From positions 1 through 64,000 of the forward strand of contig JNJK01000009.1 in NCBI GenBank assembly GCA_000701625.1: DNA of 64,000 bases. Direction: 5' to 3'. A program made the translations under genes and the position numbers. This document shows positions 1 through 64,000 of the stretch, piece after piece. How positions within the stretch are numbered: position 1 is the first letter of the stretch; each line of letters begins with the position of its first letter. The stretch comes from Lachnospiraceae bacterium MC2017 (GTDB taxonomy: Bacteria > Bacillota > Clostridia > Lachnospirales > Lachnospiraceae). The notes below the pieces were generated by a model. The model did not search any database. It was not told the origin of the DNA and saw only the letters and a list, made by a program, of their open reading frames with translations.

Positions 1-28
1 GTTCAGACCCTATCTTGAGATAAGAAGA

Positions 29-67
29 CCGGTAGACTACACTTGATTCATCAAGTCGATCTACCGG
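29..67 (-). terminator. hairpin at the 3' end of the transposase gene
   Basis: CCGGTAGA and ACTTGAT arms pair with ATCAAGT and TCTACCGG, with one internal bulge. The stop codon of the transposase is inside the hairpin. On the minus strand it is followed only by a T-rich stretch, so termination is plausible rather than certain. Confidence 0.45.
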
Positions 68-1757
68 CCTTTTGTCTATCGAAGATCTTTGATACGCTGT
101 CATATACACTGGATTCTGAATCCCGCCTTAATGATAGAAGCATGCTCATGCTCTGACAAAGGTAATCAATGCTCGCATCCGAGCGGAAACTCATGACTTG
201 ATGCTGCTTGCGTTTATAGGCACGCAAAAGGCGTTCCGCCATGTTATTGTTGTGCGGAACTCTTATATCATGTAAAAATAGCAGATGGCTGGACCTATAC
301 TTCTTCATACGTCTGTATAAGTTATAACCTTCTCTATAGTATTTACTGGGTGGAATGTATTCGTATTCTTCTCGGGCTTCTTCCAGGATGCTGTCATATC
401 TTTCTTCAAATGCCATGACAGTTTTTTCATCAAATTCCGTGGTTTCATCAATACCGTTCCGGTAATGAACCATTTCCCGCAGAAGTTTATACATCTTCTT
501 ATTCCATTTCCGGTCAGGTTCATTCTGTATGCTGTCCTTGCAGTATCTCAGGATATGAGCGATACATTCCTGATGGCCACTGCCATAATTATAAAAGGTG
601 GTGTCATGGTCATGTATAAATATCGCTGACTGGTTAAGGTCGACAGGGGTATCTTTTATTCCTGCATGGCCTTTGTTTTCCCTGAAGTAATACTGGGCGG
701 TCCCATCCGGAGCAGCAACAATAAATACAAATCGGCTGCTTCCATTGCTTCTGGCATTGGTGTTATCTGTATGGAGTACAGGCTTCTGCATCAGTGATGC
801 AAAAAGCTCTTTCTTTTCCTTATCCGTTTTCATGGAGAATTCTTTGGAAAGACCATTGACCATGCCTTTTGAAATGCTCAGTTTTCCGTCAGTGAGATCT
901 GAAATAAGCTTTATGGTCTTGTCTATAGAAACACAGCATTCATTATTAAGGATGAATGCAAGTGCTTTGACACTGCCGCCATAGTTTACGTCATTGACAT
1001 ATCCTTCAGGAAACTGTGCGTGGCATCTTTCGCCCGTCTTTGAATTATAGTAGACTTCAGCAGCGTATTCGTTAACATCCAGGAAAACCCTCAGATTTAT
1101 CATCTGTTTGCGGATGACTTTTCCAGTTTTCTTGAAGTCAGAATCCTCAATTACTTCTTCTGGTGGAGGCAGCATAATAACAGGCTCTGATACAGCCTGC
1201 TTTTTGCGACCATGGCCTTTGTGCCCCAGCTGACCGCCTGGACGTCTGCCACTTTTTTCTCTGCTGTTGGATATTTTCTTGTGATTGGGAGACTGGGAAG
1301 ATGGTTTAGAAGAGTTTTCGTAATCTCTGTTGATCTGAGCCGTCAGTTTAAGATTCTTTCCCTGTTCTTCTTCAAGCTCAGTTTTTACTTCATATAATTC
1401 ACGCCTTTGTTCGGCAACCTTGTCCAGGGCAGCATCGCGCTGCTGCTCAACCAGGATGATGCGCTTCTCGAGCGCTCTGATCCTGGCATCCTTAGCAGCG
1501 ATTTCTTTCTGATGGTCTTTATAGACATCTTCAATGGTGTCCCACCATTTATTTCTGACATCTACAGTCTGTGCGTGAGCCTTGGACAGCTCGACTTCAA
1601 GTTTGTGTATGCGGCATTCTTCAGTATGAAGCAGGCTTTTGTACTGCGCATCCATCTGTCGGTACTTTGATCCGTTCTTGAAGGCATCAACCTGTGCCTG
1701 AAGATTCTTGACGCGGTACTGTAGAGTTGTAATGAATTCATACTGATAGTTGTTCAT
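51..1757 (-). CDS. IS66-family DDE transposase
   Basis: Transposase of 568 residues that should catalyse cut or copy movement of the surrounding element. Residues 1-150 form a long charged coiled coil, followed by the SSKPSSQSP stretch and the GRRPGGQLGHKGHG linker typical of IS66 TnpC proteins. The catalytic core shows LHTDNT near residue 327, FIHDHDTTFY near 380, HQECIAH just after, and the final Glu in NNNMAERLLRAYKRKQ near 510. The frame is intact and its stop lies inside a hairpin. Start ATG follows the accessory gene by 8 bases, so the two are co-translated. No IS66 tnpA/tnpB pair is visible, which fits the simpler subgroup of the family. Confidence 0.88.
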   Translation of the reverse strand: MNNYQYEFITTLQYRVKNLQAQVDAFKNGSKYRQMDAQYKSLLHTEECRIHKLEVELSKAHAQTVDVRNKWWDTIEDVYKDHQKEIAAKDARIRALEKRIILVEQQRDAALDKVAEQRRELYEVKTELEEEQGKNLKLTAQINRDYENSSKPSSQSPNHKKISNSREKSGRRPGGQLGHKGHGRKKQAVSEPVIMLPPPEEVIEDSDFKKTGKVIRKQMINLRVFLDVNEYAAEVYYNSKTGERCHAQFPEGYVNDVNYGGSVKALAFILNNECCVSIDKTIKLISDLTDGKLSISKGMVNGLSKEFSMKTDKEKKELFASLMQKPVLHTDNTNARSNGSSRFVFIVAAPDGTAQYYFRENKGHAGIKDTPVDLNQSAIFIHDHDTTFYNYGSGHQECIAHILRYCKDSIQNEPDRKWNKKMYKLLREMVHYRNGIDETTEFDEKTVMAFEERYDSILEEAREEYEYIPPSKYYREGYNLYRRMKKYRSSHLLFLHDIRVPHNNNMAERLLRAYKRKQHQVMSFRSDASIDYLCQSMSMLLSLRRDSESSVYDSVSKIFDRQKAGRST

Positions 1758-1765
1758 TGAAGTGA

Positions 1766-2062
1766 TTACTTGGCCTTTAACTGTTTTATTTCTGCTTTGA
1801 GAGATTTGATAAGTACTTCCTGTGCTTCACATTTCTTTTGAAGCTTTTCATACAGCTTTTTATAGTCGGGTTCCTTTTCTTCGGCGCCCCCGGTATTTCT
1901 GTGTCTCCCATCAGTGGGGACTATTTCGCCGGTTTCTGGATCAATTCTGCCGATCAGTGTTCTTTTTGCCCGGCTCTGCTTTTTTTCTTTGTCCCAGTAT
2001 GCCTTGGATTCATACACGTAAGTGATACCGGTTCGCTTGTCTAACTGCTTAATTATGCCCAT
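1766..2062 (-). CDS. IS accessory protein, coiled coil
   Basis: Protein of 98 residues directly upstream of the IS66-like transposase. The first half (GIIKQLDKRTGITYVYE, then a YWDKEKKQSRAKR stretch and IGRIDPETGE) resembles the N-terminal segment seen in several transposase-associated proteins. The last 35 residues are a lysine-rich coiled coil. It probably assists the transposase or regulates the element; no catalytic motif is visible. Both genes lie inside the terminal repeats. Function is inferred from position only. Confidence 0.6.
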   Translation of the reverse strand: MGIIKQLDKRTGITYVYESKAYWDKEKKQSRAKRTLIGRIDPETGEIVPTDGRHRNTGGAEEKEPDYKKLYEKLQKKCEAQEVLIKSLKAEIKQLKAK

Positions 2063-2131
2063 GGCGTGCTCCTTTCAAAGATGCATCGTTACGTTTATAT
2101 TATATACCATAACGATAATAAATGCAATAGA

Positions 2132-2164
2132 AAACCCAGAAAAAGATAGATTTTTTCTGGGTTT
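2132..2164. terminator. bidirectional-type hairpin inside the IS right end
   Basis: AAACCCAGAAAAA and TTTTTTCTGGGTTT arms separated by a 6-7 base loop. It lies between the accessory gene start and the right terminal repeat and may protect the element from outside transcription. Confidence 0.6.
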
Positions 2165-2240
2165 ATGTCCATTTTAATATATGATTTTCAATCGTTAGGA
2201 TTGTGTGTCAAGCTAGTGTCTGAACTGTAACGAGCTATGA

Positions 2241-2279
2241 TGTTACTGTTCACTCGCTTGCAGCTCGCTCACGTAACGG
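2241..2279. repeat. intergenic palindromic repeat, copy 1 (short type)
   Basis: This 39-bp stretch (starting TGTTACTGTT, ending CACGTAACGG) has a close copy at 51797-51835 with about 33 of 39 identical bases. Both are intergenic and start with the TTACTGTT motif also seen at the tips of the longer repeats at 49741 and 53541. Confidence 0.55.
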
Positions 2280-2302
2280 ATTTTGACCTTTTGACCCTGA
2301 CA

Positions 2303-2914
2303 TCATGATAATTCATCTAATGTATTTCCATACGGTGGCAAAAATTCTGTGAGAAAATCTCTGACTTCCGGCATATCTTCTGCCATCTGCTCCAAAGAAT
2401 CACGGGTGGACTTTTCAGCCGTACGAAACTCAGAATTTCCTGCCTGTCTCTCTTCCATACATTTGATAAGTGCAGATATTTTATCAGCGGCTTTTACAAT
2501 CCTTCTCATGTACCTTTCTTCCGGATCATCTGAGCCATCAGGATTTTTACTCTCCTTAAAGATGCGCTCATATTCAGGCTTCAGGTCATCAGGAAGTTTA
2601 TTTAAAAGTCTTTCATCTGCCATTGCTTCTATCTGTTTATAGGCAGTTCTTATATCTCTATTAAAGTATTTAACTGGTGTGGGCATATCCCCTGTGATGA
2701 TCTCTGATGCATCGTGATATAGGCCAACCAGCGCAGCTTTCTCGGCATCCATTTTATGACCATATCTGACATTACCTATCACAGTTAAGCAATGCGCGAT
2801 CATTGCTACATCTGTGCTGTGTTCAGCTAAAGTCTCTGCCCTCGCATTTCTCATTAGTGCCCAACGCTCGATATATTTCATCCTATATATTGCCGCAAAA
2901 AAATTGTAGGTCAT
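2303..2914 (-). CDS. yfbR: HD-domain 5'-deoxynucleotidase, YfbR type
   Basis: Protein of about 203 residues expected to dephosphorylate deoxynucleoside 5'-monophosphates in the cytoplasm. The HD metal site is visible: H in LAEHSTDVA, the HD pair in GLYHDASEIITGD, and a later D in KAADKISAL. N-terminal FFAAIYRMKYIERWALM matches the family. The ATG at 2914 was chosen because GAGAGGAAAT lies 6 bases upstream; an earlier TTG would lack a site. The gene stands alone between the IS and the polymerase operon. Length matches the family (about 200). Confidence 0.82.
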   Translation of the reverse strand: MTYNFFAAIYRMKYIERWALMRNARAETLAEHSTDVAMIAHCLTVIGNVRYGHKMDAEKAALVGLYHDASEIITGDMPTPVKYFNRDIRTAYKQIEAMADERLLNKLPDDLKPEYERIFKESKNPDGSDDPEERYMRRIVKAADKISALIKCMEERQAGNSEFRTAEKSTRDSLEQMAEDMPEVRDFLTEFLPPYGNTLDELS

Positions 2915-2969
2915 ATAATTTCCTCTCAATAGTTTTCATTCACTCGCTTACACAGTTAAACAGTTGTGA

Positions 2970-3455
2970 TCAGAGCCTTAGATCGATATCTGATATTCTA
3001 CTTATCGACACAATGCTTCCATCTGTAAAAATGATACCACCATTCATCATATCTATCCTACGAACAAAACCGTTTTTTGTTACGTATTCCCCTCCTGACT
3101 TTTTATCATCAGGTACAAAAAATGTCACAACAACTTCCGGCTTTTCTCCTATTTTTTCCAGGATCAATTGCAATTTACGATCAAGTTCTTCCTTTTTATC
3201 CTCTGATAAAACCATCTCTTTTTCCGTGGTACGTGCTGTCTCTCTTATTTCATCATCATATCCAGTAAGCGCGGCAAAAGGTGAGAACTGCGCTGCCCGA
3301 ACATCCATATTTGCTCTAGGATGTTTTCTGACACCATCCCACTTTGTATCCAGTATATCGCCATACTTTCTGATAACTTCCGGGTCGCCGCTCAATTCCT
3401 CTTCTGAAACTCCACGGACATTATGCCAGGAATTTTTGAACCGTTCTTTTGTCAT
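2970..3455 (-). CDS. YolD-like family protein
   Basis: Protein of 161 residues with the YolD signature: RANMDVRAAQFSPFAALTGY near residues 47-66, and the RRIDMMNGGIIFTDG segment near the end. YolD-like proteins are typically encoded next to Y-family polymerases and are thought to assist or restrain them during damage tolerance; the biochemical role is not established. Here it follows the polymerase gene with a single base between stop and start, so the two are a translationally coupled pair. Confidence 0.8.
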   Translation of the reverse strand: MTKERFKNSWHNVRGVSEEELSGDPEVIRKYGDILDTKWDGVRKHPRANMDVRAAQFSPFAALTGYDDEIRETARTTEKEMVLSEDKKEELDRKLQLILEKIGEKPEVVVTFFVPDDKKSGGEYVTKNGFVRRIDMMNGGIIFTDGSIVSISRISDIDLRL

Positions 3456-3456
3456 A

Positions 3457-4962
3457 TCAGGCTTTATGACCTCCGATCTGCTTATTGCGCTCTATAGTAT
3501 TGGCGCCATCCTGTAAGTCTGTACCCCTAAGCACCGCGTTTTTCCCGAATTTCTTTCTGAGTTCTAATGTTGCATGCTGCATTCTTTTTTCTCTTTCCAG
3601 CTCTTTTTCTTCTTTCTCTCGTTCAGCTTCCAGTGCTCCGTAATCCGTAAAAAGGTCTAACTGTTCATATGCAGGCTCATTTTGCACTTCACGCTCATAC
3701 TTTGTATGATTCGCCGTAACATATACTCTTCGAGTCAATAGATCCGGTTCGATAATGCTGTCAAAAAGCTCCACAGAGGCATCTACGATCTTTTTTACAG
3801 AGCAGGTCCATCTGTCAAGATTTATGCTCCCATGAGCGCTTTTAGGCACTTTTCTGCCGTAATGGTCTATTTTTATCACGCCCTTATAATTTTGCATAGC
3901 TGATGGATTCTTTAGGTTTTCTATATCATATCCAACCGTGATAACTATCTGGTCTGTAACAAGCCCCTTAGACATGAGATCCATCGCAAGGGTCTCAGCC
4001 ATTTCACGTATGATGATCCTTGTTTTTTCGACAGTATAGGGTTGTGTCAATACCTGTCCAGCTCCTGTACTGGTAGACTGAGGCTTATATGCTTTTATAT
4101 CTGCTATGGTCGTATTTTCTATACCAAAAGCATGATCTATAAGATACTCTGCGTTTACACCAAACATCTTGAAAAGCATTTCTTCGTTTTCGAGAGCGCA
4201 CCGTGCTATATCACCCATAGTAAATATGCCCTTTGATTCGAGTTTCTTTGCATATCCTGTGCCGACGCGCCAAAAGTCCGTAAGTGGTCTGTGATTCCAA
4301 AGAATACGTCTATACCCCATCTCATCAAGTTCCGCTATCCGCACACCATCTTTATCCGCCGGAATATGTTTTGCCACTATATCCATGGCAGCTTTGCACA
4401 GATACAGATTCGGAGCGATTCCTGCCGTTGCGGTTATCCCGGTTTCTTCCATGACTTCATGAATCATCTTCACTGCGAGTTCTCTGGCAGTCAGACCATA
4501 AATCTTCAAATATCCCGTAACATCCATAAAAACCTCGTCAATGGAATATACATGGATATCCTCCGGCGCAACATATCTTAAATAAACAGAATATATCCTC
4601 GCACTGATCTCTTCATATTTCTTCATCTGCGGACATGCGACAATAAAGTCCAGTTCCAGTGCAGGATTTTTCCTTAATTCATCAATATCATCAGATTTTC
4701 CCTGAAACGCCTTACCTTTTAGCGCTCTGAGACGCGATTTATTAATTTCTTTTACAGTCTGCTTTACTTCAAAAAGACGCGGACGCCCGGGAACTCCATA
4801 GGATTTTAATGCAGGCGAAACCGCCAGACAGATAGTTTTGTCTGTTCGTGAAGCATCAGCAACCACAAGATTTGTCTTAAAAGGATCTTTCCCTCTCGCA
4901 CGGCACTCCACCGAGGCATAGAAAGACTTTAGATCGATAGCTATGTAAATATGTTCTTTCAT
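3457..4962 (-). CDS. Y-family DNA polymerase (UvrX/YqjW/DinB-like)
   Basis: Protein of about 501 residues for translesion synthesis at stalled forks. Catalytic acidic residues are visible in IYIAIDLKSFYASVE at the N-terminus and in VYSIDEVFMDVTGY near residue 145, followed by palm, thumb and little-finger regions. A QLDLF sequence near residue 440 resembles a beta-clamp binding motif. A charged coiled tail follows. The Met of MKEHIYIAID was taken as start because family members begin there; the AAAGGAGG lies 16 bases upstream, which is long. It heads an operon with the YolD-like gene and has a LexA-like box at 4990-5001. Confidence 0.85.
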   Translation of the reverse strand: MKEHIYIAIDLKSFYASVECRARGKDPFKTNLVVADASRTDKTICLAVSPALKSYGVPGRPRLFEVKQTVKEINKSRLRALKGKAFQGKSDDIDELRKNPALELDFIVACPQMKKYEEISARIYSVYLRYVAPEDIHVYSIDEVFMDVTGYLKIYGLTARELAVKMIHEVMEETGITATAGIAPNLYLCKAAMDIVAKHIPADKDGVRIAELDEMGYRRILWNHRPLTDFWRVGTGYAKKLESKGIFTMGDIARCALENEEMLFKMFGVNAEYLIDHAFGIENTTIADIKAYKPQSTSTGAGQVLTQPYTVEKTRIIIREMAETLAMDLMSKGLVTDQIVITVGYDIENLKNPSAMQNYKGVIKIDHYGRKVPKSAHGSINLDRWTCSVKKIVDASVELFDSIIEPDLLTRRVYVTANHTKYEREVQNEPAYEQLDLFTDYGALEAEREKEEKELEREKRMQHATLELRKKFGKNAVLRGTDLQDGANTIERNKQIGGHKA

Positions 4963-4989
4963 GCCGCGCTCTTCATTGCCTCCTTTTGC

Positions 4990-5001
4990 GAACACATATT
5001 C
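4990..5001. promoter_or_regulatory. LexA-like SOS box
   Basis: GAACACATATTC matches the Gram-positive SOS consensus GAAC-N4-GTTC with one mismatch. It lies 28 bases upstream of the chosen polymerase start, a position where LexA would block transcription. SOS control of this gene class is known; binding here is inferred. Confidence 0.4.
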
Positions 5002-5071
5002 TATTACATTATACAAAACATTCCGAATCCAATCAAGTGTTCGTGTAAAGAATAAAGAATCCAGCTTTGTA

Positions 5072-5132
5072 AGTCAAAAAACCCTCCAAACCGGACAACT
5101 AAAGAAAACTCCGGTTCAAAGGGCTTTTGACT
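5072..5132 (-). terminator. terminator after pflA
   Basis: Long hairpin with outer arms AGTCAAAA/TTTTGACT and inner arms ACCGGA/TCCGGT, ending on the minus strand in a run of six T inside the outer arm. It begins 7 bases after the pflA stop. Confidence 0.7.
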
Positions 5133-5138
5133 ATATTT

Positions 5139-5906
5139 TTACTTTGCAAGATACCCCTTATATTCAGAAGTATTGAGTATCTTATCTGCCTTTTCTACAT
5201 CTGACTTATCAGCTGCATCAAGGTCTTTTAACGGAAAGTCGATCCCGAGCTTTTCATACTTGGGGATCATCATATTGTGATACGGAAGTATTTCAAATCT
5301 CTGGACTGTTTTAAGTGTCTTCACAAAATCTGAGAGTCCCTGCAGATCTTCCTCAAAGTCGTTCACACCAGGCACAAGTACGTGACGGATCCACATATTC
5401 TTGTCGTGGTCTGAGAGATACTTTGCCATCTCAAGGATATTGGAATTATCCCATGCAGTGAGTTCCTTATGTCTATCAGGATTGATCTCTTTTATATCTA
5501 ATAAGAAGAGATCTGTTACATTAAGAAGCGCTTCAAACTTCTTCATGAACTCAGGATCTGCAGAATTAAAAGGATTTGCAGATGTATCCAGTGCTGTATT
5601 TACTCCATTTTCATGAGCAATCCTGAAAAGCTCTGTAACAAATTCGATCTGGAGTAAAGGTTCACCACCACTGACGGTTATACCGCCGCCATTATTCCAA
5701 TAGTTCTTGTATCTTGACGCCTTCTTAAATGCATCTTCCGGTGTGTAAAGATCACCGCCGTCATCAATCTTCCATGTCTCGGGATTGTGACAATACTTGC
5801 ATCTCATTCTGCATCCCTGCATAAAGAATATGAATCTTACACCGGGACCATCAACTGAGCCAAAGGACTCTATAGAATTTACTCGTCCGAGAATTTCTTC
5901 AGCCAT
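5139..5906 (-). CDS. pflA: pyruvate formate-lyase activating enzyme
   Basis: Radical SAM enzyme of 255 residues that installs the glycyl radical on PflB under anaerobic conditions. The 4Fe-4S cysteines are in GCRMRCKYCHNPETW (C-x3-C-x2-C) near residue 31, followed by the NNGGGITVSGGEPLLQ SAM-binding motif. Length and organisation match PflA (about 250). It lies downstream of pflB in the same direction but a strong hairpin separates the two, so it may be read both by run-through and from its own promoter. GGAGAA precedes the ATG. Confidence 0.95.
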   Translation of the reverse strand: MAEEILGRVNSIESFGSVDGPGVRFIFFMQGCRMRCKYCHNPETWKIDDGGDLYTPEDAFKKASRYKNYWNNGGGITVSGGEPLLQIEFVTELFRIAHENGVNTALDTSANPFNSADPEFMKKFEALLNVTDLFLLDIKEINPDRHKELTAWDNSNILEMAKYLSDHDKNMWIRHVLVPGVNDFEEDLQGLSDFVKTLKTVQRFEILPYHNMMIPKYEKLGIDFPLKDLDAADKSDVEKADKILNTSEYKGYLAK

Positions 5907-5933
5907 TTCTCCTATCTCCTATCTTTTTGTAAA

Positions 5934-5966
5934 AGAGCCCTGCGGCAAAAAATGTCACAGGGCTCT
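5934..5966 (-). terminator. hairpin between pflB and pflA
   Basis: Arms AGAGCCCTG and CAGGGCTCT with a 15-base loop, followed on the minus strand by TTTTAC. It probably reduces pflA transcription relative to pflB. Confidence 0.7.
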
Positions 5967-6035
5967 CTCATCAGCTGATTTTTATATTAAGTTACCGACA
6001 GACCTGAGTCCATACGGTTTAGAGTCGCTTAGAAA

Positions 6036-8294
6036 TCAAAGCTTCTCGTGGAATGTTCTGGAGATAACATCCATCTGCTGCTCACGAGTAAGATCGATGA
6101 ACTTAACAGCGTATCCTGATACACGGATAGTGAAGTTAGCGTACTCAGGCTTCTCAGGATGCTCCATAGCGTCCTTGAGCTTCTCCTTACCAAATACGTT
6201 TACGTTCAGGTGATGTGAACCCTGGCTGAAGTAACCGTCAAGTACGTTAACAAGGTTGTTCTTTCTCTCCTCATCATCGTGACCAAGAGCTGACGGGTTC
6301 ATTGTCTGAGTATTGGAAATACCATCAAGAGCCCACTCATACGGCATCTTAGCTACAGAGTTAAGGGAAGCAAGAAGACCATTCTGCTCTGCGCCGTAGC
6401 TCGGGTTAGCACCCGGTGCGAACGGAGTCCAAGCTCTTCTTCCATCCGGAAGGTTACCTGTAAACTTACCATATACAACGTTAGAAGTAATAGTAAGGAT
6501 AGAAGTTGTAGGCTCAGAATTTCTGTAAGTATGTCTCTTCTTGATCTTTGTCAGGAAGCTGTGAAGAACCTCAACACCGATGTTATCAGCGCGGTCATCA
6601 TCGTTACCATACTTAGGGAACTCGCCCTCTACTTCATAATCAACTACGAGACCTGTCTCAGGATCACGTACAGTCTTAACCTTTGCATACTTGATAGCAG
6701 AAAGGGAATCGATTACGTGTGAGAAGCCTGCGATACCTGTAGCGAATGTACGACGTACATCTGTATCGATAAGAGCCATCTCAGCTGCCTCATAGTAGTA
6801 CTTATCATGCATATACTGGATAAGGTTAAGTACGTTTACGTACAGACCAGCGAGCCAGTCAAGCATACGATCATATGCAGCGTATACCTCATCGAAGTCA
6901 AGGTACTCAGATGTGATAGGTCTGTAAGCAGGTCCTACCTGAGTGCCGCTCTTCTCGTCGATACCGCCGTTGATAGCGTAGTTAAGAGCCTTAGCAAGGT
7001 TTGCACGAGCTCCGAAGAACTGCATTTCCTTACCTGTCTGTGTTGCAGATACGCAGCAGCAGATGGAGTAATCATCGCCCCAGATCGGCTTCATAACGTC
7101 ATCATTCTCATACTGGATGGAAGATGTTGTTACAGAGATCTTTGCAGCGTACTTCTTGAAGTTCTCAGGAAGTGCAGGAGAGTAAAGAACTGTAAGGTTC
7201 GGCTCCGGAGAAGGACCCATGTTCTCCAGTGTGTGGAGGAATCTGTAGTCGTTCTTTGTAACCATGCTGCGGCCATCCATGCCGATACCACCAACTTCAA
7301 GAGTTGCCCAAACCGGATCTCCGGAGAACAGCTCGTTGTAAGAAGTGATACGAGCGAACTTAACCATACGGAACTTCATTGTCATATGGTCGATGAGTTC
7401 CTGAGCCTGAGCCTCTGTAAGAGTACCGTTCTTCAGGTCTCTCTGCATGTAAATATCAAGGAATGTGGAGATACGTCCAACGGACATAGCAGCACCGTTC
7501 TGTGTCTTAACAGCTGCAAGATATCCGAAGTACAGCCACTGAACTGCCTCTCTTGCATTCTTAGCAGGAGCGGAGATATCGAAGCCATAAGCCTGAGCCA
7601 TAGCCTTCATACCGTTAAGAGCCTTGATCTGCTCAGCAAGCTCTTCTCTCTGACGGATAACGTCATCTGTCATTGTGCCGTCACCGCAGTTCTGCTTGTC
7701 TTCGTTCTTCCAAGCGATGAGCTGGTCGATACCGTAAAGAGCTACTCTTCTGTAGTCGCCTACAATACGTCCACGGCCGTATGTATCAGGAAGACCTGTT
7801 ACGATGTGGCTGCGGCGAGCTGCTCTCATCTCATCTGTATATGCATCAAACACTGCCTGATTGTGTGTCTTATGATAATCATTGAAGATCTTGTGGAACT
7901 TCGGGTTAGGAGTGTAACCATAGTTCTGGCAGGACTCCTCAGCCATCTTGATACCACCGAAAGGCATGAATGCTCTCTTAAGCGGCTTATCTGTCTGAAG
8001 ACCAACTACTGTCTCGAGATCCTTCATGGACTCGTCGATGTAGCCAGGGCCATATGCTGTAAGGCTGGAAACTACCTCTGTTTCCATATCAAGAACGCCG
8101 CCCTTTGCGCGCTCTTCCTTCTGAAGCTCCTGAAGTCTGCCCCAGAGCTTGTTTGTAGCATCTGTAGCGTCTGCGAGGAAGCTCTCGTCTCCGTCATACG
8201 GCTCATAGTTATTCTGGATGAAGTCGCGTACGTTGCACTCTTCCTTCCAGAGGCGGCCTTCAAAGCCTTTCCATTCTTCATTCTGTAACAACAT
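6036..8294 (-). CDS. pflB: formate C-acetyltransferase (pyruvate formate-lyase)
   Basis: Glycyl radical enzyme of 752 residues that splits pyruvate with CoA into acetyl-CoA and formate, a main fermentation step. The catalytic cysteine pair lies in [15 protein letters not shown] near residue 410 and the glycyl radical site is RVSGYAVKF with Gly near 727. Start ATG follows GGAGG. A Rex-type operator sits about 100 bases upstream, in line with control by the NADH/NAD ratio known for this gene in Firmicutes. The activase gene follows. Codon use is strongly biased, as for a highly expressed gene. Confidence 0.97.
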
Positions 8295-8390
8295 TGTGAA
8301 ACCTCCTTACTGGTCTCTTGTGTAAAATATAGTTAGCTTTGGTTAACAATCTTGCTATTCCAAAATCCAAGGATTGATACTATCAGACTT

Positions 8391-8408
8391 TTGTTAAAAA
8401 ATCAACAA
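8391..8408. promoter_or_regulatory. Rex operator upstream of pflB
   Basis: TTGTTAAAAAATCAACAA matches the Rex consensus TTGTTAA-N4-TTAACAA at 13 of 14 fixed positions. It lies 97 bases before the pflB start. Rex is released by NADH, so pflB would be induced when fermentation lags. No rex gene is in the window. Confidence 0.7.
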
Positions 8409-8570
8409 CCTCAGTACAACTTTTTAGAGACCTGTATAAACCTACTAAAATACCACAAAAATTGCCGTATCATATGGTACATTTTCATATAATTACATTT
8501 TGTTTAACATGCTTAGAAAACCGCATTTTTACGCTTTTTTATTGTACACTTTTAAATACACGTAAAAATC

Positions 8571-8686
8571 AGAAAAAACCTGCCGTGATGGCTGGGCACG
8601 GCAGGTCAAGGTAAGAGAAATCTGAAAGTTGTACAAAATCCATGCGCATGAATCTGTACTTTTGCGGTAGTTAGCTTCCACTAACA
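8571..8686 (-). ncRNA. probable small RNA upstream of pflB
   Basis: A consensus-like promoter (8693-8721) and a strong terminator (8578-8606 plus T run) define a leftward transcript of about 115 nt with no convincing gene inside. The 5' part can form a small hairpin (GTTAG...CTAAC, 8671-8686). The only reading frame of note, 26 codons at 8569-8649, lacks a ribosome site and runs through the terminator. The transcript could be a stand-alone small RNA or a premature-termination leader of pflB. The palindrome over its promoter points to metal control. Confidence 0.5.
8578..8606 (-). terminator. terminator of the small transcript
   Basis: Perfect 10-bp arms ACCTGCCGTG/CACGGCAGGT, loop of 9, followed on the minus strand by six T. 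Confidence 0.8.
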
Positions 8687-8692
8687 GTATTT

Positions 8693-8721
8693 AATTTAGC
8701 ATATGCTAACAATATTGTCAA
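8693..8721 (-). promoter_or_regulatory. promoter with palindromic operator (DtxR-type)
   Basis: Minus strand -35 TTGACA (8716-8721), 17-base spacer and -10 TAAATT (8693-8698). The perfect palindrome TTAGCATATGCTAA (8696-8709) covers half of the -10 and much of the spacer, a repressor position. The same operator in the same register occurs at the promoter before the DtxR-type regulator operon (20295-20323). Confidence 0.6.
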
Positions 8722-8783
8722 CATATTTCTGCTTTTAGGTGTATTTTCACGTTTTGATATTTTTTTATCGTATTATAAATGAT

Positions 8784-8813
8784 GGCAGGTTCAAACACGT
8801 CTTTGAACCTGCC
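8784..8813 (-). terminator. terminator of the 8848 gene
   Basis: Perfect 12-bp arms GGCAGGTTCAAA/TTTGAACCTGCC with a 6-base loop, followed on the minus strand by an AT-rich stretch with seven T a little further on. Confidence 0.75.
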
Positions 8814-8847
8814 GTCACCTTGTCTCACCTATCTGTGCACTTTTATT

Positions 8848-9834
8848 CTATTCCAGATCATGATGAATCACTCTTCTCTTAACTTTCCCGTTAGTTTCTT
8901 CTCGAAACTCCAGATGAAACCTGTACTCTGTACTTTCCCACTCCATTATGGTGAACGGATGCTCCTCTATCACACACACTTCTGTTTCATCTTTTCTAAA
9001 TACAGGATAATTCCCGGTATATCCATCCGCCAAAAGCGCTTCTGATATCGCTTCTCTCTTTGTTTCTATTTTTCTTTCGAGCTGTGATCCGTATCTCCTG
9101 ATCTCATATGGTAAAGAACCAGCTATGATCTTTTTCTGAAGGCACTCCATGATCCTGTCTCCGTCACTTCCCGCCAGGTATTTGGCCAATACATTCCGTA
9201 TCCCCGGAGACTCTGCATACTGATCTATCATCCATAAAAACCTCATGTCGCCTGCTTCTTTTGCAAGTATACGCATGGTTTCCGTTCCTGCTGCAGAATT
9301 ATGATACCAGTCGTCCATTGACTCATCTATCGGTGACCAATATCTAAACGGAGCAAACTCTATCAAATGGTAGTAAGACAGTTCGATTTCATTGCAGTAC
9401 TTCCTGCCCAAAAACTCAGCTTTGTCATGAACTGTGCCAACAATATAAACCAGTCGCCTTAAGAATTCATTTCCCTCGACCCAATAATGACCGGTCCTAT
9501 GATATTGATATAACGTCATGCACTGTATAGCCCTGCTGCAATCAATACGCAGTAATCTTCCGTCAGGAGCGCACAATACTATACGTAACTCATTTCCGGA
9601 GGAACTGATCCTGATAGAAGTTCCTATTTCGAAGTCTTCATCAATGTCGCCGTTCACTCTGCAATTTTCAAGTTGAATATAGTTTTCTACCGCATCACTC
9701 ATCATGTACGGAATACGAACGATCTCCGGTTCATCATTATCACGTATCATTTCAAGCGACTCAGTCTCTATAAGCTCTTTCAACTTTTTTAAGAGTTCTT
9801 TCGGAAATAAAATTTCTTCACTATGATTATTCAA
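8848..9834 (-). CDS. uncharacterised protein (DUF3878-like?)
   Basis: Soluble protein of 328 residues with no signal peptide or membrane segment. I do not recognise a catalytic motif. Length and composition recall a Firmicutes family of unknown function that I would name DUF3878 from memory, without verification. The N-terminus is an acidic helix (EEILFPKELLKKLKELIE), the centre is aromatic-rich (YYHLIEFAPFRYWSPIDES), and the C-terminus is beta-rich. It is a single gene with its own terminator, and ATAAAG-like upstream sequence gives only a weak ribosome site. Confidence 0.6.
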   Translation of the reverse strand: MNNHSEEILFPKELLKKLKELIETESLEMIRDNDEPEIVRIPYMMSDAVENYIQLENCRVNGDIDEDFEIGTSIRISSSGNELRIVLCAPDGRLLRIDCSRAIQCMTLYQYHRTGHYWVEGNEFLRRLVYIVGTVHDKAEFLGRKYCNEIELSYYHLIEFAPFRYWSPIDESMDDWYHNSAAGTETMRILAKEAGDMRFLWMIDQYAESPGIRNVLAKYLAGSDGDRIMECLQKKIIAGSLPYEIRRYGSQLERKIETKREAISEALLADGYTGNYPVFRKDETEVCVIEEHPFTIMEWESTEYRFHLEFREETNGKVKRRVIHHDLE

Positions 9835-9860
9835 AAGACAACTCCTGTATATAAAGAAAA

Positions 9861-9891
9861 AAGGCTGTACCCCGTCAGAGGCACAACCCTT
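9861..9891 (-). terminator. terminator after the HPr-like gene
   Basis: GU-containing hairpin between AAGGCTGTACCCC and GGCACAACCCTT; minus strand continues into a T run (CCTTTTTTC). Confidence 0.5.
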
Positions 9892-9913
9892 CCCAAAATC
9901 AATATTACCTGTT

Positions 9914-10159
9914 TCAGCCCTGAACCAGTAAGTGCTGCTTCTTATATGCGTTCATGACTTCCGAAACATTTCTCTCATCGCCAATAAGGCTAACATATAT
10001 CGGCTTGAGAAGTTTCAATGTGAGAAGACCCATGATGGATTTGCCATCAATATAGCTTCTTCCGCTCCTAACATCTACCTGACAACCTGATCTTGAATTG
10101 ATCTGGATAAATTTCTCAATCTGTTCCTTGTCCTTCAGTCTTACTGCTACATCTGTCAT
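9914..10159 (-). CDS. HPr-like protein lacking the active-site histidine
   Basis: Protein of 81 residues with the HPr fold pattern: DVRSGRSYIDGKSIMGLLTLKLL around residues 29-51 matches the helix carrying the regulatory serine of HPr (usually KSIMGVMSL). The usual phosphorylated His region GLHARPA is replaced by a LKDKEQIEKFIQIN stretch, so it cannot act as a standard PTS phosphocarrier. A regulatory role like Crh is possible, since the Ser of KSIMG is kept. Good ribosome site (AAAGGGG). Single gene with terminator. Confidence 0.75.
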   Translation of the reverse strand: MTDVAVRLKDKEQIEKFIQINSRSGCQVDVRSGRSYIDGKSIMGLLTLKLLKPIYVSLIGDERNVSEVMNAYKKQHLLVQG

Positions 10160-10690
10160 AATAAAGCCCCTTTCATCGTACGCTTAGCAGCTCCCATTCT
10201 GCTATCAAGTGATATTCATCATGTCGTAAATAAACAAAAATGTCCTCTAGCATATATCACTATATACATCCTAACCCTTTTGAAATTTAAATCAAGAGCT
10301 TATTAACATATTATACATTTTTTCATTTTATGTTCACATTCATCATAACTTTTTGTGCATTTAGTCAGTATAATTCATTATTTTACCTTTTTTGTCAGTC
10401 TATTTATTTTTGTATTATTTGCACAATACTCCAGCAAAATAATCGACTCTTTTAGTCTTTTTGCCGCAATATCAATACATTTCACGATTTCATGAATTAA
10501 TTGTTAATTATTACAGATACAGTTGCATTATCATAATTAAAAAGTTATACTTATTGCAGTTTGTTAAGTAATTAACGTGTTCTTCTTAAGTGAAAAGCCA
10601 CAAATTAATTACATTTATACAAGCTTTTTTGTAATTATTTACAACATTTTGTCAGACTCAAACTGACATCTATTCAAGGAGGAATTTGAA
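10160..10690. other. long AT-rich intergenic region
   Basis: No gene was seen in these 531 bases. The last 130 bases hold the Rex-type operator and the leader of the alcohol dehydrogenase gene. The rest is very AT-rich with no clear hairpin. Confidence 0.6.
10561..10578. promoter_or_regulatory. Rex operator upstream of the alcohol dehydrogenase
   Basis: TTGTTAAGTAATTAACGT fits TTGTTAA-N4-TTAACAA at 12 of 14 fixed positions. It lies 113 bases before the start codon. Alcohol dehydrogenases are classic Rex targets, and a second site precedes pflB in this window. Confidence 0.6.
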
Positions 10691-11908
10691 ATGGCGCGTT
10701 TTACATTACCTAGAGATCTGTATCACGGCAAGGGTGCTCTTGAAAATCTGAAGACACTTAAAGGTAAGAAGGCTATCATCTGTGTTGGCGGCGGCTCTAT
10801 GAAGCGCGGCGGCTTCCTGCAGAGAGCTCAGGCTTATCTGGAAGAAGCAGGCATGGAAGTTAAGATTTTTGAGGGTATCGAATCCGATCCGTCCGTAGAG
10901 ACAGTTATGAAGGGTGCTGAAGTTATGCAGGAGTTCGGTCCTGACTGGATCGTTGCTATCGGCGGTGGTTCTCCGATAGATGCTGCTAAGGCTATGTGGA
11001 TCAAGTACGAGTATCCTGAGTGCACATTTGAAGATATGTGTAAGGTATTCGGTATTCCTGAACTTCGTAAAAAGGCTCATTTCTGTGCCATTTCCTCCAC
11101 ATCCGGAACTGCTACCGAAGTAACCGCATTCTCTATCATCACTGATTATTCAAAGGGAATCAAATATCCTATCGCTGACTTTGAGATCACACCGGACATC
11201 GCTATCGTTGATCCTGAACTCGCTGAGACAATGCCGAAGAAGCTCGTTGCTCATACCGGTATGGATGCTATTACACATGCGATCGAGGCTTATGTTTCTA
11301 CTGCTAACAGCGCATATGCTGATTCTCTTGCAATCCATGCGATCGAGCTTATCCAGGCTAACCTCGTTAAGTCTTATAATGAAGATATGGAAGCACGTGA
11401 CATCATGCATGATGCTCAGTGCCTCGCAGGTATGGCATTCTCCAATGCTCTGCTCGGAATCGTTCACTCTATGGCACATAAGACAGGTGCCGTATTTGCT
11501 GATCAGGGCGCACACATCATCCACGGTGCTGCTAATGCTATGTACCTTCCTAAAGTAATCGCTTTTAACGCAAAGGACGAGACAGCTAAGAAGCGCTATG
11601 GCGTGATCGCTGATTACATGCACCTTGGCGGAAGCAATGATGATGAGAAGGTTCAGCTCCTTATCAAGTATCTCCGCGGCATGAATGATGATCTGAACAT
11701 TCCTCACTGCATCAAGAACTACGGCGCAGATTCCTTCCCGACTGAGAACGGATTTGTTCCGGAAGAGATCTACAAAGAGAGACGTCACGACATCGCTGCA
11801 AATGCTATCCTCGATGCATGCACAGGCTCCAATCCTCGTCAGCCTTCTCAGGAAGAGATGGAGAAGCTGCTTGACTGCTGCTACTACGATCTCGACGTTG
11901 ATTTCTAA
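10691..11908 (+). CDS. iron-containing alcohol dehydrogenase (group III)
   Basis: NAD(P)H-dependent dehydrogenase of 405 residues, probably reducing aldehyde (acetaldehyde or butyraldehyde) to alcohol in fermentation. The GGGS nucleotide motif appears near residue 34 and IGGGSPIDAAKAM near 94. Iron ligands are expected in HTGMDAITHAIEAYVS (near 193-208) and in IVHSMAHKTGAVF (near 258-270). AAGGAGG precedes the start by 8 bases. Substrate is not decided by sequence; butanol dehydrogenase-like enzymes and 1,3-propanediol dehydrogenases share these motifs. A Rex-type site lies upstream and a strong terminator follows. Confidence 0.9.
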   Translation: MARFTLPRDLYHGKGALENLKTLKGKKAIICVGGGSMKRGGFLQRAQAYLEEAGMEVKIFEGIESDPSVETVMKGAEVMQEFGPDWIVAIGGGSPIDAAKAMWIKYEYPECTFEDMCKVFGIPELRKKAHFCAISSTSGTATEVTAFSIITDYSKGIKYPIADFEITPDIAIVDPELAETMPKKLVAHTGMDAITHAIEAYVSTANSAYADSLAIHAIELIQANLVKSYNEDMEARDIMHDAQCLAGMAFSNALLGIVHSMAHKTGAVFADQGAHIIHGAANAMYLPKVIAFNAKDETAKKRYGVIADYMHLGGSNDDEKVQLLIKYLRGMNDDLNIPHCIKNYGADSFPTENGFVPEEIYKERRHDIAANAILDACTGSNPRQPSQEEMEKLLDCCYYDLDVDF

Positions 11909-11937
11909 ATATAAATCGATTCACTCTGATAATAACG

Positions 11938-11964
11938 GAGAGCGGTGCCATCAGCACCGCTCTC
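11938..11964 (+). terminator. terminator of the alcohol dehydrogenase gene
   Basis: Arms GAGAGCGGTGC and GCACCGCTCTC, 5-base loop, followed by TTATTCTTT. Confidence 0.85.
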
Positions 11965-11971
11965 TTATTCT

Positions 11972-12139
11972 TTATACCTTAAGTACTACATATCTTATGA
12001 CATAGTATAAAAGCACCAGACCACAATATATGAGCAGCAGCTGATACTTGTTTAACGGTATTTTAACTTTTCTCCAGTCCTTTTTTTCTTTCTTATTTTC
12101 TATAAGATTCTCTGTTATAGGCTCATTATGTTCTGCCAT
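11972..12139 (-). CDS. small single-pass membrane protein
   Basis: Protein of 55 residues: an acidic/basic N-terminal half (MAEHNEPITENLIENKKEKK) and one hydrophobic C-terminal helix (LLLIYCGLVLLYYVIRYVVL). It is probably anchored with the N-terminus in the cytoplasm. The ATG at 12139 was chosen because GGGGG lies 7 bases before it. I do not recognise a family. It is convergent with the alcohol dehydrogenase and separated from asnB by a terminator. Confidence 0.55.
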   Translation of the reverse strand: MAEHNEPITENLIENKKEKKDWRKVKIPLNKYQLLLIYCGLVLLYYVIRYVVLKV

Positions 12140-12208
12140 GCATAGTCCCCCATTTCGTAATAACCCCTGTGACAACCAACAGAATTCCCTATAAATTAAA
12201 GAATAAAA

Positions 12209-12244
12209 TACCCGGCAGGAAAACTCAACCGTTCCTGCCGGGTA
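12209..12244 (-). terminator. terminator after asnB
   Basis: Arms ATACCCGGCAGGAA and TTCCTGCCGGGTAT with an 8-base loop, followed on the minus strand by TTTTATTC. Confidence 0.85.
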
Positions 12245-12335
12245 TTATGTTCATTTTTCTGTGCACTGTTACTCAGCGCTCATGATCGTAAACTCCGCAT
12301 CAAATGCTCCGTTTATGATCTTTGACATACACTTT

Positions 12336-13922
12336 TTAGATTCCACTTGCACCGTAGTTTGCGAGCACTCTTGCTGAGGGATCGTTTACGTTGCATCCGG
12401 GCCACTCTTTATTCGGCATCCAGAAGTCAGGGATCATCTCTGACTGTCCTGGATAGTATTTCTCGAATATTTCACGATAAAGCAGACTTTCTTTTGTGAA
12501 CGGAGTCGCATGCTCATACTTTGAAGCTATATCCTGCCACTCATCATCAGCATACTTCTGCTCTGCAAATTCTTTAATGTCATCAACCAGAGAATGACCT
12601 ACTGCATCAGAAAATGCTGCCTTTTCACGCTGTACTATGGACTCAGGAAGCCATTCACCCTTATCAAATGCATGACGAAGGAGATACTTACCCTTTCCAT
12701 AAGTGTTTATCTTTACTTCAGGAGTAAGGCTCATCACATACTCAACGAGATCCAGATCTCCGAAAGGCACACGTGCCTCGATAGAGTTTACAGAGATGCA
12801 GCGATCAGCACGAAGTACATCGTAATAGTACAACTCACGGATACGCTTCATTGCCTCTTTCTGAAATTCTGCCGGAGACGGAGCAAAATCAGTATATTTA
12901 TATCCGAACATCTCATCAGAGATCTCACCTGTAAGGAGGACCCTGACATCCGTGTTTTCATGGATATACTTGCAAACAAGGTACATTCCGATACTTGCGC
13001 GGATAGTTGTGATATCGAACGTCGCAAGTGTCTCTATTACCGGCTCAAGTGCTTCAAGTACATCTTCTTTTGTGATGATGACTTCCGTATGCTCTGAACC
13101 AATAAAATCAGCCACTTCACGGGCATATTTCAGATCGATCGCATCTACATCCATTCCGATCGCAAATGTACGGATCTTCTTTCTCGGGTTGATACGCTGC
13201 GCTATCGCACATACGAGAGATGAATCGAGTCCACCTGACAGAAGGAATCCAACCGGAGCATCAGCATCCAGACGCTTTGCAACGCCTGCGACCAGCTTTT
13301 CACGGATCTTCTCAGATGCTGTGTCTGCATCATCCACGATATAGTGATGAACAGCTGCAGGATCTGCGTATCTTACAAATACACCATCTTTATAGTAGCA
13401 GCCGGGCGGGAACGGAAATACTTCTTTAACAACAGGAAGCAGGTTCTTTGCTTCACTCGCAAATGCGATGGAACCATCTTCCAGATATCCATAGAAAAGG
13501 GGACGGATTCCGATCGGATCACGAGCAGCAATAAACTTATCTGCTTCTCCGTCATAAATGATCATTGCAAATTCCGCATCCAGCTTATCGAACATTGCGA
13601 CGCCGTACTCTTCGTACATAGGAAGAATGATCTCACAGTCTGAGTTACTGATAAATCTATGACCTTTACCGATCATATCAGCTCTCTGTGAACGAAAACC
13701 ATAGAGCTCACCGTTGCAGACAACCATGTTCTTTCCTGAATGGAAAGGCTGCATACCATAAGCTGTAAGTCCCATGATCGCCAGACGGTTAAATCCGAGC
13801 CAGCCCTCTCCCGCTTCCTCGAAACGAGTCATATCCGGTCCTCTGGATATTGTAAGCTCAAGACATTTTTTTGCTGTTTCTTCCGGGATGCTTCTTTTTT
13901 CAAAACCAATGATCGAACACAT
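12336..13922 (-). CDS. asnB: asparagine synthase (glutamine-hydrolysing)
   Basis: Enzyme of 528 residues making asparagine from aspartate, glutamine and ATP. Cys2 of MCSIIGFEKR is the class II glutaminase nucleophile, RLAIMG and CNGELYGF are in the same domain, and the synthetase domain carries the pyrophosphate loop LLSGGLDSSLVCAIAQR near residue 227. TGEISDEMFGYKY follows. Length agrees with the bacterial AsnB-A type (about 525). AAAGGTGAGG precedes ATG. It forms a single gene ended by a terminator. Confidence 0.93.
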   Translation of the reverse strand: MCSIIGFEKRSIPEETAKKCLELTISRGPDMTRFEEAGEGWLGFNRLAIMGLTAYGMQPFHSGKNMVVCNGELYGFRSQRADMIGKGHRFISNSDCEIILPMYEEYGVAMFDKLDAEFAMIIYDGEADKFIAARDPIGIRPLFYGYLEDGSIAFASEAKNLLPVVKEVFPFPPGCYYKDGVFVRYADPAAVHHYIVDDADTASEKIREKLVAGVAKRLDADAPVGFLLSGGLDSSLVCAIAQRINPRKKIRTFAIGMDVDAIDLKYAREVADFIGSEHTEVIITKEDVLEALEPVIETLATFDITTIRASIGMYLVCKYIHENTDVRVLLTGEISDEMFGYKYTDFAPSPAEFQKEAMKRIRELYYYDVLRADRCISVNSIEARVPFGDLDLVEYVMSLTPEVKINTYGKGKYLLRHAFDKGEWLPESIVQREKAAFSDAVGHSLVDDIKEFAEQKYADDEWQDIASKYEHATPFTKESLLYREIFEKYYPGQSEMIPDFWMPNKEWPGCNVNDPSARVLANYGASGI

Positions 13923-14121
13923 AATTATACCTCACCTTTCGGCAGCACGCTCGCTGCCCGCATTTTAATCACGAGGTTACTGTTCACAAACCACTTAATC
14001 TCCTTTGTTAAGTGTTGTCTAGAGAAAAACGTCCAAAATACAAGTTAACTATTTTTCCCTCTGTGAAAAATAACCTAGACAACGGAACAGTACGGGTCAT
14101 CGCAGCGGTTCAGATGATTCC

Positions 14122-15339
14122 TCAAAGAGTCTGGAATCTCTCAACAGCCGCTTTGGTATTCTCGTGATTTCCAAATGCAGTCAGGCGGAAGTATCCTTCT
14201 CCTGAAGGTCCGAAGCCCGAACCAGGAGTACCTACGATACCTGCTTTTTCAAGAAGATGGTCAAAAAACTGCCAGCTTGTCATATTTTCAGGTGTCTTAA
14301 GCCAGATATACGGAGCATTAACGCCACCGTAAACAGTGTATCCGGCATTCTTAAGTCCCTCACGGATCATTCTTGCATTTTCCATGTAGTAAGACACAAG
14401 CGCCTTCACTTCTTTCTGGCCTTCTGCAGAGTATACAGCTTCTCCAGCTCTCTGCTGGATGTAGGGAGCACCATTAAACTTTGTTCCGTGACGACGTGCC
14501 CAAAGAGTATTGAGCGAAACTCCATCAACATCCTTAAGTGCTTTCGGAACAACAGTGTATCCCAGACGTACACCTGTAAAACCTGCATTTTTAGAGAAAG
14601 AATGGATTTCTATCGCGCAGGTCTCCGCACCTTCACACTCATAGATAGAATGAGGAACGTCATCCTCTGAAATATATGCTTCATATGCTGCATCAAAAAT
14701 AATGGCAGATTTATGCTCATTAGCATAATCAACCCACTTCTGCAGCTCATCTTTTTTCATTGCTGTTCCTGTCGGATTATTCGGGGAACAGATATAAATG
14801 AGATCCGGTACTTCAGCAGGAAATTCCGGAGTAAATCCATTTTCTGCAGTACAGGGCATATAGATAATATTGCTCCACTGCTCTTTTGCCTCATCAAACA
14901 CTCCTGCTCTGCCACCCATTACGTTTGTGTCAACGTAAACCGGATAAACCGGATCGCATACTGCAACACGGACATCTGATGAAAAGATCTCCTGGATATT
15001 TCCGGAATCACTCTTTGCACCGTCAGATACAAATATCTCATCCGGTTCGATATTGCAGCCACGAGCCTTGTAATCATTATCAGAAATTGCTTTCCTCAAA
15101 AAATCATAGCCAAGATCCGGTGTATAACCGCGAAATGTCTCATGATGTCCCTGCTCTTCAACCGCATCCTTTAACGCCTTGATAATAGTCGGCGTAAGAG
15201 GCTCGGTCACATCACCGATTCCAAGTCTGATAATTGATCTGTCAGGATTTGAAGCAGTAAAAGCCGCTACTTTCTTTGCTATATCCGAAAAGAGGTATGA
15301 TCCCCTGAGTTTCAGATAGTTTTCATTTACCTTTAACAT
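14122..15339 (-). CDS. dapL: LL-diaminopimelate aminotransferase
   Basis: PLP enzyme of 405 residues that converts tetrahydrodipicolinate directly to LL-diaminopimelate for lysine and cell wall synthesis. Visible are IRLGIGDVTEPLTP at the N-terminus, CSPNNPTGTAM near residue 189 and the PLP lysine in HSFSKNAGFTGVRLGY near residue 250. The DapL route is typical of Clostridia and some other anaerobes. It follows dapF by 24 bases, so the two steps of the pathway are in one operon. Confidence 0.94.
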   Translation of the reverse strand: MLKVNENYLKLRGSYLFSDIAKKVAAFTASNPDRSIIRLGIGDVTEPLTPTIIKALKDAVEEQGHHETFRGYTPDLGYDFLRKAISDNDYKARGCNIEPDEIFVSDGAKSDSGNIQEIFSSDVRVAVCDPVYPVYVDTNVMGGRAGVFDEAKEQWSNIIYMPCTAENGFTPEFPAEVPDLIYICSPNNPTGTAMKKDELQKWVDYANEHKSAIIFDAAYEAYISEDDVPHSIYECEGAETCAIEIHSFSKNAGFTGVRLGYTVVPKALKDVDGVSLNTLWARRHGTKFNGAPYIQQRAGEAVYSAEGQKEVKALVSYYMENARMIREGLKNAGYTVYGGVNAPYIWLKTPENMTSWQFFDHLLEKAGIVGTPGSGFGPSGEGYFRLTAFGNHENTKAAVERFQTL

Positions 15340-15363
15340 GTTGTCTCCGTTTCGAATTTATTT

Positions 15364-16227
15364 TTAAAGCCCTTTAACAAAATCTGTTTCGCCTTCAAAC
15401 ACAGTCTCTGCGGGTCCTGTTAAATAGACCTTATTTTCTTCTCTATCCCAACGCACCTTTAATGTTCCGCCGAGAAGTCTGATCTCTACATCATCTTCAG
15501 TAAGATCATTCAAAACCGCAGCTACAAGCGACGCACATGCACCTGTTCCACAGGCAAGTGTTTCACCTGTACCACGTTCCCAAACTCTCATTACGAGATG
15601 CTTTCTGTCCTGCACATATATAAACTCAGTATTTGTTCTATTCGGGAAATCTGAATGATTCTCAAACTTTGGACCGATCATAGCCAGATCAAGATTTACA
15701 GGATCTTCATCAACAAATACCACTGCATGAGGATTTCCCATAGAAACGCAGGTCATTTCGTAATACTTGTCCATGACCTTTATCGGTACTCTGACCGCAT
15801 TTTCAGCATCTGGATCAAGTCCTTCTGCCTGCACGGGTATTAGCTTCGGTGTCAGTATCGGAGAACCCATATCCACAGTGATCTCATATGCTTTTCCGTC
15901 TTTAACCTTTAAGTCTAATGTCTTGACACCGGCAAGTGTATCTACCGTAAAGTGTGTGCTCTTGGTCATGCCATGGTCATATACATATTTTCCGACACAT
16001 CTCATTCCATTTCCGCACATTTCAGATCTGGAACCGTCGGAATTATACATTTCCATTTCAAAGTCCGCGTTTTCAGACGGATTTATGAATATAAGACCGT
16101 CTGAACCTATTCCGAAATTTCTATTACTTAACGCTATAGCTGCTTTACTGTGATCAGGTACATTTTCCGTAAAACCGTTTATATACACATAATCATTACC
16201 GCAGCCCTGCATTTTTGTGAATTTCAT
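15364..16227 (-). CDS. dapF: diaminopimelate epimerase
   Basis: Cofactor-independent epimerase of 287 residues giving meso-diaminopimelate. The two catalytic cysteines are in SEMCGNGMRCVGKY near residue 70 and ETLACGTGACASL near residue 223, and the N-terminal FTKMQGCGNDYVYI matches the family. GAGGAAA precedes the start. First gene of a dapF-dapL operon; its promoter should lie in 16228-16390. Confidence 0.95.
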   Translation of the reverse strand: MKFTKMQGCGNDYVYINGFTENVPDHSKAAIALSNRNFGIGSDGLIFINPSENADFEMEMYNSDGSRSEMCGNGMRCVGKYVYDHGMTKSTHFTVDTLAGVKTLDLKVKDGKAYEITVDMGSPILTPKLIPVQAEGLDPDAENAVRVPIKVMDKYYEMTCVSMGNPHAVVFVDEDPVNLDLAMIGPKFENHSDFPNRTNTEFIYVQDRKHLVMRVWERGTGETLACGTGACASLVAAVLNDLTEDDVEIRLLGGTLKVRWDREENKVYLTGPAETVFEGETDFVKGL

Positions 16228-16272
16228 GTTATTTCCTCATTCCGCTGCCATTTCAACAATTTTAAAAATGAA

Positions 16273-16316
16273 AAAAGAGCGAGGGAAAGCCACTAAAAAA
16301 GCTCCCTTGCTCTTTT
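16273..16316 (-). terminator. terminator after the HAD gene
   Basis: Arms AAAAGAGCGAGGGA and TCCCTTGCTCTTTT, minus strand ends in CTCTTTTTTC. Confidence 0.8.
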
Positions 16317-16393
16317 GAAAGAATTATAAACAGCTAATTTTATACTGTCAAGAAAAAATACATCAAATTAATGCTTTACCACGATAAAGCCCA

Positions 16394-17005
16394 TCAACTA
16401 TTCTTTTTCAGATATTCCATGATCTTGTCATGATCCGCTTCATATCCGTGGAAATGCCATCCGTTCATACCAACACTTTCCGCGGCCTTCACGTTATCCT
16501 CAAGATCATCGATAAAAAGGCACTCTTCCGGCTTTTTACCGTAGGTATCAAGAAATTTTTCATATATTGCCTTATCCGGCTTTGCGAGACGCACCCTGCA
16601 CGAAAAAATACCGCCAAGAAGTATCGGAACAAAGTCCAGCGCATGAGTGCTGCGGTCCAGCATATGCTCTGAATAATTGGACAGGTAATAGGTTTCAAAG
16701 CCTTCTTTTTTCACTTCTTTGATCCAGGGAATAGCATATTCCGCCTTATGAATACACTCACCTGCACGTTCAAAAGCTTCCAGTATCTGCTCTTTGTACT
16801 CAGGTGCCCGCTTTACAAATTCCTCTACGATTTCATCCTGTGGAATTACTCCTCTGTCAAGCTCATTCCACCACTTACCTCCAAAGATTGCCTCTCCGAC
16901 TATCTTTGCAGTTTCTTCATCAAATAATCTCTTTAAAAAATCTCTTCCGTCATAACGGATCAACACATTTCCTATGTCAAATACAACTGTAGTGATCTTT
17001 CCCAT
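16394..17005 (-). CDS. HAD-superfamily phosphatase
   Basis: Protein of 203 residues of HAD subfamily IA. Motif I is VVFDIGNVL (nucleophile Asp near residue 9), motif II is YYLSNYS near 110, the conserved Lys is in RLAKPDKAIYE near 140, and motif III is CLFIDDLEDNVKAA near 162. A helical cap lies between motifs I and II. Substrate unknown; relatives of YihX dephosphorylate sugar phosphates. It follows the 17019 gene by 13 bases, so both are likely co-transcribed. Confidence 0.85.
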   Translation of the reverse strand: MGKITTVVFDIGNVLIRYDGRDFLKRLFDEETAKIVGEAIFGGKWWNELDRGVIPQDEIVEEFVKRAPEYKEQILEAFERAGECIHKAEYAIPWIKEVKKEGFETYYLSNYSEHMLDRSTHALDFVPILLGGIFSCRVRLAKPDKAIYEKFLDTYGKKPEECLFIDDLEDNVKAAESVGMNGWHFHGYEADHDKIMEYLKKNS

Positions 17006-17018
17006 TATTTCCTCTTTG

Positions 17019-17387
17019 TCAGAGAAGTTCCTGCAATAATTCCTCTGTTTCCGAGTTCTCGTCTTTCTCTTTCGCGAGTTCGACCTTTTGCCTTACTGCA
17101 CGATCCTCCTCTTTTGCCTTTCTCTTTTCTATTTCTTCCTCTATGGACTCACGGATACCTTCCTGCACCTTATCAAAGCGATTCATAAATCTGTCCCACT
17201 CTTTTATGGTAAATGACTGACCGCCGATCGGAATACTTTCTTCCGTGTCACCGTTCTTTACCTTATCATAAATTTCCTGAACTGCGGCAGAAAATTCACT
17301 TTTTAGATCTTTTTCTAAATTTGCACCACTGTTTTTTTGCCACATATCCGCCATATTTTTATCAAGCCCGTTCATCTGTATAGCCAT
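17019..17387 (-). CDS. small charged coiled-coil protein
   Basis: Protein of about 122 residues without signal peptide. It begins MAIQMNGLDKNMADMWQ and ends in a long Glu/Lys-rich helix. A central SIPIGGQSFTIKEWDRFMNRFDKVQ segment looks like a folded module. Its style (Met-Ala-Ile start, no export signal, charged helix) recalls the small proteins at 53754-58373, but it lacks their operator and hairpin. GAAAGGAG 7 bases before the ATG at 17387 decides the start. Function unknown. Confidence 0.6.
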   Translation of the reverse strand: MAIQMNGLDKNMADMWQKNSGANLEKDLKSEFSAAVQEIYDKVKNGDTEESIPIGGQSFTIKEWDRFMNRFDKVQEGIRESIEEEIEKRKAKEEDRAVRQKVELAKEKDENSETEELLQELL

Positions 17388-17498
17388 AAAAAAGCTCCTT
17401 TCAAACGAGGAACAACCCCTGATTTTTTCTGAATTCTTATTAATGTATATCGGTCTCACTCCCCTGATTCCTTATCCCCCAAAAAATCAAAAAAATAA

Positions 17499-17527
17499 TT
17501 GACAAGTGACTTTCATGCTCATATAAT
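17499..17527 (+). promoter_or_regulatory. pyrG promoter
   Basis: Perfect TTGACA (17499-17504) and TATAAT (17522-17527) with 17 bases between. Transcription should begin near 17534, which gives a leader of about 118 nt. Confidence 0.85.
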
Positions 17528-17577
17528 TTTTCCGTTAAATCATGAGATGACAAAGACAATTTTTGGATCTGCAGCAA

Positions 17578-17627
17578 AAAGAGACAAAGGCGTCCCTTTA
17601 TTCTACAGTAAGGGGTCTTTGTCTCTT
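17578..17627 (+). terminator. leader terminator (attenuator) of pyrG
   Basis: Arms AGAGACAAAG and CTTTGTCTCT with an inner partial stem, followed by seven T, all within the leader and 25 bases before the pyrG start. In Bacillus the pyrG leader terminator is relieved when CTP is low through extra G residues added at the transcript start. The terminator is seen here; the start GTTAAAT does not have the GGGC needed for that mechanism. Confidence 0.75.
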
Positions 17628-17651
17628 TTTTTATTTTGAAAGGAGTATCCC

Positions 17652-19256
17652 ATGTCAGTAAAATACGTGTTCGTGACTGGTGGTGTCGTATCCGGCCTTG
17701 GTAAGGGTATCACCGCAGCATCACTCGGAAGACTTATGAAAGAGCGTGGTTATAAAGTAACCATGCAGAAATTTGACCCCTATATCAACATCGATCCCGG
17801 CACAATGAACCCTATCCAGCACGGTGAGGTTTTTGTTACCGACGACGGCACTGAGACCGATCTCGACCTTGGTCACTATGAGCGATTCATCGACGAGAGC
17901 CTCGACAAACATTCCAACGTTACAACCGGTAAGGTTTACTGGTCAGTCCTTTCTAAAGAGCGCCGCGGCGATTTTGGCGGAGGCACAGTACAGGTAATCC
18001 CTCACATCACTAACGAGATCAAGAGCCGTTTCTACAGAAATGACAGCTCTGACGATATGCACATCGCCATCATCGAAGTTGGCGGTACAGTCGGCGACAT
18101 CGAAAGTCAGCCTTTCATCGAATCTATAAGACAGTTCCAGCATGATATCGGTCACGAAAACGCAATTCTTATCCACGTGACCCTTGTTCCCTATCTCCAC
18201 GCATCTGAGGAACTCAAGACAAAGCCCACTCAGGCCAGCGTTCGTGAGCTCCAGGCACTTGGTATCCAGCCTGATATCGTTGTTTGCCGTACAGAGAAGC
18301 CCCTTGACGAAGATATTAAGAGCAAGATTTCTCTTTTCTGCAACGTTCCTAAGAAAAATGTAATCCAGAACCTGAACCTTCCTACAGTTTATGCTGCTCC
18401 TCTCGCTATGGAAGAAGAGCATCTTGCTGATGATGTATGTGATCTCCTTCACCTCGAGAATAACAAGCCCGACCTCAGCGAATGGTCTTCTATGGTAAAT
18501 AAGCTCTTAAATCCCAAGAGAACTGCCCGTCTCGCTCTCGTTGGAAAATATGTAGCTCTTCACGATGCTTATATCAGTGTAGTAGAAGCACTTAAGCACG
18601 GCGCGATCGCTAATGAAGCTGATGTAGATATCAAGTGGGTTTCTTCTGAAGATATCACTCCGGAAAACGTAAAAGAGATCCTTGGTGATGTAGATGGAAT
18701 CATTGTTCCCGGTGGATTTGGTCAGCGTGGTATCGACGGAATGCTGACAGCTATCCGTTACGCCCGCGAAAACGGTGTTCCTTACCTCGGTCTCTGCCTT
18801 GGAATGCAGCTCTCTATCGTAGAATACGCAAGAGATGTTCTCGGATACTCCGATGCCAACAGTACAGAGCAGAACCCTGAGACTACTCACCCGCTTATCC
18901 ATATCATGCCTGACAAGGATGGTATCGAGGATATCGGCGGAACACTCCGTCTCGGTTCTTATCCCTGCCACCTGACTCCTGGTTCAAAGGCTCACGAACT
19001 CTATGGAAGTGATATCATTCACGAGCGTCATCGTCATCGCTATGAAGTTAATAACTACTATAGAGAAGACCTTACAAAAGCCGGCATGAAACTCAGCGGA
19101 CTCTCTCCTGACGGACACATCGTTGAGATGGTAGAGCTCCCTGATCATCCTTGGTTTGTAGCTACTCAGGCTCATCCCGAATTTAAGTCACGCCCGAACC
19201 GTCCGCACCCTCTTTTCCGCGGATTTATCGAGGCAATTCTGAAGCACGCAGAATAA
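17652..19256 (+). CDS. pyrG: CTP synthase
   Basis: Enzyme of 534 residues that makes CTP from UTP, ATP and glutamine. The synthetase half begins [21 protein letters not shown] with the P-loop, and carries the [13 protein letters not shown] segment. The C-terminal class I glutaminase has the nucleophile in [17 protein letters not shown] near residue 380 and the His-Glu pair in HPEF near 512. Length is standard. GAAAGGAG precedes the ATG. Single gene with a controlled leader and its own terminator. Confidence 0.97.
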
Positions 19257-19358
19257 TAAGGAAACTCCGTGACACTAACCTCGAAAATACCTCGATAAGT
19301 GTCCCAGAGTACTTTCTCACCAGGTTCGATAAAACCTCCCCAAGTGCTCAAACAACAA

Positions 19359-19385
19359 CGGGCGGACCCTCGCAGGCCCGCCCGT
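19359..19385 (+). terminator. terminator after pyrG
   Basis: Arms ACGGGCGG and CCGCCCGT, followed by CAATTTTTC. Confidence 0.75.
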
Positions 19386-19422
19386 CAATTTTTCTCTATT
19401 TAGTTTATCGATGTGATTCAGA

Positions 19423-19557
19423 CTACTCTAAGCTTTTAAACCGTCTCGCCCTGAATTTCTCGAAATATCTTCTGATTCCTTCAGCGCCTAATACCAGGAA
19501 AAAATTAATAACTACAATTCCTATGCCCGATAGGGCCGCGTCAGCAATACTGTCCAT
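19423..19557 (-). CDS. possible 44-residue membrane peptide
   Basis: A 44-codon reading frame downstream of the DtxR-type regulator, same strand. It has one hydrophobic helix (GIGIVVINFFLVLGAEGI) followed by a strongly basic amphipathic tail (RRYFEKFRARRFKSLE). AAAGGAGG lies 15 bases before the ATG, which is too far for a standard start, so translation is uncertain. If real, it may be a third member of the metal operon. I do not recognise a family. Confidence 0.4.
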   Translation of the reverse strand: MDSIADAALSGIGIVVINFFLVLGAEGIRRYFEKFRARRFKSLE

Positions 19558-19652
19558 ATGATTTTGTATTATCCTCCTTTATAGTTTCAAAGGATACTAT
19601 CAAAATCATTATCTGTCAAATTGCATGGCGGAAAGTACAAACTTGATAAGTA

Positions 19653-20027
19653 TTATATCTGTTCTGTTTTTCCCTTAATATATTTTTTTATACCACGAAA
19701 CGTTGATTCGCTTATCACATGCTCAATTCGGCACGCGTCCGCTTCTGCTGTCTTTTCCGATACACTCGCCGTTTCCATAAGAAATCTGGTAAGTGTCCTG
19801 TGGCGGTCATAAACTCCGGTCGCTTTTTTTCTACCCTTCTCTGTAAGCTCGAGCTCACCGCTCTCATCCATAGTGATGTATCCGTCTCTCTTAAGTATTC
19901 CTACTGCTCTGGATACACTCGGTCTTGAAAATCCAAGTTCTTTCGCCACGTCAACTGATCTTACTGTTCCATTTTTCTTTTTCAGGCGATAGATTGTCTC
20001 GATATAGTCTTCTCCTGATTCCTGCAT
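19653..20027 (-). CDS. DtxR/MntR-family metal-dependent regulator
   Basis: DNA-binding repressor of 124 residues. A winged helix covers residues 1-65 (VDVAKELGFSRPSVSRAVGILKRDGYI), and the dimer/metal domain follows. Likely metal ligands are in GEDYIETIYRL at the N-terminus and in EADACRIEHVIS near residue 95. Length fits the short MntR-like class without an SH3 domain. It follows the FeoB-associated protein gene by 3 bases. A palindrome in their shared promoter suggests autoregulation. Iron or manganese cannot be decided from sequence; the neighbour favours iron. Confidence 0.85.
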   Translation of the reverse strand: MQESGEDYIETIYRLKKKNGTVRSVDVAKELGFSRPSVSRAVGILKRDGYITMDESGELELTEKGRKKATGVYDRHRTLTRFLMETASVSEKTAEADACRIEHVISESTFRGIKKYIKGKTEQI

Positions 20028-20030
20028 TCT

Positions 20031-20243
20031 TTACCCCTGTCTTTTTTCTTCCGCTGCCTTTGCCGCGCGGATCTCTCTTACTTTTCTAAGTTCTTCCTGT
20101 TCCTCTGCATAATGAGCGCAGCTATGACTGCATTTTCCCTGAGCGCACCCTATGCAGTGTCCGCTTTTCTTCTCCATATACAGGTAGCGAACAGCAACAC
20201 CTACACATATGACCAATATGATAAAAACAATAATTGATGCCAT
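20031..20243 (-). CDS. FeoB-associated Cys-rich membrane protein
   Basis: Protein of 70 residues with one N-terminal membrane helix (ASIIVFIILVICVGVAVRYLY) and a cysteine cluster HCIGCAQGKCSHSCAHY, followed by a charged helix. Proteins of this type are commonly encoded next to feoB, the ferrous iron transporter, although no feoAB is in this window. AGGAGG lies 7 bases before the ATG at 20243, which was preferred over the upstream GTG. First gene of an operon with the metal regulator. Confidence 0.7.
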   Translation of the reverse strand: MASIIVFIILVICVGVAVRYLYMEKKSGHCIGCAQGKCSHSCAHYAEEQEELRKVREIRAAKAAEEKRQG

Positions 20244-20294
20244 TAAAAGCCTCCTGACAACCACAATAAAACACTATAAGAGTGCTTTTAACTC

Positions 20295-20323
20295 ATGTTA
20301 GCATATTCTAACGAGCAATGCAA
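20295..20323 (-). promoter_or_regulatory. promoter and operator of the metal-regulator operon
   Basis: Minus strand -35 TTGCAT (20318-20323), 17-base spacer, -10 TAACAT (20295-20300). The palindrome TTAGCATATTCTAA (20298-20311) overlaps it starting 3 bases inside the -10, exactly as in the promoter at 8693-8721. It also overlaps the nudC stop codon. Confidence 0.6.
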
Positions 20324-21162
20324 GGTTCTTTCCCGTCCTTGAAAAGGCACATCATCTCATTTGTAAGGCTGTAGTTATCAGGCTGCGGGATCACTTCATC
20401 CCGGCTGAGCCATACAGCTTCTCTGAGTTCTGAGGCATCCATATGGATTTCTCTGCTTCCCTTCACATGACAGAAAAATCCGATCATAAGATCATCTACG
20501 ATTCCCCATGGCTGTGATTTGTAATAATTAAGATCCTCTATCTCCAGTCCGGTTTCTTCCATTACTTCTCTCGCCGCTGTTTCCTCTAATGTTTCTCCGA
20601 TCTCGGTAAATCCTGCAACAAGAGCATAGTACGGATATGACCCGCGTGATGCAGCGTACTTGGTGAGAAGAATCTTATCCGCTTCCGGATCTATGACTGC
20701 AACCACCACTGCAGGTGCTATTTTAGGATACTCTCTCTGACCGCAAAGAGGACAGACTATAGCGCGTTCCTCCTCTGAGCGGATCGTATCTGTTCCACAA
20801 TGTCCGCAAAATCTATGAACACTGTACCAATGTGACAACTGATATGCTGTAAACGCCGCAAACATAAAGTGCTGTGATGCATTTCCTGTCTTTCGTATAA
20901 CCCGGATATCCCTATATGCGTATCCATCTGATGCATCCGGTGTTTCATGAGGCAAAAAACAACCTGTCCCGTCAAAAGAAAAAAGATATACCGCATCTTC
21001 TATATCCTTAAACTCAGATGCTCTCGGAAGCACTATCTCATCTTCGTTTTTTTTACAAAGTAGTTCACTTCCCCTAAAAAAGAACAAAATACTGTCCTGT
21101 TGAACCTTTGCATCCGGATCATACTGATTATTTAATACATGTGGTGCAATTTCCTGAAGCAT
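20308..21162 (-). CDS. nudC: NADH pyrophosphatase / NAD-cap hydrolase, NudC
   Basis: Nudix enzyme of 284 residues that hydrolyses NADH or removes NAD caps from RNA. A zinc ribbon (CGHC near residue 119 and CPLC near 137) precedes the Nudix box GFTEIGETLEETAAREVMEE near residue 187. The SQPWGIVDD segment that follows is the NudC hallmark in modified form (SQPWPFPxS usually). Length fits. GAGGG precedes the ATG. It is monocistronic or reads into the metal-regulator operon. Confidence 0.9.
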   Translation of the reverse strand: MLQEIAPHVLNNQYDPDAKVQQDSILFFFRGSELLCKKNEDEIVLPRASEFKDIEDAVYLFSFDGTGCFLPHETPDASDGYAYRDIRVIRKTGNASQHFMFAAFTAYQLSHWYSVHRFCGHCGTDTIRSEEERAIVCPLCGQREYPKIAPAVVVAVIDPEADKILLTKYAASRGSYPYYALVAGFTEIGETLEETAAREVMEETGLEIEDLNYYKSQPWGIVDDLMIGFFCHVKGSREIHMDASELREAVWLSRDEVIPQPDNYSLTNEMMCLFKDGKEPCIAR

Positions 21163-21218
21163 TATTACCCTCTTTTCTTCTTATCTACATGTTAAATACT
21201 TTGTTAACACTTTCATAC

Positions 21219-21260
21219 GCCCTCGCCAGTCACGTGCTTCGGGCTGTTCTGAATAGTTAA
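21219..21260. repeat. partial copy of the long intergenic repeat
   Basis: The stretch GTGCTTCGGGCTGTTCTG and the bases after it match the right end of the repeat at 53541-53674 at about 24 of 27 positions. Confidence 0.45.
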
Positions 21261-21393
21261 TTACTTTACTCCTTTTGCTAAAATAAATCCATTTTTAAGT
21301 ATACTCTTTATTTTCCACGGTTATAAATTTCTCATATAGCACCGATATAGACTAAAGATATATATGTTTTTTCTTATGAAGGGGGATAACCAC

Positions 21394-23418
21394 ATGGAAA
21401 AAAAGAATGAAAAAAAGAAGCAGCGAAAAAATAATGCTGCCATCAGAAAAAGGGGAAGTATCAGGAATAAGCTCCTCCTCTGCATCATGCCCGTCGTAGT
21501 TCTGACGATCATAATAATCGTATTTCTTTCTACGACATTATCACGAAAATATCTGACTTCGATGGCTCAGCAGGCACTGGATTCGTCTATTTCCAATCAG
21601 GCTGATAATATCGAATCCTGGCTTAATGAAAACATGGAATATTTTTCCACGGTAAAGCGTGCCATAGAGTACATGAAGCCCTCCGAAAAGGAACTCCAGA
21701 CTTTACTTGACGGATATTATTCTTTTAATGATAATTCCAAAAACGGCTTGTACATAGGCACGTCTACCGGAAAATTTTATAAAGCTTCCGAATCCGATAT
21801 GGAAGTGTCCGATCCTACTTCTTCCGAATGGTTTAAGCAAGGAATGACGCGCATAAATATGGACTATGGAGGAGCTTATAAAAACAATGATGGACAATAC
21901 GTTATCAGTGCGACCGGCATACTTGACGATGGCGAAAGCGATCTGAAAGTTATAGGCGCCAATGTGCCCTTAAATCAGATAAGCATCATCGTTAATTCCG
22001 GCGTAAAAATGACCGATGCCAGTTCATTTCTGGTGGATACACAAACAGGTACGATCCTTGCCCATCGTGACGGCACTAAGGTATCTACGGCCATATCCGA
22101 ATCCGATCCGGACAAATTGATGAGCGGAGTCGCTACTGCTCTGAAAAATAGAAATTATAGTGAACAGATCATCGGCGATTACATGGTTGACTTTGAAGAA
22201 ATAGGAACAACAGACTGGGTTTTGGTATCTTCCATAAAAACAGATATAATCCTTGCAAATGTTACTAAGCTCGGAAACCTTTTACTGCTGATCGGCGTAG
22301 CCGCTGTTATTATTATTATCTTCCTAATCCTCTTTGTTGTTAATAGAGTAATCGCTCCGTTGTCTGATATTACAAAGAACATTATCGATATGTCCTCAGG
22401 CGACTTCACCATTTCAGTGACAGCAAACAGCAATGATGAGATCGGGCTCATGGGCAACAAGATCAACGACTTCATCACAAGCATGAGAAACATGATCTCA
22501 TCTATCAGTGACGAATCCGATAAACTCGGTCGTCAGGCTGATGACAGCGCAACGGTTTCTCAGGAAATGTACGACGCTTCGCAAGCACAGTCAGATGCCA
22601 TGCAGCAGCTTAACGAAACTGTTGACCAGCTCGCCAATGCTGTAAACGAAATCGCCCAAAATGCAACCGTTCTCGCCGGAGTAGTTTCTGATACAAAGGC
22701 AAACAGTGATAATGCTAATAACCGTATGCAGGAAACTGTAGAAATGTCAAAGAACGGCAGAGCCGGTATGCAAAAACTCAGTGATGCCATGAGTGTCATC
22801 GAAAACTCAAACGTAGAACTCGTAGAGTCTATCAATAAGGTTGGCGAAGCATCCGGAAAGATCACAAATATCGTAAGCCTTATCGGAGAAATATCCGAAG
22901 AAACAAATCTCCTGTCTCTCAATGCTTCTATAGAAGCTGCAAGAGCAGGCGAGGTCGGAAAAGGCTTTGCAGTAGTTGCGACAGAGATAGGAAAGCTCGC
23001 ACAGACCAGTTCCGAAAGTGCTCAAAGGATCACCGAACTGATCGAAGATGTAAATCAACTGATCCAGGATTCTGTTGATAAAGCCAAAGAAAGTTCTGTC
23101 AGTATAAGAGCGAATACCGAGCTGATCAATTCAGCCGTAGAAACCTTTGATCAAATTTATGCCAAGGTACAGGCAACCGATGCCGAAGTATCTTCAATGA
23201 TCGATAACATTAATAAGGTAGATGATGTAGCAACTAACGTAGCAGCCATTTCTGAAGAACAGGCTGCGAGCGCAGATGAAATACTGGAAACAAGTCAGCA
23301 CATGGTAGAACAGGCCCGCGGCATCACAACAAACAGCCAGAGCGTATCAGATAATGCTCAGGATCTCGAAAAGACATCCGAAACACTTGCGTCCTATGTT
23401 GAGAAGTTCCGTGTCTGA
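21394..23418 (+). CDS. methyl-accepting chemotaxis protein
   Basis: Membrane chemoreceptor of about 674 residues. A basic N-terminus precedes membrane helix 1 ([19 protein letters not shown]), a periplasmic-side dCache-like sensor of about 240 residues, helix 2 ([21 protein letters not shown]), a HAMP linker and the signalling domain with the conserved hairpin tip [19 protein letters not shown] near residue 520. It should control the CheA kinase and hence flagella. GGGGG lies 8 bases before the ATG at 21394. The next gene, 20 bases downstream, is a substrate-binding lipoprotein that may present its ligand. Confidence 0.92.
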
Positions 23419-23438
23419 TCTGAAAGGAAAGGTTGATC

Positions 23439-24431
23439 ATGAATAATAAAACATTATTAAAAAACCTCAGTGTGCTGATGATCTCCATTATGACCATCAC
23501 ACTGCTAACCGGATGCGGTTCATCAAATGGAAGTGCCTCCTCCGGCAACATAAAGATTCTTTACTCTATTAATGATAACAATGATACTTTCCGCGAAAAT
23601 CTTTACGCCAGCATAAAGTCCGAAGCAGCTGCCCAAGGCGCCACTCTGGACCTGAGCATGTGTGGAGATAACGTCGAAGATCAGGTAACCGAAATAACAC
23701 AGGCAGCCTCAAAAGGATATTCTGCGATCATCTGTCGTCCGACAGATTCTTCCACAGCTCTCCAGCTGCAGGCTGCGACAACGCTTCCTATCGTATATGT
23801 AAACAGCGCTCCTGACGATTCAGTACTAAAAGCAGATCGTTATATCTACGCAGGTTCTGATGAGGGTGATGCCGGAAAGCTGCAGGCAGAATATGTAATA
23901 AAAAAACTCGGCAATAAATCTTCCATGAACCTCATTATCGTCATGGGACAAAAGGGACATTCTGCCGCAGTTGGTCGTACCAAAGCTATAAAAAATACAC
24001 TGAAAGATGCCGGAATTCAGTACAACATCGTTTTTTCAGACAACGGTCCATCCTGGAGCGTCGAAGATGGAAAGAAACAGATGGATACATTTTATAAAAC
24101 CGGTCAGTCCGTTGATGCTATTTTTTGCAACAATGATAATCTGGCTCTCGGCGTTATCGAATCAGTAAAGGCTCATAACGAAAATCCTTCTGCTATCCCG
24201 ATTCTCGGTGTTGACGCTACTGCTGAAGGATGTGCTTCTGTCGCTGCAGGAGACATGAGCTTTACCGCCCTTCAGAACGCAAAAGGTCAGGGCGAATCTG
24301 CCGTAAGAGCTGCAGTTCTTCTGGCACAGGGAAAGTCTATATCTTCACTGGAAGGAGCGACAAAAGACCGACTCCATGTATTTGTTCCGTTTGAGCCGGT
24401 TGACGCTTCTAATGTAAAGCAGTATCAATGA
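23439..24431 (+). CDS. sugar-type substrate-binding lipoprotein
   Basis: Extracellular binding protein of about 330 residues in the LacI/RbsB fold class. A lipoprotein signal with lipobox LLTGC ends near residue 26. The mature part has ILYSINDNNDTFRENLYASI at the start and VDAIFCNNDNLALGVIES and ILGVDATAEG later, typical of type I periplasmic proteins. No permease or ATPase gene follows; a bidirectional terminator does. Together with the preceding chemoreceptor it looks like a ligand-sensing pair. Ligand unknown; sugar or autoinducer-2-like compounds are possible. Confidence 0.85.
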   Translation: MNNKTLLKNLSVLMISIMTITLLTGCGSSNGSASSGNIKILYSINDNNDTFRENLYASIKSEAAAQGATLDLSMCGDNVEDQVTEITQAASKGYSAIICRPTDSSTALQLQAATTLPIVYVNSAPDDSVLKADRYIYAGSDEGDAGKLQAEYVIKKLGNKSSMNLIIVMGQKGHSAAVGRTKAIKNTLKDAGIQYNIVFSDNGPSWSVEDGKKQMDTFYKTGQSVDAIFCNNDNLALGVIESVKAHNENPSAIPILGVDATAEGCASVAAGDMSFTALQNAKGQGESAVRAAVLLAQGKSISSLEGATKDRLHVFVPFEPVDASNVKQYQ

Positions 24432-24542
24432 CGTTAAAGCTTTTTTTGCAACAGGATAAATCCACACATCGAATCAGAATGCACTCAGTGCGTTTTGATG
24501 GCCTATAGGAATTCCAACAGAAATTCCTATTAGTTAAGACAA

Positions 24543-24571
24543 AAATCAGGCGGGAAAACCTCGCCTGATTT
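24543..24571. terminator. bidirectional terminator
   Basis: Arms AAATCAGGCG and CGCCTGATTT, 9-base loop, with T runs on both sides. It serves the lipoprotein gene on one strand and mobA on the other. Confidence 0.85.
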
Positions 24572-24572
24572 T

Positions 24573-25157
24573 TTATCTTATAAATTTCTGATAATCTTCA
24601 CGACTGTTTACATTTACAGTAGACTGATCATCTTCCCCGAGATCCACATACTGTACTCCTGCTTCTTGGATCACAGACATCATCCGATAATCTTTCTCTT
24701 TTACCCGGTTCTCAACGATCGGCAATATACTTCTCGGATAAATAGCAAGCAGAGGATGAACTTTCTTATCATAAAGAGTTCGAACCACGCAGCATTTCTG
24801 TTCCTTTTCCCAGATCTTTATAAGCTCTCCGATGATTTCCTGTGATACAAAGGGCATATCTGATGCTACAACCAGTAATGCCTCTGCATCTATTTTACGC
24901 ATAGCAGAGAGCAACCCTCCCATGGGTCCGATACCTGCGATCTCATCTATGACCATAGGCAATCCGAGCTTTTCATATGGTTCGGGCGTATTAACAGACA
25001 GATATATTTCCGGTATACCATCCATGGCTTCCATTATCTTTTGAAAAAAGGTTTTCTCACCAGCTTTCAAAAATAATTTGATCTCTCCGCCCATGCGGCT
25101 GTTTTTTCCGCCGGTCATTATAAGCCCCACTATTTTCTGTTCATGATCAGATTTCAT
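24573..25157 (-). CDS. mobA: molybdenum cofactor guanylyltransferase MobA
   Basis: Protein of about 194 residues that adds GMP to molybdopterin to give the guanine dinucleotide form. The nucleotide motif is GLIMTGGKNSRMGGEIKLFL at the N-terminus, and the metal Asp is in VVASDMPFV near residue 95. Length is standard. The ATG at 25157 overlaps the moeA stop by 11 bases; an earlier GTG/ATG-like start is possible. Last gene of the ten-gene molybdoenzyme/sulfite reductase operon. Confidence 0.85.
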   Translation of the reverse strand: MKSDHEQKIVGLIMTGGKNSRMGGEIKLFLKAGEKTFFQKIMEAMDGIPEIYLSVNTPEPYEKLGLPMVIDEIAGIGPMGGLLSAMRKIDAEALLVVASDMPFVSQEIIGELIKIWEKEQKCCVVRTLYDKKVHPLLAIYPRSILPIVENRVKEKDYRMMSVIQEAGVQYVDLGEDDQSTVNVNSREDYQKFIR

Positions 25158-26343
25158 ATATCCGAACCTTGTCTCCTGCTTTTGCACCCTCATTTCCTGC
25201 CGGTATCTCGATCATACAGTTGCAGTGCGCCATTCCGGATATCGCTCCTGATGTCTGTAGTCCTTCACTAAATACGACTGTATCATCATCTGCATATCCA
25301 CGCAAAAACCTTTTCATTCCGGATGGTTTTGCGAGCGAGTCTTTCATGGTGACAATCCGGCTCTTTATCCTTATACGCTCTGACGGATACATTTTGTACA
25401 AAATATTTCTGCCGAGAATTTCAAAGTTTGCAACCGCAGCGAATGCATTGCCGGAAAGTGCAAGCACTAACGTATTTTTGTACATAAAAGCAAGTGTCGG
25501 TGAGCCAGGCTTAACTTTTACTTTCCAAAACAGCTTCTTTGCCTGAAGTATCTCCTGTACATCGTGCATTATATCTTTTTCACCTACCGAAACTCCTCCG
25601 GTGGTGATCACGAGATCCGTGTTGTCTGCGATTTTTTGTATCTTTTCAGCCATCAAATATGGATCATCAGGAACGATTTCTGCAGTTACAGGTTCCAGCC
25701 CGTATTCCATAAGACGTGAACTTATATATGTATTATTTGATTCATATATCTTTCCCGGCTGCATCGGTTTTCCCGGCATAAGTAATTCATCTCCGGTAGA
25801 GTACACCGCAACCCGCGGTCTCCTGTATACCTTTACAGTATTCTTTCCAAGAGATGCCAGTACTGCCATGATCCCACTGTTTACCGTCAGGTCTTTTTCA
25901 AGGATAACTTCACCTTTTTTGAAATCTTCTCCCGCATAACAGTAATTACTCCACGGCCTTTGTCCCTTATATATTTCTACTGTTTCTTCACCATAGTCTG
26001 TGTCCTCCTGCCGTATCACAGTATCGGCTCCGTCGGGTATCGGCGCACCGGTCATGATACGTACCGCCTCGCCATTTGAGACTTTACCCTTATACACTTC
26101 GCCTGCATATACTTTTCCTATGACTTTGAGAGTCACCGGACTTTCTTCCGAGGCATCAAGTGTATCCACGCCCTTTACCGCATATCCATCGAGCGGAGAC
26201 CGCGAGAAAGGCGGCTGATCATGCTCCGCACACACATCCTCTGCAAGTATCCGTCCGTTACTCCCTATAAGCGATACTTCTTCCGTTTCCTTTATAGGAA
26301 GCACATTCTTGCACAGGATCTTTACCGCCTCTTCTATTTCCAT
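25147..26343 (-). CDS. moeA: molybdopterin molybdenumtransferase MoeA
   Basis: Enzyme of 398 residues that inserts molybdate into adenylated molybdopterin. Visible are the PPFSRSPLDGYAV motif near residue 42, VRIMTGAPIPDGADTVIRQE near 91, the MoCF domain with DLVITTGGVSVGEKD near 240 and the LSGNAFAAV segment near 298 (PGNPVA in the usual form). AAAGGG precedes the ATG. It lies between mobB and mobA in the operon. Confidence 0.92.
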   Translation of the reverse strand: MEIEEAVKILCKNVLPIKETEEVSLIGSNGRILAEDVCAEHDQPPFSRSPLDGYAVKGVDTLDASEESPVTLKVIGKVYAGEVYKGKVSNGEAVRIMTGAPIPDGADTVIRQEDTDYGEETVEIYKGQRPWSNYCYAGEDFKKGEVILEKDLTVNSGIMAVLASLGKNTVKVYRRPRVAVYSTGDELLMPGKPMQPGKIYESNNTYISSRLMEYGLEPVTAEIVPDDPYLMAEKIQKIADNTDLVITTGGVSVGEKDIMHDVQEILQAKKLFWKVKVKPGSPTLAFMYKNTLVLALSGNAFAAVANFEILGRNILYKMYPSERIRIKSRIVTMKDSLAKPSGMKRFLRGYADDDTVVFSEGLQTSGAISGMAHCNCMIEIPAGNEGAKAGDKVRIYEI

Positions 26344-26362
26344 GATCTACCCTTTCTTAAAA

Positions 26363-26773
26363 CTATTTTTCAGACAATAAACCTATGATCTCGTCGACAA
26401 GCTTTTCCGCAGGAATTACCGGCTCTGCAGGATAATTACAGAAGTATCCCGGATAATCCTTATTCTTAAGACCTTCGATCATTATGATATCCGCTTCCGG
26501 AAAAGCCTCGGCAATTTTTTGCTCATCTATGCCCTTACATTCTTTATGGATCATCACTCTGTTTGCAGAGAATACAGCAACTCCATAAGCACCTGCGTCT
26601 TTTATCCTCCGGCTGTCCGTCCCCGGCACATCCGGTTCAAAGTCATGCCCGTCATGCTTTATGACCGCTACTTTATATCCTTTTTCCGAAAGGATTTTTA
26701 CGACTTTTGTCATAAGTGTAGTCTTTCCGGAATTTTTATATCCGCGGATAGCATAAAAGAAAGGTTTATTCAT
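26363..26773 (-). CDS. mobB: MobB, molybdopterin-guanine dinucleotide adapter
   Basis: GTP-binding protein of 136 residues that helps deliver the finished cofactor. The P-loop is IRGYKNSGKTTLMTKVV near residue 9, with KHDGHDFEPDVPGTDSRRIKDAG and IIMIEGLKNKDYPG typical of MobB. Its start overlaps the transporter stop by 4 bases, showing translational coupling. Confidence 0.88.
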   Translation of the reverse strand: MNKPFFYAIRGYKNSGKTTLMTKVVKILSEKGYKVAVIKHDGHDFEPDVPGTDSRRIKDAGAYGVAVFSANRVMIHKECKGIDEQKIAEAFPEADIIMIEGLKNKDYPGYFCNYPAEPVIPAEKLVDEIIGLLSEK

Positions 26774-27705
26774 TCAACGTCCTTTACATTAAACATCATT
26801 GCCGTAAATTTCAGCAGAACATACCCTACCAGCATACTTGTAAAGAAGACCAGAAAGCCTGAAAGCTGCTGCAGGAAAATTGCAAGCGCTGAGTTTCCAA
26901 GTGTCTCACCAAAGTATACCGCAGCTTTATTACATGCCACAATACCAATTGCCATAGGGAATGTAAGTCCTGCATATCCTGGATAAAACTTAAAGCTGAA
27001 AAACTTTGGAAGCATACACACTATAAACAATATCGTCAATAGATAAAGCGCCAGGAGCAGATACATAAGTCCCGCCGGCTTGCTGTCCAGTACATTTATA
27101 ACCGAAACGATGCACAAAGATACCGGAGCCAGAAGGATCGCCTGAGTATGAAATGTTCCCTTTGGAATAGGTTTCTTTAAGAGCCTGTATATCATAAACG
27201 GAAGGCAGCATAAATAAATCGCTATTCCGTAATATGTAATAGGTACCAAAAGCCATTTAAAATCCATCGCCCCGCCTGTTACACAACTTACCATGATCCC
27301 GTTAAGTGTTACAAACCAGCATGGCATTGTAGTCTCCCAACTCCGTTTTAACACGATAAATCTCAGGATAAAGATAACGAGATGAATGAGATGCACAAAT
27401 ACTGCCGCGATCCAGACAGGTTTTCCAAAAGAAAATCCCATCTCATGGAAAAAACTCCCGAGAACCATTAAACACATCGTAAAGCCGGCATAAAGACTGG
27501 ACGGGACCATTCCGCTGTATTCTTTACGGAAAGTTTCATTAAACATGATGATCTTTAAAAGATAAACAAGTAAAAATACTGTCCCTATCATCATTGATGT
27601 ATAGCGAAAAGCAGTATATCCAAGTCCTCCATAAACATTGGATAATGTCAGAAGGGAAAGCATGGTCGGCACTACCGGTACCGGAATTTTTTCGATTCTG
27701 TTCAT
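26770..27705 (-). CDS. TDT-family (TehA/SLAC1/SSU1-like) anion transporter
   Basis: Integral membrane protein of 311 residues with about ten hydrophobic helices and the N-terminal IEKIPVPVVPTMLSLLTLSN, typical of the tellurite/dicarboxylate transporter family. The family includes the yeast sulfite pump SSU1 and plant SLAC1 channels that pass nitrate. Since it sits between a nitrate-reductase-type molybdoenzyme and asrABC, a role in moving nitrate, nitrite or sulfite is a reasonable inference. The conserved gating Phe of SLAC1 cannot be assigned by eye. Confidence 0.75.
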   Translation of the reverse strand: MNRIEKIPVPVVPTMLSLLTLSNVYGGLGYTAFRYTSMMIGTVFLLVYLLKIIMFNETFRKEYSGMVPSSLYAGFTMCLMVLGSFFHEMGFSFGKPVWIAAVFVHLIHLVIFILRFIVLKRSWETTMPCWFVTLNGIMVSCVTGGAMDFKWLLVPITYYGIAIYLCCLPFMIYRLLKKPIPKGTFHTQAILLAPVSLCIVSVINVLDSKPAGLMYLLLALYLLTILFIVCMLPKFFSFKFYPGYAGLTFPMAIGIVACNKAAVYFGETLGNSALAIFLQQLSGFLVFFTSMLVGYVLLKFTAMMFNVKDVE

Positions 27706-27726
27706 TTCAGTTCTCCTCGTTTAAAG

Positions 27727-28968
27727 TCATCGATCGGCATAGTAAAACTCGTAGTTTTCATCAGCAATGTGGAAAAAGTCGGAATAATCCACTTCGAATA
27801 TCGGTTTCTTTACTCTCCGCACATCGATCTTTCTCGCGATAAGCTGCTGAAGTACACCTCCGTATGCCAGGTCTCCCTGCAGAAGCGCACCTACGATCAC
27901 GCCGTCTTTATGAACGATTTTTTTATAGACATCACCCTTTTCATAGGTCTCGACCTGATATGAGTCATCATCTTCAGGAGGTGTTACCATTCCGAGAGAC
28001 ATGGTATTTACCCCTAGGAAGCTCATGGTTGATTTGCTCGCAAAGAAATCCGTCATCTTCGCCGGCACTCCTGCCATATTTGATGCGGCGATCATGCCCT
28101 CTTTTACGGCTACTGGCCATATCGGACTCAATCCGGAAACATCACCTGCTCCATAGATATTGTCATCATTTGTCTTTCCTGTTTCATCATATACCAGACC
28201 AAATTTCGAGAGCTCAAGTCCTGAATCCTGCAAAAATTCCACATTTGAGCGGACTCCGGCAGTTATAACGAAAAAGTCACATTCCAGATCTGTTCCGTCT
28301 GTAAGGATCACATTTGTAATATTTCCTTCTTCGTTTTGTATAACTTCACTAACTCCGACACCGTAGTGCTGCTCGATCCCATGCTCATTAAAGAGGTCTA
28401 TATATGTTTGTGCAGCTCTCTCATCCAACTGTCTGTTCAAAAGCCAGCCGGCAAAATCTACAAGCGTTACCTTTACACCCATGTCCAGATAACCTGTAGT
28501 GCAGTCAATACCTACGAGTCCCGATCCCAGAACCACAATGTGACTACATTTCTTTGGAACTTCCTTCAAAACTTCTATATCATCTATATTTCTAAATCCG
28601 ATAAAGTTCTTTGCTCCCGCAAGACCCTTGATAGGCGGGATAAATGTATGTGAACCGGTTGCGATCAATAGTTTGTCGTACCCTGTTCTTTCACCATTTT
28701 CAAGAATAACTTCCTGCGCTTCGCGATCAAGCCCGGTGACTTCCACGCCTTTAACCCAATTAACTTTGTAAAGATCCTCAAAGTCCGGCTCTGCAAAGCA
28801 AAGACGCTCAAGGGACCTGTGGCCGCTCAAGTACTGATGAAGTATACATCTCGAATAAATAGCCTTGTCCTTGGAAATAAGGGTGATCTCTGCTTCCGGG
28901 TCTTTTTTCCGAAGCTCTCGAACACCATTTACACCTGCTGCTGAGGAACCGATAACGACATATCTCAT
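27727..28968 (-). CDS. NAD(P)/FAD-dependent oxidoreductase (NirB N-terminal/rubredoxin reductase type)
   Basis: Flavoprotein of 413 residues. FAD motif VVIGSSAAGVNGVRELR at the N-terminus, LLIATGSHTFIPPIKG near residue 105, NAD motif IVVLGSGLVGIDCTTGYLDMG near residue 147 and the second FAD motif IYGAGDVSG near 275. The C-terminal domain is of the kind found in NADH-dependent nitrite reductase N-terminal halves. It probably passes electrons from NAD(P)H to the neighbouring ferredoxin and molybdoenzyme. Its start overlaps the ferredoxin stop by 4 bases. Confidence 0.88.
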   Translation of the reverse strand: MRYVVIGSSAAGVNGVRELRKKDPEAEITLISKDKAIYSRCILHQYLSGHRSLERLCFAEPDFEDLYKVNWVKGVEVTGLDREAQEVILENGERTGYDKLLIATGSHTFIPPIKGLAGAKNFIGFRNIDDIEVLKEVPKKCSHIVVLGSGLVGIDCTTGYLDMGVKVTLVDFAGWLLNRQLDERAAQTYIDLFNEHGIEQHYGVGVSEVIQNEEGNITNVILTDGTDLECDFFVITAGVRSNVEFLQDSGLELSKFGLVYDETGKTNDDNIYGAGDVSGLSPIWPVAVKEGMIAASNMAGVPAKMTDFFASKSTMSFLGVNTMSLGMVTPPEDDDSYQVETYEKGDVYKKIVHKDGVIVGALLQGDLAYGGVLQQLIARKIDVRRVKKPIFEVDYSDFFHIADENYEFYYADR

Positions 28969-29393
28969 CTCTCTACCTCCTCAAGTGTGATGGCGTGCAT
29001 AGGACATTTCTCTACACACATCGGATCAGGACTTCCGTCTTCTGTACGATGGACACACATATTGCACTTCATGATCTCTTTATGCTTTATGGAATCATAC
29101 TTCAATACTCCATAAGGACAGGACATGACGCACATATAGCAGCTCGCGCACTGTTCCTTATCATATTCAACATATCCCGTCTCAGGATTTTTGTGCATCG
29201 CGCCTGTCATACAGGTATAAACACACTCAGGCTTATCGCAATGACGGCAAAAAATAGGCGCCGGCTTGATCTCGGAATCAATAACAACACGATTTCTTGC
29301 ATCTGCACTGTCAGTCTGATGACTCACGATACACGCTGTCACACAGGTAAGGCAGCCAATGCAGCGGCTTCGGTCAATCTTTATTCGATACAT
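28965..29393 (-). CDS. 4Fe-4S ferredoxin subunit (HycB/NapG type)
   Basis: Electron-transfer protein of about 142 residues with four cysteine clusters: CIGCLTCVTAC near residue 10, CRHCDKPECVYTC near 50, CASCYMCVMSCP near 82, and CNMCVHR with a following C-x3-CP near 105. This pattern holds four 4Fe-4S clusters. Most likely it wires the FAD oxidoreductase to the molybdoenzyme. The second ATG (29393) is preferred because AGGAGG lies 8 bases before it; the first ATG directly touches the ribosome site. Confidence 0.88.
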   Translation of the reverse strand: MYRIKIDRSRCIGCLTCVTACIVSHQTDSADARNRVVIDSEIKPAPIFCRHCDKPECVYTCMTGAMHKNPETGYVEYDKEQCASCYMCVMSCPYGVLKYDSIKHKEIMKCNMCVHRTEDGSPDPMCVEKCPMHAITLEEVER

Positions 29394-29395
29394 GA

Positions 29396-31489
29396 TCATC
29401 CCTCCTGTATTTTTTCAAAATTGCAGGTTGCGCCCTTATAATTCGGCTCTTTTGAATACTTGTCATAGTTTGACGGTGTGAGCCTGTTACATTCTATGTA
29501 ATGGATCGGAGCATAAAGCTGATCGTATGGTACATCATCCGTGATCTGAACATTAAATACTGCGCTTTCTCCATTCACCGAGTGAACACGTATCTCATCC
29601 ATCCACTTTATTCCCTTTTCCGCAGCAAGCTTTGTATTCATAAGAATATAGGCTTTTTTTGCAGAAACATCTTCTACGAATTTAACTTCTTTCGTGCGGC
29701 TCTGTGTATGCCACTGTCCGACAGTTCCACGTCCCGTATTAAATATATAAGGAAACTCCTCTGTCTGTTTATAGGGATTATCAAGCGGTTCTTCAAAAAT
29801 AAATTTCATGCGCTGATCAGGAGTGTAGAACTTTCCATCAGCATAAAGACGTCTTTCATCATCCTTAAATTCGTCTTCACGTCCCTCAGGATACGGCCAC
29901 TGACGTCCTTTGGAATTTTCAAGTTCATCCCACTTCACACCGCTGAAATCGCACGGCATTCCTCTCGATATATCGCGAAGGAGATTGAAGCAGTCTTCCG
30001 GTGTTTCCCATTTTTCGATGGCTTTACCCATTCCAAGAGCCTTTGCAACGCCAAGGATCGCCTCATAGTCAGATATCTCATTCTCGCCTCGTGGAAGAAC
30101 CGGCACCATCCTGCAAAGACGTCTTTCCAGATTTATATATGTACCGCATTTCTTAATACCGGGCACAACAGGAAAGAGTACTGTCGCATCCTCTGCCGAC
30201 TCTGTAGTTTCATAGATATCCTGTACTACAAATAATTCCAGTTTTTTTACCGCGTCGGCAAAGGTCTTATTATTTGTCCAGCTGTGCTTCGGATTTGTGC
30301 AAAGGATCCACAACCCCTTTATCTCACCTGCATTTATGCCTTCGATTATCTTGTTGTAAGGAAGTGTCATCTTCTCTGCAAGCATCTGAGGCTCACATCC
30401 GACTATTTCCGAAACGATCTTTCTGTCCTCTTCATTTGCAAAATCACGTCCTCCGAAAAGGCAGGTTGTGTTGCTAAAAAGGCGGCTTCCCATCGCATTG
30501 CACTGTCCTGTTATGGAATTTGGACCTGTACCGGGTTTTCCGATATTTCCGGTCATTGCACATACGTTTATGATCGCGTTTACTCCACGTACCGCCTCGT
30601 ATCCCTGATTTATACCCATTGTCCACCACATGGATACGGCTTTTCCGTTGTGGATCATTTCTACCAGCTCCATGACCTGAGCCTCAGTAAGTCCTGTTTC
30701 AGATTCCGCGCGATCGATCGTAAATGCCTCTACAAAATCTCTGAATTCCTCAAAATTACTGGTGTGCTCTATTATAAATTTATGATCGATCCAGCCCTTC
30801 TTTATCAAAACATTGGATATGATGTAAAGAAGCGTTAAATCTGCTCTGGGCTTTATCTCATAGTAATAATCCGCGTTTTTGGCGGTTTCTGACCTGCGGG
30901 GATCGATGACTATGAGCTTTCGGTCCGGTATCTTGTTTCGAAGGATCCTCTGCCATACGATCGGATGAGCTACCACCGGATTTGCACCGATCAAAATTAT
31001 CGTATCGGAGAGCTCCAGATCTTTTAAGGTATATCCCGGTGCATCATAACCGTAGCTCTGCTTCATTCCGACTGCTGCAGATGCCATGCAGAGTCTGGTA
31101 TTTCCGTCTACATTTGTATGAAGATAGTCACGCATCACATGGCCAAATATGGCAAATTCTTCAAGAGTCAGCTGTCCCGTGGATATACCTGCAACAGCCT
31201 CCGTTCCATACTTTTCCTGCAACTCTTTCAGCTTATCCGCAACATACTTAAAGCCCTCGTCCCATGAAACTTCTTTCATCGTACCATCTGCCTGCTTGAT
31301 CTTTGGCAGCGAATTGGGCTTTGTCGTGGTCTGCTGCTTATCAAGTGATATACCCTTGATACAGCTAAAACCGTCATTTACAGGATACCCCGGTGTTGGA
31401 ACGACTTTTACTACGCGCCCATCTTCAACATAGAAATCCAGATTGCAGTCTATTGCACAATAATTGCAATTCGTCTGAATTTTTTGCAT
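29396..31489 (-). CDS. molybdopterin oxidoreductase, nitrate reductase (NarB/NasA) type
   Basis: Catalytic molybdoenzyme of 697 residues. The N-terminal 4Fe-4S site is CNYCAIDC near residue 8 plus FSCIKG near 42. The Mo ligand is the Cys of NTRLCMASAAVG near residue 133, the form seen in NapA/NarB rather than in formate dehydrogenase (CxxSec/Cys-HxP). SITGQCNAMGSRLF near 325 is also NarB-like. Formate dehydrogenase remains an alternative, since databases often name such proteins so. No Tat or Sec signal is present, so it works in the cytoplasm. It is the centre of the operon, 40 bases after asrC. Confidence 0.82.
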   Translation of the reverse strand: MQKIQTNCNYCAIDCNLDFYVEDGRVVKVVPTPGYPVNDGFSCIKGISLDKQQTTTKPNSLPKIKQADGTMKEVSWDEGFKYVADKLKELQEKYGTEAVAGISTGQLTLEEFAIFGHVMRDYLHTNVDGNTRLCMASAAVGMKQSYGYDAPGYTLKDLELSDTIILIGANPVVAHPIVWQRILRNKIPDRKLIVIDPRRSETAKNADYYYEIKPRADLTLLYIISNVLIKKGWIDHKFIIEHTSNFEEFRDFVEAFTIDRAESETGLTEAQVMELVEMIHNGKAVSMWWTMGINQGYEAVRGVNAIINVCAMTGNIGKPGTGPNSITGQCNAMGSRLFSNTTCLFGGRDFANEEDRKIVSEIVGCEPQMLAEKMTLPYNKIIEGINAGEIKGLWILCTNPKHSWTNNKTFADAVKKLELFVVQDIYETTESAEDATVLFPVVPGIKKCGTYINLERRLCRMVPVLPRGENEISDYEAILGVAKALGMGKAIEKWETPEDCFNLLRDISRGMPCDFSGVKWDELENSKGRQWPYPEGREDEFKDDERRLYADGKFYTPDQRMKFIFEEPLDNPYKQTEEFPYIFNTGRGTVGQWHTQSRTKEVKFVEDVSAKKAYILMNTKLAAEKGIKWMDEIRVHSVNGESAVFNVQITDDVPYDQLYAPIHYIECNRLTPSNYDKYSKEPNYKGATCNFEKIQEG

Positions 31490-31529
31490 ATACCTTCCTC
31501 CTGTTATTCAAATAATCACGATGACCGGA

Positions 31530-32507
31530 TCACTTAAAATGTATTCCACCCCAGTAGACGTTGTTGTTTATCTTTGTCTCAGGTAAAAGCTCGACATCTT
31601 TTAACGCATATTCCTTGAATTTCTCAAATCCAACACGATCGATTATGTATCCGATGTGCTCTTTTCTGGCAGGTGCATTCGGAGAAATAAATTCTTCTAC
31701 GAAAGCATAGGTATTCTTTATGATCTTTACGATATTGTCTTCATCTGCCCATACAAGGAAATCCTGACCGAGACGCGGATTTTTCTTACCTGTACGGCCC
31801 ATGATAGTGAGCTTATAGTACTTCTTTTTGCTTCTGGTCCATGCTCTTGTCGGGCACTTGGTAACGCAAACTCCACATCCGATACATTTATCTGTGTTTC
31901 TTACGATCTTATAATTCTCAACGCTCAGCGCACCGACTGACAGAGAATTACATCCCTTTACGCAGGCTTCGCAGCTGATACATCTCGTCGGATCATACTG
32001 CGGCTCAGTCATGCCGATGATACCGAAATCATGCATCCTGACCTTCGCACAATCATTTGAGCATCCTGTGCAGGCTACCTTAAAGTGAAGATCATTCGGA
32101 AATATCTCCTTATCGATCCTGCGGGCAAGCTTTGATGTGTTGTAATTAGCAAAAGGACACACATTATTTCCGATACATGCGGAAACATTTCTCGTTCCTG
32201 ACGCTGAATATCCCTTTTCTCTGTCTTCCTCGTTCTGATTTATCCCTACCTTTTCAATGATCGGCTGGAGCTTTTCATTTACGGCGTCCATATCTTCCAG
32301 ATGGATACCCTCGATCTCAAATCCCTGACGGGTAGTCAGATGAACATAACCATTACCATATTCCTTGGCGATCTCCTGAACCATGCCGAGCACATCCGCA
32401 TCCAGATATCCACCGGGTACACGGATACGAGAAGCGCCAATGCCGCGCTTTTTTGTAATACGCCAGGCATTCTTTTTTGCTTTTTTAGTATTTATATCCA
32501 GACTCAT
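31530..32507 (-). CDS. asrC: anaerobic sulfite reductase subunit C (siroheme)
   Basis: Catalytic subunit of 325 residues that reduces sulfite to sulfide. Siroheme/4Fe-4S ligands are in SACIGNNVCPF (C-x5-C) near residue 110 and ACTGCSNDCAK (C-x3-C) near 148. Two ferredoxin motifs follow, CISCEACVKGC near 178 and CIGCGVCVTKCP near 208. An AAGGAGGAG site overlaps the asrB stop region. Enzymes of this family also reduce nitrite, which matters because a nitrate-reductase-type gene follows. Confidence 0.94.
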   Translation of the reverse strand: MSLDINTKKAKKNAWRITKKRGIGASRIRVPGGYLDADVLGMVQEIAKEYGNGYVHLTTRQGFEIEGIHLEDMDAVNEKLQPIIEKVGINQNEEDREKGYSASGTRNVSACIGNNVCPFANYNTSKLARRIDKEIFPNDLHFKVACTGCSNDCAKVRMHDFGIIGMTEPQYDPTRCISCEACVKGCNSLSVGALSVENYKIVRNTDKCIGCGVCVTKCPTRAWTRSKKKYYKLTIMGRTGKKNPRLGQDFLVWADEDNIVKIIKNTYAFVEEFISPNAPARKEHIGYIIDRVGFEKFKEYALKDVELLPETKINNNVYWGGIHFK

Positions 32508-32518
32508 GGCACTCCTCC

Positions 32519-33316
32519 TTAATCAAATAATTCCTTGGCCTCGGTATAGTTAAATACCGGTCCGTCAAGGCATACATACTTATCACCCATCTTGCAGTGT
32601 CCGCATTTTCCGAGTCCGCAGCACATCTTTCGCTCATAAGACGTCCATATCTGCTGATCTTCAATGCCAAGTTTCTGAATTTCCATGATCGTAAACTTGA
32701 TCATTATCGGAGGACCTACACAGATAAATACGGCATTTGCTTTGTCCTTAAACTTAAGATCCGGAACGTACTTTGTGACCATTCCGACCGGTCCCGTGTA
32801 GCCTTCAGGCGCATTGTCGACTGTCTTTATGACATTTATGCTCTTTTCCCATTCCTCAAAATCAGCCTTAAATAGCACGTCATCCGGGCTCTTGAATCCC
32901 GCGATAAGAGTAGTGCTGACTGCTTCGTCCGGATTAGACGCAAAGTACTGTATCACTCCCCGCATGGGTGACACACCTGTTCCGCCGCCGATGATAACGA
33001 TTTCTTTTCCCTTGAAATTATCAATGTCAAATCCATTTCCATAAGGTCCGCGTATCAGCAGGGAATCACCAACATAGTTTTCAAATACTTCGTTTGTTAC
33101 CTTTCCTACTCGACGTATGGTAAAGTCAACGAGCCCCTCTCCGATACCGCTTACAGAGATAGGTGCTTCACCAAATTTAGGAAGCGAAACTTCAAAAAAT
33201 TGTCCCGGTTTTACATCTCCATCAAATTCCATCCGGAAAGTGTATTCAAGGTTTGTATGCTTTATTACTTCCTTTATCTTCGAACGAACCGGAATATATT
33301 CATTTTTCATATTCAT
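32519..33316 (-). CDS. asrB: anaerobic sulfite reductase subunit B (FAD/NAD)
   Basis: Flavin subunit of about 265 residues of the ferredoxin-NADP reductase class, accepting electrons from NADH. FAD binding RGPYGNGFDI near residue 87, NAD binding IVIGGGTGVSPMRGVIQY near 107, and the C-terminal iron-sulfur cysteines MCCGLGKCGHCKMGDKYVC near 228. The ATG overlaps the asrA stop (ATGA) and follows AAAGGAGG, which decides the start at 33316. Confidence 0.93.
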   Translation of the reverse strand: MNMKNEYIPVRSKIKEVIKHTNLEYTFRMEFDGDVKPGQFFEVSLPKFGEAPISVSGIGEGLVDFTIRRVGKVTNEVFENYVGDSLLIRGPYGNGFDIDNFKGKEIVIIGGGTGVSPMRGVIQYFASNPDEAVSTTLIAGFKSPDDVLFKADFEEWEKSINVIKTVDNAPEGYTGPVGMVTKYVPDLKFKDKANAVFICVGPPIMIKFTIMEIQKLGIEDQQIWTSYERKMCCGLGKCGHCKMGDKYVCLDGPVFNYTEAKELFD

Positions 33317-34302
33317 TTCTCCTCCTTTGCAAGACGATTCAAAATAGTGGAATATGAAATATATTCCGGACACACATCATCGCATCGTCCGCAGCCTACG
33401 CACATCGGATATCCAAATCTCTTTTCAAAATCATAGACTTTGTGCATAACCTTGAAACGAACTCTGTCAGACTGATCCTTTCTAAACTCAAAACCGCCGG
33501 CGATCTGAGAATATCCGTCGATCTGACAGGATGCCCATACTCTGCGGCGCTCTCCTGCTTTTTTATTATCCTTGTAGAAAATATCCTGCATTGTAAAACA
33601 TGTGCATGTCGGGCATACAAAGTTGCATCTGCCGCATCCGATACATCTTTCACCGTATTCTTTCCAGATGGGATCATCCTTACTTTCCTTTGATAGTTTC
33701 GGTAAGGTGACCTTCGTAGGATTTTCAGTAACAAAATCAGGAGTTACAGACGCTTCGCTTCCCTCTTTGAAATATTCAGCAAGCTCATCATCTTTCGCAT
33801 CGATCTCTACATTTCCATCGACGATCTTCAAGTACATGTCGTAGTTATCTGCCTTGTTTGTACCCATAGAAACGCAGAATCCGGATTCACAGGAATGTTC
33901 ACATCCCATCAGGACAAACTTTGCCTTTTCACGAACGCGTTTATAGTAGAAATCCTCAAATTTGTTGTCGAGATATATCTGATCCAGGCGCTTAAGCGCG
34001 TGCATATCGCATGCACGGAGAAAGATCAGGATCTCTTTCTGCGGTCCCTTTGGTACGGTTGTTTCATCATCCGTAAAATAAAATAAAGTCTCGTTTATCG
34101 ATAACAAAGCTTCCTTAAATGAATAATCTGATTTCTTTTCCCACTCAATTTCATCAAACGAAGTGATCTTGTCGTAACGGATCACATCTATTTCCGAAAA
34201 TGTTCCGTCTCCAATCTTTAACACAGGTGCAAAGACATCATACTTTTCCTGCATTTTCGTAAAAATCTGATCCGCTTTGTCTTTTAATATCCGGTATCCC
34301 AT
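33313..34302 (-). CDS. asrA: anaerobic sulfite reductase subunit A (iron-sulfur)
   Basis: Iron-sulfur subunit of 329 residues. Two 4Fe-4S motifs are near the C-terminus: CIGCGRCNFVCPTC near residue 219 and CVGCGRCDDVCPEY near 306. A CEHSCESGFC segment lies near 134. It relays electrons from AsrB to AsrC. First gene of the ten-gene operon; GGAAGGAG precedes the ATG and a Crp/Fnr-type palindrome lies about 95 bases upstream. Confidence 0.93.
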   Translation of the reverse strand: MGYRILKDKADQIFTKMQEKYDVFAPVLKIGDGTFSEIDVIRYDKITSFDEIEWEKKSDYSFKEALLSINETLFYFTDDETTVPKGPQKEILIFLRACDMHALKRLDQIYLDNKFEDFYYKRVREKAKFVLMGCEHSCESGFCVSMGTNKADNYDMYLKIVDGNVEIDAKDDELAEYFKEGSEASVTPDFVTENPTKVTLPKLSKESKDDPIWKEYGERCIGCGRCNFVCPTCTCFTMQDIFYKDNKKAGERRRVWASCQIDGYSQIAGGFEFRKDQSDRVRFKVMHKVYDFEKRFGYPMCVGCGRCDDVCPEYISYSTILNRLAKEEK

Positions 34303-34393
34303 TCACAGCTCCTTCCAAAAATTTCTCTTTCCTGTACCACAAATCAAAAAAGCGCATACCTATGATAATTATCGGGAATACGCTCCATTAATT

Positions 34394-34411
34394 CCGTGAT
34401 ATAAGTCACGT
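34394..34411. promoter_or_regulatory. Crp/Fnr-type operator upstream of asrA
   Basis: CGTGATATAAGTCACG (34395-34410) is an inverted repeat of CGTGA/TCACG with a 6-base centre, the shape of TGTGA-N6-TCACA sites for Crp/Fnr-family regulators. It is placed as an activator site for the asr operon. The regulator is not in the window. Confidence 0.5.
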
Positions 34412-34502
34412 TCGTTATATTTTTGTCAGATTATACATTTTATATGCTGCGGTTTTGTTGAAAAAGTACAATCAATAACACCGCAAGCTCCAATTCGGCC
34501 GC

Positions 34503-35528
34503 CTATCCAAATAATATTTTTTGCTTCTGCACGTTTACAGCGGCATTTACGCCAAATGGAATTATGCATCGCGGCAGAGCATGACCAATGTTTATATTGC
34601 AGACTACCGGCAGTTCCGGATCTGCTATTACTTCTGTAAGGGCCTTCTTATACTCCGCTTCATAGACTCTGTCCATCGGCTTTCCAATAAGCACTCCGTT
34701 AACAGCATCAAATACACCGTATTCTTTTAGAAATTTAAGTGCTTTTCTGTATTTCTCAGGCTTCATTTGCTCTTCGCTTGATTCCAGCAACAAGATTTTC
34801 CCATTCCAGTCATCGACAGGAGGAAAAAGCTGATACTTACTGCAAAGCCCCGGCATATCTTCATAGCGTTCACCATCAAATATGTCGTATATAGTATCTA
34901 TACATCCCCCAAGGATCTCACCTGAAAACTCACTCTTTCCCTGCAAAAGTTCAAATCCGGTGTCATTCATAGGTACAGGATCTACTCCCAGCTGGTCTGA
35001 TCCGAAAGAAGTTCTTTCCTTATACCAACTGTCACTTGGAGTTATCTCTTTAATACTTCCGGTGGTTATAAGCTCCTTAAAATACTTTTTTGAATACGGC
35101 AGCATGTCTTTACCCATCTCACATACATCAGCAAGAAATGACTGTCCGTAAAAAGTCTTTACACCTACTTTATGAAGCATCAGGTGATTAATGGTCGTAT
35201 CAGAAAATCCCAGAAATATCTTGTCATTAACTGCGTTTTTTAGTTCATCATTTTCAAAGAGATACGGCAGGAGCCTGTATGTATCGTCACCACCTATAGC
35301 GCACAGGATCATATCAATATCAGGATCTTTATACGCATTTATGAGATCCTCAGCTCTCTTTTCCGGATGAGACTCCACATACTCTATTCCTTTGAGTGCA
35401 TGCGGCATAAACTTTACGTTAAGTCCCATTTCCTCAAGCCTTTTTATGCCAAGTTCCAGTTCATGTTTAACAAAGTCCTCCCCAATGGTTCCTCTGGAAA
35501 GACTGACGATTCCCACAGTTTTTACCAT
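34503..35528 (-). CDS. S66 peptidase (LD-carboxypeptidase/MccF-like)
   Basis: Cytoplasmic serine peptidase of 341 residues. N-terminal TVGIVSLSRG and IDMILCAIGGDDTYRLLPYL near residue 71 match the family, the nucleophile Ser is in FLGFSDTTINHL near residue 109, and the catalytic Glu and His should be near LLESSEEQ (residue 245) and NINIGHALPRCIIPFG (residue 313). Either murein recycling or resistance to microcin C-like nucleotide peptides is possible; the MccF-like form appears closer. GGGAG precedes the ATG. Single gene. Confidence 0.85.
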   Translation of the reverse strand: MVKTVGIVSLSRGTIGEDFVKHELELGIKRLEEMGLNVKFMPHALKGIEYVESHPEKRAEDLINAYKDPDIDMILCAIGGDDTYRLLPYLFENDELKNAVNDKIFLGFSDTTINHLMLHKVGVKTFYGQSFLADVCEMGKDMLPYSKKYFKELITTGSIKEITPSDSWYKERTSFGSDQLGVDPVPMNDTGFELLQGKSEFSGEILGGCIDTIYDIFDGERYEDMPGLCSKYQLFPPVDDWNGKILLLESSEEQMKPEKYRKALKFLKEYGVFDAVNGVLIGKPMDRVYEAEYKKALTEVIADPELPVVCNINIGHALPRCIIPFGVNAAVNVQKQKILFG

Positions 35529-35607
35529 AACACAGCACTCCCTTTATCTGATTTTTTCAGATTGTAACTCTATTGGAGTGCGATGTGCAAGTTTTTGATC
35601 ATATTAT

Positions 35608-36654
35608 TTACTCGTAATCGATCACGATCTTTATTCCGCCCGCTGCCGGATCTGCGGCGAATTCAAAGGCTTTTTCAGCATCTTCGTGCTTGAAGTGATG
35701 TGTTACGATCTCAGGTGTCTTTGTTCTGTGAGTGTCAATATTGTTGAAAGCCTCGACAATATCGCTATGCTCGTATCCGCATGAACCCTTTACAGTAATC
35801 TCGGCAGACAGGAGATTTGCCGCATTTAATTCTGCAGGTTTCTTATATACTGCAACGATCACTACTCTTGAGTGCTCTTTTGCCATTCCCATGATCTCAG
35901 GCAGGATAGGTGCCGCACCGGCGCAGTCGATATATGCATCGATATTTGCTCTTTCCTGACCAAACTGGGTATAAACTGCTCCAAGTTTACTCTTAAGGAA
36001 CGGAAGTATCTCACCATCACGTGCAGGACAGTAACCGATGCCGCCCATCTTTTCTACCATTTCAAGACGCTTCTCATTCATGTCTACAACGATCGGATTA
36101 CGGCATCCTGATGCCAGTACTGCATTCAGTGCACAGAGTCCGATAGTTCCTGCTCCAAAGATAAGAACGTTGTCGGATGCCTTAACATCTATCCTGTTTT
36201 TTGCATGAGTAGCAACTGCCAGTGGCTCGATCACGACTGCTTCATCAAACGTGGTGTCATCGCTGAGTCTGAAAAGGTTGTATCCGTACTTTGCATCTTC
36301 CACTACCATGTACTCAGAAAATGCTCCTGCTATGTCACATCCCATCATTCCATTTCTCTTTGCCACGGCAGGATTTACAAATACTCTGTCACCTACATTG
36401 ATGTCCTTTACATCTTCTCCGACCTCGTGAACGATGCCAACCATTTCATGACCAAACTGACCGTCATGTCCGAACTGTCCTTTTTCCGGGATTTCTTTTC
36501 CGTCAAATTTCAGATCTTCGAATGGAGGGACTGTGTTATCCAATGCTGAGATATCCCAGCCGCTGATTCCCATTGCTTCATAGTTTTTTACTGCCTCTTC
36601 CAGATTTTCTACAAGGATTCCTATCTGCATGAGACTTTTGAACTTTGGTTCCAT
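35608..36654 (-). CDS. chimeric gene: VOC-domain N-terminus fused to a zinc-type dehydrogenase
   Basis: Protein of about 348 residues. Residues 1-50 (FKSLMQIGILVENLEEAVKN, then YEAMGISGWDISALD) look like the first third of a VOC/glyoxalase-fold protein. From about residue 55 (GQFGHEMVGIVHEVGEDV) it is a medium-chain alcohol/sorbitol-type dehydrogenase with VLIFGAGTIGLCALNAV at the NAD site near residue 170. The dehydrogenase N-terminus, with the catalytic Cys of GICGTD, is missing. An in-frame deletion joining two genes explains this best. The enzyme is probably inactive. GAAAGGAAAG precedes the ATG at 36654; an upstream GTG is possible. Confidence 0.75.
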   Translation of the reverse strand: MEPKFKSLMQIGILVENLEEAVKNYEAMGISGWDISALDNTVPPFEDLKFDGKEIPEKGQFGHDGQFGHEMVGIVHEVGEDVKDINVGDRVFVNPAVAKRNGMMGCDIAGAFSEYMVVEDAKYGYNLFRLSDDTTFDEAVVIEPLAVATHAKNRIDVKASDNVLIFGAGTIGLCALNAVLASGCRNPIVVDMNEKRLEMVEKMGGIGYCPARDGEILPFLKSKLGAVYTQFGQERANIDAYIDCAGAAPILPEIMGMAKEHSRVVIVAVYKKPAELNAANLLSAEITVKGSCGYEHSDIVEAFNNIDTHRTKTPEIVTHHFKHEDAEKAFEFAADPAAGGIKIVIDYE

Positions 36655-36674
36655 AATACTTTTCTTCTTTCCTT

Positions 36675-36966
36675 TCACGCACAGTCTGAACTGCTGCTGA
36701 TAACCTGTGCACTATCTATTTCAAAATGATGTCGTCCGCAGCGAATAACTTCTGTCTGGCCGACTACTCTTGCTGTAACATCCGGCGGAAGCTCTATGTC
36801 AAGACTCAGCACACCTTTTTCCAGCTTCCATGCGACTCCGATCTTACCCCAGATGGAATCATAGCTTCCTTCTGCATGATCAAGTCCACTCTCTATGTCA
36901 GGGTTGATCTCAACCTCTGCATATCCGGGTTTTAACGGATTTATACCGAGGATATCCTTAATAAGC
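36675..36966 (-). pseudogene. 3' remnant of an alpha-L-rhamnosidase-like (GH78) gene
   Basis: The minus strand has an open frame without start. It encodes ILGINPLKPGYAEVEINPDI, then GLDHAEGSYDSIWGKIGVAW, KLEKGVLSLDIELPPDVTAR and a stop at 36675. The sequence resembles the C-terminal beta-sandwich of bacterial rhamnosidases. The rest of the gene is gone; the break point at about 36966 coincides with the start of the AraC remnant on the other strand. It lies upstream of the chimeric dehydrogenase in the same direction, as sugar catabolic genes would. Confidence 0.65.
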
Positions 36967-37251
36967 TACATAACGATCAACTACGACCACATCACGCTTA
37001 ATTCTGTCGCAGATTTCTTTGGATACAACATCACTTATCTGAGTCAGCTCTTAAAGAAGTGCACGGGTAAAACCTTTACGGAAATGATAAGTGAAGCACG
37101 AGTAAGTAACGCCTGTCAGCTTCTGACCGATACAAATCTCCCTGTAACAGAAATAGCCCAGCGAATCGGCTGCTATGATGCAAGCCACTTCACCAGGCTA
37201 TTTAAGATGCAGATGGGAATGACTCCTACTCAATACAGGAATCAACGATAA
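36964..37251 (+). pseudogene. 3' remnant of an AraC-family regulator
   Basis: About 95 codons from ISYITINYDHITLNSVADFF to RYRNQR-like end. Both helix-turn-helix motifs are present (VADFFGYNITYLSQLLKKCTG and VTEIAQRIGCYDASHFTRLF), but the ligand domain is missing and no start codon or ribosome site belongs to it. The frame remains open upstream only because it reads the antisense of the rhamnosidase remnant. Probably the lost regulator of the rhamnosidase locus. Confidence 0.75.
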
Positions 37252-37321
37252 TAAACTGTATAAAAATTGTATTTTTGACGATATATACTATGAACTAGTG
37301 AAGTCGTGGGGGTTGAAAACA

Positions 37322-39349
37322 ATGTTATACTCTATGGTTCCGGCATCATTGCTGATAATAAATTTAATTCTTAACTATGAATCGTTAAAAAAATACGGTT
37401 TCAGGGAAAAGGGGCAAATTAATAAGAAACGTGTACCTGTACGCTATAATTTCTTTATTCTTGCTTCAAATTGCTACTTGATCGTTGACATGACCTGGGG
37501 ACTCTTATACGAACACCATGATATCCCTGTGCTTTTTCCTTTTATCTATTCATTGACTGTCTTTTATTTCATGTTTATGCTCCTGACCATGCTGACATGG
37601 ACACGCTATATAGTTGCGTTTCTTAATAAGGACGGCCGAAGCAGCTCTTTTCTTCTGCATGGAGTATGGACAATGTTCCTGATGGGAATAATCTGCCTTA
37701 TACTCAATCGTTTTTCTCATTTCATGTTTTCCTATAATGATGCACATGAATATATAGGAGAAACCGGAAGAAATATCTCGTTCCTTCTTCAGATCGTTTT
37801 CTATATCGCAGTTTCACTTTATCTACTATACGTTTCTCATAGAAGCGTTGGTCGCCAAAAAGTCAGATACAAAGCAGTCGCTTTGACAAGCATAGTATTA
37901 GGCGTTTTTCTCATACTCCAGATAGTTTATGCCTTTCTCCCTTCCTATGCGATCGGACTTTTGATAGGAATATGCCTTGTTCACTCTTTTGTTCAGTTAA
38001 GTGAGAAAAAAAAGAACGAAATACACGATCATATCGCTTCCGCAATGGCTGCAGATTATGAAGCCATATCCTACATTGAAATAGAATCAGGTGAATATCT
38101 GGCATTTTCAAAAAGTCAAAAGTACATGTCTTTAAATCTACCGGAGACGGGCAAAGATTTCTTTAGAGATATCCTGGATAACATTGATAAATACGTTTAT
38201 TCTGAGGATCGTGAATATGCCAGAACCTTATATGATAGAGATACGATACTGAAAAATCTTGATGGACGACATTCATTTTCATTCAAATACAGACTTCTAA
38301 TAAATGATGAGCCAAGGTATTTTTTGTTCACCATGATGCTTGATAGTAACAGCCAGTTCCTTATCTTCTATGAGAAGGACATAGAAGATGAGCTCAAAGC
38401 CGAAAAGATCAATAGAGAAAATCAAATGTCAACTATAACTTTCGGACAGATTGCCGAAAGCCTTGCTTCCAACTATGACGCAATATACTATGTGGATATA
38501 GAAAGCTCTGCATATGTCGGCTACGAAGTAAGCAATATCTATGGTCAGTTGGAGATCAGTCAATCCGGAGATGATTTCTTTACTGACTGCATGGAAAACG
38601 TTCCACTGGTTGTTCACAGGCAGGATTGCGATCAGGTAATTGATTTTCTGAATAAAGACAATTTGATCTGCGCACTTGATAATCACAAGGACTACAGTCT
38701 TGATTACCGTATCACAGTCAACGGTAAGCCCCGTTTTACGAGGATGATCGTTCGGCGTACCAGTGACGGTTCTCATTTTATCATCGGTGTCGAAGATGTA
38801 GATGCTGAGATTCAGCGAGAGAAGCAGCATCTCAGAGCACTGAACACAGAAAAAGAACTTGCAAGGCGTGATGAACTGACCGGAGTTAAAAACAAAAATG
38901 CCTACAAGGAATTGGAGGCATCTGCACAAGGAAATATTGACAATGGCATGGACTACCTGACGTTTGCGCTAGTTGTATGTGACGCCAATAACCTGAAACA
39001 AATAAATGATACTCTGGGTCACGCTGCCGGCGATGAATACATAAAAGAAGCAGCGCGCCTCTTATGCAACATTTTTGTTCATAGCCCCGTATTCCGAATT
39101 GGCGGAGACGAGTTCGCAGTATTTCTCCGCGGTAATGATTATGAATCAAGGCATAAACTTATGGCAACATTACGGAATCAGGTTCTCGAAAATAAGCGAA
39201 CCGGCACCGGCGTGATCTTAGCTTCCGGAATGTCAGAATATCAGCCTAAAGTCGACAGCTTCGTATCTGACATATTTGAAAGAGCCGACAAAAAAATGTA
39301 CGAGGATAAACAAAGACTTAAGACAGAACAAAAATTTATAATCGCGTAG
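37322..39349 (+). CDS. membrane GGDEF protein (diguanylate cyclase)
   Basis: Protein of about 675 residues. Six to seven membrane helices fill residues 1-230, two PAS-like repeats follow (each with a FGQIAESLASNYDAIYYVDIE-type start: near 240 and 390), then a GGDEF domain with RDELTGVKNKNAYKE near 520 and the active motif FRIGGDEFAVFL near 590. The inhibitory RxxD site five residues upstream is absent (VHSPVF), so product inhibition is not expected. It should synthesise cyclic di-GMP. GGGGG lies 9 bases before ATG 37322; an earlier GTG is possible. Confidence 0.88.
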   Translation: MLYSMVPASLLIINLILNYESLKKYGFREKGQINKKRVPVRYNFFILASNCYLIVDMTWGLLYEHHDIPVLFPFIYSLTVFYFMFMLLTMLTWTRYIVAFLNKDGRSSSFLLHGVWTMFLMGIICLILNRFSHFMFSYNDAHEYIGETGRNISFLLQIVFYIAVSLYLLYVSHRSVGRQKVRYKAVALTSIVLGVFLILQIVYAFLPSYAIGLLIGICLVHSFVQLSEKKKNEIHDHIASAMAADYEAISYIEIESGEYLAFSKSQKYMSLNLPETGKDFFRDILDNIDKYVYSEDREYARTLYDRDTILKNLDGRHSFSFKYRLLINDEPRYFLFTMMLDSNSQFLIFYEKDIEDELKAEKINRENQMSTITFGQIAESLASNYDAIYYVDIESSAYVGYEVSNIYGQLEISQSGDDFFTDCMENVPLVVHRQDCDQVIDFLNKDNLICALDNHKDYSLDYRITVNGKPRFTRMIVRRTSDGSHFIIGVEDVDAEIQREKQHLRALNTEKELARRDELTGVKNKNAYKELEASAQGNIDNGMDYLTFALVVCDANNLKQINDTLGHAAGDEYIKEAARLLCNIFVHSPVFRIGGDEFAVFLRGNDYESRHKLMATLRNQVLENKRTGTGVILASGMSEYQPKVDSFVSDIFERADKKMYEDKQRLKTEQKFIIA

Positions 39350-39354
39350 TTTAA

Positions 39355-39382
39355 AGACCTGTCCCGATATATGAGACAGGTC
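39355..39382. terminator. terminator between GGDEF gene and metY
   Basis: Arms AGACCTGTC and GACAGGTCT with a 10-base loop, followed by TTCGATTT on the plus strand and by T-poor sequence on the minus strand. Confidence 0.7.
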
Positions 39383-39419
39383 TTTCGATTTATTAGTATT
39401 TTTTACCGGAGGATTTTCA

Positions 39420-40703
39420 TTATTCCACTGCTGCAAAGCCCTTTTCAAGATCAGCAATGATGTCATCGATATGCTCTGTACCTATTGAAAGTCTGATAGT
39501 ACTCTGAGTTATGCCCTGATCATTGAGTTCTTCTTCACTAAGCTGTGAATGAGTCGTTGTTGCCGGATGGATCACGAGGCTCTTTACATCAGCTACATTT
39601 GCAAGGAGCGAAAAGATCTCAAGATTGTCGATAAACTTCCAGGCCGCTTCCTTTCCGCCCTTGATCTCAAATGTAAAGATAGATGCTCCGCCATTTGGGA
39701 AATACTTCTCGTACAGTGCATGATCAGGATGATCCTCGATCGCCGGATGATTTACCTTTTCAACCTTCGGATGATTCTTCAGAAATTCTACTACTTTCTT
39801 TGTATTCTCAGCATGTCTGTCGAGTCTCAGTGACAATGTTTCAACTCCCTGAAGCAGGAGGAATGCATTGAACGGGGAGATCGTTGATCCTGTATCTCTG
39901 AGAAGGATTGCTCTGATATAGGTAACAAAGGCTGCAGGACCTACTGCATCTGCGAAGGATACGCCGTGATAGCTGGGATTTGGAGCTGCGATATTCGGAT
40001 ACTTTCCGCTTGCCTTCCAGTCAAATTTGCCGGATTCTACGATAATTCCGCCAAGGGTTGTACCATGACCACCGATGAACTTGGTTGCGGAATGGACTAC
40101 GATGTCAGCGCCATGCTCTATAGGTCTGATAAGGTAAGGTGTACCGAAAGTATTATCAATTACAAGAGGAAGTCCATGCTTATGTGCGATCTCTGCGATT
40201 GCATCGATATCCGGGATGTCACTGTTAGGATTTCCGAGAGTTTCAAGGTAGATAGCTCTTGTATTTTCCTGAATTGCTCCCTCAACTTCGCTTAAATTGT
40301 GAGCATCTACAAATGTTGTGGTCACTCCATACTGCGGAAGTGTATGTGCCAGCAGGTTATAGCTTCCACCATAGATAGTCTTCTGTGCTACGATGTGTCC
40401 GCCGTTTGCTGCGAGTGCCTCGATCGTATAAGTGATAGCTGCTGCACCTGATGCAACTGCGAGTGCTGCGCTTCCACCCTCAAGAGCTGCCAGTCTCTTT
40501 TCTAAAACATCCTGTGTGGTATTTGTAAGTCTTCCGTAGATATTTCCTGCATCTGCAAGACCAAATCTGTCTGCCGCATGCTGGCTGTTTCTGAATACGT
40601 ATGATGTTGTCTGATAGATCGGTACTGCTCTTGCATCTGTTGCCGGATCCGGCTGTTCCTGTCCTACGTGAAGCTGTAATGTTTCAAATCTGTAATCACC
40701 CAT
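39420..40703 (-). CDS. metY: O-acetylhomoserine sulfhydrylase
   Basis: PLP enzyme of 427 residues making homocysteine from O-acetylhomoserine and sulfide. The PLP lysine is in VVHSATKFIGGHGTTLGG near residue 208, preceded by NPNSDIPDIDAIAEIAHKHG and DNTFGTPYL. Length and N-terminus (ETLQLHVGQEQPDPATDARA) match the MetY type. AAGGAGGAG precedes the ATG. A divergent Rrf2-family regulator lies upstream, and the promoter is consensus-like. It would use sulfide made by AsrABC or by assimilation. Confidence 0.93.
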   Translation of the reverse strand: MGDYRFETLQLHVGQEQPDPATDARAVPIYQTTSYVFRNSQHAADRFGLADAGNIYGRLTNTTQDVLEKRLAALEGGSAALAVASGAAAITYTIEALAANGGHIVAQKTIYGGSYNLLAHTLPQYGVTTTFVDAHNLSEVEGAIQENTRAIYLETLGNPNSDIPDIDAIAEIAHKHGLPLVIDNTFGTPYLIRPIEHGADIVVHSATKFIGGHGTTLGGIIVESGKFDWKASGKYPNIAAPNPSYHGVSFADAVGPAAFVTYIRAILLRDTGSTISPFNAFLLLQGVETLSLRLDRHAENTKKVVEFLKNHPKVEKVNHPAIEDHPDHALYEKYFPNGGASIFTFEIKGGKEAAWKFIDNLEIFSLLANVADVKSLVIHPATTTHSQLSEEELNDQGITQSTIRLSIGTEHIDDIIADLEKGFAAVE

Positions 40704-40805
40704 CTTATTCTCCTCCTTAGTTATGTCAGGCTAATTCCTTTTCTATAAAAAGCCCGTTATCAAGCGCTTTCCGATGTGCTTGTTGCTTGTTTTTTTGTTG
40801 AATTA

Positions 40806-40834
40806 ATAATACTTTTATCAACCTACTATGTCAA
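40806..40834 (-). promoter_or_regulatory. metY promoter
   Basis: Minus strand -35 TTGACA (40829-40834), 17-base spacer, -10 TATTAT (40806-40811). The spacer holds TAGGTTGATAAAAG, and an AACC...GGGTT inverted repeat (40820-40841) overlaps the -35, a likely place for the divergent Rrf2 protein. Confidence 0.7.
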
Positions 40835-40964
40835 TGGGTTTTAAGATATGATATACTTATTACTACTGATAAGTTTGGATTATAACAAAAATTTATATGA
40901 TACGATAACAGAGTCAAAAGTAAAAAATACGATTGTGCTTGCACATAAAGGAAAGGGAGATTCT

Positions 40965-41363
40965 ATGTTTTCTACAAAGGGAAGATATGCTCTGAGAGTG
41001 ATAATAGACCTTGCGGAACAGAATAGTGACGATCCGGTACCGCTTAAGGATATCGCAGAAAGGCAGGAAATCTCGAAAAAGTATCTGGAGATCATTGCTA
41101 AAAAGATGGTAGAAGCTGGTTTCATCGCCGGAGCCAGCGGAAAACACGGCGGATACAGGCTCACACGCCGCCCCGACGAATACACTGTCGGTGAGATAAT
41201 CGAGCTCATGGAAGGACCGATCATCCCCGTGTCATGCCTAGCCCCCGATGCCGAAGAATGCCCCCGTAAGGGCAAATGCAAAACCATCTCCATGTGGGAA
41301 GAATTCGCCAAACTGGAACACGATTTCTTCTATGGAAAGAAGATCAGTGATTTGATCGGGTAA
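40965..41363 (+). CDS. Rrf2-family regulator (CymR/IscR-like)
   Basis: DNA-binding protein of 132 residues with the Rrf2 winged helix (STKGRYALRVIIDLAEQ, LKDIAERQEISKKYLEIIAKK, GKHGGYRLTR). Three cysteines in CLAPDAEECPRKGKC near residue 90 are spaced C-x7-C-x5-C, close to the Fe-S ligands of IscR. CymR, the cysteine repressor, has the same fold and is often near sulfur genes. Divergence from metY suggests control of sulfur metabolism. GGAAAGGGAG precedes the ATG at 40965. Confidence 0.87.
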   Translation: MFSTKGRYALRVIIDLAEQNSDDPVPLKDIAERQEISKKYLEIIAKKMVEAGFIAGASGKHGGYRLTRRPDEYTVGEIIELMEGPIIPVSCLAPDAEECPRKGKCKTISMWEEFAKLEHDFFYGKKISDLIG

Positions 41364-41429
41364 CATTGTGACGTAAAAACGGCAAACTGCACTACAATTC
41401 TCTAAAACACCTTACCTACATATATTGAA

Positions 41430-42407
41430 TTAACGATGATGATTATACTTCGCGATTTTCATGAACTTTTCCCTCTTTGCCTGTAAATACGCGCTTTCGT
41501 TGGCTGCGTATTGGTTTTCTTTTTTAAGCTTCTGATAGGCTTTTAATCGTTCCTCTGTTAATTCGCCATTATCGACAGCCTGTCGGACAGCACATCCCGG
41601 TTCGTTTGTATGGGTACAGTCAGAAAATCTGCAGCTTTGTGAAAGCATCTCCACGTCTGCAAATGTCTCACTGATTCCCTCTTCATCATCCCACAATCCC
41701 AGTTCACGCATTCCAGGTGTATCGATCACAAATGCTCCGTTATCCAGAGCAATGAGTTCTCTGTGTGTAGTCGTATGCCGTCCTTTATTATTTGATCCAA
41801 TAGATGACGTACGGATATGGTCACTTCCGAGAATTTTATTTATAAGTGTTGATTTTCCCACACCGGAAGAACCTATAAATGCAACCGTCTTTCCGGGAGT
41901 CAGGTACATTTTTATGCTTTCAAAATCATTATTTGCAGAAGATGTGACAACTACATCTACTCCTGATGCAACTGTCTCCACTTCATCTATCTTTATCGAA
42001 AGATCCTCACACAGATCAGCTTTCGTGAGAACGACTACTGGATTTGCACCACTATTCCACGAAACGGTTAAATAACGTTCAAGCCGCCTCAGATTAAAAT
42101 CTCTGTTTAGCGACATACAGATAAATATCGTATCAATATTTGCCGCTACGACCTGCTCCTGATGACTGTTTCCCGCCGCTTTTCTTATGAAAACGCTTTT
42201 TCTCGGATAAAGCGCACTGATAACTGCATTGCTATCATCCTCAGACCAGCCAGCAAGCACGTAATCTCCCACTGCCGGATAATCAGAAACAGTATTTGCC
42301 TCATGTCGGTATTTTCCTGATACTTCGGCATATTTATCATTTCCATCATAATTAATGGTATATAAACCCTTTTCCTGCAGGATAACCCTTGCCCTAACTT
42401 CTTTCAT
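41430..42407 (-). CDS. rsgA: ribosome small subunit GTPase RsgA
   Basis: Circularly permuted GTPase of 325 residues for 30S maturation. N-terminal OB fold (ARVILQEKGLYTINYDG), G4 motif VVLTKADLC near residue 133, P-loop FIGSSGVGKSTLINKILG near 175, G3 DTPGMRELGLW near 225, and the C-terminal zinc site C-x7-C-x5-C region (SCRFSDCTHTNEPGCAV) near 260. GGGGG precedes the ATG. Single gene. Confidence 0.95.
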   Translation of the reverse strand: MKEVRARVILQEKGLYTINYDGNDKYAEVSGKYRHEANTVSDYPAVGDYVLAGWSEDDSNAVISALYPRKSVFIRKAAGNSHQEQVVAANIDTIFICMSLNRDFNLRRLERYLTVSWNSGANPVVVLTKADLCEDLSIKIDEVETVASGVDVVVTSSANNDFESIKMYLTPGKTVAFIGSSGVGKSTLINKILGSDHIRTSSIGSNNKGRHTTTHRELIALDNGAFVIDTPGMRELGLWDDEEGISETFADVEMLSQSCRFSDCTHTNEPGCAVRQAVDNGELTEERLKAYQKLKKENQYAANESAYLQAKREKFMKIAKYNHHR

Positions 42408-42465
42408 GGTGTCCCCCTTTTATTTCTTTTGACCCTGTCATCATTTATTATATCCCCTTAACTCA

Positions 42466-42499
42466 AACAAACCCGATCCTACACGGATTCGGGTCTGTT
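42466..42499 (-). terminator. terminator after the TraX-like gene
   Basis: Arms AAACCCGATCC and GGATTCGGGTCTG with a 5-base loop; minus strand flanked by TTTGTTTGAG. Confidence 0.65.
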
Positions 42500-42537
42500 T
42501 TACATCAATTTTTATTTACGCTTCATTTCATGCGGTA

Positions 42538-43284
42538 TCACAAGCAGATATTTACATTTCCATATACTAATAAACGGATGATGCCGATTATTATGAGGTG
42601 CACCGGATAGTAGAGATAGAAAAACCACTTCATCCACTTAGCTTTTCCGCGTTCTCCATTATAGAGCTTCAAGAGCGGATAAATCATAAGTACGCCCACG
42701 AGTTCCAACGCATATACTTTGCTCACAAAGAAAAATGACACAATCCCATACAATAAAATCCACTGGGCCATCTTAAGCATCTGCTTTTCCAGATTTCCTC
42801 TTTCGCTGTACATACCATGTATCGCAAGGACAGCTATACAGCTCCAGTCCGCCGGGAAAGCACTTAGAACCAATGGTATCTGTATTGCTCTTTTCTGCCA
42901 TGATTTCCATGTAGTCATGTGCTCTTCCAGATAGAGCGTCACTACAGCGATAAAAAGCGGATACATAACACTAGTTCTGTTAAAAACACTCCCTTTAAAG
43001 GGATTGAGGCTTATGCCAAATCCAAAGCAGTATGCGAAGTGAGAAATGATCGCAAATATGCCAAGGCGAAGCATATATTTCTTTGCATCTTTTGTATAAT
43101 GATATCCTTCACAAACAAAGAACCACATAATAGGCGCTGTCAAGCGACCAATGAAGTGAAGAATGAGCGGTATCGGTTCAGCCGGAAATCCGGGATATAA
43201 TAGATCCGTTCCATGATCGATAGTCATGGCAATAATTGCTATCAGTTTTAAATAGTTTGAGTTGAAACCCTTTTTCAAAGTCAT
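42538..43284 (-). CDS. TraX-family membrane protein
   Basis: Integral membrane protein of 248 residues with about seven helices. The start FNSNYLKLIAIIAMTIDHGT, then FIGRLTAPIMWFFVCEGYHYTKD and LRLGIFAIISHFAYCFGFG match the TraX family, named after the F-pilin N-acetylase. Chromosomal copies in Clostridia have no pilin nearby and their substrate is unknown. Here no conjugation genes are present. AAGGGAAT gives the ribosome site. Confidence 0.82.
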   Translation of the reverse strand: MTLKKGFNSNYLKLIAIIAMTIDHGTDLLYPGFPAEPIPLILHFIGRLTAPIMWFFVCEGYHYTKDAKKYMLRLGIFAIISHFAYCFGFGISLNPFKGSVFNRTSVMYPLFIAVVTLYLEEHMTTWKSWQKRAIQIPLVLSAFPADWSCIAVLAIHGMYSERGNLEKQMLKMAQWILLYGIVSFFFVSKVYALELVGVLMIYPLLKLYNGERGKAKWMKWFFYLYYPVHLIIIGIIRLLVYGNVNICL

Positions 43285-43308
43285 CAGCTATTCCCTTAAA
43301 TTTTCTTT

Positions 43309-44181
43309 TTACCAGTCCGAATCCCAGTCAGAGCCTCCTGAATCCCATGAACCGCCGCTGTCCCAGGTGGAATCTCCCCAGGAACTTCCCGAATCATCCC
43401 AGGAACTGTCAGAGTCCCAATCGGAATCATCATCCGAAGTACCGCTGTCATACCAGTTCGTGTCTTCAAAACGTGTTCCATCATCATCGTAGTCTGTGCG
43501 ATATTCATAATCTGTATCATCATTTATCGCTTCATTCAGTTCATCACTATTTGAAGCATAGGACCAGTCATCCAGATCCGGATCGTATGCGTACCACGAT
43601 GATCCCTGATAGTAATAATCGTTTCCCTTGTAGTTATAGTAACCTTTTGCAGGAGAATTATCAAAAAGACTGATTATAAAGACAATGATCGCAATATAGA
43701 TCGTTGCAAAAATAGGACATACAAAAGGCAGCAGAACTATTGTTAGGAGAATATCTCCTATACTTGTTCCCTTCTTTTTGTCATTTTTCTTATTTTTATT
43801 GCTGCCGCTGCCATTTGCTTTTTGATCGGAGATCTCACTCCTGAGTCTCTGATACAGCTCATTTACGGCATATCCTTCATCAGTTCCCTGATAACGTACT
43901 ACTCTTTCACCATTACTCTTATTTTTATATACGACAAAGTCACCCGCACTGTTTTTATAAATCCCAAATGCCTTAGGCTCTTTTATGTCCTTTCCGATAA
44001 AGAATCTTGTGATCTTCTCCGGCGGAAGCTTATGATCGATATACCACTGCTTCAATTCTTCGATCGTTTTCGGCTGTCCCCCTGCCATTCGATTCGCTGT
44101 TGGCATGGGTGCTCCGCAATTTGGACAGATTTTTTGATTTTCGTCTATCTGCTGACCGCAGTATTCACACTTTACTTTCAT
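43309..44181 (-). CDS. zinc-ribbon membrane protein with Ser/Asp/Trp repeat tail
   Basis: Protein of about 290 residues. A double-Cys zinc ribbon (CEYCGQQI...CPNCGAPM) forms residues 4-26, a GYF/DUF-like module near 40-110 follows (KTIEELKQWYIDHKLPPEKI), one or two membrane helices near 150-185 (ILLTIVLLPFVCPIFATIYI), and the last 60 residues are repeats of D/S/G with regularly spaced Trp. The function is unknown. The start at 44181, within the PrsW gene end, has GGAGGGG upstream, so the two are coupled. Confidence 0.65.
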   Translation of the reverse strand: MKVKCEYCGQQIDENQKICPNCGAPMPTANRMAGGQPKTIEELKQWYIDHKLPPEKITRFFIGKDIKEPKAFGIYKNSAGDFVVYKNKSNGERVVRYQGTDEGYAVNELYQRLRSEISDQKANGSGSNKNKKNDKKKGTSIGDILLTIVLLPFVCPIFATIYIAIIVFIISLFDNSPAKGYYNYKGNDYYYQGSSWYAYDPDLDDWSYASNSDELNEAINDDTDYEYRTDYDDDGTRFEDTNWYDSGTSDDDSDWDSDSSWDDSGSSWGDSTWDSGGSWDSGGSDWDSDW

Positions 44182-44914
44182 CTGTCCCCTCCTGCTCGTC
44201 ATCGTCCCAATCGATCGTAAATTCCATTCCCGGGATCAGTTTATCTTCCTTTGAAAGCTTCAAGAAATGCCATACCGTAAATGCTGTTATCACGATTTCA
44301 TATATTACAAACAGGATAAAGAAAACTTTCTTTTCCGTTCCCAGACAAAAAACATAGAAGCCATGCATCACTGCCGGGACAAAAAGCGCTTCCAGGAGAC
44401 GCATCCTGACTTTTTTCTCATCTCCAAGACCTTTATTTAATCTGGCAAGTCCATAGAAATACCCCATAAATATCCCATAGATCAGATGTGCCGGTGCCTG
44501 CAGGAGAACTCGCATCAGACTGGCATTACTGCCGTTTACGATCACATATACGATATTTTCTATAGTGGCAAAACCAAGCGATACCATTGCAGCATACACA
44601 ACGCCATCAAAGGTATAGTTAAACTCCTTATTTTTCCATGTGAGAAGTTTTAGCACAACGAACTTGCCGGCTTCCTCTATGAGTCCAACGAGGAAAAATG
44701 CAAAAACAAAGATATACTCAAGCTCATAAACATCTTTACAGAACACACGCAAGAGCTTCTCACCCAAAAAACCAATAAGCTGTGCACTTAGAATTGTAAG
44801 CGCACCGCCCAAAAAGAGCTTTGCTAATAGCCCGATCGGTTCTTTTTCTACCGTATCAAATTTCCATACGGCAAATAATAATATCAAACTTGGTACTATC
44901 GCTAGAATAAGCAT
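44165..44914 (-). CDS. PrsW-family intramembrane protease
   Basis: Membrane protein of 249 residues with about seven helices. Conserved PrsW motifs are present: GLIEEAGKFVVLK near residue 77, FDGVVYAAMVSLGFATIENI near 102, and HLIYGIFMGYFYG near 145, with another His later (MHGFYVFCLG). The glutamates and histidines probably bind zinc. PrsW cleaves the anti-sigma factor RsiW in Bacillus; the target here is unknown. GGAGGGGG precedes the ATG. It overlaps the zinc-ribbon gene by 17 bases. Confidence 0.85.
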   Translation of the reverse strand: MLILAIVPSLILLFAVWKFDTVEKEPIGLLAKLFLGGALTILSAQLIGFLGEKLLRVFCKDVYELEYIFVFAFFLVGLIEEAGKFVVLKLLTWKNKEFNYTFDGVVYAAMVSLGFATIENIVYVIVNGSNASLMRVLLQAPAHLIYGIFMGYFYGLARLNKGLGDEKKVRMRLLEALFVPAVMHGFYVFCLGTEKKVFFILFVIYEIVITAFTVWHFLKLSKEDKLIPGMEFTIDWDDDEQEGTDESKV

Positions 44915-44991
44915 GAAATCCCCCTCCTGTTTATCTTACAGATAATCTTATCACATCAGGCAGGAAAAAGTATGGAAGTCTAAACTGTATC

Positions 44992-45852
44992 CTAAAAAAT
45001 TCTTTCCGGCATAGATTTTGATCTGTACTGCATCTCACTGACCTTATATACAGTAATAAATGCCTGTGGATCTATCTTATCCACGAATGCCATCAGCTTT
45101 TGGAATTCATTTTTATCTACTATGGTAATTATCTCATCATGCTCTTCCATGCGATAAGCACCTATAACTTTATAGATACTTGCTCCGCTGTGCAGCTCGT
45201 TCAATATATAGTTTCGGATTTCTTTTTCACACGGAGAAACTATACATACTCTTCGTTTAAGCTTCTGATCAAAAATAAAATGATCCAGGATCACACCGTT
45301 AAAATATGTTCCTAAAATACTCAGGATCAGGGTTTTGGAATCATATACGAGTATTGATGATACCGCAACACATAACCCGGCCGCTGACATAGCTTTTCCG
45401 AGGTCGATCCTCAGATATTTATTGAGGATCTTTGCCACGATATCCAATCCGCCCGAAGACGCATTTCTGTTGAATAATACTGCGATACCAATACTTACAA
45501 AAAATATGTAGCACAAAACATCAAGTGCCGCGTCTCCGGTAAACGAAACAAAATCCGGAAAACACTTCTCAAATACTCCTATGACCACCGGCAGCAAAAT
45601 CGATGTATATACTGTCTTATATCCAAACTCCCGTCCGCAGGTAATAAACCCGATCACCAGCAAAACCACATTCAATATCATCGTTATCGCAGATACCGGC
45701 AATGGTACAAAATTTGTAAGGACGATCGACAAACCTGATATGCTGCTGACAGATGCATGACTCGGCATGAGAAAAAAGAAAACAGCTGCTCCGATTATTA
45801 TCGTAGCTATTGTTAAAATAAGTATCTCTTTTACTATTGCAAACTTTTTCAT
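44992..45852 (-). CDS. YitT-family membrane protein
   Basis: Protein of 286 residues with five to six membrane helices followed by a C-terminal cytoplasmic DUF2179-type domain (VSPCEKEIRNYILNELHSGA to QAFITVYKVSEMQYRS). NRNASSGGLDIVAKILNKY near residue 130 is a family signature. Function is not established; transport or osmotic roles have been suggested. AAAGGAT precedes the start by 11 bases. Confidence 0.85.
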   Translation of the reverse strand: MKKFAIVKEILILTIATIIIGAAVFFFLMPSHASVSSISGLSIVLTNFVPLPVSAITMILNVVLLVIGFITCGREFGYKTVYTSILLPVVIGVFEKCFPDFVSFTGDAALDVLCYIFFVSIGIAVLFNRNASSGGLDIVAKILNKYLRIDLGKAMSAAGLCVAVSSILVYDSKTLILSILGTYFNGVILDHFIFDQKLKRRVCIVSPCEKEIRNYILNELHSGASIYKVIGAYRMEEHDEIITIVDKNEFQKLMAFVDKIDPQAFITVYKVSEMQYRSKSMPERIF

Positions 45853-45873
45853 AACCTTAAAAATCCTTTTCCG

Positions 45874-47610
45874 TCACTCCTTAAACTGCATTTCATAAAG
45901 ACCGCGGTATATTCCCTGACTTTCCATTAGTTCATCGTGTGTTCCCTGTTCTGCTATTCCCGTGTCTGTTAGTACCAGTATCTTCTCTGCATTTCTGATC
46001 GTAGAAAGCCGGTGTGCTATGACGATTGTAGTTCTGTTCGCAGCAAGCGTTTCCAGACTATCCTGAACGACCTTTTCTGATTCATTATCAAGCGCCGAAG
46101 TTGCTTCGTCAAAGATCAGTATCGGAGGGTTCTTCAAAAATACTCTTGCTATAGACAATCTCTGCTTCTGTCCGCCTGAAAGCTTCACACCGCGCTGTCC
46201 GATATCTGTATCGTAGCCATCCGGCATCCCCATGATAAAATCATGCGCATTAGCATTTTTCGCAGCTTCTATCACTTCTTCTCTCGTCGCATCCGGACGA
46301 CCATAAAGGATATTCTCATATATCGTTCCTGAAAAGAGATATACATCCTGCTGAACTATGCCTATCTGATTCCGAAGACTCTTAAGCTTTACATCACGGA
46401 TATCAATACCATCTATTGATATAGCGCCGCTCGTTACATCATAGAATCTTGGAATCAATGAGCACAGGGTACTTTTTCCTGCTCCAGATGAACCTACAAG
46501 AGCATAATAGGCTCCTGCCGGTACTGTGAGATTCACATTAGTCAGAACAGATTCTTCTGCATCCTCATACTTGAATGAAACATCTGAGAACTCAATTTCT
46601 CCCTTTTTTACATCGAGATTTACAGCGCCTTTCCTGTCCTCAATGTCAGGAATCGTATCCATGATCTCACGAAACCTTTCAAATCCTGTATATCCATTTT
46701 GAAACTGTTCTGTGAAATTGATGAGAGTATTGATTGGCTCTGTGAGTACGCTAATATAAAGCATAAAGGTGACAAGGTCTGTAGCCGTAACGCTTTTTCC
46801 CGCTATCAATATGATTCCCGTCACTATGACAGCAACCTGGATAATCGTAGTGAATGATCCGACTCCCGCCTGAAAAGTTCCCATATAGAAATAGCTGTTT
46901 TTCTTCGCATTCAAAAATCCAAGATTACCGACTTTGAACTTTTCATTTTCTATATCTTCATTGGCAAAAGATTTTACGACTCGGATTCCGGCAAGATTAT
47001 CCTCTATCTGTCCGTTGATCTCTGCTATCTTTTCTCTGTTCCGTCTGAAGGCTCTCCGCATCCTCTTATTCAGAACATACGCAAAAATAAACATGGGCGG
47101 CAGAACTACTATTGCTGCGATCGAAAGCTTCCAGTTGATAGACACCAGTATAATTATTGCTCCAAGGATCTTTATCACGGATAGAATGATATTTTCCGGA
47201 CCGTGATGCATGAGCTCAGTTATATCAAAGAGATCTGTAGTGATCCTTGACATAAGTGCTCCGACTTTCTGATTATCATAGAATGTAAAGGAAAGCTTCT
47301 GTAAATGATCGAATATCTCCGCACGCATATCGTATTCGATTTTTGTCCCCATCACGTGACCGACATTTGATATGTAAAATTTGCATCCAAAGTCCACAAT
47401 TATCATGACTATGAGACCTGCTGCGATCCACTTTCCCTGTGACAGTATCACCTCCGGAGATTCATGGATAAGCGATGATGTAACATAGCGCACAATAAGC
47501 GGAATTATCAGTACGATTCCTGCAGATATTGCTGCGAAAAGCAGATCAAGCCAGAAAACAGCTTTATACTTTCCGTAATATGCGATCATTGTTTTTAAGT
47601 TTTTTAACAT
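45874..47610 (-). CDS. ABC transporter, fused permease and ATPase (MsbA/BmrA type)
   Basis: Half-transporter of 578 residues working as a homodimer. Six membrane helices occupy residues 1-310, then the ATPase with Walker A VGSSGAGKSTLCSLI near 377, signature LSGGQKQRLSIARVF near 480 and Walker B ILIFDEATSALD near 500. Likely exports lipids or drugs. It is one gene followed closely by the YitT gene. A palindrome in its promoter (47670-47681) suggests a MarR-like repressor encoded elsewhere. Confidence 0.92.
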   Translation of the reverse strand: MLKNLKTMIAYYGKYKAVFWLDLLFAAISAGIVLIIPLIVRYVTSSLIHESPEVILSQGKWIAAGLIVMIIVDFGCKFYISNVGHVMGTKIEYDMRAEIFDHLQKLSFTFYDNQKVGALMSRITTDLFDITELMHHGPENIILSVIKILGAIIILVSINWKLSIAAIVVLPPMFIFAYVLNKRMRRAFRRNREKIAEINGQIEDNLAGIRVVKSFANEDIENEKFKVGNLGFLNAKKNSYFYMGTFQAGVGSFTTIIQVAVIVTGIILIAGKSVTATDLVTFMLYISVLTEPINTLINFTEQFQNGYTGFERFREIMDTIPDIEDRKGAVNLDVKKGEIEFSDVSFKYEDAEESVLTNVNLTVPAGAYYALVGSSGAGKSTLCSLIPRFYDVTSGAISIDGIDIRDVKLKSLRNQIGIVQQDVYLFSGTIYENILYGRPDATREEVIEAAKNANAHDFIMGMPDGYDTDIGQRGVKLSGGQKQRLSIARVFLKNPPILIFDEATSALDNESEKVVQDSLETLAANRTTIVIAHRLSTIRNAEKILVLTDTGIAEQGTHDELMESQGIYRGLYEMQFKE

Positions 47611-47659
47611 TTATTCCGTCCTGTCTGTATTATTGTTGCTTAAAATCATAATGATAATA

Positions 47660-47687
47660 ATAATAGCAAGCAATTAATTGCAGTCAA
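47660..47687 (-). promoter_or_regulatory. ABC transporter promoter with MarR-like palindrome
   Basis: Minus strand -35 TTGACT (47682-47687), 16-base spacer, -10 TATTAT (47660-47665). The perfect palindrome GCAATTAATTGC (47670-47681) fills the spacer, the usual place and shape for MarR-family operators of efflux genes. Confidence 0.5.
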
Positions 47688-47722
47688 GTCAATTTTTTGC
47701 GATTCACTTTCGCTTTTTTCCT

Positions 47723-49048
47723 CTAAAACATGATCGTTATAGTAGTCCCTACACCCGGAGCGCTGTCGAGTTCTATGCTTGCATCATGTATTTCAACAAT
47801 GTGCTTTACAATAGCAAGTCCAAGTCCGGTTCCACCTGTCGCTTTTGATCTGCTCTTGTCAACTCTGTAGAATCTCTCAAATACTCTTTGCTGATCAGCC
47901 GCCGGAATTCCTATTCCATTATCTTTTATGATCAGACAAGCAGTATTATCTATAGTATTAACTGATACCAAAACTTTTCCACCCGGATTATTATATCTAA
48001 TAGCATTTTGAACCAGATTCTCAATAAGTTCCTTTATCAATTCTCTATTTCCATGTATAGCACTTTCTTTACCCTCAATGGCTATACTGATATCTTTCAG
48101 CTTTGCATTCACTGTCAGCTCATTGACACATTCATGAGCCACTTCGTACAGATCGATTTTCTCGAATGCTATCCCATGATCTACTCTGTCAAGTTCTGAG
48201 AGTTTTATGATATCGTTAATTAGTGCAAGCAGTCTGTTTGCATTTTTACGAATTTCCTGATAGAAATGATTCTTTTTCTCCTCTCCGACCATACCACCTT
48301 CTAATAGTTCTGCATAACCAGAAATCGCTGTAAGCGGAGTCTTTAACTCATGAGAGACATTTGCTGTGAAATCTTGCCTTGCCTTTGCTGCAGCAAGCAC
48401 ATCCGTGTGCTGAGATCTTAGCATTTCAGAAATAGGATCCAATTCCTTATATGGAGATTCATAGTCGGAATTTTCAAGATTTGAAACCATTACTTCAATT
48501 GGTTTCAATAACTGCTTCGTAAGTAGATGTGAGATCACTACACACATAGAAATGATCATCAGGATGATAAAAGTAATAATAGGAGCTGCTGATACAAATA
48601 CAGCCCAAAGGCTTTGAGCATTCGTTGCTACTCTGAGCACAGTTCCATTATCCAGGAGAACAGCATAATAGAATGTATTTTTGTTCATTGTATCTGATCT
48701 TCTGACAGCCTCTCCCACTCCGCCGATAAAAGCTTCTTGTATTTCCGGCCTGTCATTATGATTCTTTAGAGATCCCGTCGATGCATCGTTATCATATAGC
48801 ACCGTTCCATCCTCTGCGATCCATGTAACACGAAGTTCTTCGATATCCGTAGACAGATCGATCTCATTTATATCAATATTTACAGACTCAAAATAATGAG
48901 TATCTCTTAAAAGCTTGGCATTAACAGACAGATCTGCCCGGATCCGTCTCTGAAACAACCCATAATATATAATTGTAATCCCGACAACAGTGGCAATAAC
49001 CGCCAGAACAGCAATTCCAACCAGCCTTGTATTTATTTTGTTTTTCAT
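47723..49048 (-). CDS. PhoR-like sensor histidine kinase
   Basis: Membrane kinase of 441 residues. Helix 1 (IAVLAVIATVVGITIIYYGLF), an extracellular segment of about 130 residues, helix 2 (IITFIILMIISMCVVISHLL), HAMP-like linker, phosphoacceptor His in FTANVSHELKTPLTAISGY near residue 230, then N, G1 and G2 boxes (NLVQNAIRYNNPGG, IIKDNGIGIP, GTGLGLAIVKH). Its start overlaps the regulator stop by 4 bases. The nearby Na/Pi cotransporter with a Pho-like box suggests phosphate sensing. Length is close to PhoR. Confidence 0.9.
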   Translation of the reverse strand: MKNKINTRLVGIAVLAVIATVVGITIIYYGLFQRRIRADLSVNAKLLRDTHYFESVNIDINEIDLSTDIEELRVTWIAEDGTVLYDNDASTGSLKNHNDRPEIQEAFIGGVGEAVRRSDTMNKNTFYYAVLLDNGTVLRVATNAQSLWAVFVSAAPIITFIILMIISMCVVISHLLTKQLLKPIEVMVSNLENSDYESPYKELDPISEMLRSQHTDVLAAAKARQDFTANVSHELKTPLTAISGYAELLEGGMVGEEKKNHFYQEIRKNANRLLALINDIIKLSELDRVDHGIAFEKIDLYEVAHECVNELTVNAKLKDISIAIEGKESAIHGNRELIKELIENLVQNAIRYNNPGGKVLVSVNTIDNTACLIIKDNGIGIPAADQQRVFERFYRVDKSRSKATGGTGLGLAIVKHIVEIHDASIELDSAPGVGTTITIMF

Positions 49049-49713
49049 TCAATCACATACCCTACATTTCTGATCGTTTTTATCCTTGTTCCATAAGCCC
49101 CAAGCTTTTGGCGAAGGGTCTTCACATGCATGTCGATTGTTCTTGTCTCTCCTTCATAATCAGTACCCCAGACCACATCCATTATCATTTCTCTCGTCAG
49201 GACGATTCCTCTATTTGCTACAAATAACGACAATAGCTCATATTCCTTATATGTTAATCCCACTGTCTTTCTGTCTATCGATACCTCACGTTTCTCGTTA
49301 TTAATAACGAGCTCATCCAGGCGTAATTCTTTTACCTCTTCAGATAGAGTTCTCCTAAGTAATGCCTTTACTCTTGAAATGAGTTCCATAACGGAAAATG
49401 GTTTCTTTATATAATCGTCTGCTCCATCTTCAATGCCCTTAACCAGATCAAGCTCGGATGTCTTGGCAGTTACCATTATGACCGGTAATTTCTTAGTGTC
49501 AGGATTTCTACGGATTTTCCTTACGATCTCATTCCCGCTTTCATCGGGAAGCATGATATCGACCAGGCAAAGATCGGGTATTACTTCTTCTGTTTTTTTG
49601 TAAAAATCCTTTGCGCAATTAAAGCCCAACACTTTGTGTCCTGCATTCATGAGGGCAAATTCTTCTATTTCCCTTATACTGTCATCATCTTCAATAATAT
49701 AAATAAGTGCCAT
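49045..49713 (-). CDS. PhoB/PhoP-like response regulator
   Basis: OmpR-family regulator of 222 residues. Receiver with acidic pair EDD at the N-terminus, phosphorylated Asp in LCLVDIMLPDESGNE near residue 52, Lys in DYIKKPFSVMEL near 101; the C-terminal winged helix has RTIDMHVKTLRQKLGAYG near 190. Partner of the overlapping kinase gene. Probably binds the 11-bp-phased repeat at 51731-51747. Confidence 0.92.
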   Translation of the reverse strand: MALIYIIEDDDSIREIEEFALMNAGHKVLGFNCAKDFYKKTEEVIPDLCLVDIMLPDESGNEIVRKIRRNPDTKKLPVIMVTAKTSELDLVKGIEDGADDYIKKPFSVMELISRVKALLRRTLSEEVKELRLDELVINNEKREVSIDRKTVGLTYKEYELLSLFVANRGIVLTREMIMDVVWGTDYEGETRTIDMHVKTLRQKLGAYGTRIKTIRNVGYVIE

Positions 49714-49740
49714 TATCCTGCTCTGCCTTTTCCATTTTCA

Positions 49741-49873
49741 TATCTGTTCAGTAACTTCACTGATACGATTCGCATGCCCATTCAAATTTGCCTTCGGCAA
49801 AGGGCTTGCTCACTCACACATCATGTTCTTACGTCCTCAGCAGCAAGCGCTTCGGACTGTCATAAACTGTTAC
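49741..49873. repeat. long intergenic repeat, copy A
   Basis: Begins TATCTGTTCAGTAAC and ends ACTGTTAC. It aligns over its length with 53541-53674, sharing long blocks such as TTTGCCTTCGGCAAAGGGC and GTCCTCAGCAGCAAG. Its right end supplies the last codons and stop of the Na/Pi cotransporter gene. Confidence 0.75.
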
Positions 49874-51656
49874 CTAATTTCTTTATTTCCTTCTTCGTTA
49901 ATGGATATTTTTTTAGCAACTCCTCATATTCATTATAAAAAGAAGCACTCTCTTCATCAGAAAAATTCTTATAATATCCATGTGTACTGTAATCATTATC
50001 ATTGATAGTGATAAGCTCTAACGCAATATTTGAACAATGATCAGAAACTCTTTCCAACCCCGTCAAAATATCTTCAAGAATAAATCCCATCTCAATAGAA
50101 CATTTTCCTTTTTTGAGTCTTTTTATATGATTCTCTTTTATTCGCTTCGTAAGAGTATCTATCACTTCCTCTAAAGGCTCTACATGAGCTGCATTCTCAC
50201 TATTATCATTACAAAAGCTATCTTTCGTCAGAGCGCAAATATCTCTCACTGCATTGTGTATTGCCGCGATTTCGCGTCTTGCAGACTGTGAAAAAGATAA
50301 TTCCTTCGTATGGATCTCCTCTGCCGAATTCGCAATATCAAGGGCATGATCTGAAATTCTTTCAAAATCACTAATACTGTGTAAAATCACAGACATGCTC
50401 CTGCTGTCTTCAACAGAAATATTTTTACTTGATAATTTCACAAGATATGAACCAAGTACATCTTCATACTTATCAACCACCGATTCAAGTCTGACAACTT
50501 CTTTTACACTATCAGAAGTGTAATTCAAAAGAGCATCTGTTGCCAGCTCGATTGATTTTTGAACAACCTCTGCCATCTCTCTTGCTTTCGCCCTGCATAA
50601 TTCCATCGCAAAAGCCGGACTATCAAGAAATCTCTCATCAATATAAACATTAATTTCTTCAGGGTCTTCTTTTTCATTATTCCCGGATATCGTAATTTCT
50701 GCTAATCTAACAAGACCATCAGAAAGCGGAAACAAACAAATCGTCGCACCTATATTAAAAAGGCTGTGGATCAAAGCTATTCCTGCTGCATTAGCCGATC
50801 GGCCTAAAAATGCGAAATCTACAAATGCATTTATTGAATAAAATGCGATCATAAATAATGCTGTACCTATAAGATTGAAATACAAATGTATCATAGCTGC
50901 TCTTCTGGCATTCTTATTAGCTCCAATGGAAGAGATTATGCTGGTTACGCATGTTCCAATGTTCTGTCCCATGATGATCGGCAGCGCCACAGAATAATGA
51001 ACTGCACCTGTCGCGCACAGAGCCTGCAATATACCTACAGAAGCTGAAGAACTCTGTATGATCGCCGTAATAACGGCGCCAACTATCATTCCAAGAACCG
51101 GATTGCTAAATGCAGTCATTATGTTGGTAAAAGAGGGATTATCCGCAAGTCCTGATACTGCCCCACTCATGGTTTCCATACCAAACATCAAAATTGCAAA
51201 TCCAAGTAATATTCCGCCTGCATCCTTCTTTTTTGACTCTTCCTTACTCGTCATCAAAAAAATAATACCAATAGCTGCAAGAACAGGCGAAAAAGAGGAT
51301 GGCTTTAATAGCTTTAACCAGATGGTGCTGCCTTCTATCCCCGTAAGCGATAACATCCACGAGGTGATCGTGGTTCCAATGTTTGCCCCCATAATAACCC
51401 CTACCGCCTGCGATAATTTCATGATCCCTGAATTAACAAAGCCTACTACCATAACTGTAGTGGCTGATGAGGACTGTATTACAGCGGTGACACCGGCGCC
51501 TAAAAGCACTGCAAAAATCCGTTTCGTAGTTAGTTTTTCCAGAATTTTTTCTAACTTTCCTCCAGCCATCTTGGAAAGTCCATTTCCCATAACACTCATT
51601 CCATACAGAAAAAGTGATAAGCCTCCAATCATATTTAAAACACAAAAAATGTCCAT
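49860..51656 (-). CDS. Na/Pi cotransporter with PhoU-like domain
   Basis: Membrane protein of 598 residues. Two related repeats of Na/Pi-cotransporter type carry VTAVIQSSSATTVMVVGFVN near residue 60 and VITAIIQSSSASVGILQAL near 195 (QSSSA motifs). The last 220 residues form a helical PhoU-like cytoplasmic domain with two similar halves. It imports phosphate. The ATG at 51656 has GAAAGGA 8 bases upstream and was chosen over a TTG. Two Pho-box repeats lie about 75 bases upstream, which ties it to the two-component pair next door. Confidence 0.9.
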   Translation of the reverse strand: MDIFCVLNMIGGLSLFLYGMSVMGNGLSKMAGGKLEKILEKLTTKRIFAVLLGAGVTAVIQSSSATTVMVVGFVNSGIMKLSQAVGVIMGANIGTTITSWMLSLTGIEGSTIWLKLLKPSSFSPVLAAIGIIFLMTSKEESKKKDAGGILLGFAILMFGMETMSGAVSGLADNPSFTNIMTAFSNPVLGMIVGAVITAIIQSSSASVGILQALCATGAVHYSVALPIIMGQNIGTCVTSIISSIGANKNARRAAMIHLYFNLIGTALFMIAFYSINAFVDFAFLGRSANAAGIALIHSLFNIGATICLFPLSDGLVRLAEITISGNNEKEDPEEINVYIDERFLDSPAFAMELCRAKAREMAEVVQKSIELATDALLNYTSDSVKEVVRLESVVDKYEDVLGSYLVKLSSKNISVEDSRSMSVILHSISDFERISDHALDIANSAEEIHTKELSFSQSARREIAAIHNAVRDICALTKDSFCNDNSENAAHVEPLEEVIDTLTKRIKENHIKRLKKGKCSIEMGFILEDILTGLERVSDHCSNIALELITINDNDYSTHGYYKNFSDEESASFYNEYEELLKKYPLTKKEIKKLGNSL

Positions 51657-51730
51657 ACAAATTCCTTTCAAATTTTATCCTTCACATCTATTAGGATAAA
51701 ATCAGAAAGTAAAATGTATGGACATAGTTA

Positions 51731-51747
51731 TGTAAAATCTATGTAAA
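51731..51747 (-). promoter_or_regulatory. Pho-box-like direct repeat
   Basis: On the minus strand TTTACA-TAGAT-TTTACA, that is two hexamers 11 bp apart as in PhoP/PhoB boxes (TTAACA-N5 repeats in Bacillus). It lies 75-91 bases before the Na/Pi cotransporter start. Confidence 0.55.
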
Positions 51748-51796
51748 ATTCCGTTATGTAACTATAACCGAAGCACAAACGCAGCCTCAGGCTGTG

Positions 51797-51835
51797 TGTT
51801 ACTGTTTACTCGCTTACAGCTCGTTCACATAACGG
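51797..51835. repeat. intergenic palindromic repeat, copy 2 (short type)
   Basis: Copy of the 39-bp stretch at 2241-2279, starting TGTTACTGTTTACTCGCTTA. Confidence 0.55.
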
Positions 51836-51850
51836 CTGTGGCTCTAATGT

Positions 51851-52205
51851 TCAGACTTCACTTTCGTTCGTCTTCACAAAGAGCGCACATGTTTCGACGC
51901 ATGAACCATTGTCCAAACTAATCTTCATATCCTTTGAAATAATCGGAAGTTTGAATTCTATAGACTTAAGCCACTGACCATTGTCCTGTCCTTCTTCGTA
52001 AATCTCAATCCTCTTTATAAACTGTGTCAGGAATTCTCTTCTCTCCGCTTCATTCATAGGTTCATACATTTTATCAAAAAATATAAGGGCCTTGTAAATG
52101 TTATCTCCGCAAACTTTTTCTGCCAGAATAGACCGCTTCTTAGCTTTAGCCTCTACTAAGGCATTTTCCAACTCTTCTATTTTGTCATAAGCATTTCTTA
52201 CCCGC
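51851..52205 (-). pseudogene. C-terminal stump of a large serine recombinase
   Basis: About 117 codons starting near NAYDKIEELENALVEAKAKK and ending with stop after KTNESEV. The run NIYKALIFFDKMYEPMNEAE, then FLTQFIKRIEIYEEGQ and WLKSIEFKLP is typical of the extreme C-terminus of large serine recombinases from Firmicutes mobile elements. The catalytic and zinc domains are missing, and the upstream sequence turns directly into the end of the ORF6N gene. A relic of an integrated element. Confidence 0.7.
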
Positions 52206-52960
52206 ATCCTTAAGAGAAGCTCCGATATGATATCCCTCAGTGTCATCTATAATCAGGAAACGATCATGAAATGCCGTTGTCTTTTTTACTGTTAATGCGG
52301 GATACTGCGCATTGAAATTATTAATATCCTGCACAGATATCTTTGCACTAGGAAGCGTATACACAAAAACATTAACGCCTGCTTTTTTCTTTGCTATTAT
52401 GTTTAATGTAATTACATCAACGTATCCATCAATCAAAATAATTTCCTTTTTAGCGTGTCCGATAATATCTGTAAGCAGGATAAACGCATCAAAAATCTGA
52501 CCATCAAAGAAAATCTTCTGATTACTTTCCTCGTGCTCCGCCATATATTCAAATATTTTACTGATTTTTTCATCAGAACTCTTTTGATATTCAAATTGTT
52601 TCAACTCAATTGCATTAATTTTTTCAAACATAAGAGCATTATTAGCTATGAAATGTCGCATTTCCTTAAATGCACGCATAATATTAATGCTTTGTTTCGT
52701 GGCTAATTCCCCTTTTAGAACAGTTGCTAGCATATAGATACCTTGTTCTGTAAATGCATAGGGCAAACTTCTTGACATAGCATTCTTAATTGCGGTGACA
52801 TTTTGGCACCGCAAATTTTCATACTCATCCTTTGTAAGCTGAAACATAAAATCTTCAGGAAAACGCTCAATATTTCTCTTAACTTGGCGATTTAAGTATT
52901 TCACCATATCCATAAATAATTGCCAAATCACTACAGAAAATAGAGATCATCACCAATTTC
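52185..52960 (-). pseudogene. ORF6N-domain protein, truncated and frameshifted
   Basis: The readable frame has about 240 residues: ORF6N DNA-binding part VKRNIERFPEDFMFQLTKDE, a linker, and a C-terminal PLD-like region ending FHDRFLIIDDTEGYHIGASL. Just upstream, in another frame, SDLAIIYGYGEILK can be read, which is the missing earlier piece of ORF6N, so one frameshift lies near 52912. The true N-terminus is lost at about 52960. The 3' end is cut at GKK and fused to the recombinase stump. Related proteins are phage or island genes. Confidence 0.65.
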
Positions 52961-52977
52961 CTGTAGATGAACTTGGA

Positions 52978-53538
52978 TTGGATGATGATACTGTAGAATT
53001 ATTAAAAAGCGGCAAACTCAATGTCCGCCTGATCTGTGAAATGATAAAGCATCCAGAATTTCTAAATTTCCTTTCAGACATGGAGATCTACGTTGATAAT
53101 CTTGCCGGAATGCAATTTCGTAATCTAAACAAAATGATCGAACAGACGCGGATCCGACTTCAAAATAACGGTGTGCCCGACAGCGACCATTACATGAAAA
53201 CCTTGGAAAAAGCTTCCATCTCCGAGGACAATTATTTTAATAATCTTCTCGGAAACGATATTGTTAAAATAGCAAAAGATATACGTGATTCTCACAGCAT
53301 TGATTCAGAAACCGGTGATCCAATAACTCCTGTAGATGATATACTCGGCACATTTGAGGAACTAAAAAAAGCGGATAATTCCACACAGACTCAAATGGTC
53401 ATGTATAGCAAACTCTTTAAGATTAATTTCACTAAAATGGATCCTTATGAATTTAAGACCTTTACAGATATCCTTCAGCGATATTCCGACCTCTGCAAAC
53501 CTGTTAAAGGAAACGGACGCGGCAAAAAGAAAAGATAA
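52978..53538 (+). pseudogene. 5'-truncated gene of unknown function
   Basis: Helical protein of about 186 codons from LDDDTVELLKSGKLNVRLIC to KGNGRGKKKR. The only usable first codon is TTG without a ribosome site, and the frame continues upstream (NRDHHQFPVDELGL), so the gene has probably lost its 5' end where it meets the ORF6N remnant. I do not recognise a family. Its last codons contain the 18-bp sequence repeated at 61863. Confidence 0.5.
53508..53525. repeat. 18-bp direct repeat, left copy
   Basis: AGGAAACGGACGCGGCAA, found again in the same orientation at 61863-61880. The two copies bracket the LytTR system and the small-protein operons. Confidence 0.6.
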
Positions 53539-53540
53539 CG

Positions 53541-53674
53541 TATCTGTTCAGTACCCTCACAGATACTGCTTCGCATGCCCATGGAAATTTGCCTTCGGCA
53601 AAGGGCATGCTCACTCCCACCTCATATTCTCACGTCCTCAGCAGCAAGTGCTTCGGACTGTGCTGAACAGTTAC
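53541..53674. repeat. long intergenic repeat, copy B
   Basis: 134 bp with near-inverted tips, TATCTGTTCAGTA and TGCTGAACAGTTAC. Aligns with 49741-49873. No gene inside; a fold of the whole element is likely. Confidence 0.75.
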
Positions 53675-53753
53675 AAGCTAACACATAAAGGCGCACCCAC
53701 ACCTGTCAAAACGAGCAGGTATGGACGTGCGCCCTTAGTTATTAATGGAAAAT

Positions 53754-54629
53754 TTATCTTAACCACTGTTTTGCCAAATCCACCATTTTTTCAATATCGT
53801 TCATATCACGATCTATAGAAACACTCGAATCCGATCTCATCCTATCCGGATATATTGCATCATATGCCGGCTTCATAAGTTTCTGATAGAATGCCTTAAA
53901 ATCATCCATGCCACTTTGATTTGTTATATCAACTTCTCTTACTTTCTTTTGAAGAGAATCTATCAATTCCTGATTTGTTTCAACACTTGTTACTGCAGAT
54001 GTTCCGGAAGGTCTTCTTCCAAATAGACGTTCCATCTCATTCTTAGCAGCCTCAGGTATAACTTGTCTCGCTCCCCAATATGTTCTTGCCGATTCATCAT
54101 CATTCTGAACATAATTGGATTTTGATATTAACTCATTGTTTCTATCAACCAGACGGCTATTATAATCCTTCATTGCTTTAACTATAACCTGCCTCTGATC
54201 CTCGGAAAAAGAAGCAGCACATTTATCCACTAAGCTCTCAGCCAATGCCATTTTTGTATGATCACTATAACTCAAAGTGCCTTGCTTTAATTGACTGGTC
54301 ATCCCTGTAACCAGATTGCGAGCTGACTCAAATTCTTCTTCCGAAAAATCAACTTTTCCTATACGATATGCACCTTCACCGTTTTTGCTAACAGGTATAT
54401 CCGTTCTGTATAAAGTGCTCACTGGATGGTTGTTCCATGACTGTCTAACCTTATCTAATTCTTCCGCACCCAAAGCAGATATTTCTACTGTAACGGCTTG
54501 GCCGCCTAATGAGCCTGAATCCTTTGGGGTATTTTCTTTTATTGAACTTATTTTTTCAACAAAAGATGCCTGTATCTTATGCTGATAGTCTGCTGACTTG
54601 TCTATACTTACCGAATTTATGATATTCAT
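53754..54629 (-). CDS. cytoplasmic-style helical protein of the LytTR-controlled set
   Basis: Protein of 291 residues, no signal peptide or membrane segment, mostly helical. It begins MNIINSVSIDKSADYQHKIQ, with a beta-like part GQAVTVEISALGAEELDKV near residue 44 and helices to the end. I do not recognise the family. It is the second gene of an operon with the 54709 gene (79 bases apart), under the paired sites at 55624. A hairpin with an AGGA loop sits before its ribosome site. Possibly exported by a non-Sec route; this is inference. Confidence 0.65.
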   Translation of the reverse strand: MNIINSVSIDKSADYQHKIQASFVEKISSIKENTPKDSGSLGGQAVTVEISALGAEELDKVRQSWNNHPVSTLYRTDIPVSKNGEGAYRIGKVDFSEEEFESARNLVTGMTSQLKQGTLSYSDHTKMALAESLVDKCAASFSEDQRQVIVKAMKDYNSRLVDRNNELISKSNYVQNDDESARTYWGARQVIPEAAKNEMERLFGRRPSGTSAVTSVETNQELIDSLQKKVREVDITNQSGMDDFKAFYQKLMKPAYDAIYPDRMRSDSSVSIDRDMNDIEKMVDLAKQWLR

Positions 54630-54658
54630 ACGTTCTGCACTCCTTTGCTTTGTTTACT

Positions 54659-54674
54659 AAGAAATCCTTTTCCT
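54659..54674 (-). promoter_or_regulatory. RNA hairpin with AGGA loop before 54629
   Basis: Minus strand AGGAAA-AGGA-TTTCTT: six-bp stem with one G-U pair and a GGA-containing tetraloop, 16 bases before the ribosome site. One of four similar elements. Confidence 0.6.
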
Positions 54675-54708
54675 ATGTTTTCACGCTCTCAGATCAAATG
54701 CTCCCTGT

Positions 54709-55509
54709 TTACAGCTTCATATCCAGATTCAATCCAACCGCACCATCCATTAACGCCTTTGTAACCTCTCCGGTAAAAATATCATCCGAAGCATAATACC
54801 ACTCAGATTTTTTGTACTTATCTCCCAAAAGCTCCCGGTTATCAGCATCTATCTTCTCCTTAAGAGCAGCTTGCTCTTCCCGATCCGACTTACGTTTTTC
54901 TTCTAATGCTTCCTTTTTCTCAGCAGCTGCTTCTTTCTTTGCTGCAATTTTTTCCTCTGCTTTTTTCTTTTCTGCTTTCTGCTGGCGAATTTTAGCACCA
55001 TACTCATTTGGAGAGACCACCTTAGGACGATTCCCGCGCTCACCTATAGTCCAGCTACTAATATTACCGTCCTTATCTATTGCCCAACCTTTTGCAATAA
55101 CCCTGTCTCCCTGACCTTCAATATTTCGCACCTTACGCTCATCACATGCTTTCATGCTTGCAATTTCTTTTTCGTATTCTACTTCCAGTTCGGGATTATT
55201 GGCCATCTTCTTTAGGAACTCCGGAGCGATTGCCACATTAATCGTTTTGTTAGAACCATATTTCATTCCAGGTTGAAATTTAGCTGCGACAAAAGAATAA
55301 CCATCATATTTCTCTGAAAGATAAGCCAATTCATCCGTCGCCGTTTTCCTTACACTCTCATTTTGCTGTGTATTTCCAACAGATGATCCCTGCTTTTCTG
55401 TCTTATTTCCTTCATTCGTAGTCTTTAAGTCCGTTACCTGCTTTGTTTCCTTTGAATTTGTATATACACCTGCGTAGTTACCATATACACTGTTAATATC
55501 CATTGCCAT
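54709..55509 (-). CDS. DUF6033-like protein, coiled-coil
   Basis: Protein of 266 residues without signal peptide. It starts MAMDINSVYGNYAGVYTNSK, has a conserved-looking core KYDGYSFVAAKFQPGMKYGS and NVAIAPEFLKKMANNPEL (residues 70-115), then a Lys/Ala/Glu coiled coil (about 175-225) and a short tail. I place it in DUF6033 from memory of Lachnospiraceae proteins, unverified. Its leader (GGTCAAAGGAGGACAAG before ATGGCAATG) is nearly identical to that of the paralogue at 57753. First gene of the operon under the 55624 sites. Confidence 0.65.
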   Translation of the reverse strand: MAMDINSVYGNYAGVYTNSKETKQVTDLKTTNEGNKTEKQGSSVGNTQQNESVRKTATDELAYLSEKYDGYSFVAAKFQPGMKYGSNKTINVAIAPEFLKKMANNPELEVEYEKEIASMKACDERKVRNIEGQGDRVIAKGWAIDKDGNISSWTIGERGNRPKVVSPNEYGAKIRQQKAEKKKAEEKIAAKKEAAAEKKEALEEKRKSDREEQAALKEKIDADNRELLGDKYKKSEWYYASDDIFTGEVTKALMDGAVGLNLDMKL

Positions 55510-55536
55510 ATTCTTGTCCTCCTTTGACCTTCAATC

Positions 55537-55552
55537 ATGAAATCCGTTTCAT
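55537..55552 (-). promoter_or_regulatory. RNA hairpin with CGGA loop before 55509
   Basis: Minus strand ATGAAA-CGGA-TTTCAT: perfect 6-bp stem and tetraloop, about 15 bases before the ribosome site. Confidence 0.65.
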
Positions 55553-55623
55553 TCGGTTGTAATAGAATAGTTATTCCCATCTAATCTATTTTTCGGTAGC
55601 AGAAAAAGGTATATAAACCGATT

Positions 55624-55656
55624 TGTAGTGAACGGCAGGTTTGATGTAGTAAATGG
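55624..55656 (-). promoter_or_regulatory. LytTR-type operator, site 1
   Basis: TGTAGTGAACGG (55624-55635) and TGTAGTAAATGG (55645-55656) on the plus strand are direct repeats 21 bp apart. Read on the minus strand they are CCATTTACTACA and CCGTTCACTACA, followed by CGGTTTATATA with a TATATA -10 at the same distance as in site 2. They drive the 54709-53754 operon. Confidence 0.75.
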
Positions 55657-55728
55657 TAAATATTACAAACACTGTCTATATGCTTTTATACTATTGATAG
55701 TGTTACACAATTGTGGTACACTCATTTT

Positions 55729-55962
55729 ATGAATAACGATTCTTGTTTAATATACGAAGGTGACAACATATATGCTTTCAAACCACAGCCTGACAGATAC
55801 CTATGCTTTTTCTTTACAGGTAAAAAGATTATAGTTACAAACGCTTTCCAAAAGAAATCAGATAAACTACCACCTAACGAAAAGGCTACGGCTATAAAAA
55901 AGATGGTCTCCTATGAAGACGCCATTGCAGCAAATAAAAAGAATAGAAAGACTAACTATTAA
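55729..55962 (+). CDS. RelE/HigB-like toxin
   Basis: Protein of 77 residues similar to the C-terminal two thirds of HigB/RelE-type mRNA interferases: GDNIYAFKPQPDRYLCFFFTGK, then NAFQKKSDKLPPNEKATAIK. Usual family length is 100-120, so the N-terminal helices are missing or this is a short form; activity is doubtful. The ATG lies one base-pair frame before the antitoxin gene, whose start follows 1 base after the stop. It is divergent from LytTR site 1. Confidence 0.65.
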   Translation: MNNDSCLIYEGDNIYAFKPQPDRYLCFFFTGKKIIVTNAFQKKSDKLPPNEKATAIKKMVSYEDAIAANKKNRKTNY

Positions 55963-55963
55963 A

Positions 55964-56236
55964 ATGAGTTCAACATTTGACGAATTTATAACTAACGATC
56001 CCGAACAAAAAGCCCTCTTTGACAAGGAATACGAAGATTTTCTTCTTTCTGAATTTATAATTCAAAAAATGGAAGAGGAAAACCTCTCCGTTCGTTCTTT
56101 AGCCAAAAAGGCTTCCGTGTCACCTACTGTAATTCAAAAATTACGCAATAATGAAAGTGCCGAGAGAATCACATACAAAACTTTTATGTCCGTAATAAGA
56201 TCTCTCGGATATAAAATGCGTCTTGAAAAAATGTAA
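55964..56236 (+). CDS. XRE-family antitoxin (HigA-like)
   Basis: Protein of 90 residues. The N-terminal 30 residues are acidic, and a helix-turn-helix lies at about 45-85 (LSVRSLAKKASVSPTVIQKL). It should neutralise the preceding toxin and bind the promoter. Toxin-first order matches the HigBA type. Start one base after the toxin stop. A strong terminator follows. Confidence 0.75.
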   Translation: MSSTFDEFITNDPEQKALFDKEYEDFLLSEFIIQKMEEENLSVRSLAKKASVSPTVIQKLRNNESAERITYKTFMSVIRSLGYKMRLEKM

Positions 56237-56241
56237 TAAGC

Positions 56242-56285
56242 ACAAAGCGGTGACATAGTCTAATGACCTACTGTCACCGCTTTGT
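56242..56285. terminator. terminator after the toxin-antitoxin pair
   Basis: Perfect 14-bp arms ACAAAGCGGTGACA and TGTCACCGCTTTGT with a 16-base loop. Confidence 0.8.
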
Positions 56286-56318
56286 TGTGTCAATCCAAAG
56301 ACTGACTGTTCATTAATG

Positions 56319-56870
56319 TCATGCCTTAACATCTACATTTTTTCCGGTAGATACAGTTACTGTTCCGGAGCTAACTGAAACGCCCTCTGATACAATATCA
56401 ATGGAGACCGTATCAGTACTTTTTCCTTCAGATGAAACAACATGAACTCCATCTGCAGTTTCTACGTTCTCGGAAACACTTGTCTCTGCTGCTTTTTCGA
56501 TTCTTTCTTCCGCTGCTTTCTTTTCAGCTCTCTTCTTCTCGGCAGCTTTCTCAGCCTTCTTCTTTTCCGCTGCCTTTTCAGCTCTCTGGACTTCCTGATC
56601 TTCTTTGGCTGCCTGCCTTAGATCCTCGTTTGCCGTAGCAAGCGTATTTACTGTTGTTTCAGTAAGTTCTGCCGCTTTCTTTTGTGTCTCTTCCAGTTCT
56701 TCCTGCTTCTTCTTTGTATCTGCACCCCGAGCTCCGTCCAGTTTGATCTCAGCTTCAAGAACACCGGCATGACCATCCATCTATTTCTTCACGCCTTGCT
56801 GTACATGTGCAATCTGTCTTGATGTATTCGCCGATAACAGCGACCTCGTCATAATACTTGATAATGCCAT
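56319..56870 (-). pseudogene. coiled-coil protein gene interrupted by an amber codon
   Basis: From ATG 56870 (AAAGGAGGG upstream) the frame reads MALSSIMTRSLLSANTSRQI and nine more residues, then TAG at 56781-56783, and continues in the same frame without further stop for 153 codons: MDGHAGVLEAEIKLDGARGA, a Lys/Ala/Glu coiled coil, and a Ser/Val-rich tail. ATG follows the TAG directly, so restart is possible. A CAG-to-TAG change would explain it. No signal peptide. Last gene of the operon under LytTR site 2, after the 56956 gene. Confidence 0.7.
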
Positions 56871-56898
56871 ATTGCGCCCTCCTTTAGCTTGGCTGATA

Positions 56899-56912
56899 GG
56901 AAATCCGTTTCC
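56899..56912 (-). promoter_or_regulatory. RNA hairpin with CGGA loop before 56870
   Basis: Minus strand GGAAA-CGGA-TTTCC: perfect 5-bp stem and tetraloop, 16 bases before the ribosome site. Confidence 0.65.
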
Positions 56913-56955
56913 ATACTCAATACTTATTGTTTTCTTTGTATTTCACAACAGGCAT

Positions 56956-57753
56956 TCAAACCCTGGCATCAAAATGACCTAATGCTTCTTCTCTTTTTTC
57001 TTTTCTCTTTTCCTCTATCTTCTCGGCCTGTTTCTTTTTCTCTGCTTTGGCAGCGACTCGTTTCTTTTCAGCTCGATTTTCTGCAAATTTTTCAGCCTGT
57101 TTATTTGTAGCCAAAGTTCTGCTCTTACGAGCAGATTTCACCGGATCAAGATTATCTGTCAGGAAACTCTGACTCCTAACCTGTAAATGCGATTGCGTAC
57201 TTGAAAATCCGGCATCACTTGTGCAACTTCCGTGATAAGGGATGCCATCGGCTCCTGCATATTTCTTGTTCGCCTCGCTAAGCGAAAATATACTCCCGGT
57301 GATATGCATCGTTTTATTGACGCCATCACTGTATGTCATCGTATATTCTTTTCCCGTATTATATTCCCGATCCATAAGACCATAGATTTTAGCGCGGTAT
57401 GTTGCATCAGAAGCCATCTTTTTCAACTGGCTATTATCTATGTACAGGTAATGCTTACCTTTCACCACATCTTTAGGTTCTGAGCCCGTAAGGGTATACT
57501 CCGGAAACCATTCTTTTATCTGTTTTTTCAAATCCTCAACTGACATCTCTCCATCTTCCACTGTTTTTGAAGTGTAATACTTCGTTGCTTTTACCCCATA
57601 CTCAAGACCAGCTTCGTTGCTGTCTTCGATATACTTATATGCTTTCTTACCATCCCATGTTGGTTTTTCCTGCTTCGACTTCGTTTTACCCGTTGTCATA
57701 GCACTAACAATATTGATGCCGCTATTTGATATTCCGCTAATTCCCATTGCCAT
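56956..57753 (-). CDS. DUF6033-like protein, second paralogue
   Basis: Protein of 265 residues without signal peptide. It starts MAMGISGISNSGINIVSAMT, has a folded centre (EWFPEYTLTGSEPKDVVKGK, HYLYIDNSQLKKMASDATYR, TYSDGVNKTMHITGSIFSLS) and ends in a basic coiled coil (EKFAENRAEKKRVAAKAEKK) and GHFDARV. Family name is from memory, unverified. Shares its leader with the 54709 gene. Middle gene of the operon 58373-56319; CTG-free, well-spaced AGGAGG. Confidence 0.65.
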   Translation of the reverse strand: MAMGISGISNSGINIVSAMTTGKTKSKQEKPTWDGKKAYKYIEDSNEAGLEYGVKATKYYTSKTVEDGEMSVEDLKKQIKEWFPEYTLTGSEPKDVVKGKHYLYIDNSQLKKMASDATYRAKIYGLMDREYNTGKEYTMTYSDGVNKTMHITGSIFSLSEANKKYAGADGIPYHGSCTSDAGFSSTQSHLQVRSQSFLTDNLDPVKSARKSRTLATNKQAEKFAENRAEKKRVAAKAEKKKQAEKIEEKRKEKREEALGHFDARV

Positions 57754-57781
57754 AGCCTTGTCCTCCTTTGACCTTGAATCT

Positions 57782-57795
57782 TGAAATCCATTTCA
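57782..57795 (-). promoter_or_regulatory. RNA hairpin with UGGA loop before 57753
   Basis: Minus strand TGAAA-TGGA-TTTCA: perfect 5-bp stem and tetraloop, 16 bases before the ribosome site. Confidence 0.65.
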
Positions 57796-57797
57796 CA

Positions 57798-58373
57798 TTA
57801 TATGCGGTAGTCAATCCTTTTATATTTCTCCGGCAGATCACCGGTTGAAACCTTACTTGCAGCTTCCATCTCAGCTTGTGCTTTATCAGTGTTTTCTACT
57901 TCTTCTAACTCTTCTGACATTTCATCGAGTTCTTCTACCGTTTCCTCCGTCATTTCTTCTGCAATCTCAGCTAGTTCATCCATTGCCTCAGCAAGCATTC
58001 CGGCATCCTTATCAACACCGGTTGCCTCTTCGATCATATCTTCAAGTCGTTCTTCTGGAGTCTTCGGAGCATACTTTTCAGCCTCTTCCGCGATCTTTTC
58101 TGCACGCTCCCTCGCCTCATCAAGCACATGGAACATCTGTGAGTTATTATATTCTGCCTTTGCTGCTGCAATCTGTTCATCATAACCATGCAAAATATCA
58201 AGTTTTCTTGATATATCTTCCAGAGAGTCCGACTTCATATTCTTAAGATTGTCTTTCTGCTTTTCCCAAAAAGCAATCTGCCCATCTCTCTTTTCCTGCC
58301 TTTCCAAACGATCTTGAGTACTCTTTAATCCATAATTCCTGAATAAAGTAATTCCTTGTATTTTTATATTCAT
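57798..58373 (-). CDS. acidic coiled-coil protein of the LytTR-controlled set
   Basis: Protein of 191 residues, no signal peptide. N-terminus MNIKIQGITLFRNYGLKSTQ, then a mixed-charge helix (DRLERQEKRDGQIAFWEKQK, RKLDILHGYDEQIAAAKAEY) and a very acidic helix (about residues 110-165, rich in Glu, Met, Ala). Function unknown. First gene of the operon under LytTR site 2; its leader lacks the GGA hairpin of the other four but has GGAAGTGGAGGG as ribosome site. Confidence 0.65.
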   Translation of the reverse strand: MNIKIQGITLFRNYGLKSTQDRLERQEKRDGQIAFWEKQKDNLKNMKSDSLEDISRKLDILHGYDEQIAAAKAEYNNSQMFHVLDEARERAEKIAEEAEKYAPKTPEERLEDMIEEATGVDKDAGMLAEAMDELAEIAEEMTEETVEELDEMSEELEEVENTDKAQAEMEAASKVSTGDLPEKYKRIDYRI

Positions 58374-58460
58374 ATCAGCCCTCCACTTCCTTGGGCTACA
58401 AAAACAAATATGCTCTTCTAATCCTTTATTCGGATACGGATATACATATATAAACCGCTT

Positions 58461-58493
58461 TGTAGTGAACGGCAGGTTTTATGTAGTAAACGG
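58461..58493 (-). promoter_or_regulatory. LytTR-type operator, site 2
   Basis: TGTAGTGAACGG (58461-58472) and TGTAGTAAACGG (58482-58493), 21 bp apart, followed on the minus strand by CGGTTTATATA as in site 1. Drives the 58373-56319 operon and begins 6 bases after the kinase stop. Confidence 0.8.
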
Positions 58494-58499
58494 TTAATC

Positions 58500-59873
58500 T
58501 CATTCAGGTATCATTATCATTGCTGTAAATACAACCACATCTCCATCCTGTTCAAGCTGTATCGTTCCGTAGTATTTCTCCGTGATCCGCTTCATATTCA
58601 TAAGCCCATAACCGTGGCTTTCCTTATCATCCTTTGATGTCTCAGGTAGCCAGGTCTGTGAATCCAGCGTCAGTTCTCCGGAGAAACTGTTCTTAACCTG
58701 TATCAGATATGCGTTGTTATTCCTCCAAGATTTAACCTCTATACTTGGATTATCACTCTCTGATGCCGCTCTGATCGCATTTGACAAAGCATTGTTCAGT
58801 ACAACACCGATATCTATGGATTCAACCCTGCCGCTCGATGGATAATGGAAGTTCTGGATAAATTCTATCCCTGCTTCCTCAGCCTCTCGTATCTTCTCAG
58901 CGATTACAATATCCGTAACAGGATTTCCTGTCTTTGCGTTGATCTCCGGCATAGGAAATCCATTCTGCCATTCATTAAGGTAAGTTACAGCTTCTTCGGC
59001 ATCACCATTTTCAAGAAGATTTCCCAAGACCATGATATGGTTGTTGATATCATGCCTGATTCCCCTGATATCAGCATAAAGATTCTCAATGGTATGCACA
59101 TGATCAGACAATTCCTCAACCTGCTTAGATACAAGAGCATTCTGCAGCAGATCTTCCTGTGATTGTTTCACACGCTGATATGAATACATAACCGCAATAG
59201 CAGCTAGAAATGCTATTGCCCCAAACAGTGCTCTGATACCATCATAAATTGGATAGTTATTCCACAGATATATTCCGGTCTCTTTTACATACACATCTGA
59301 CAAAAACGAGCAGATCCAGTATCCTGCAGTAATAGCAATATACGGAGATGCAAGCAGAATAAGTTCTTTACACTCCATCCTCTCGTTCTTCCTGACATAT
59401 ATTTTTTCAGAGATAAGTATCTCTAAAAACAGCAACATGTTTTCTATTACTAACCTCAGAGCCAATGCAACCAGAAACCACACGAACTGTTTACCAACAT
59501 CATTCATCCCCGGTCTTGCATAGGTGACTTTACTTATCAATATCCATGGCAATGCCGCAATCACCTGCGATATCCATAGAAACAGATATATCGTCATCGA
59601 CAGAAAAATCTTCTGCGGAATATTCCTTCTTTCAAAAATCAAAGATGATATACACACTGCAGTAATTCCAACGATATATGCCACAACTCCTGACATAGAA
59701 AACGGCATCAGATAGAGAATCGACATGACTGCAAAGAACACCGCACCTGTTATGACAGCAGCAATTTTTTTCACATACTGACTATAAAATTTCAAAACTA
59801 AAACTGAACTGATAAATAAGCCAACGATCGCAGACATCATGCTCGCTATATCCCACATTCTCTCCATACCCAT
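58500..59873 (-). CDS. GHKL-type sensor histidine kinase (AgrC/VirS-like)
   Basis: Membrane kinase of about 457 residues. Six to seven helices fill residues 1-220, then a coiled linker, phosphoacceptor His in RGIRHDINNHIMVLGNLLE near residue 280, and a GHKL ATPase with LNNALSNAIRAASE near 372 and HGYGLMNMKRITEKYYG near 430. Such kinases usually sense peptides. No AgrB- or AgrD-like gene is visible nearby. GAGGTGG precedes ATG 59873; the upstream GTG is possible. It follows its regulator by 29 bases. Confidence 0.88.
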   Translation of the reverse strand: MGMERMWDIASMMSAIVGLFISSVLVLKFYSQYVKKIAAVITGAVFFAVMSILYLMPFSMSGVVAYIVGITAVCISSLIFERRNIPQKIFLSMTIYLFLWISQVIAALPWILISKVTYARPGMNDVGKQFVWFLVALALRLVIENMLLFLEILISEKIYVRKNERMECKELILLASPYIAITAGYWICSFLSDVYVKETGIYLWNNYPIYDGIRALFGAIAFLAAIAVMYSYQRVKQSQEDLLQNALVSKQVEELSDHVHTIENLYADIRGIRHDINNHIMVLGNLLENGDAEEAVTYLNEWQNGFPMPEINAKTGNPVTDIVIAEKIREAEEAGIEFIQNFHYPSSGRVESIDIGVVLNNALSNAIRAASESDNPSIEVKSWRNNNAYLIQVKNSFSGELTLDSQTWLPETSKDDKESHGYGLMNMKRITEKYYGTIQLEQDGDVVVFTAMIMIPE

Positions 59874-59902
59874 TAATCTATCCACCTCTGATCACGCAAA
59901 TT

Positions 59903-60625
59903 TTAATCCACCCATAAATTTAATGCTGTCCTGCTGTATTCCATGTAGGCTTTCAGGAATCCTTCATACCCTCGTCTTGCTATTGGAACAGTATCACCAT
60001 TTACTAATATCAAATTTGCCTTGTCATAACGTTCTATATATTTCATATTCACAAGATAAGACCTGTGAATCCGATAGAATTCTTTTCCAACAATTCTTTC
60101 AAGTGCTGATAACTGCCCGTAATATTCAATATCTTTAGTTTTCGTATGAATTATGGTCTTTCTGTTATAAACTTCTGCATAAATCAATTCCAAAAGGTTG
60201 ATTCGTATATGCGCTGTCCCTGACTGAATATCAATATATTTTTTATTCCGATCCGGCAAATATTTCATTCGTTCCAGCTCTTTTATCGCGCTTCTCAGCA
60301 CTTCTTCCAATTTTTCGTCCGCTACCGGCTTCACAAGAAAATGAAACGCGCGAAGATCAAATGAATTAAACACCTGACCTTCTTCACCGGTAATAAAGAT
60401 CAAAATCTTTCTCCAATCCCTGTCTCGCAGTAACTTTGCCACTTCCATTCCATCTATTCCCGGCATCTTTATATCGAGAATTAGAATATCCGGCAGTTCA
60501 TCTGTCTCTAACAATTCTTTTCCAGAAGTGTATGTAATAATCTCTGCATTCGGACAGAGTTTTCCAACTTTCTCGGCAAGGATAGCACATATTCTTCTTT
60601 CATCATCACATATAACAATTCGCAT
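59903..60625 (-). CDS. LytTR-family response regulator (AgrA/VirR-like)
   Basis: Regulator of 240 residues. Receiver: acidic pair in VICDDERR, phosphorylated Asp in DILILDIKMPGIDGMEV near residue 53, Lys in FHFLVKPVADEKL near 100. LytTR DNA-binding domain from about 135: LLELIYAEVYNRKTIIHT, then FYRIHRSYLVNMKYIERYDK and PIARRGYEGF. LytTR proteins bind direct repeats about 21 bp apart, exactly what is found at three promoters here, including its own (60698-60730). Confidence 0.92.
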   Translation of the reverse strand: MRIVICDDERRICAILAEKVGKLCPNAEIITYTSGKELLETDELPDILILDIKMPGIDGMEVAKLLRDRDWRKILIFITGEEGQVFNSFDLRAFHFLVKPVADEKLEEVLRSAIKELERMKYLPDRNKKYIDIQSGTAHIRINLLELIYAEVYNRKTIIHTKTKDIEYYGQLSALERIVGKEFYRIHRSYLVNMKYIERYDKANLILVNGDTVPIARRGYEGFLKAYMEYSRTALNLWVD

Positions 60626-60697
60626 AGTGATCCGCCTCCTGAGTACACTAATCCCATGTTATATTATCTCCCATCATTTCATCAGTTAGAATATCTA

Positions 60698-60730
60698 TGT
60701 AGTGAATGGTCAATTTTTTGTAGTAAATGG
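60698..60730 (-). promoter_or_regulatory. LytTR-type operator, site 3 (autoregulation)
   Basis: TGTAGTGAATGG (60698-60709) and TGTAGTAAATGG (60719-60730), 21 bp apart, 73 bases before the regulator start. A TATTCT lies downstream as -10. Confidence 0.75.
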
Positions 60731-60747
60731 CTTATCAATATAGAAAA

Positions 60748-60783
60748 GCTCGTGACCATCCATCTGCACAGATAGTCACGAGC
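60748..60783. terminator. hairpin upstream of the LytTR regulator
   Basis: Arms GCTCGTGAC and GTCACGAGC with inner pairing. It separates the toxin-like operon from the regulator promoter. Confidence 0.65.
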
Positions 60784-60794
60784 CTATAGTTGTT

Positions 60795-60913
60795 ATATCA
60801 TCTGAAAATGTTTTAAAGCCTCTTCGATTGCTTTTACTTTTTCCTCCGGACATCTCGGTTGTCTACTGTTTTTCCTAAGCAATGTTCATTTCTAACTGTT
60901 GAAACACGAGTGT
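60795..60913. repeat. 119-bp direct repeat, copy 1
   Basis: About 90 percent identical to 62101-62219, same orientation. On the minus strand one frame of both copies reads RKNSRQP-CPEEKVKAIEEA and ends in MI-stop, so the repeat is probably the tail of a former gene. The two copies bracket the 61034-61778 gene pair. Confidence 0.75.
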
Positions 60914-61034
60914 AGATATAGCATTTAGCTTTTTTGTCTTCATAAAATAGTACCCCTCCAAGTTTTTGTTGACAATTACAGCAAAGTTCTTTAAGATAAA
61001 AATTAAGAAATGGGTTTTTTACCGTACGTGTCAT
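60834..61034 (-). pseudogene. remnant frame with recombinase-like motif
   Basis: 66 codons starting inside the stop of the 61034 gene (TAATG). It encodes a CCNC-containing start (LKELCCNCQQKLGGVLFYED) and then CYIYTRVST, which resembles the first strand of serine recombinases. The rest does not continue such a protein, because the 119-bp repeat begins there. Either a small coupled third gene or a broken recombinase start. The region between it and 60626 has no other gene. Confidence 0.35.
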
Positions 61035-61576
61035 TATTGACAGCTAAGCGGCTTGCTCGTTTCTTTTTTTATGTTTATAAGATCATAAAGATACTTCTTA
61101 CCATTTTGGTCATGTCTAATAATCAGATAAATATGAAAAACATTGTACCTTTCTACTTCGTCATTATCTCCGTATACAGGTAATGCAAATCGTGATTCGA
61201 AACGATACCACCCCTTAGCAGCATCAATCGCATGCTTTTCTTTTTTGTTTTCTATATAGCTTCCACTAAAAGCAATTTCAAGCATTTCACCAAGTCCTTG
61301 AGCTGCATTTGCTTTTGCCTTTGCATAAGTTCCCTTTAACGATTTGGTATAATCTGAATGCGCGTATTCATCCGGAAGATCATTTCCAAAATAAACAACA
61401 TCGTTTGTCTCTGCATTCTTATAAAAATCTCCAATATAATTCCTTAAATAATCCTCTACATCATCCCAGGCTATTGACCTCTTCCCCTTAAAAATAATGT
61501 CATTTATCATGACAATGTTGTTTCCGTCTGCATCCTTTATTACAGATACATTTCTTGTTTTATTCTCTTTCTCCAT
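61034..61576 (-). CDS. probable toxin-like partner protein (phage/BECR-type?)
   Basis: Protein of about 180 residues, soluble. The C-terminal half (ALPVYGDNDEVERYNVFHIY, LIIRHDQNGKKYLYDLINIK, KETSKPL) resembles a group of phage- and island-encoded proteins with a barnase/EndoU-like nuclease fold; this is from memory and unverified. AKAKANAAQGLGEMLEIA precedes it. It overlaps the small helix-turn-helix gene by 17 bases, the usual layout of a toxin-antitoxin or addiction pair. Confidence 0.5.
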   Translation of the reverse strand: MEKENKTRNVSVIKDADGNNIVMINDIIFKGKRSIAWDDVEDYLRNYIGDFYKNAETNDVVYFGNDLPDEYAHSDYTKSLKGTYAKAKANAAQGLGEMLEIAFSGSYIENKKEKHAIDAAKGWYRFESRFALPVYGDNDEVERYNVFHIYLIIRHDQNGKKYLYDLINIKKETSKPLSCQ

Positions 61577-61778
61577 AATGCTCATCATCCTTTTTAATAA
61601 GTTTCTCCATCCTTATGTAATACTCCAAAAGTCTTACAACATAGTCCGGTGCATGGCGCATATCCCGTTCCCATTCTGTAACTGTTCTATAAGGAATATC
61701 AAAATAATCACAAAACTCCCTTCTATTCATACCAGTACTTTCACGAAGTTCTTTTATTTTCTTTGCTTTATTATCCAT
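61560..61778 (-). CDS. small helix-turn-helix protein
   Basis: Protein of 72 residues with a XRE-like fold: IKELRESTGMNRREFCDYFD, IPYRTVTEWERDMRHAPDYV, then a helical tail. First gene of the pair with the 61034 gene. A promoter (-35 TTGTGT, -10 TACAAT, 17 apart on the minus strand) is framed by a perfect 14-bp inverted repeat at 61802-61851, so autoregulation is likely. Confidence 0.7.
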   Translation of the reverse strand: MDNKAKKIKELRESTGMNRREFCDYFDIPYRTVTEWERDMRHAPDYVVRLLEYYIRMEKLIKKDDEHYGERE

Positions 61779-61801
61779 GAATTATCACCCTCAAACAAAA
61801 A

Positions 61802-61851
61802 TACACGTTGTGTAACATTGTAACACATGTATTTTTCTTACACAACGTGTA
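61802..61851 (-). promoter_or_regulatory. promoter framed by a 14-bp inverted repeat
   Basis: TACACGTTGTGTAA (61802-61815) and TTACACAACGTGTA (61838-61851) are exact inverted copies. On the minus strand TTGTGT and TACAAT, 17 apart, lie between and within the arms. Confidence 0.7.
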
Positions 61852-61862
61852 CTACAATAATT

Positions 61863-61880
61863 AGGAAACGGACGCGGCAA
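61863..61880. repeat. 18-bp direct repeat, right copy
   Basis: AGGAAACGGACGCGGCAA, identical to 53508-53525. It lies at the point where the second LytTR regulator gene is cut. Confidence 0.6.
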
Positions 61881-61949
61881 GTATGCCTGGATCAGCTTCT
61901 TAAGCCTCACAATATCCAGTTTGTCATCATCACAGACTGCGATTTTCAT
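61878..61949 (-). pseudogene. 5' stump of a second LytTR-type response regulator
   Basis: ATG 61949 begins MKIAVCDDDKLDIVRLKKLI then QAYL, the clear start of a receiver domain with the acidic pocket CDDD. After 24 codons homology stops at the 18-bp repeat. GAAGAAGGTGG precedes the ATG. Its own operator-like repeats lie at 62021-62051. Confidence 0.75.
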
Positions 61950-62020
61950 AGTCCACCTTCTTCCAATAATCTATCTATCATTATATGTGCATTCCCCTAC
62001 CCCAATAAAATGTTCTGCAC

Positions 62021-62051
62021 AAAACGACTATAAAATGGCATAAAACGACTA
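62021..62051 (-). promoter_or_regulatory. LytTR-like operator of the truncated regulator
   Basis: AAAACGACTA occurs at 62021-62030 and 62042-62051, exactly 21 bp apart, upstream of the regulator stump. Minus-strand core is TAGTCGTTTT, different from CCGTTTACTACA of sites 1-3. Confidence 0.6.
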
Positions 62052-62052
62052 A

Positions 62053-62096
62053 AAAAATCCGCATCTACCCAATTCATGGGATTGACACGGATTTTT
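62053..62096 (-). terminator. terminator-like hairpin
   Basis: Arms AAAATCCG and CGGATTTT; minus strand ends in seven T. Together with the 119-bp repeat copy 2 it fills the space between rlmD and the regulator stump. Confidence 0.55.
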
Positions 62097-62100
62097 CATC

Positions 62101-62219
62101 ATATCATATTAAAATGCTTAAAAGCCTCTTCAATTGCTTTTACTTTTTCCTCCGGACATCCCGGTTGTCTGCTGTTTTTCCTAAGCAATATTCATTTCTA
62201 ACTGTTGAAACATGAGTGT
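62101..62219. repeat. 119-bp direct repeat, copy 2
   Basis: Second copy of 60795-60913, about 45 bases after the rlmD stop. Confidence 0.75.
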
Positions 62220-62263
62220 TAATTCTACGAAATAAACTGAGTTCATCAGACTATGTCAACACC

Positions 62264-63754
62264 TTATTCCTTAACAAAAAGTGCGGCGGTTTCTATACTC
62301 GACGTGAACGGGAACATGTCCACGCATCCTGATTTTACGAGTCTGTAGCCCGATTTGATGATCGCGTCGATATCACGTGCCAGACTTGTCGGCTTACAGG
62401 AAATGTAAACGATGCTTTTAACGCCGTAGTCGAGAATCTTTGTAAGTGCTTTCGGAGTGCATCCCTCTCTCGGCGGATCGAGCATGATAAAATCAGGCTT
62501 TTCATCCACTGTCTCAAGCATCTTCAGCACATCTCCGGCGATAAACTCAGTATTCGCGAGACCGTTAAGCTCAGCATTTTCCTTTGCAGCCTCTACCGCC
62601 TCACCAACAATCTCAATACCGATAACCTTCTCAGCGACAGGAGCCATTATCTGACCAATAGTGCCTGTACCGCTGTACAGGTCAAAAATAACCGGTTTTC
62701 TCACAGCATCATCACCTTCGTGCATGAGCTTCATTCCTTCGATCGCGTACTCACGAGCCTTTTCATAAAGCACTTCCGCACCGTAGGAATTTGTCTGGAA
62801 GAAAGAAAACGGCGTGATCTTAAATCTAAGACCGAGAAGTTCCTCATAAAAATAATCTCTGCCGTAAATGATCTCAATATCATCACCCTTAACCGCATCA
62901 CCAGAGAGATCATTTGTGAGGTGAAGAAGTCCTACTATCTCACCCTCAAGATCAAGTGACAGGAGACAATCCTTAAATTCATTAAGGTCAGGAGTCATCT
63001 GAGAAGTTGTCTCGAGGAGTATCAGTATCTCACCAGTCTTATGAGCCTTTCTCACGAGGAAATGACGGAGATACCCTTCCTCTGTACGCTTTCTCCAAAA
63101 CGGAATCTCTCTGCTCTTAAAGAAATCATGTGTTGCGGACAGTATCTTTCTATAGTCCTCATCCACTATACGGCACTTGTCAACTGTAACCACGTCATTA
63201 AAACGACCTGCACGATGCATACCAAGTTCAAGAGGACCGTCGATCATCGCATTACCAAAAGAATACTCCATCTTATTTCTGTATCCTTCAGTCTTTGGAG
63301 ATTCCGTAACACTCTCAAACCAATCTCCCTGGAGCAAAATGTCATTCGGTACATTAACAGAACCCGGCACCGTATCCTCCGTGATCACCGGCATAGAAAC
63401 GCCGCTGCCGTAAAAAGCCGCATCACCAAAATTCTGCAGAGCATTTGTAAGGAGTTTCCTGACCTGGCCTGCCTTCATCTCAGCCTGTGACTCTGCAGAC
63501 AGATTCTGATAAGTACAGCCTCCACAAATGCCGAAATGCGGGCACTGAGGCTCTACTTCATTATATGCATGAGTCAGAACTTCCTCTAAACGACCCTCCA
63601 TTCTCTCATGCTTCTTTTTTGTAAGCTTAAAAGAAACTTTTTGCCCCGGGAGTACACCCTTAACAGTAACATTTCCTTCCTCTGTCTGTACTATACCCTT
63701 ATTCGGAAATTTAAGTTCTGTGACAATACCTTCGTAGATTTCGTTTTTCTTCAT
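62264..63754 (-). CDS. rlmD: 23S rRNA (uracil-C5)-methyltransferase, RlmD/RlmCD family
   Basis: SAM-dependent RNA methyltransferase of 496 residues. N-terminal TRAM domain (EGIVTELKFPNKGIVQTE), 4Fe-4S cysteines in CPHFGICGGCTYQN near residue 70, SAM site IFDLYSGTGTIGQIMAPVAE near 345, catalytic motif IMLDPPREGC near 425 and the nucleophile Cys in IVYISCKPTSLARD near 450. Gram-positive members methylate U747 and/or U1939 of 23S rRNA. An insertion near residues 100-140 makes it longer than most (about 450). Confidence 0.92.
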   Translation of the reverse strand: MKKNEIYEGIVTELKFPNKGIVQTEEGNVTVKGVLPGQKVSFKLTKKKHERMEGRLEEVLTHAYNEVEPQCPHFGICGGCTYQNLSAESQAEMKAGQVRKLLTNALQNFGDAAFYGSGVSMPVITEDTVPGSVNVPNDILLQGDWFESVTESPKTEGYRNKMEYSFGNAMIDGPLELGMHRAGRFNDVVTVDKCRIVDEDYRKILSATHDFFKSREIPFWRKRTEEGYLRHFLVRKAHKTGEILILLETTSQMTPDLNEFKDCLLSLDLEGEIVGLLHLTNDLSGDAVKGDDIEIIYGRDYFYEELLGLRFKITPFSFFQTNSYGAEVLYEKAREYAIEGMKLMHEGDDAVRKPVIFDLYSGTGTIGQIMAPVAEKVIGIEIVGEAVEAAKENAELNGLANTEFIAGDVLKMLETVDEKPDFIMLDPPREGCTPKALTKILDYGVKSIVYISCKPTSLARDIDAIIKSGYRLVKSGCVDMFPFTSSIETAALFVKE

Positions 63755-63798
63755 TTTATTTCTCTTACCTTGCTATTCAACATATCTAGACACAAAAG

Positions 63799-63822
63799 AC
63801 CCCGGCAGTTTTCTGCCGGGGT
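63799..63822 (-). terminator. terminator of the 63848 gene
   Basis: Arms CCCCGGCAG and CTGCCGGGG with a TTTT loop, minus strand followed by TCTTTTGTG. Confidence 0.8.
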
Positions 63823-63847
63823 TGCAGTACCACATTTATGTCAGATC

Positions 63848-64000
63848 TCAGTCTGCCTTCTTCTCTGTTGCCTGGATCGGAATCTCATCTTCCTCATCAT
63901 CAAAGAAATCATCGTCAAATCTGTCATCATAGTCATCATCATAATCTTCCAGATAATCCGGAGTAAAATACTTATACACTGCAAATGCAATCGCTGCAAC
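63848..64000 (-). CDS. 3' end of a gene with acidic tail (partial)
   Basis: Last 50 codons of a leftward gene that begins beyond the window. The visible part has the end of a hydrophobic helix (VAAIAFAVYKYF) followed by a tail very rich in Asp, Glu, Tyr and Phe (DYLEDYDDDYDDRFDDDFFD) and ends EKKAD. Probably a membrane-anchored protein; nothing more can be said. It was too short for a full call, but the stop, the terminator and the codon pattern support it. Confidence 0.55.
   Translation of the reverse strand, partial: VAAIAFAVYKYFTPDYLEDYDDDYDDRFDDDFFDDEEDEIPIQATEKKAD

Follow-up and report, generated by a model that had tools for sequence, protein, structure and literature searches.

We find in Lachnospiraceae bacterium MC2017 a small gene module that is probably (about two chances in three) a branch of the late flagellar regulon under signal control, its products being accessory flagellar proteins predicted to be exported via the flagellar type III apparatus. 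The module comprises a two-component system and five target genes in two operons (A1, A2 and A3; B1 and B2), and lies in a window, i.e., the whole stretch of DNA analyzed, of 64,000 nucleotides. Its membership in the flagellar program is well supported by comparisons among related sequences; if the products are exported, the flagellar type III apparatus is the likely route.

In the mechanism we propose, LytTR half-sites 21 bp apart would act from 24–30 bp upstream of a sigma28-type −10 element at the regulator and target promoters, and transcription would need both the flagellar sigma28, which is free only once the hook is complete, and the phosphorylated response regulator. A CsrA-binding hairpin and the GGA of the ribosome-binding site would put translation under the FliW–CsrA switch that meters flagellin. 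Synthesis of the proteins would then await the coincidence of three inputs: the completed hook (via sigma28), the state of export (via CsrA/FliW) and the LytTR signal. The products would probably be exported through, or work at, the flagellar type III gate. They would have disordered N-termini and a C-terminal pentapeptide that may dock at this gate. The analysis offers a testable role for gene families of motile Lachnospiraceae that have so far been anonymous (a single scan returned 398 DUF6033 relatives), and it proposes a LytTR plus sigma28 promoter logic and a short C-terminal signature tied to export by the flagellum. Should export hold true, these bacteria would possess a signal-controlled flagellar secretion line.

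A LytTR System with Three Paired Sites

The response regulator (RR; 59903..60625, minus strand) unites a receiver domain (Pfam PF00072, 54.5 bits) and a LytTR domain (PF04397, 70.3 bits) in one protein, and its partner HK (58500..59885, minus strand) is a membrane histidine kinase of the GHKL/AgrC-like kind (PF14501, 79 bits). Relatives of RR and HK occur as a pair in the same fetched stretch as module genes in loci L027, L028, L030, L032 and L057. AgrA/ComE-type systems typically combine a receiver plus LytTR protein, two direct repeats and a GHKL kinase. The initial annotation had placed the regulator in this group, and the domain content together with paired direct repeats two helical turns apart in the target promoters argues for the same placement. 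The module differs from such systems in that its targets carry a sigma28-type −10, and no gene for a pheromone came to notice.

Pairs of TGTAGTRAAYGG stand upstream of RR (60698..60730), operon A (58461..58493) and operon B (55624..55656). As described earlier, the start-to-start distance is exactly 21 bp at all three, and six of six half-sites are exact. When the organism's own genome (4,255,528 bases in 56 contigs) is searched for the bipartite pattern of 33 bp, allowing three mismatches at most, only these three sites in the window are returned and no unrelated copies, compared with one match for the backwards control. This supports the earlier suggestion that RR and HK form a LytTR two-component system controlling its own regulon, a very small one judging from its three genomic sites. 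It had also been noticed that two of the sites share identical downstream bases. Indeed CGGTTTATATA follows both operon sites, but it is no independent evidence, because the operon A and B promoters themselves resemble each other (80% over 90 nt), as do two leaders (84% over 67 nt).

A phage-type gene and repeats surround the module in the window, and in genome G207 the module adjoins relaxase and recombinase genes.

Sigma28-Type Promoters

Both operons have a sigma28-like −10 element 27 bp from the LytTR repeat: CCGAATAAA for operon A (58425..58433, minus strand) and CCGAAAAAT for operon B (55588..55596, minus strand). Both depart from the CCGATA core, reading CCGAAT and CCGAAA where CCGATA is expected, and the RR promoter has GAGATAATAT at the −10 place, which is not sigma28-like; we count these observations against our main reading. 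The RR promoters of genomes G112, G207 and G053 read CCGATAATAT at this place.

The related genes give a clearer pattern. CCGATA is found upstream in 57 of 77 genes of the DUF6033 family, to which B1 belongs (shuffle mean 3.4, maximum 9 in 100 rounds; the count omits L141 and L166, which have too little upstream sequence, and the duplicate L162), and TAA-N14-18-CCGATA in 48 of the 77 (shuffle mean 0.35). A T-T/A-A-A element lies 17 bp before the CCGATA of DUF6033 genes, and the Butyrivibrio fibrisolvens sigma28 consensus has a matching element and spacing (PMC3720852). LytTR repeats lie 24–30 bp upstream of a sigma28-type −10 in nine genomes. If the repeat is required together with CCGA[AT], 15 of 23 matches precede RR or module genes, in nine of 14 TCS loci; in the remaining 75 loci the figure is 29 of 3033 boxes. 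Searched across the genome, the sigma28 pattern is only weakly informative (32 matches versus 14 in the backwards control); at 30 such loci, three genes behind the box (FlaG, a DUF6033 gene and one for a 171-amino-acid protein) end in the C-terminal motif discussed below, here in a slightly wider expression. We infer that sigma28 probably serves the module in this strain.

A comparable arrangement is that of E. coli aer and trg, where, according to excerpts of PMC2859248, an activator (CRP) is added to a sigma28 promoter; in the module a LytTR response regulator at fixed spacing takes the place of CRP. Among the titles listed in the open literature, none describes LytTR control of sigma28 promoters.

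Leader Hairpins

The whole window contains six CsrA-type GGA hairpins, and four of them are in leaders of target genes: TGAAA-TGGA-TTTCA for A2 (57782..57795), GGAAA-CGGA-TTTCC for A3 (56899..56912), ATGAAA-CGGA-TTTCAT for B1 (55537..55552) and TAGGAAA-AGGA-TTTCTTA for B2 (54658..54675), all on the minus strand. In each of the four, the GGA in the hairpin loop lies upstream of a GGA-bearing ribosome-binding site. The stems covary across relatives: there are 82 double-change cells versus 46 in shuffled data, a value reached by none of 500 shuffles. One comparison of hairpin stretches took the 35 distinct ones of 41, chosen by AAANGGATTT, so that its three inner pairs cannot vary. Two results count against the main reading: the A1 leader is without a hairpin of this kind, and when the five leaders are folded singly to minimum energy, the NGGA hairpin does not appear. 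No known RNA family reaches its gathering score within 53000–62300. The genome has two matches to CsrA, which may bind these leaders.

The hag/fliC genes of B. subtilis and C. difficile are under the kind of late flagellar control by sigma28 and FliW–CsrA that is proposed here, and the part of PMC7652899 available describes CsrA sites in the flagellin leader, one of them covering the ribosome-binding site. The module differs from hag/fliC in its extra LytTR input and in that its targets are not flagellins.

The Target Proteins

All five targets are on the minus strand: A1 (57798..58373; 191 amino acids, C-terminus IDYRI), A2 (56956..57753; 265 amino acids, FDARV), A3 (56319..56876; VDVKA), B1 (54709..55509; 266 amino acids, LDMKL) and B2 (53754..54629; 291 amino acids, no family over cut-off). 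B1 belongs to DUF6033 (PF19498; 62.7 bits, cut-off 25 bits). The initial annotation spoke of two paralogs; the pair is B1 and A2, and the family assignment is firm for B1, while A2 is only weakly DUF6033-like at 19.8 bits, below the cut-off. Relatives of A2 in L156 and L184 are longer (about 450–460 amino acids), and B2 has a homolog in L027 only, among the module loci compared. A search of the open literature found no mention of DUF6033 by name.

As had been reported, none of the five has a Sec-type signal or a transmembrane-like stretch (the top 19-residue Kyte–Doolittle mean is 1.11), which agrees with the earlier suggestion that they may leave by a non-Sec route; they have zero or one cysteine each. 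Their description as helical fits the A1 model, which is all helix (mean pLDDT 63.4), but not entirely that of B1, in which a long helix is accompanied by four strands (mean pLDDT 67.8); both models are of modest confidence. Against the PDB, the A1 model gives nothing below E 0.4 (its list is coiled-coil and helical-bundle noise), the A1 profile matches no PDB sequence, and the DUF6033 model has no match below E 2.7. Since neither model has a PDB match at E < 0.4, we dropped the assignment of function from fold. We also set aside a plasmid origin, as the plasmid collection contains nothing that matches A1, and type VII secretion, of which no family figures among the listed Pfam matches (E up to 1).

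The N-termini of DUF6033 proteins have a composition that an export signal might have. In residues 2–26 the fraction of Ser/Thr/Asn/Gln is 0.42 (n = 40) versus 0.20 in neighboring proteins (n = 411), and that of hydrophobic residues is 0.12 versus 0.32 in the same sets. The window proteins show the Ser/Thr/Asn/Gln-rich N-terminus less strongly, and A3 not at all.

The likely start of A3 is at 56876, with a ribosome-binding site ahead of it; an in-frame TAG just upstream of the ATG at 56780 interrupts the gene, whose stop is at 56319. Its relatives in L027, L028 and L057 are uninterrupted. It resembles part of FlxA-containing proteins from L030 and L035 and has no Pfam match to the FlxA domain (PF14282) itself. 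E. coli flxA, with this domain, is FliA-dependent and without obvious flagellar function, according to the portion of PMC4183435 available. The in-frame stop counts against the main reading, in that the module copy seen here could be in decay. Together with the off-consensus −10s and the surrounding phage-type gene and repeats, it would also suit a remnant without function in this strain, which we regard as improbable. RR, HK, A1, A2, B1 and B2 are all open, the LytTR sites are exact, and the CCGAA −10 recurs at the targets of G112, G207 and G094, though the targets of L028, L114 and L184 have CCGATA.

A Shared C-Terminal Tail

Four of the five module proteins (A1, A2, A3 and B1) end in hydrophobic-Asp-x-Arg/Lys-x, versus none of the 50 other genes in the window; B2 lacks the tail, which counts against the main reading. 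For wider counts we use a strict motif in the last five residues, hydrophobic-Asp/Asn-x-Arg/Lys-x, in genes of at least 120 amino acids chosen by a longest-ORF rule. Among the neighbors of 80 loci, four of 591 genes have it, all four DUF6033. In flagellar loci it ends 22 of 472 genes: 17 are FlgE and the rest are FlaG, FlgN, an FlgN-like gene, a DUF6033 gene and an FlhB-like gene. The strict tail fits 17 of the 23 FlgE-type rows (INLKR, VNLKR, VNMKR), and also the organism's own FlgN (FDAKQ) and the FlgN-like protein (VDNKK). FliK, counted against the main reading, fits it in none of 19 cases; 15 of the 19 have a looser core (e.g., VDYTA), which E. coli FliK shares (VDIFA). FliK's last five residues are important for export switching, as stated in the available part of PMC10965912. 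The looser expression, hydrophobic-D/N-xxx, is unspecific (four of the 50 window genes; 26 of the 591 neighbors).

A tentative extension of these findings is that the pentapeptide is a transferable gate-docking tag for a large, unrecognized set of late proteins in Lachnospiraceae flagellar export (DUF6033, A1, A3 and others), with the LytTR sensor choosing which of them load into the finished flagellum. The tag would be common to FlgE, FlaG and FlgN, and its core also to FliK; the motility organelle would then be a regulated secretion line. We offer this joint reading as a possibility well short of even odds.

The tail is no marker of export as such, because FlgN, a cytosolic kind of chaperone, also carries it. 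The targets might instead be late flagellar proteins that stay inside the cell and, acting as chaperones or export-gate regulators, bind FlhA/FlhB via the tail and tune export. We think this rather unlikely, though several observations fit it: FlgN and the FlgN-like protein are of cytosolic kinds, FlhA is a docking place for FlgN and FliS-type chaperones (PMC8527033, in the sections available), charged helical bodies such as the all-helix model of A1 would suit the role, and sigma28 and CsrA elements are also compatible with cytoplasmic late proteins. Yet FlgE and FlaG, which are of exported kinds, bear the same tail, and so far as excerpts of PMC7652899 and PMC6529632 go, CsrA/FliW control is best known for flagellin, an exported protein. 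The N-termini of DUF6033 proteins, perhaps export-signal-like but weaker in the window proteins, and a FliD-like companion family of exported kind (see below) also speak for export.

Export of accessory proteins by the flagellum, as our main reading predicts, has known parallels: the available text of PMC5223770 describes secretion of non-flagellar proteins via the flagellum for Campylobacter and Yersinia. The Feds (flagellar co-expressed determinants) of C. jejuni are sigma28-dependent, as the module proteins would be, and are secreted through the flagellum, but they are different proteins in a different phylum. The same text gives no conserved secretion signal as known for non-flagellar C. 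jejuni proteins, and it mentions neither a LytTR system nor a CsrA leader nor a C-terminal pentapeptide held in common.

Flagellated Genomes and Gene Neighborhoods

The genome of MC2017 has FlhA and ten flagellin matches; the host thus has a flagellar apparatus. DUF6033 occurs in 81 of 250 genomes of the family, and 80 of these 81 have FlhA, versus 49 of the 169 without DUF6033 (Fisher p = 1e-29, with kinship among genomes ignored). The only one of the 81 without FlhA, G235, contains CsrA and three flagellin matches that exceed the cut-off. In a sample of the class, all 12 genomes over the DUF6033 cut-off have FlhA, against a background of 113 of 291 (compared by eye). Outside MC2017, 249 family genomes were searched and 11 have strong homologs of A1; FlhA is present in all of these, making 12 of 12.

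The initial annotation saw a self-contained signaling module, possibly making effectors or surface-assembly factors exported by a non-Sec route. The private regulon of three sites, the absence of a Sec-type signal in the targets, and the relaxase and recombinase genes beside the module in G207 would agree with a module of this sort, unrelated to flagella and exporting effectors by some other route. We now consider it very improbable: in the family sample, FlhA or flagellin occurs in every one of the 81 genomes with DUF6033, sigma28 and CsrA elements are present, and no type VII secretion family appears among the Pfam matches listed (E up to 1). "Self-contained" is not supported, in view of the late-flagellar control elements, the flagellated genomes, the flagellar neighbors and the tail common to flagellar proteins.

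Structural flagellar genes are rarely within 6 kb of DUF6033 (flagellin in four of 80 loci), and the neighborhood alone is therefore insufficient to reveal the flagellar link. In two genomes of other families, G415 and G274, DUF6033-like genes adjoin a radical-SAM peptide cluster, which we count against the main reading. There the neighbors are a CcpM radical-SAM maturase, an S8-type protease and, judged by reading, an ABC transporter, as if the targets were precursors or cargo of modified peptides (RiPPs). This idea seems to us barely credible, since no such maturase was recognized on reading the ORFs of 50–64 kb or the other stretches inspected, no sigma28 box was seen at the DUF6033-like genes of G415 and G274, and the window proteins have so few cysteines.

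The flagellar reading gains from other neighbors, the targets and their relatives adjoining FliD-like and FlxA-like genes. In one family neighboring module relatives, nine of 14 members have FliD_C, and this FliD-like family matches PDB FliD 5fhy (E = 2.5e-7). A further example comes from G511, of a distant family, where flhA, a gene for a sigma factor and cheC are followed by genes for DUF6033 (54.9 bits) and FlxA (34.4 bits), which stand behind TAAA...GCCGATATAA.

Probable target genes of the LytTR regulator

The initial annotation described three bipartite LytTR sites with a 21-bp period. All three are exact, and a genome-wide search allowing up to three mismatches finds the motif only in these three places of the strain's own genome (4.26 Mb, 56 contigs). 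Pfam searches place a receiver and a LytTR domain in the response regulator (59903-60625, minus strand) and a GHKL domain in the kinase (58500-59885, minus strand). One site precedes operon A, which consists of A1 (57798-58373), A2 (56956-57753) and A3 (56319-56780, probable start 56876); another precedes operon B, with B1 (54709-55509) and B2 (53754-54629). B1 is a DUF6033 protein (62.7 bits, cut-off 25) and A2 is DUF6033-like below the cut-off, and A1, A3 and B2 match no family above that family's own cut-off. The two operon promoters are 80% identical across 90 nt, so their similarity is partly due to duplication. An early in-frame TAG stands directly before an ATG in A3 (56780-56876), and A3 relatives at L027, L057 and L028 are uninterrupted; the TAG may reflect a nonsense mutation, an assembly error or re-initiation.

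We read the encoded proteins as late flagellar accessory proteins that are exported through, or act at, the flagellar type III gate (probability about 0.66). That they belong to the flagellar late regulon is very probable, and their export is rather probable.

Co-occurrence with flagella

A1, FlhA and DUF6033 were each searched in the same 250 Lachnospiraceae genomes. FlhA is present in 129 and DUF6033 in 81 (80 over the cut-off). Without correction for phylogeny, FlhA occurs in 80/81 genomes with DUF6033 versus 49/169 without it. In G235, the sole exception, three matches to flagellin exceed the cut-off and CsrA is present; the genome is therefore probably flagellated, FlhA having escaped detection in its 200-contig assembly. 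The A1 search gave 12 strong matches, own genome included, and four additional weak ones (E 2e-4 to 4e-4); FlhA is found in 12/12 and 2/4 of these genomes, respectively, counts again uncorrected for phylogeny. In a class-wide sample, which partly overlaps the family sample, FlhA accompanies DUF6033 in 12/12 genomes above the cut-off versus 113/291 overall (phylogeny uncorrected); FlhA is also present in two of the three genomes with a sub-threshold match, the third, G512, lacking it. Searches of G053 find no FlhA, flagellin, A1 or DUF6033, and in the 20 kb examined this genome keeps the regulator promoter and a truncated regulator.

Sigma28-type promoters

The sequence CCGATA lies upstream of 21/32 DUF6033 genes (shuffle mean 1.3) and, in a larger, partly overlapping set from named genomes, of 57/77 (shuffle mean 3.4, largest 9); TAA-N14-18-CCGATA precedes 48/77 (shuffle mean 0.35). 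The upstream base profile reads T-T/A-A-A, then 17 bp with a final G, then CCGATA-T-A. An excerpt of PMC3720852 gives the Butyrivibrio fibrisolvens sigma28 consensus as TAAA-N16-17-MCGATAa and deduces that sigma28 controls many of the flagellins of related species. The own genome has ten Flagellin_N matches (loci L092-L101), and CCGATA lies within 250 bp upstream of 6/10 of its flagellin-type genes, a raw count.

At loci linked to the two-component system, the LytTR repeat stands at a fixed distance upstream of a sigma28-type box. The pattern searched for was a repeat of 21-bp period agreeing in at least 9/12 bases and followed, after 24-30 bp, by CCGA[AT]; in 14 such loci it gave 23 matches, 15 of them before the regulator or module genes, in nine genomes (one, L184:3516, assigned from gene position). 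Five of the 14 loci (L059, L156, L036, L131, L148) have no match before a module gene. Across the remaining 75 GTDB loci, a repeat of this kind occurs at 29/3033 boxes. The target boxes in the window are CCGAAT and CCGAAA, with a gap of 27. At the -10 place the regulator promoter reads GAGATAATAT in the window and CCGATAATAT in G112, G207 and G053. The weak -10 may fit an activator-dependent promoter, drift being the alternative; CRP at aer and trg is a precedent for an activator on a sigma28 promoter (excerpt of PMC2859248).

CsrA-type leader hairpins

An A-NGGA-T hairpin is found in each of the leaders of A2, A3, B1 and B2; its stem measures 5-7 bp and its loop lies 31-39 nt upstream of the start codon. 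Both strands of the whole 64-kb window hold only six such hairpins, including these four. The core AAANGGATTT occurs in 14/32 DUF6033 leaders and the full hairpin in 22/77 (shuffle mean 0.2 for each). An alignment of 35 copies shows covariation in the outer stem (both partners changed in 82 cells versus 46 in shuffles, 0/500), and sliding the stem strands lowers pairing. Single-sequence minimum-energy folds of the five window leaders lack the hairpin; the A1 fold encloses two GGA within a GCCC/GGGC stem. CsrA targets GGA within hairpin loops, and hag and glgC also have a site over the ribosome-binding site (excerpt of PMC7652899). CsrA is found in 128/250 family genomes, with two matches in the own genome, where the second, divergent gene adjoins one of the flagellin-type genes.

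C-terminal tails

Four module proteins end alike (A1 IDYRI, A2 FDARV, A3 VDVKA, B1 LDMKL), B2 being off-pattern. The pattern in its strict form, hydrophobic-D/N-x-R/K/Q-x as the last five residues, matches 4/5 module genes versus 0/50 other window genes, and 4/591 neighbours across 80 loci, all four being DUF6033 proteins that had slipped through the neighbour filter. It is present in 8/11 A1 homologues, 5/5 A3 relatives and 29/55 DUF6033 proteins. In 24 flagellar loci it occurs in 22/472 genes, all belonging to the flagellar system: 17 FlgE (INLKR, VNLKR, VNMKR), FlaG (VDEKR; 95.8 bits), the own FlgN (FDAKQ; 79.2 bits; L221:16845-17363), a FlgN-like gene below the cut-off (VDNKK; L221:7332-7817), a DUF6033 gene of G511 (MDTKA) and an L242 gene that reads as FlhB. 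The FlgN-like gene lies next to fliS. Across these loci the strict tail is absent from FlgD, FliG, FliM, FliI, FliH, FliJ and MotB. It is found in 0/19 FliK, of which 15 have the hydrophobic-D/N core (VDYTA, VDFMA; own genome IDFTA) and four carry E or S at the D/N position. E. coli FliK ends in VDIFA. In FliK, the last five residues matter for export switching (excerpt of PMC10965912).

The sequences hint at, and do not prove, a common tail function in module and flagellar proteins, since the pentapeptide is short and that of FlgE ends a longer conserved stretch. Alternatively, the module proteins might be late flagellar proteins that remain in the cytosol as chaperones or regulators of the export gate. 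FlgN itself stays in the cytosol, so the tail is no proof of export. Its presence on FlgN lowered the probability of our reading, export through or action at the gate, from 0.70 to the present value and slightly raised that of a cytosolic role, which we still consider unlikely. It also made slightly more doubtful the tentative idea that the tail is an export-gate tag. The nearest functional parallel is provided by the Campylobacter Fed proteins, which are sigma28-dependent and secreted through the flagellum (excerpt of PMC5223770).

For accessory proteins at the gate, the most likely order of events would be as follows. Hook completion would release sigma28; the kinase would sense a signal and phosphorylate the LytTR regulator; the promoters would require both sigma28 and the phosphorylated regulator; CsrA would hold translation until FliW is free; and the proteins would then engage the gate via a disordered N-terminus (residues 1-46 in the predicted model of B1), the C-terminal tail, or both.

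Gene neighborhoods and mobile elements

Ten inspected loci each have, by selection, at least one module-gene homologue, in L058 a truncated regulator only. Among the neighbors are proteins with an FlxA domain, in part related to A3, and, near DUF6033 in 15/80 loci, a FliD-like family (FliD_C in 9/14 members, best E 1.9e-8; family profile against PDB, FliD 5fhy, E 2.5e-7). Outside the family, G511 has a DUF6033 gene (54.9 bits) and a FlxA gene (34.4 bits) downstream of flhA, a sigma-70-type factor and cheC and, by reading, of fliM to flhB; the pair is preceded by CTAAAG...GCCGATATAA. The DUF6033-like genes of G415 (five) and G274 (one), from other families, have no sigma28 box and lie around a CcpM radical-SAM maturase, an S8-type protease and an ABC transporter (L103, L104). 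In this separate setting they may belong to a modified-peptide system, either as its cargo or as its precursors.

At L028:14315-15628, a 437-amino-acid protein with Asp-rich EF-hand-like repeats (by reading), no evident signal peptide and no Pfam match shares a cluster with A1 and A3 homologues and a FliD-like gene.

In G207 the module stretch includes genes for a resolvase/recombinase, a MobA-type relaxase and a CHC2 primase. Between the window's two operons, on the opposite strand (55711-56236, plus), a Gp49-like protein (PF05973, 39 bits) is encoded together with a protein of weak helix-turn-helix similarity, and the two look like a toxin-antitoxin pair of the HigB/HigA type. Direct repeats of 119 nt (92%) at 60795-60913 and 62101-62219 enclose an uncharacterized 184-amino-acid gene, a small HTH-like gene and a fragment (61791-61949) that is response-regulator-like by reading, with no Pfam match; we read these as what an insertion next to the regulator has left behind. 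A mobile island may have brought the module in: direct repeats of 105 nt (89%) at 49769-49873 and 53570-53674 flank, at 51851-52931, an ORF6N phage-type gene (85 bits) and a weak match to the recombinase-tail family DUF4368, which at 17 bits stays below the cut-off.
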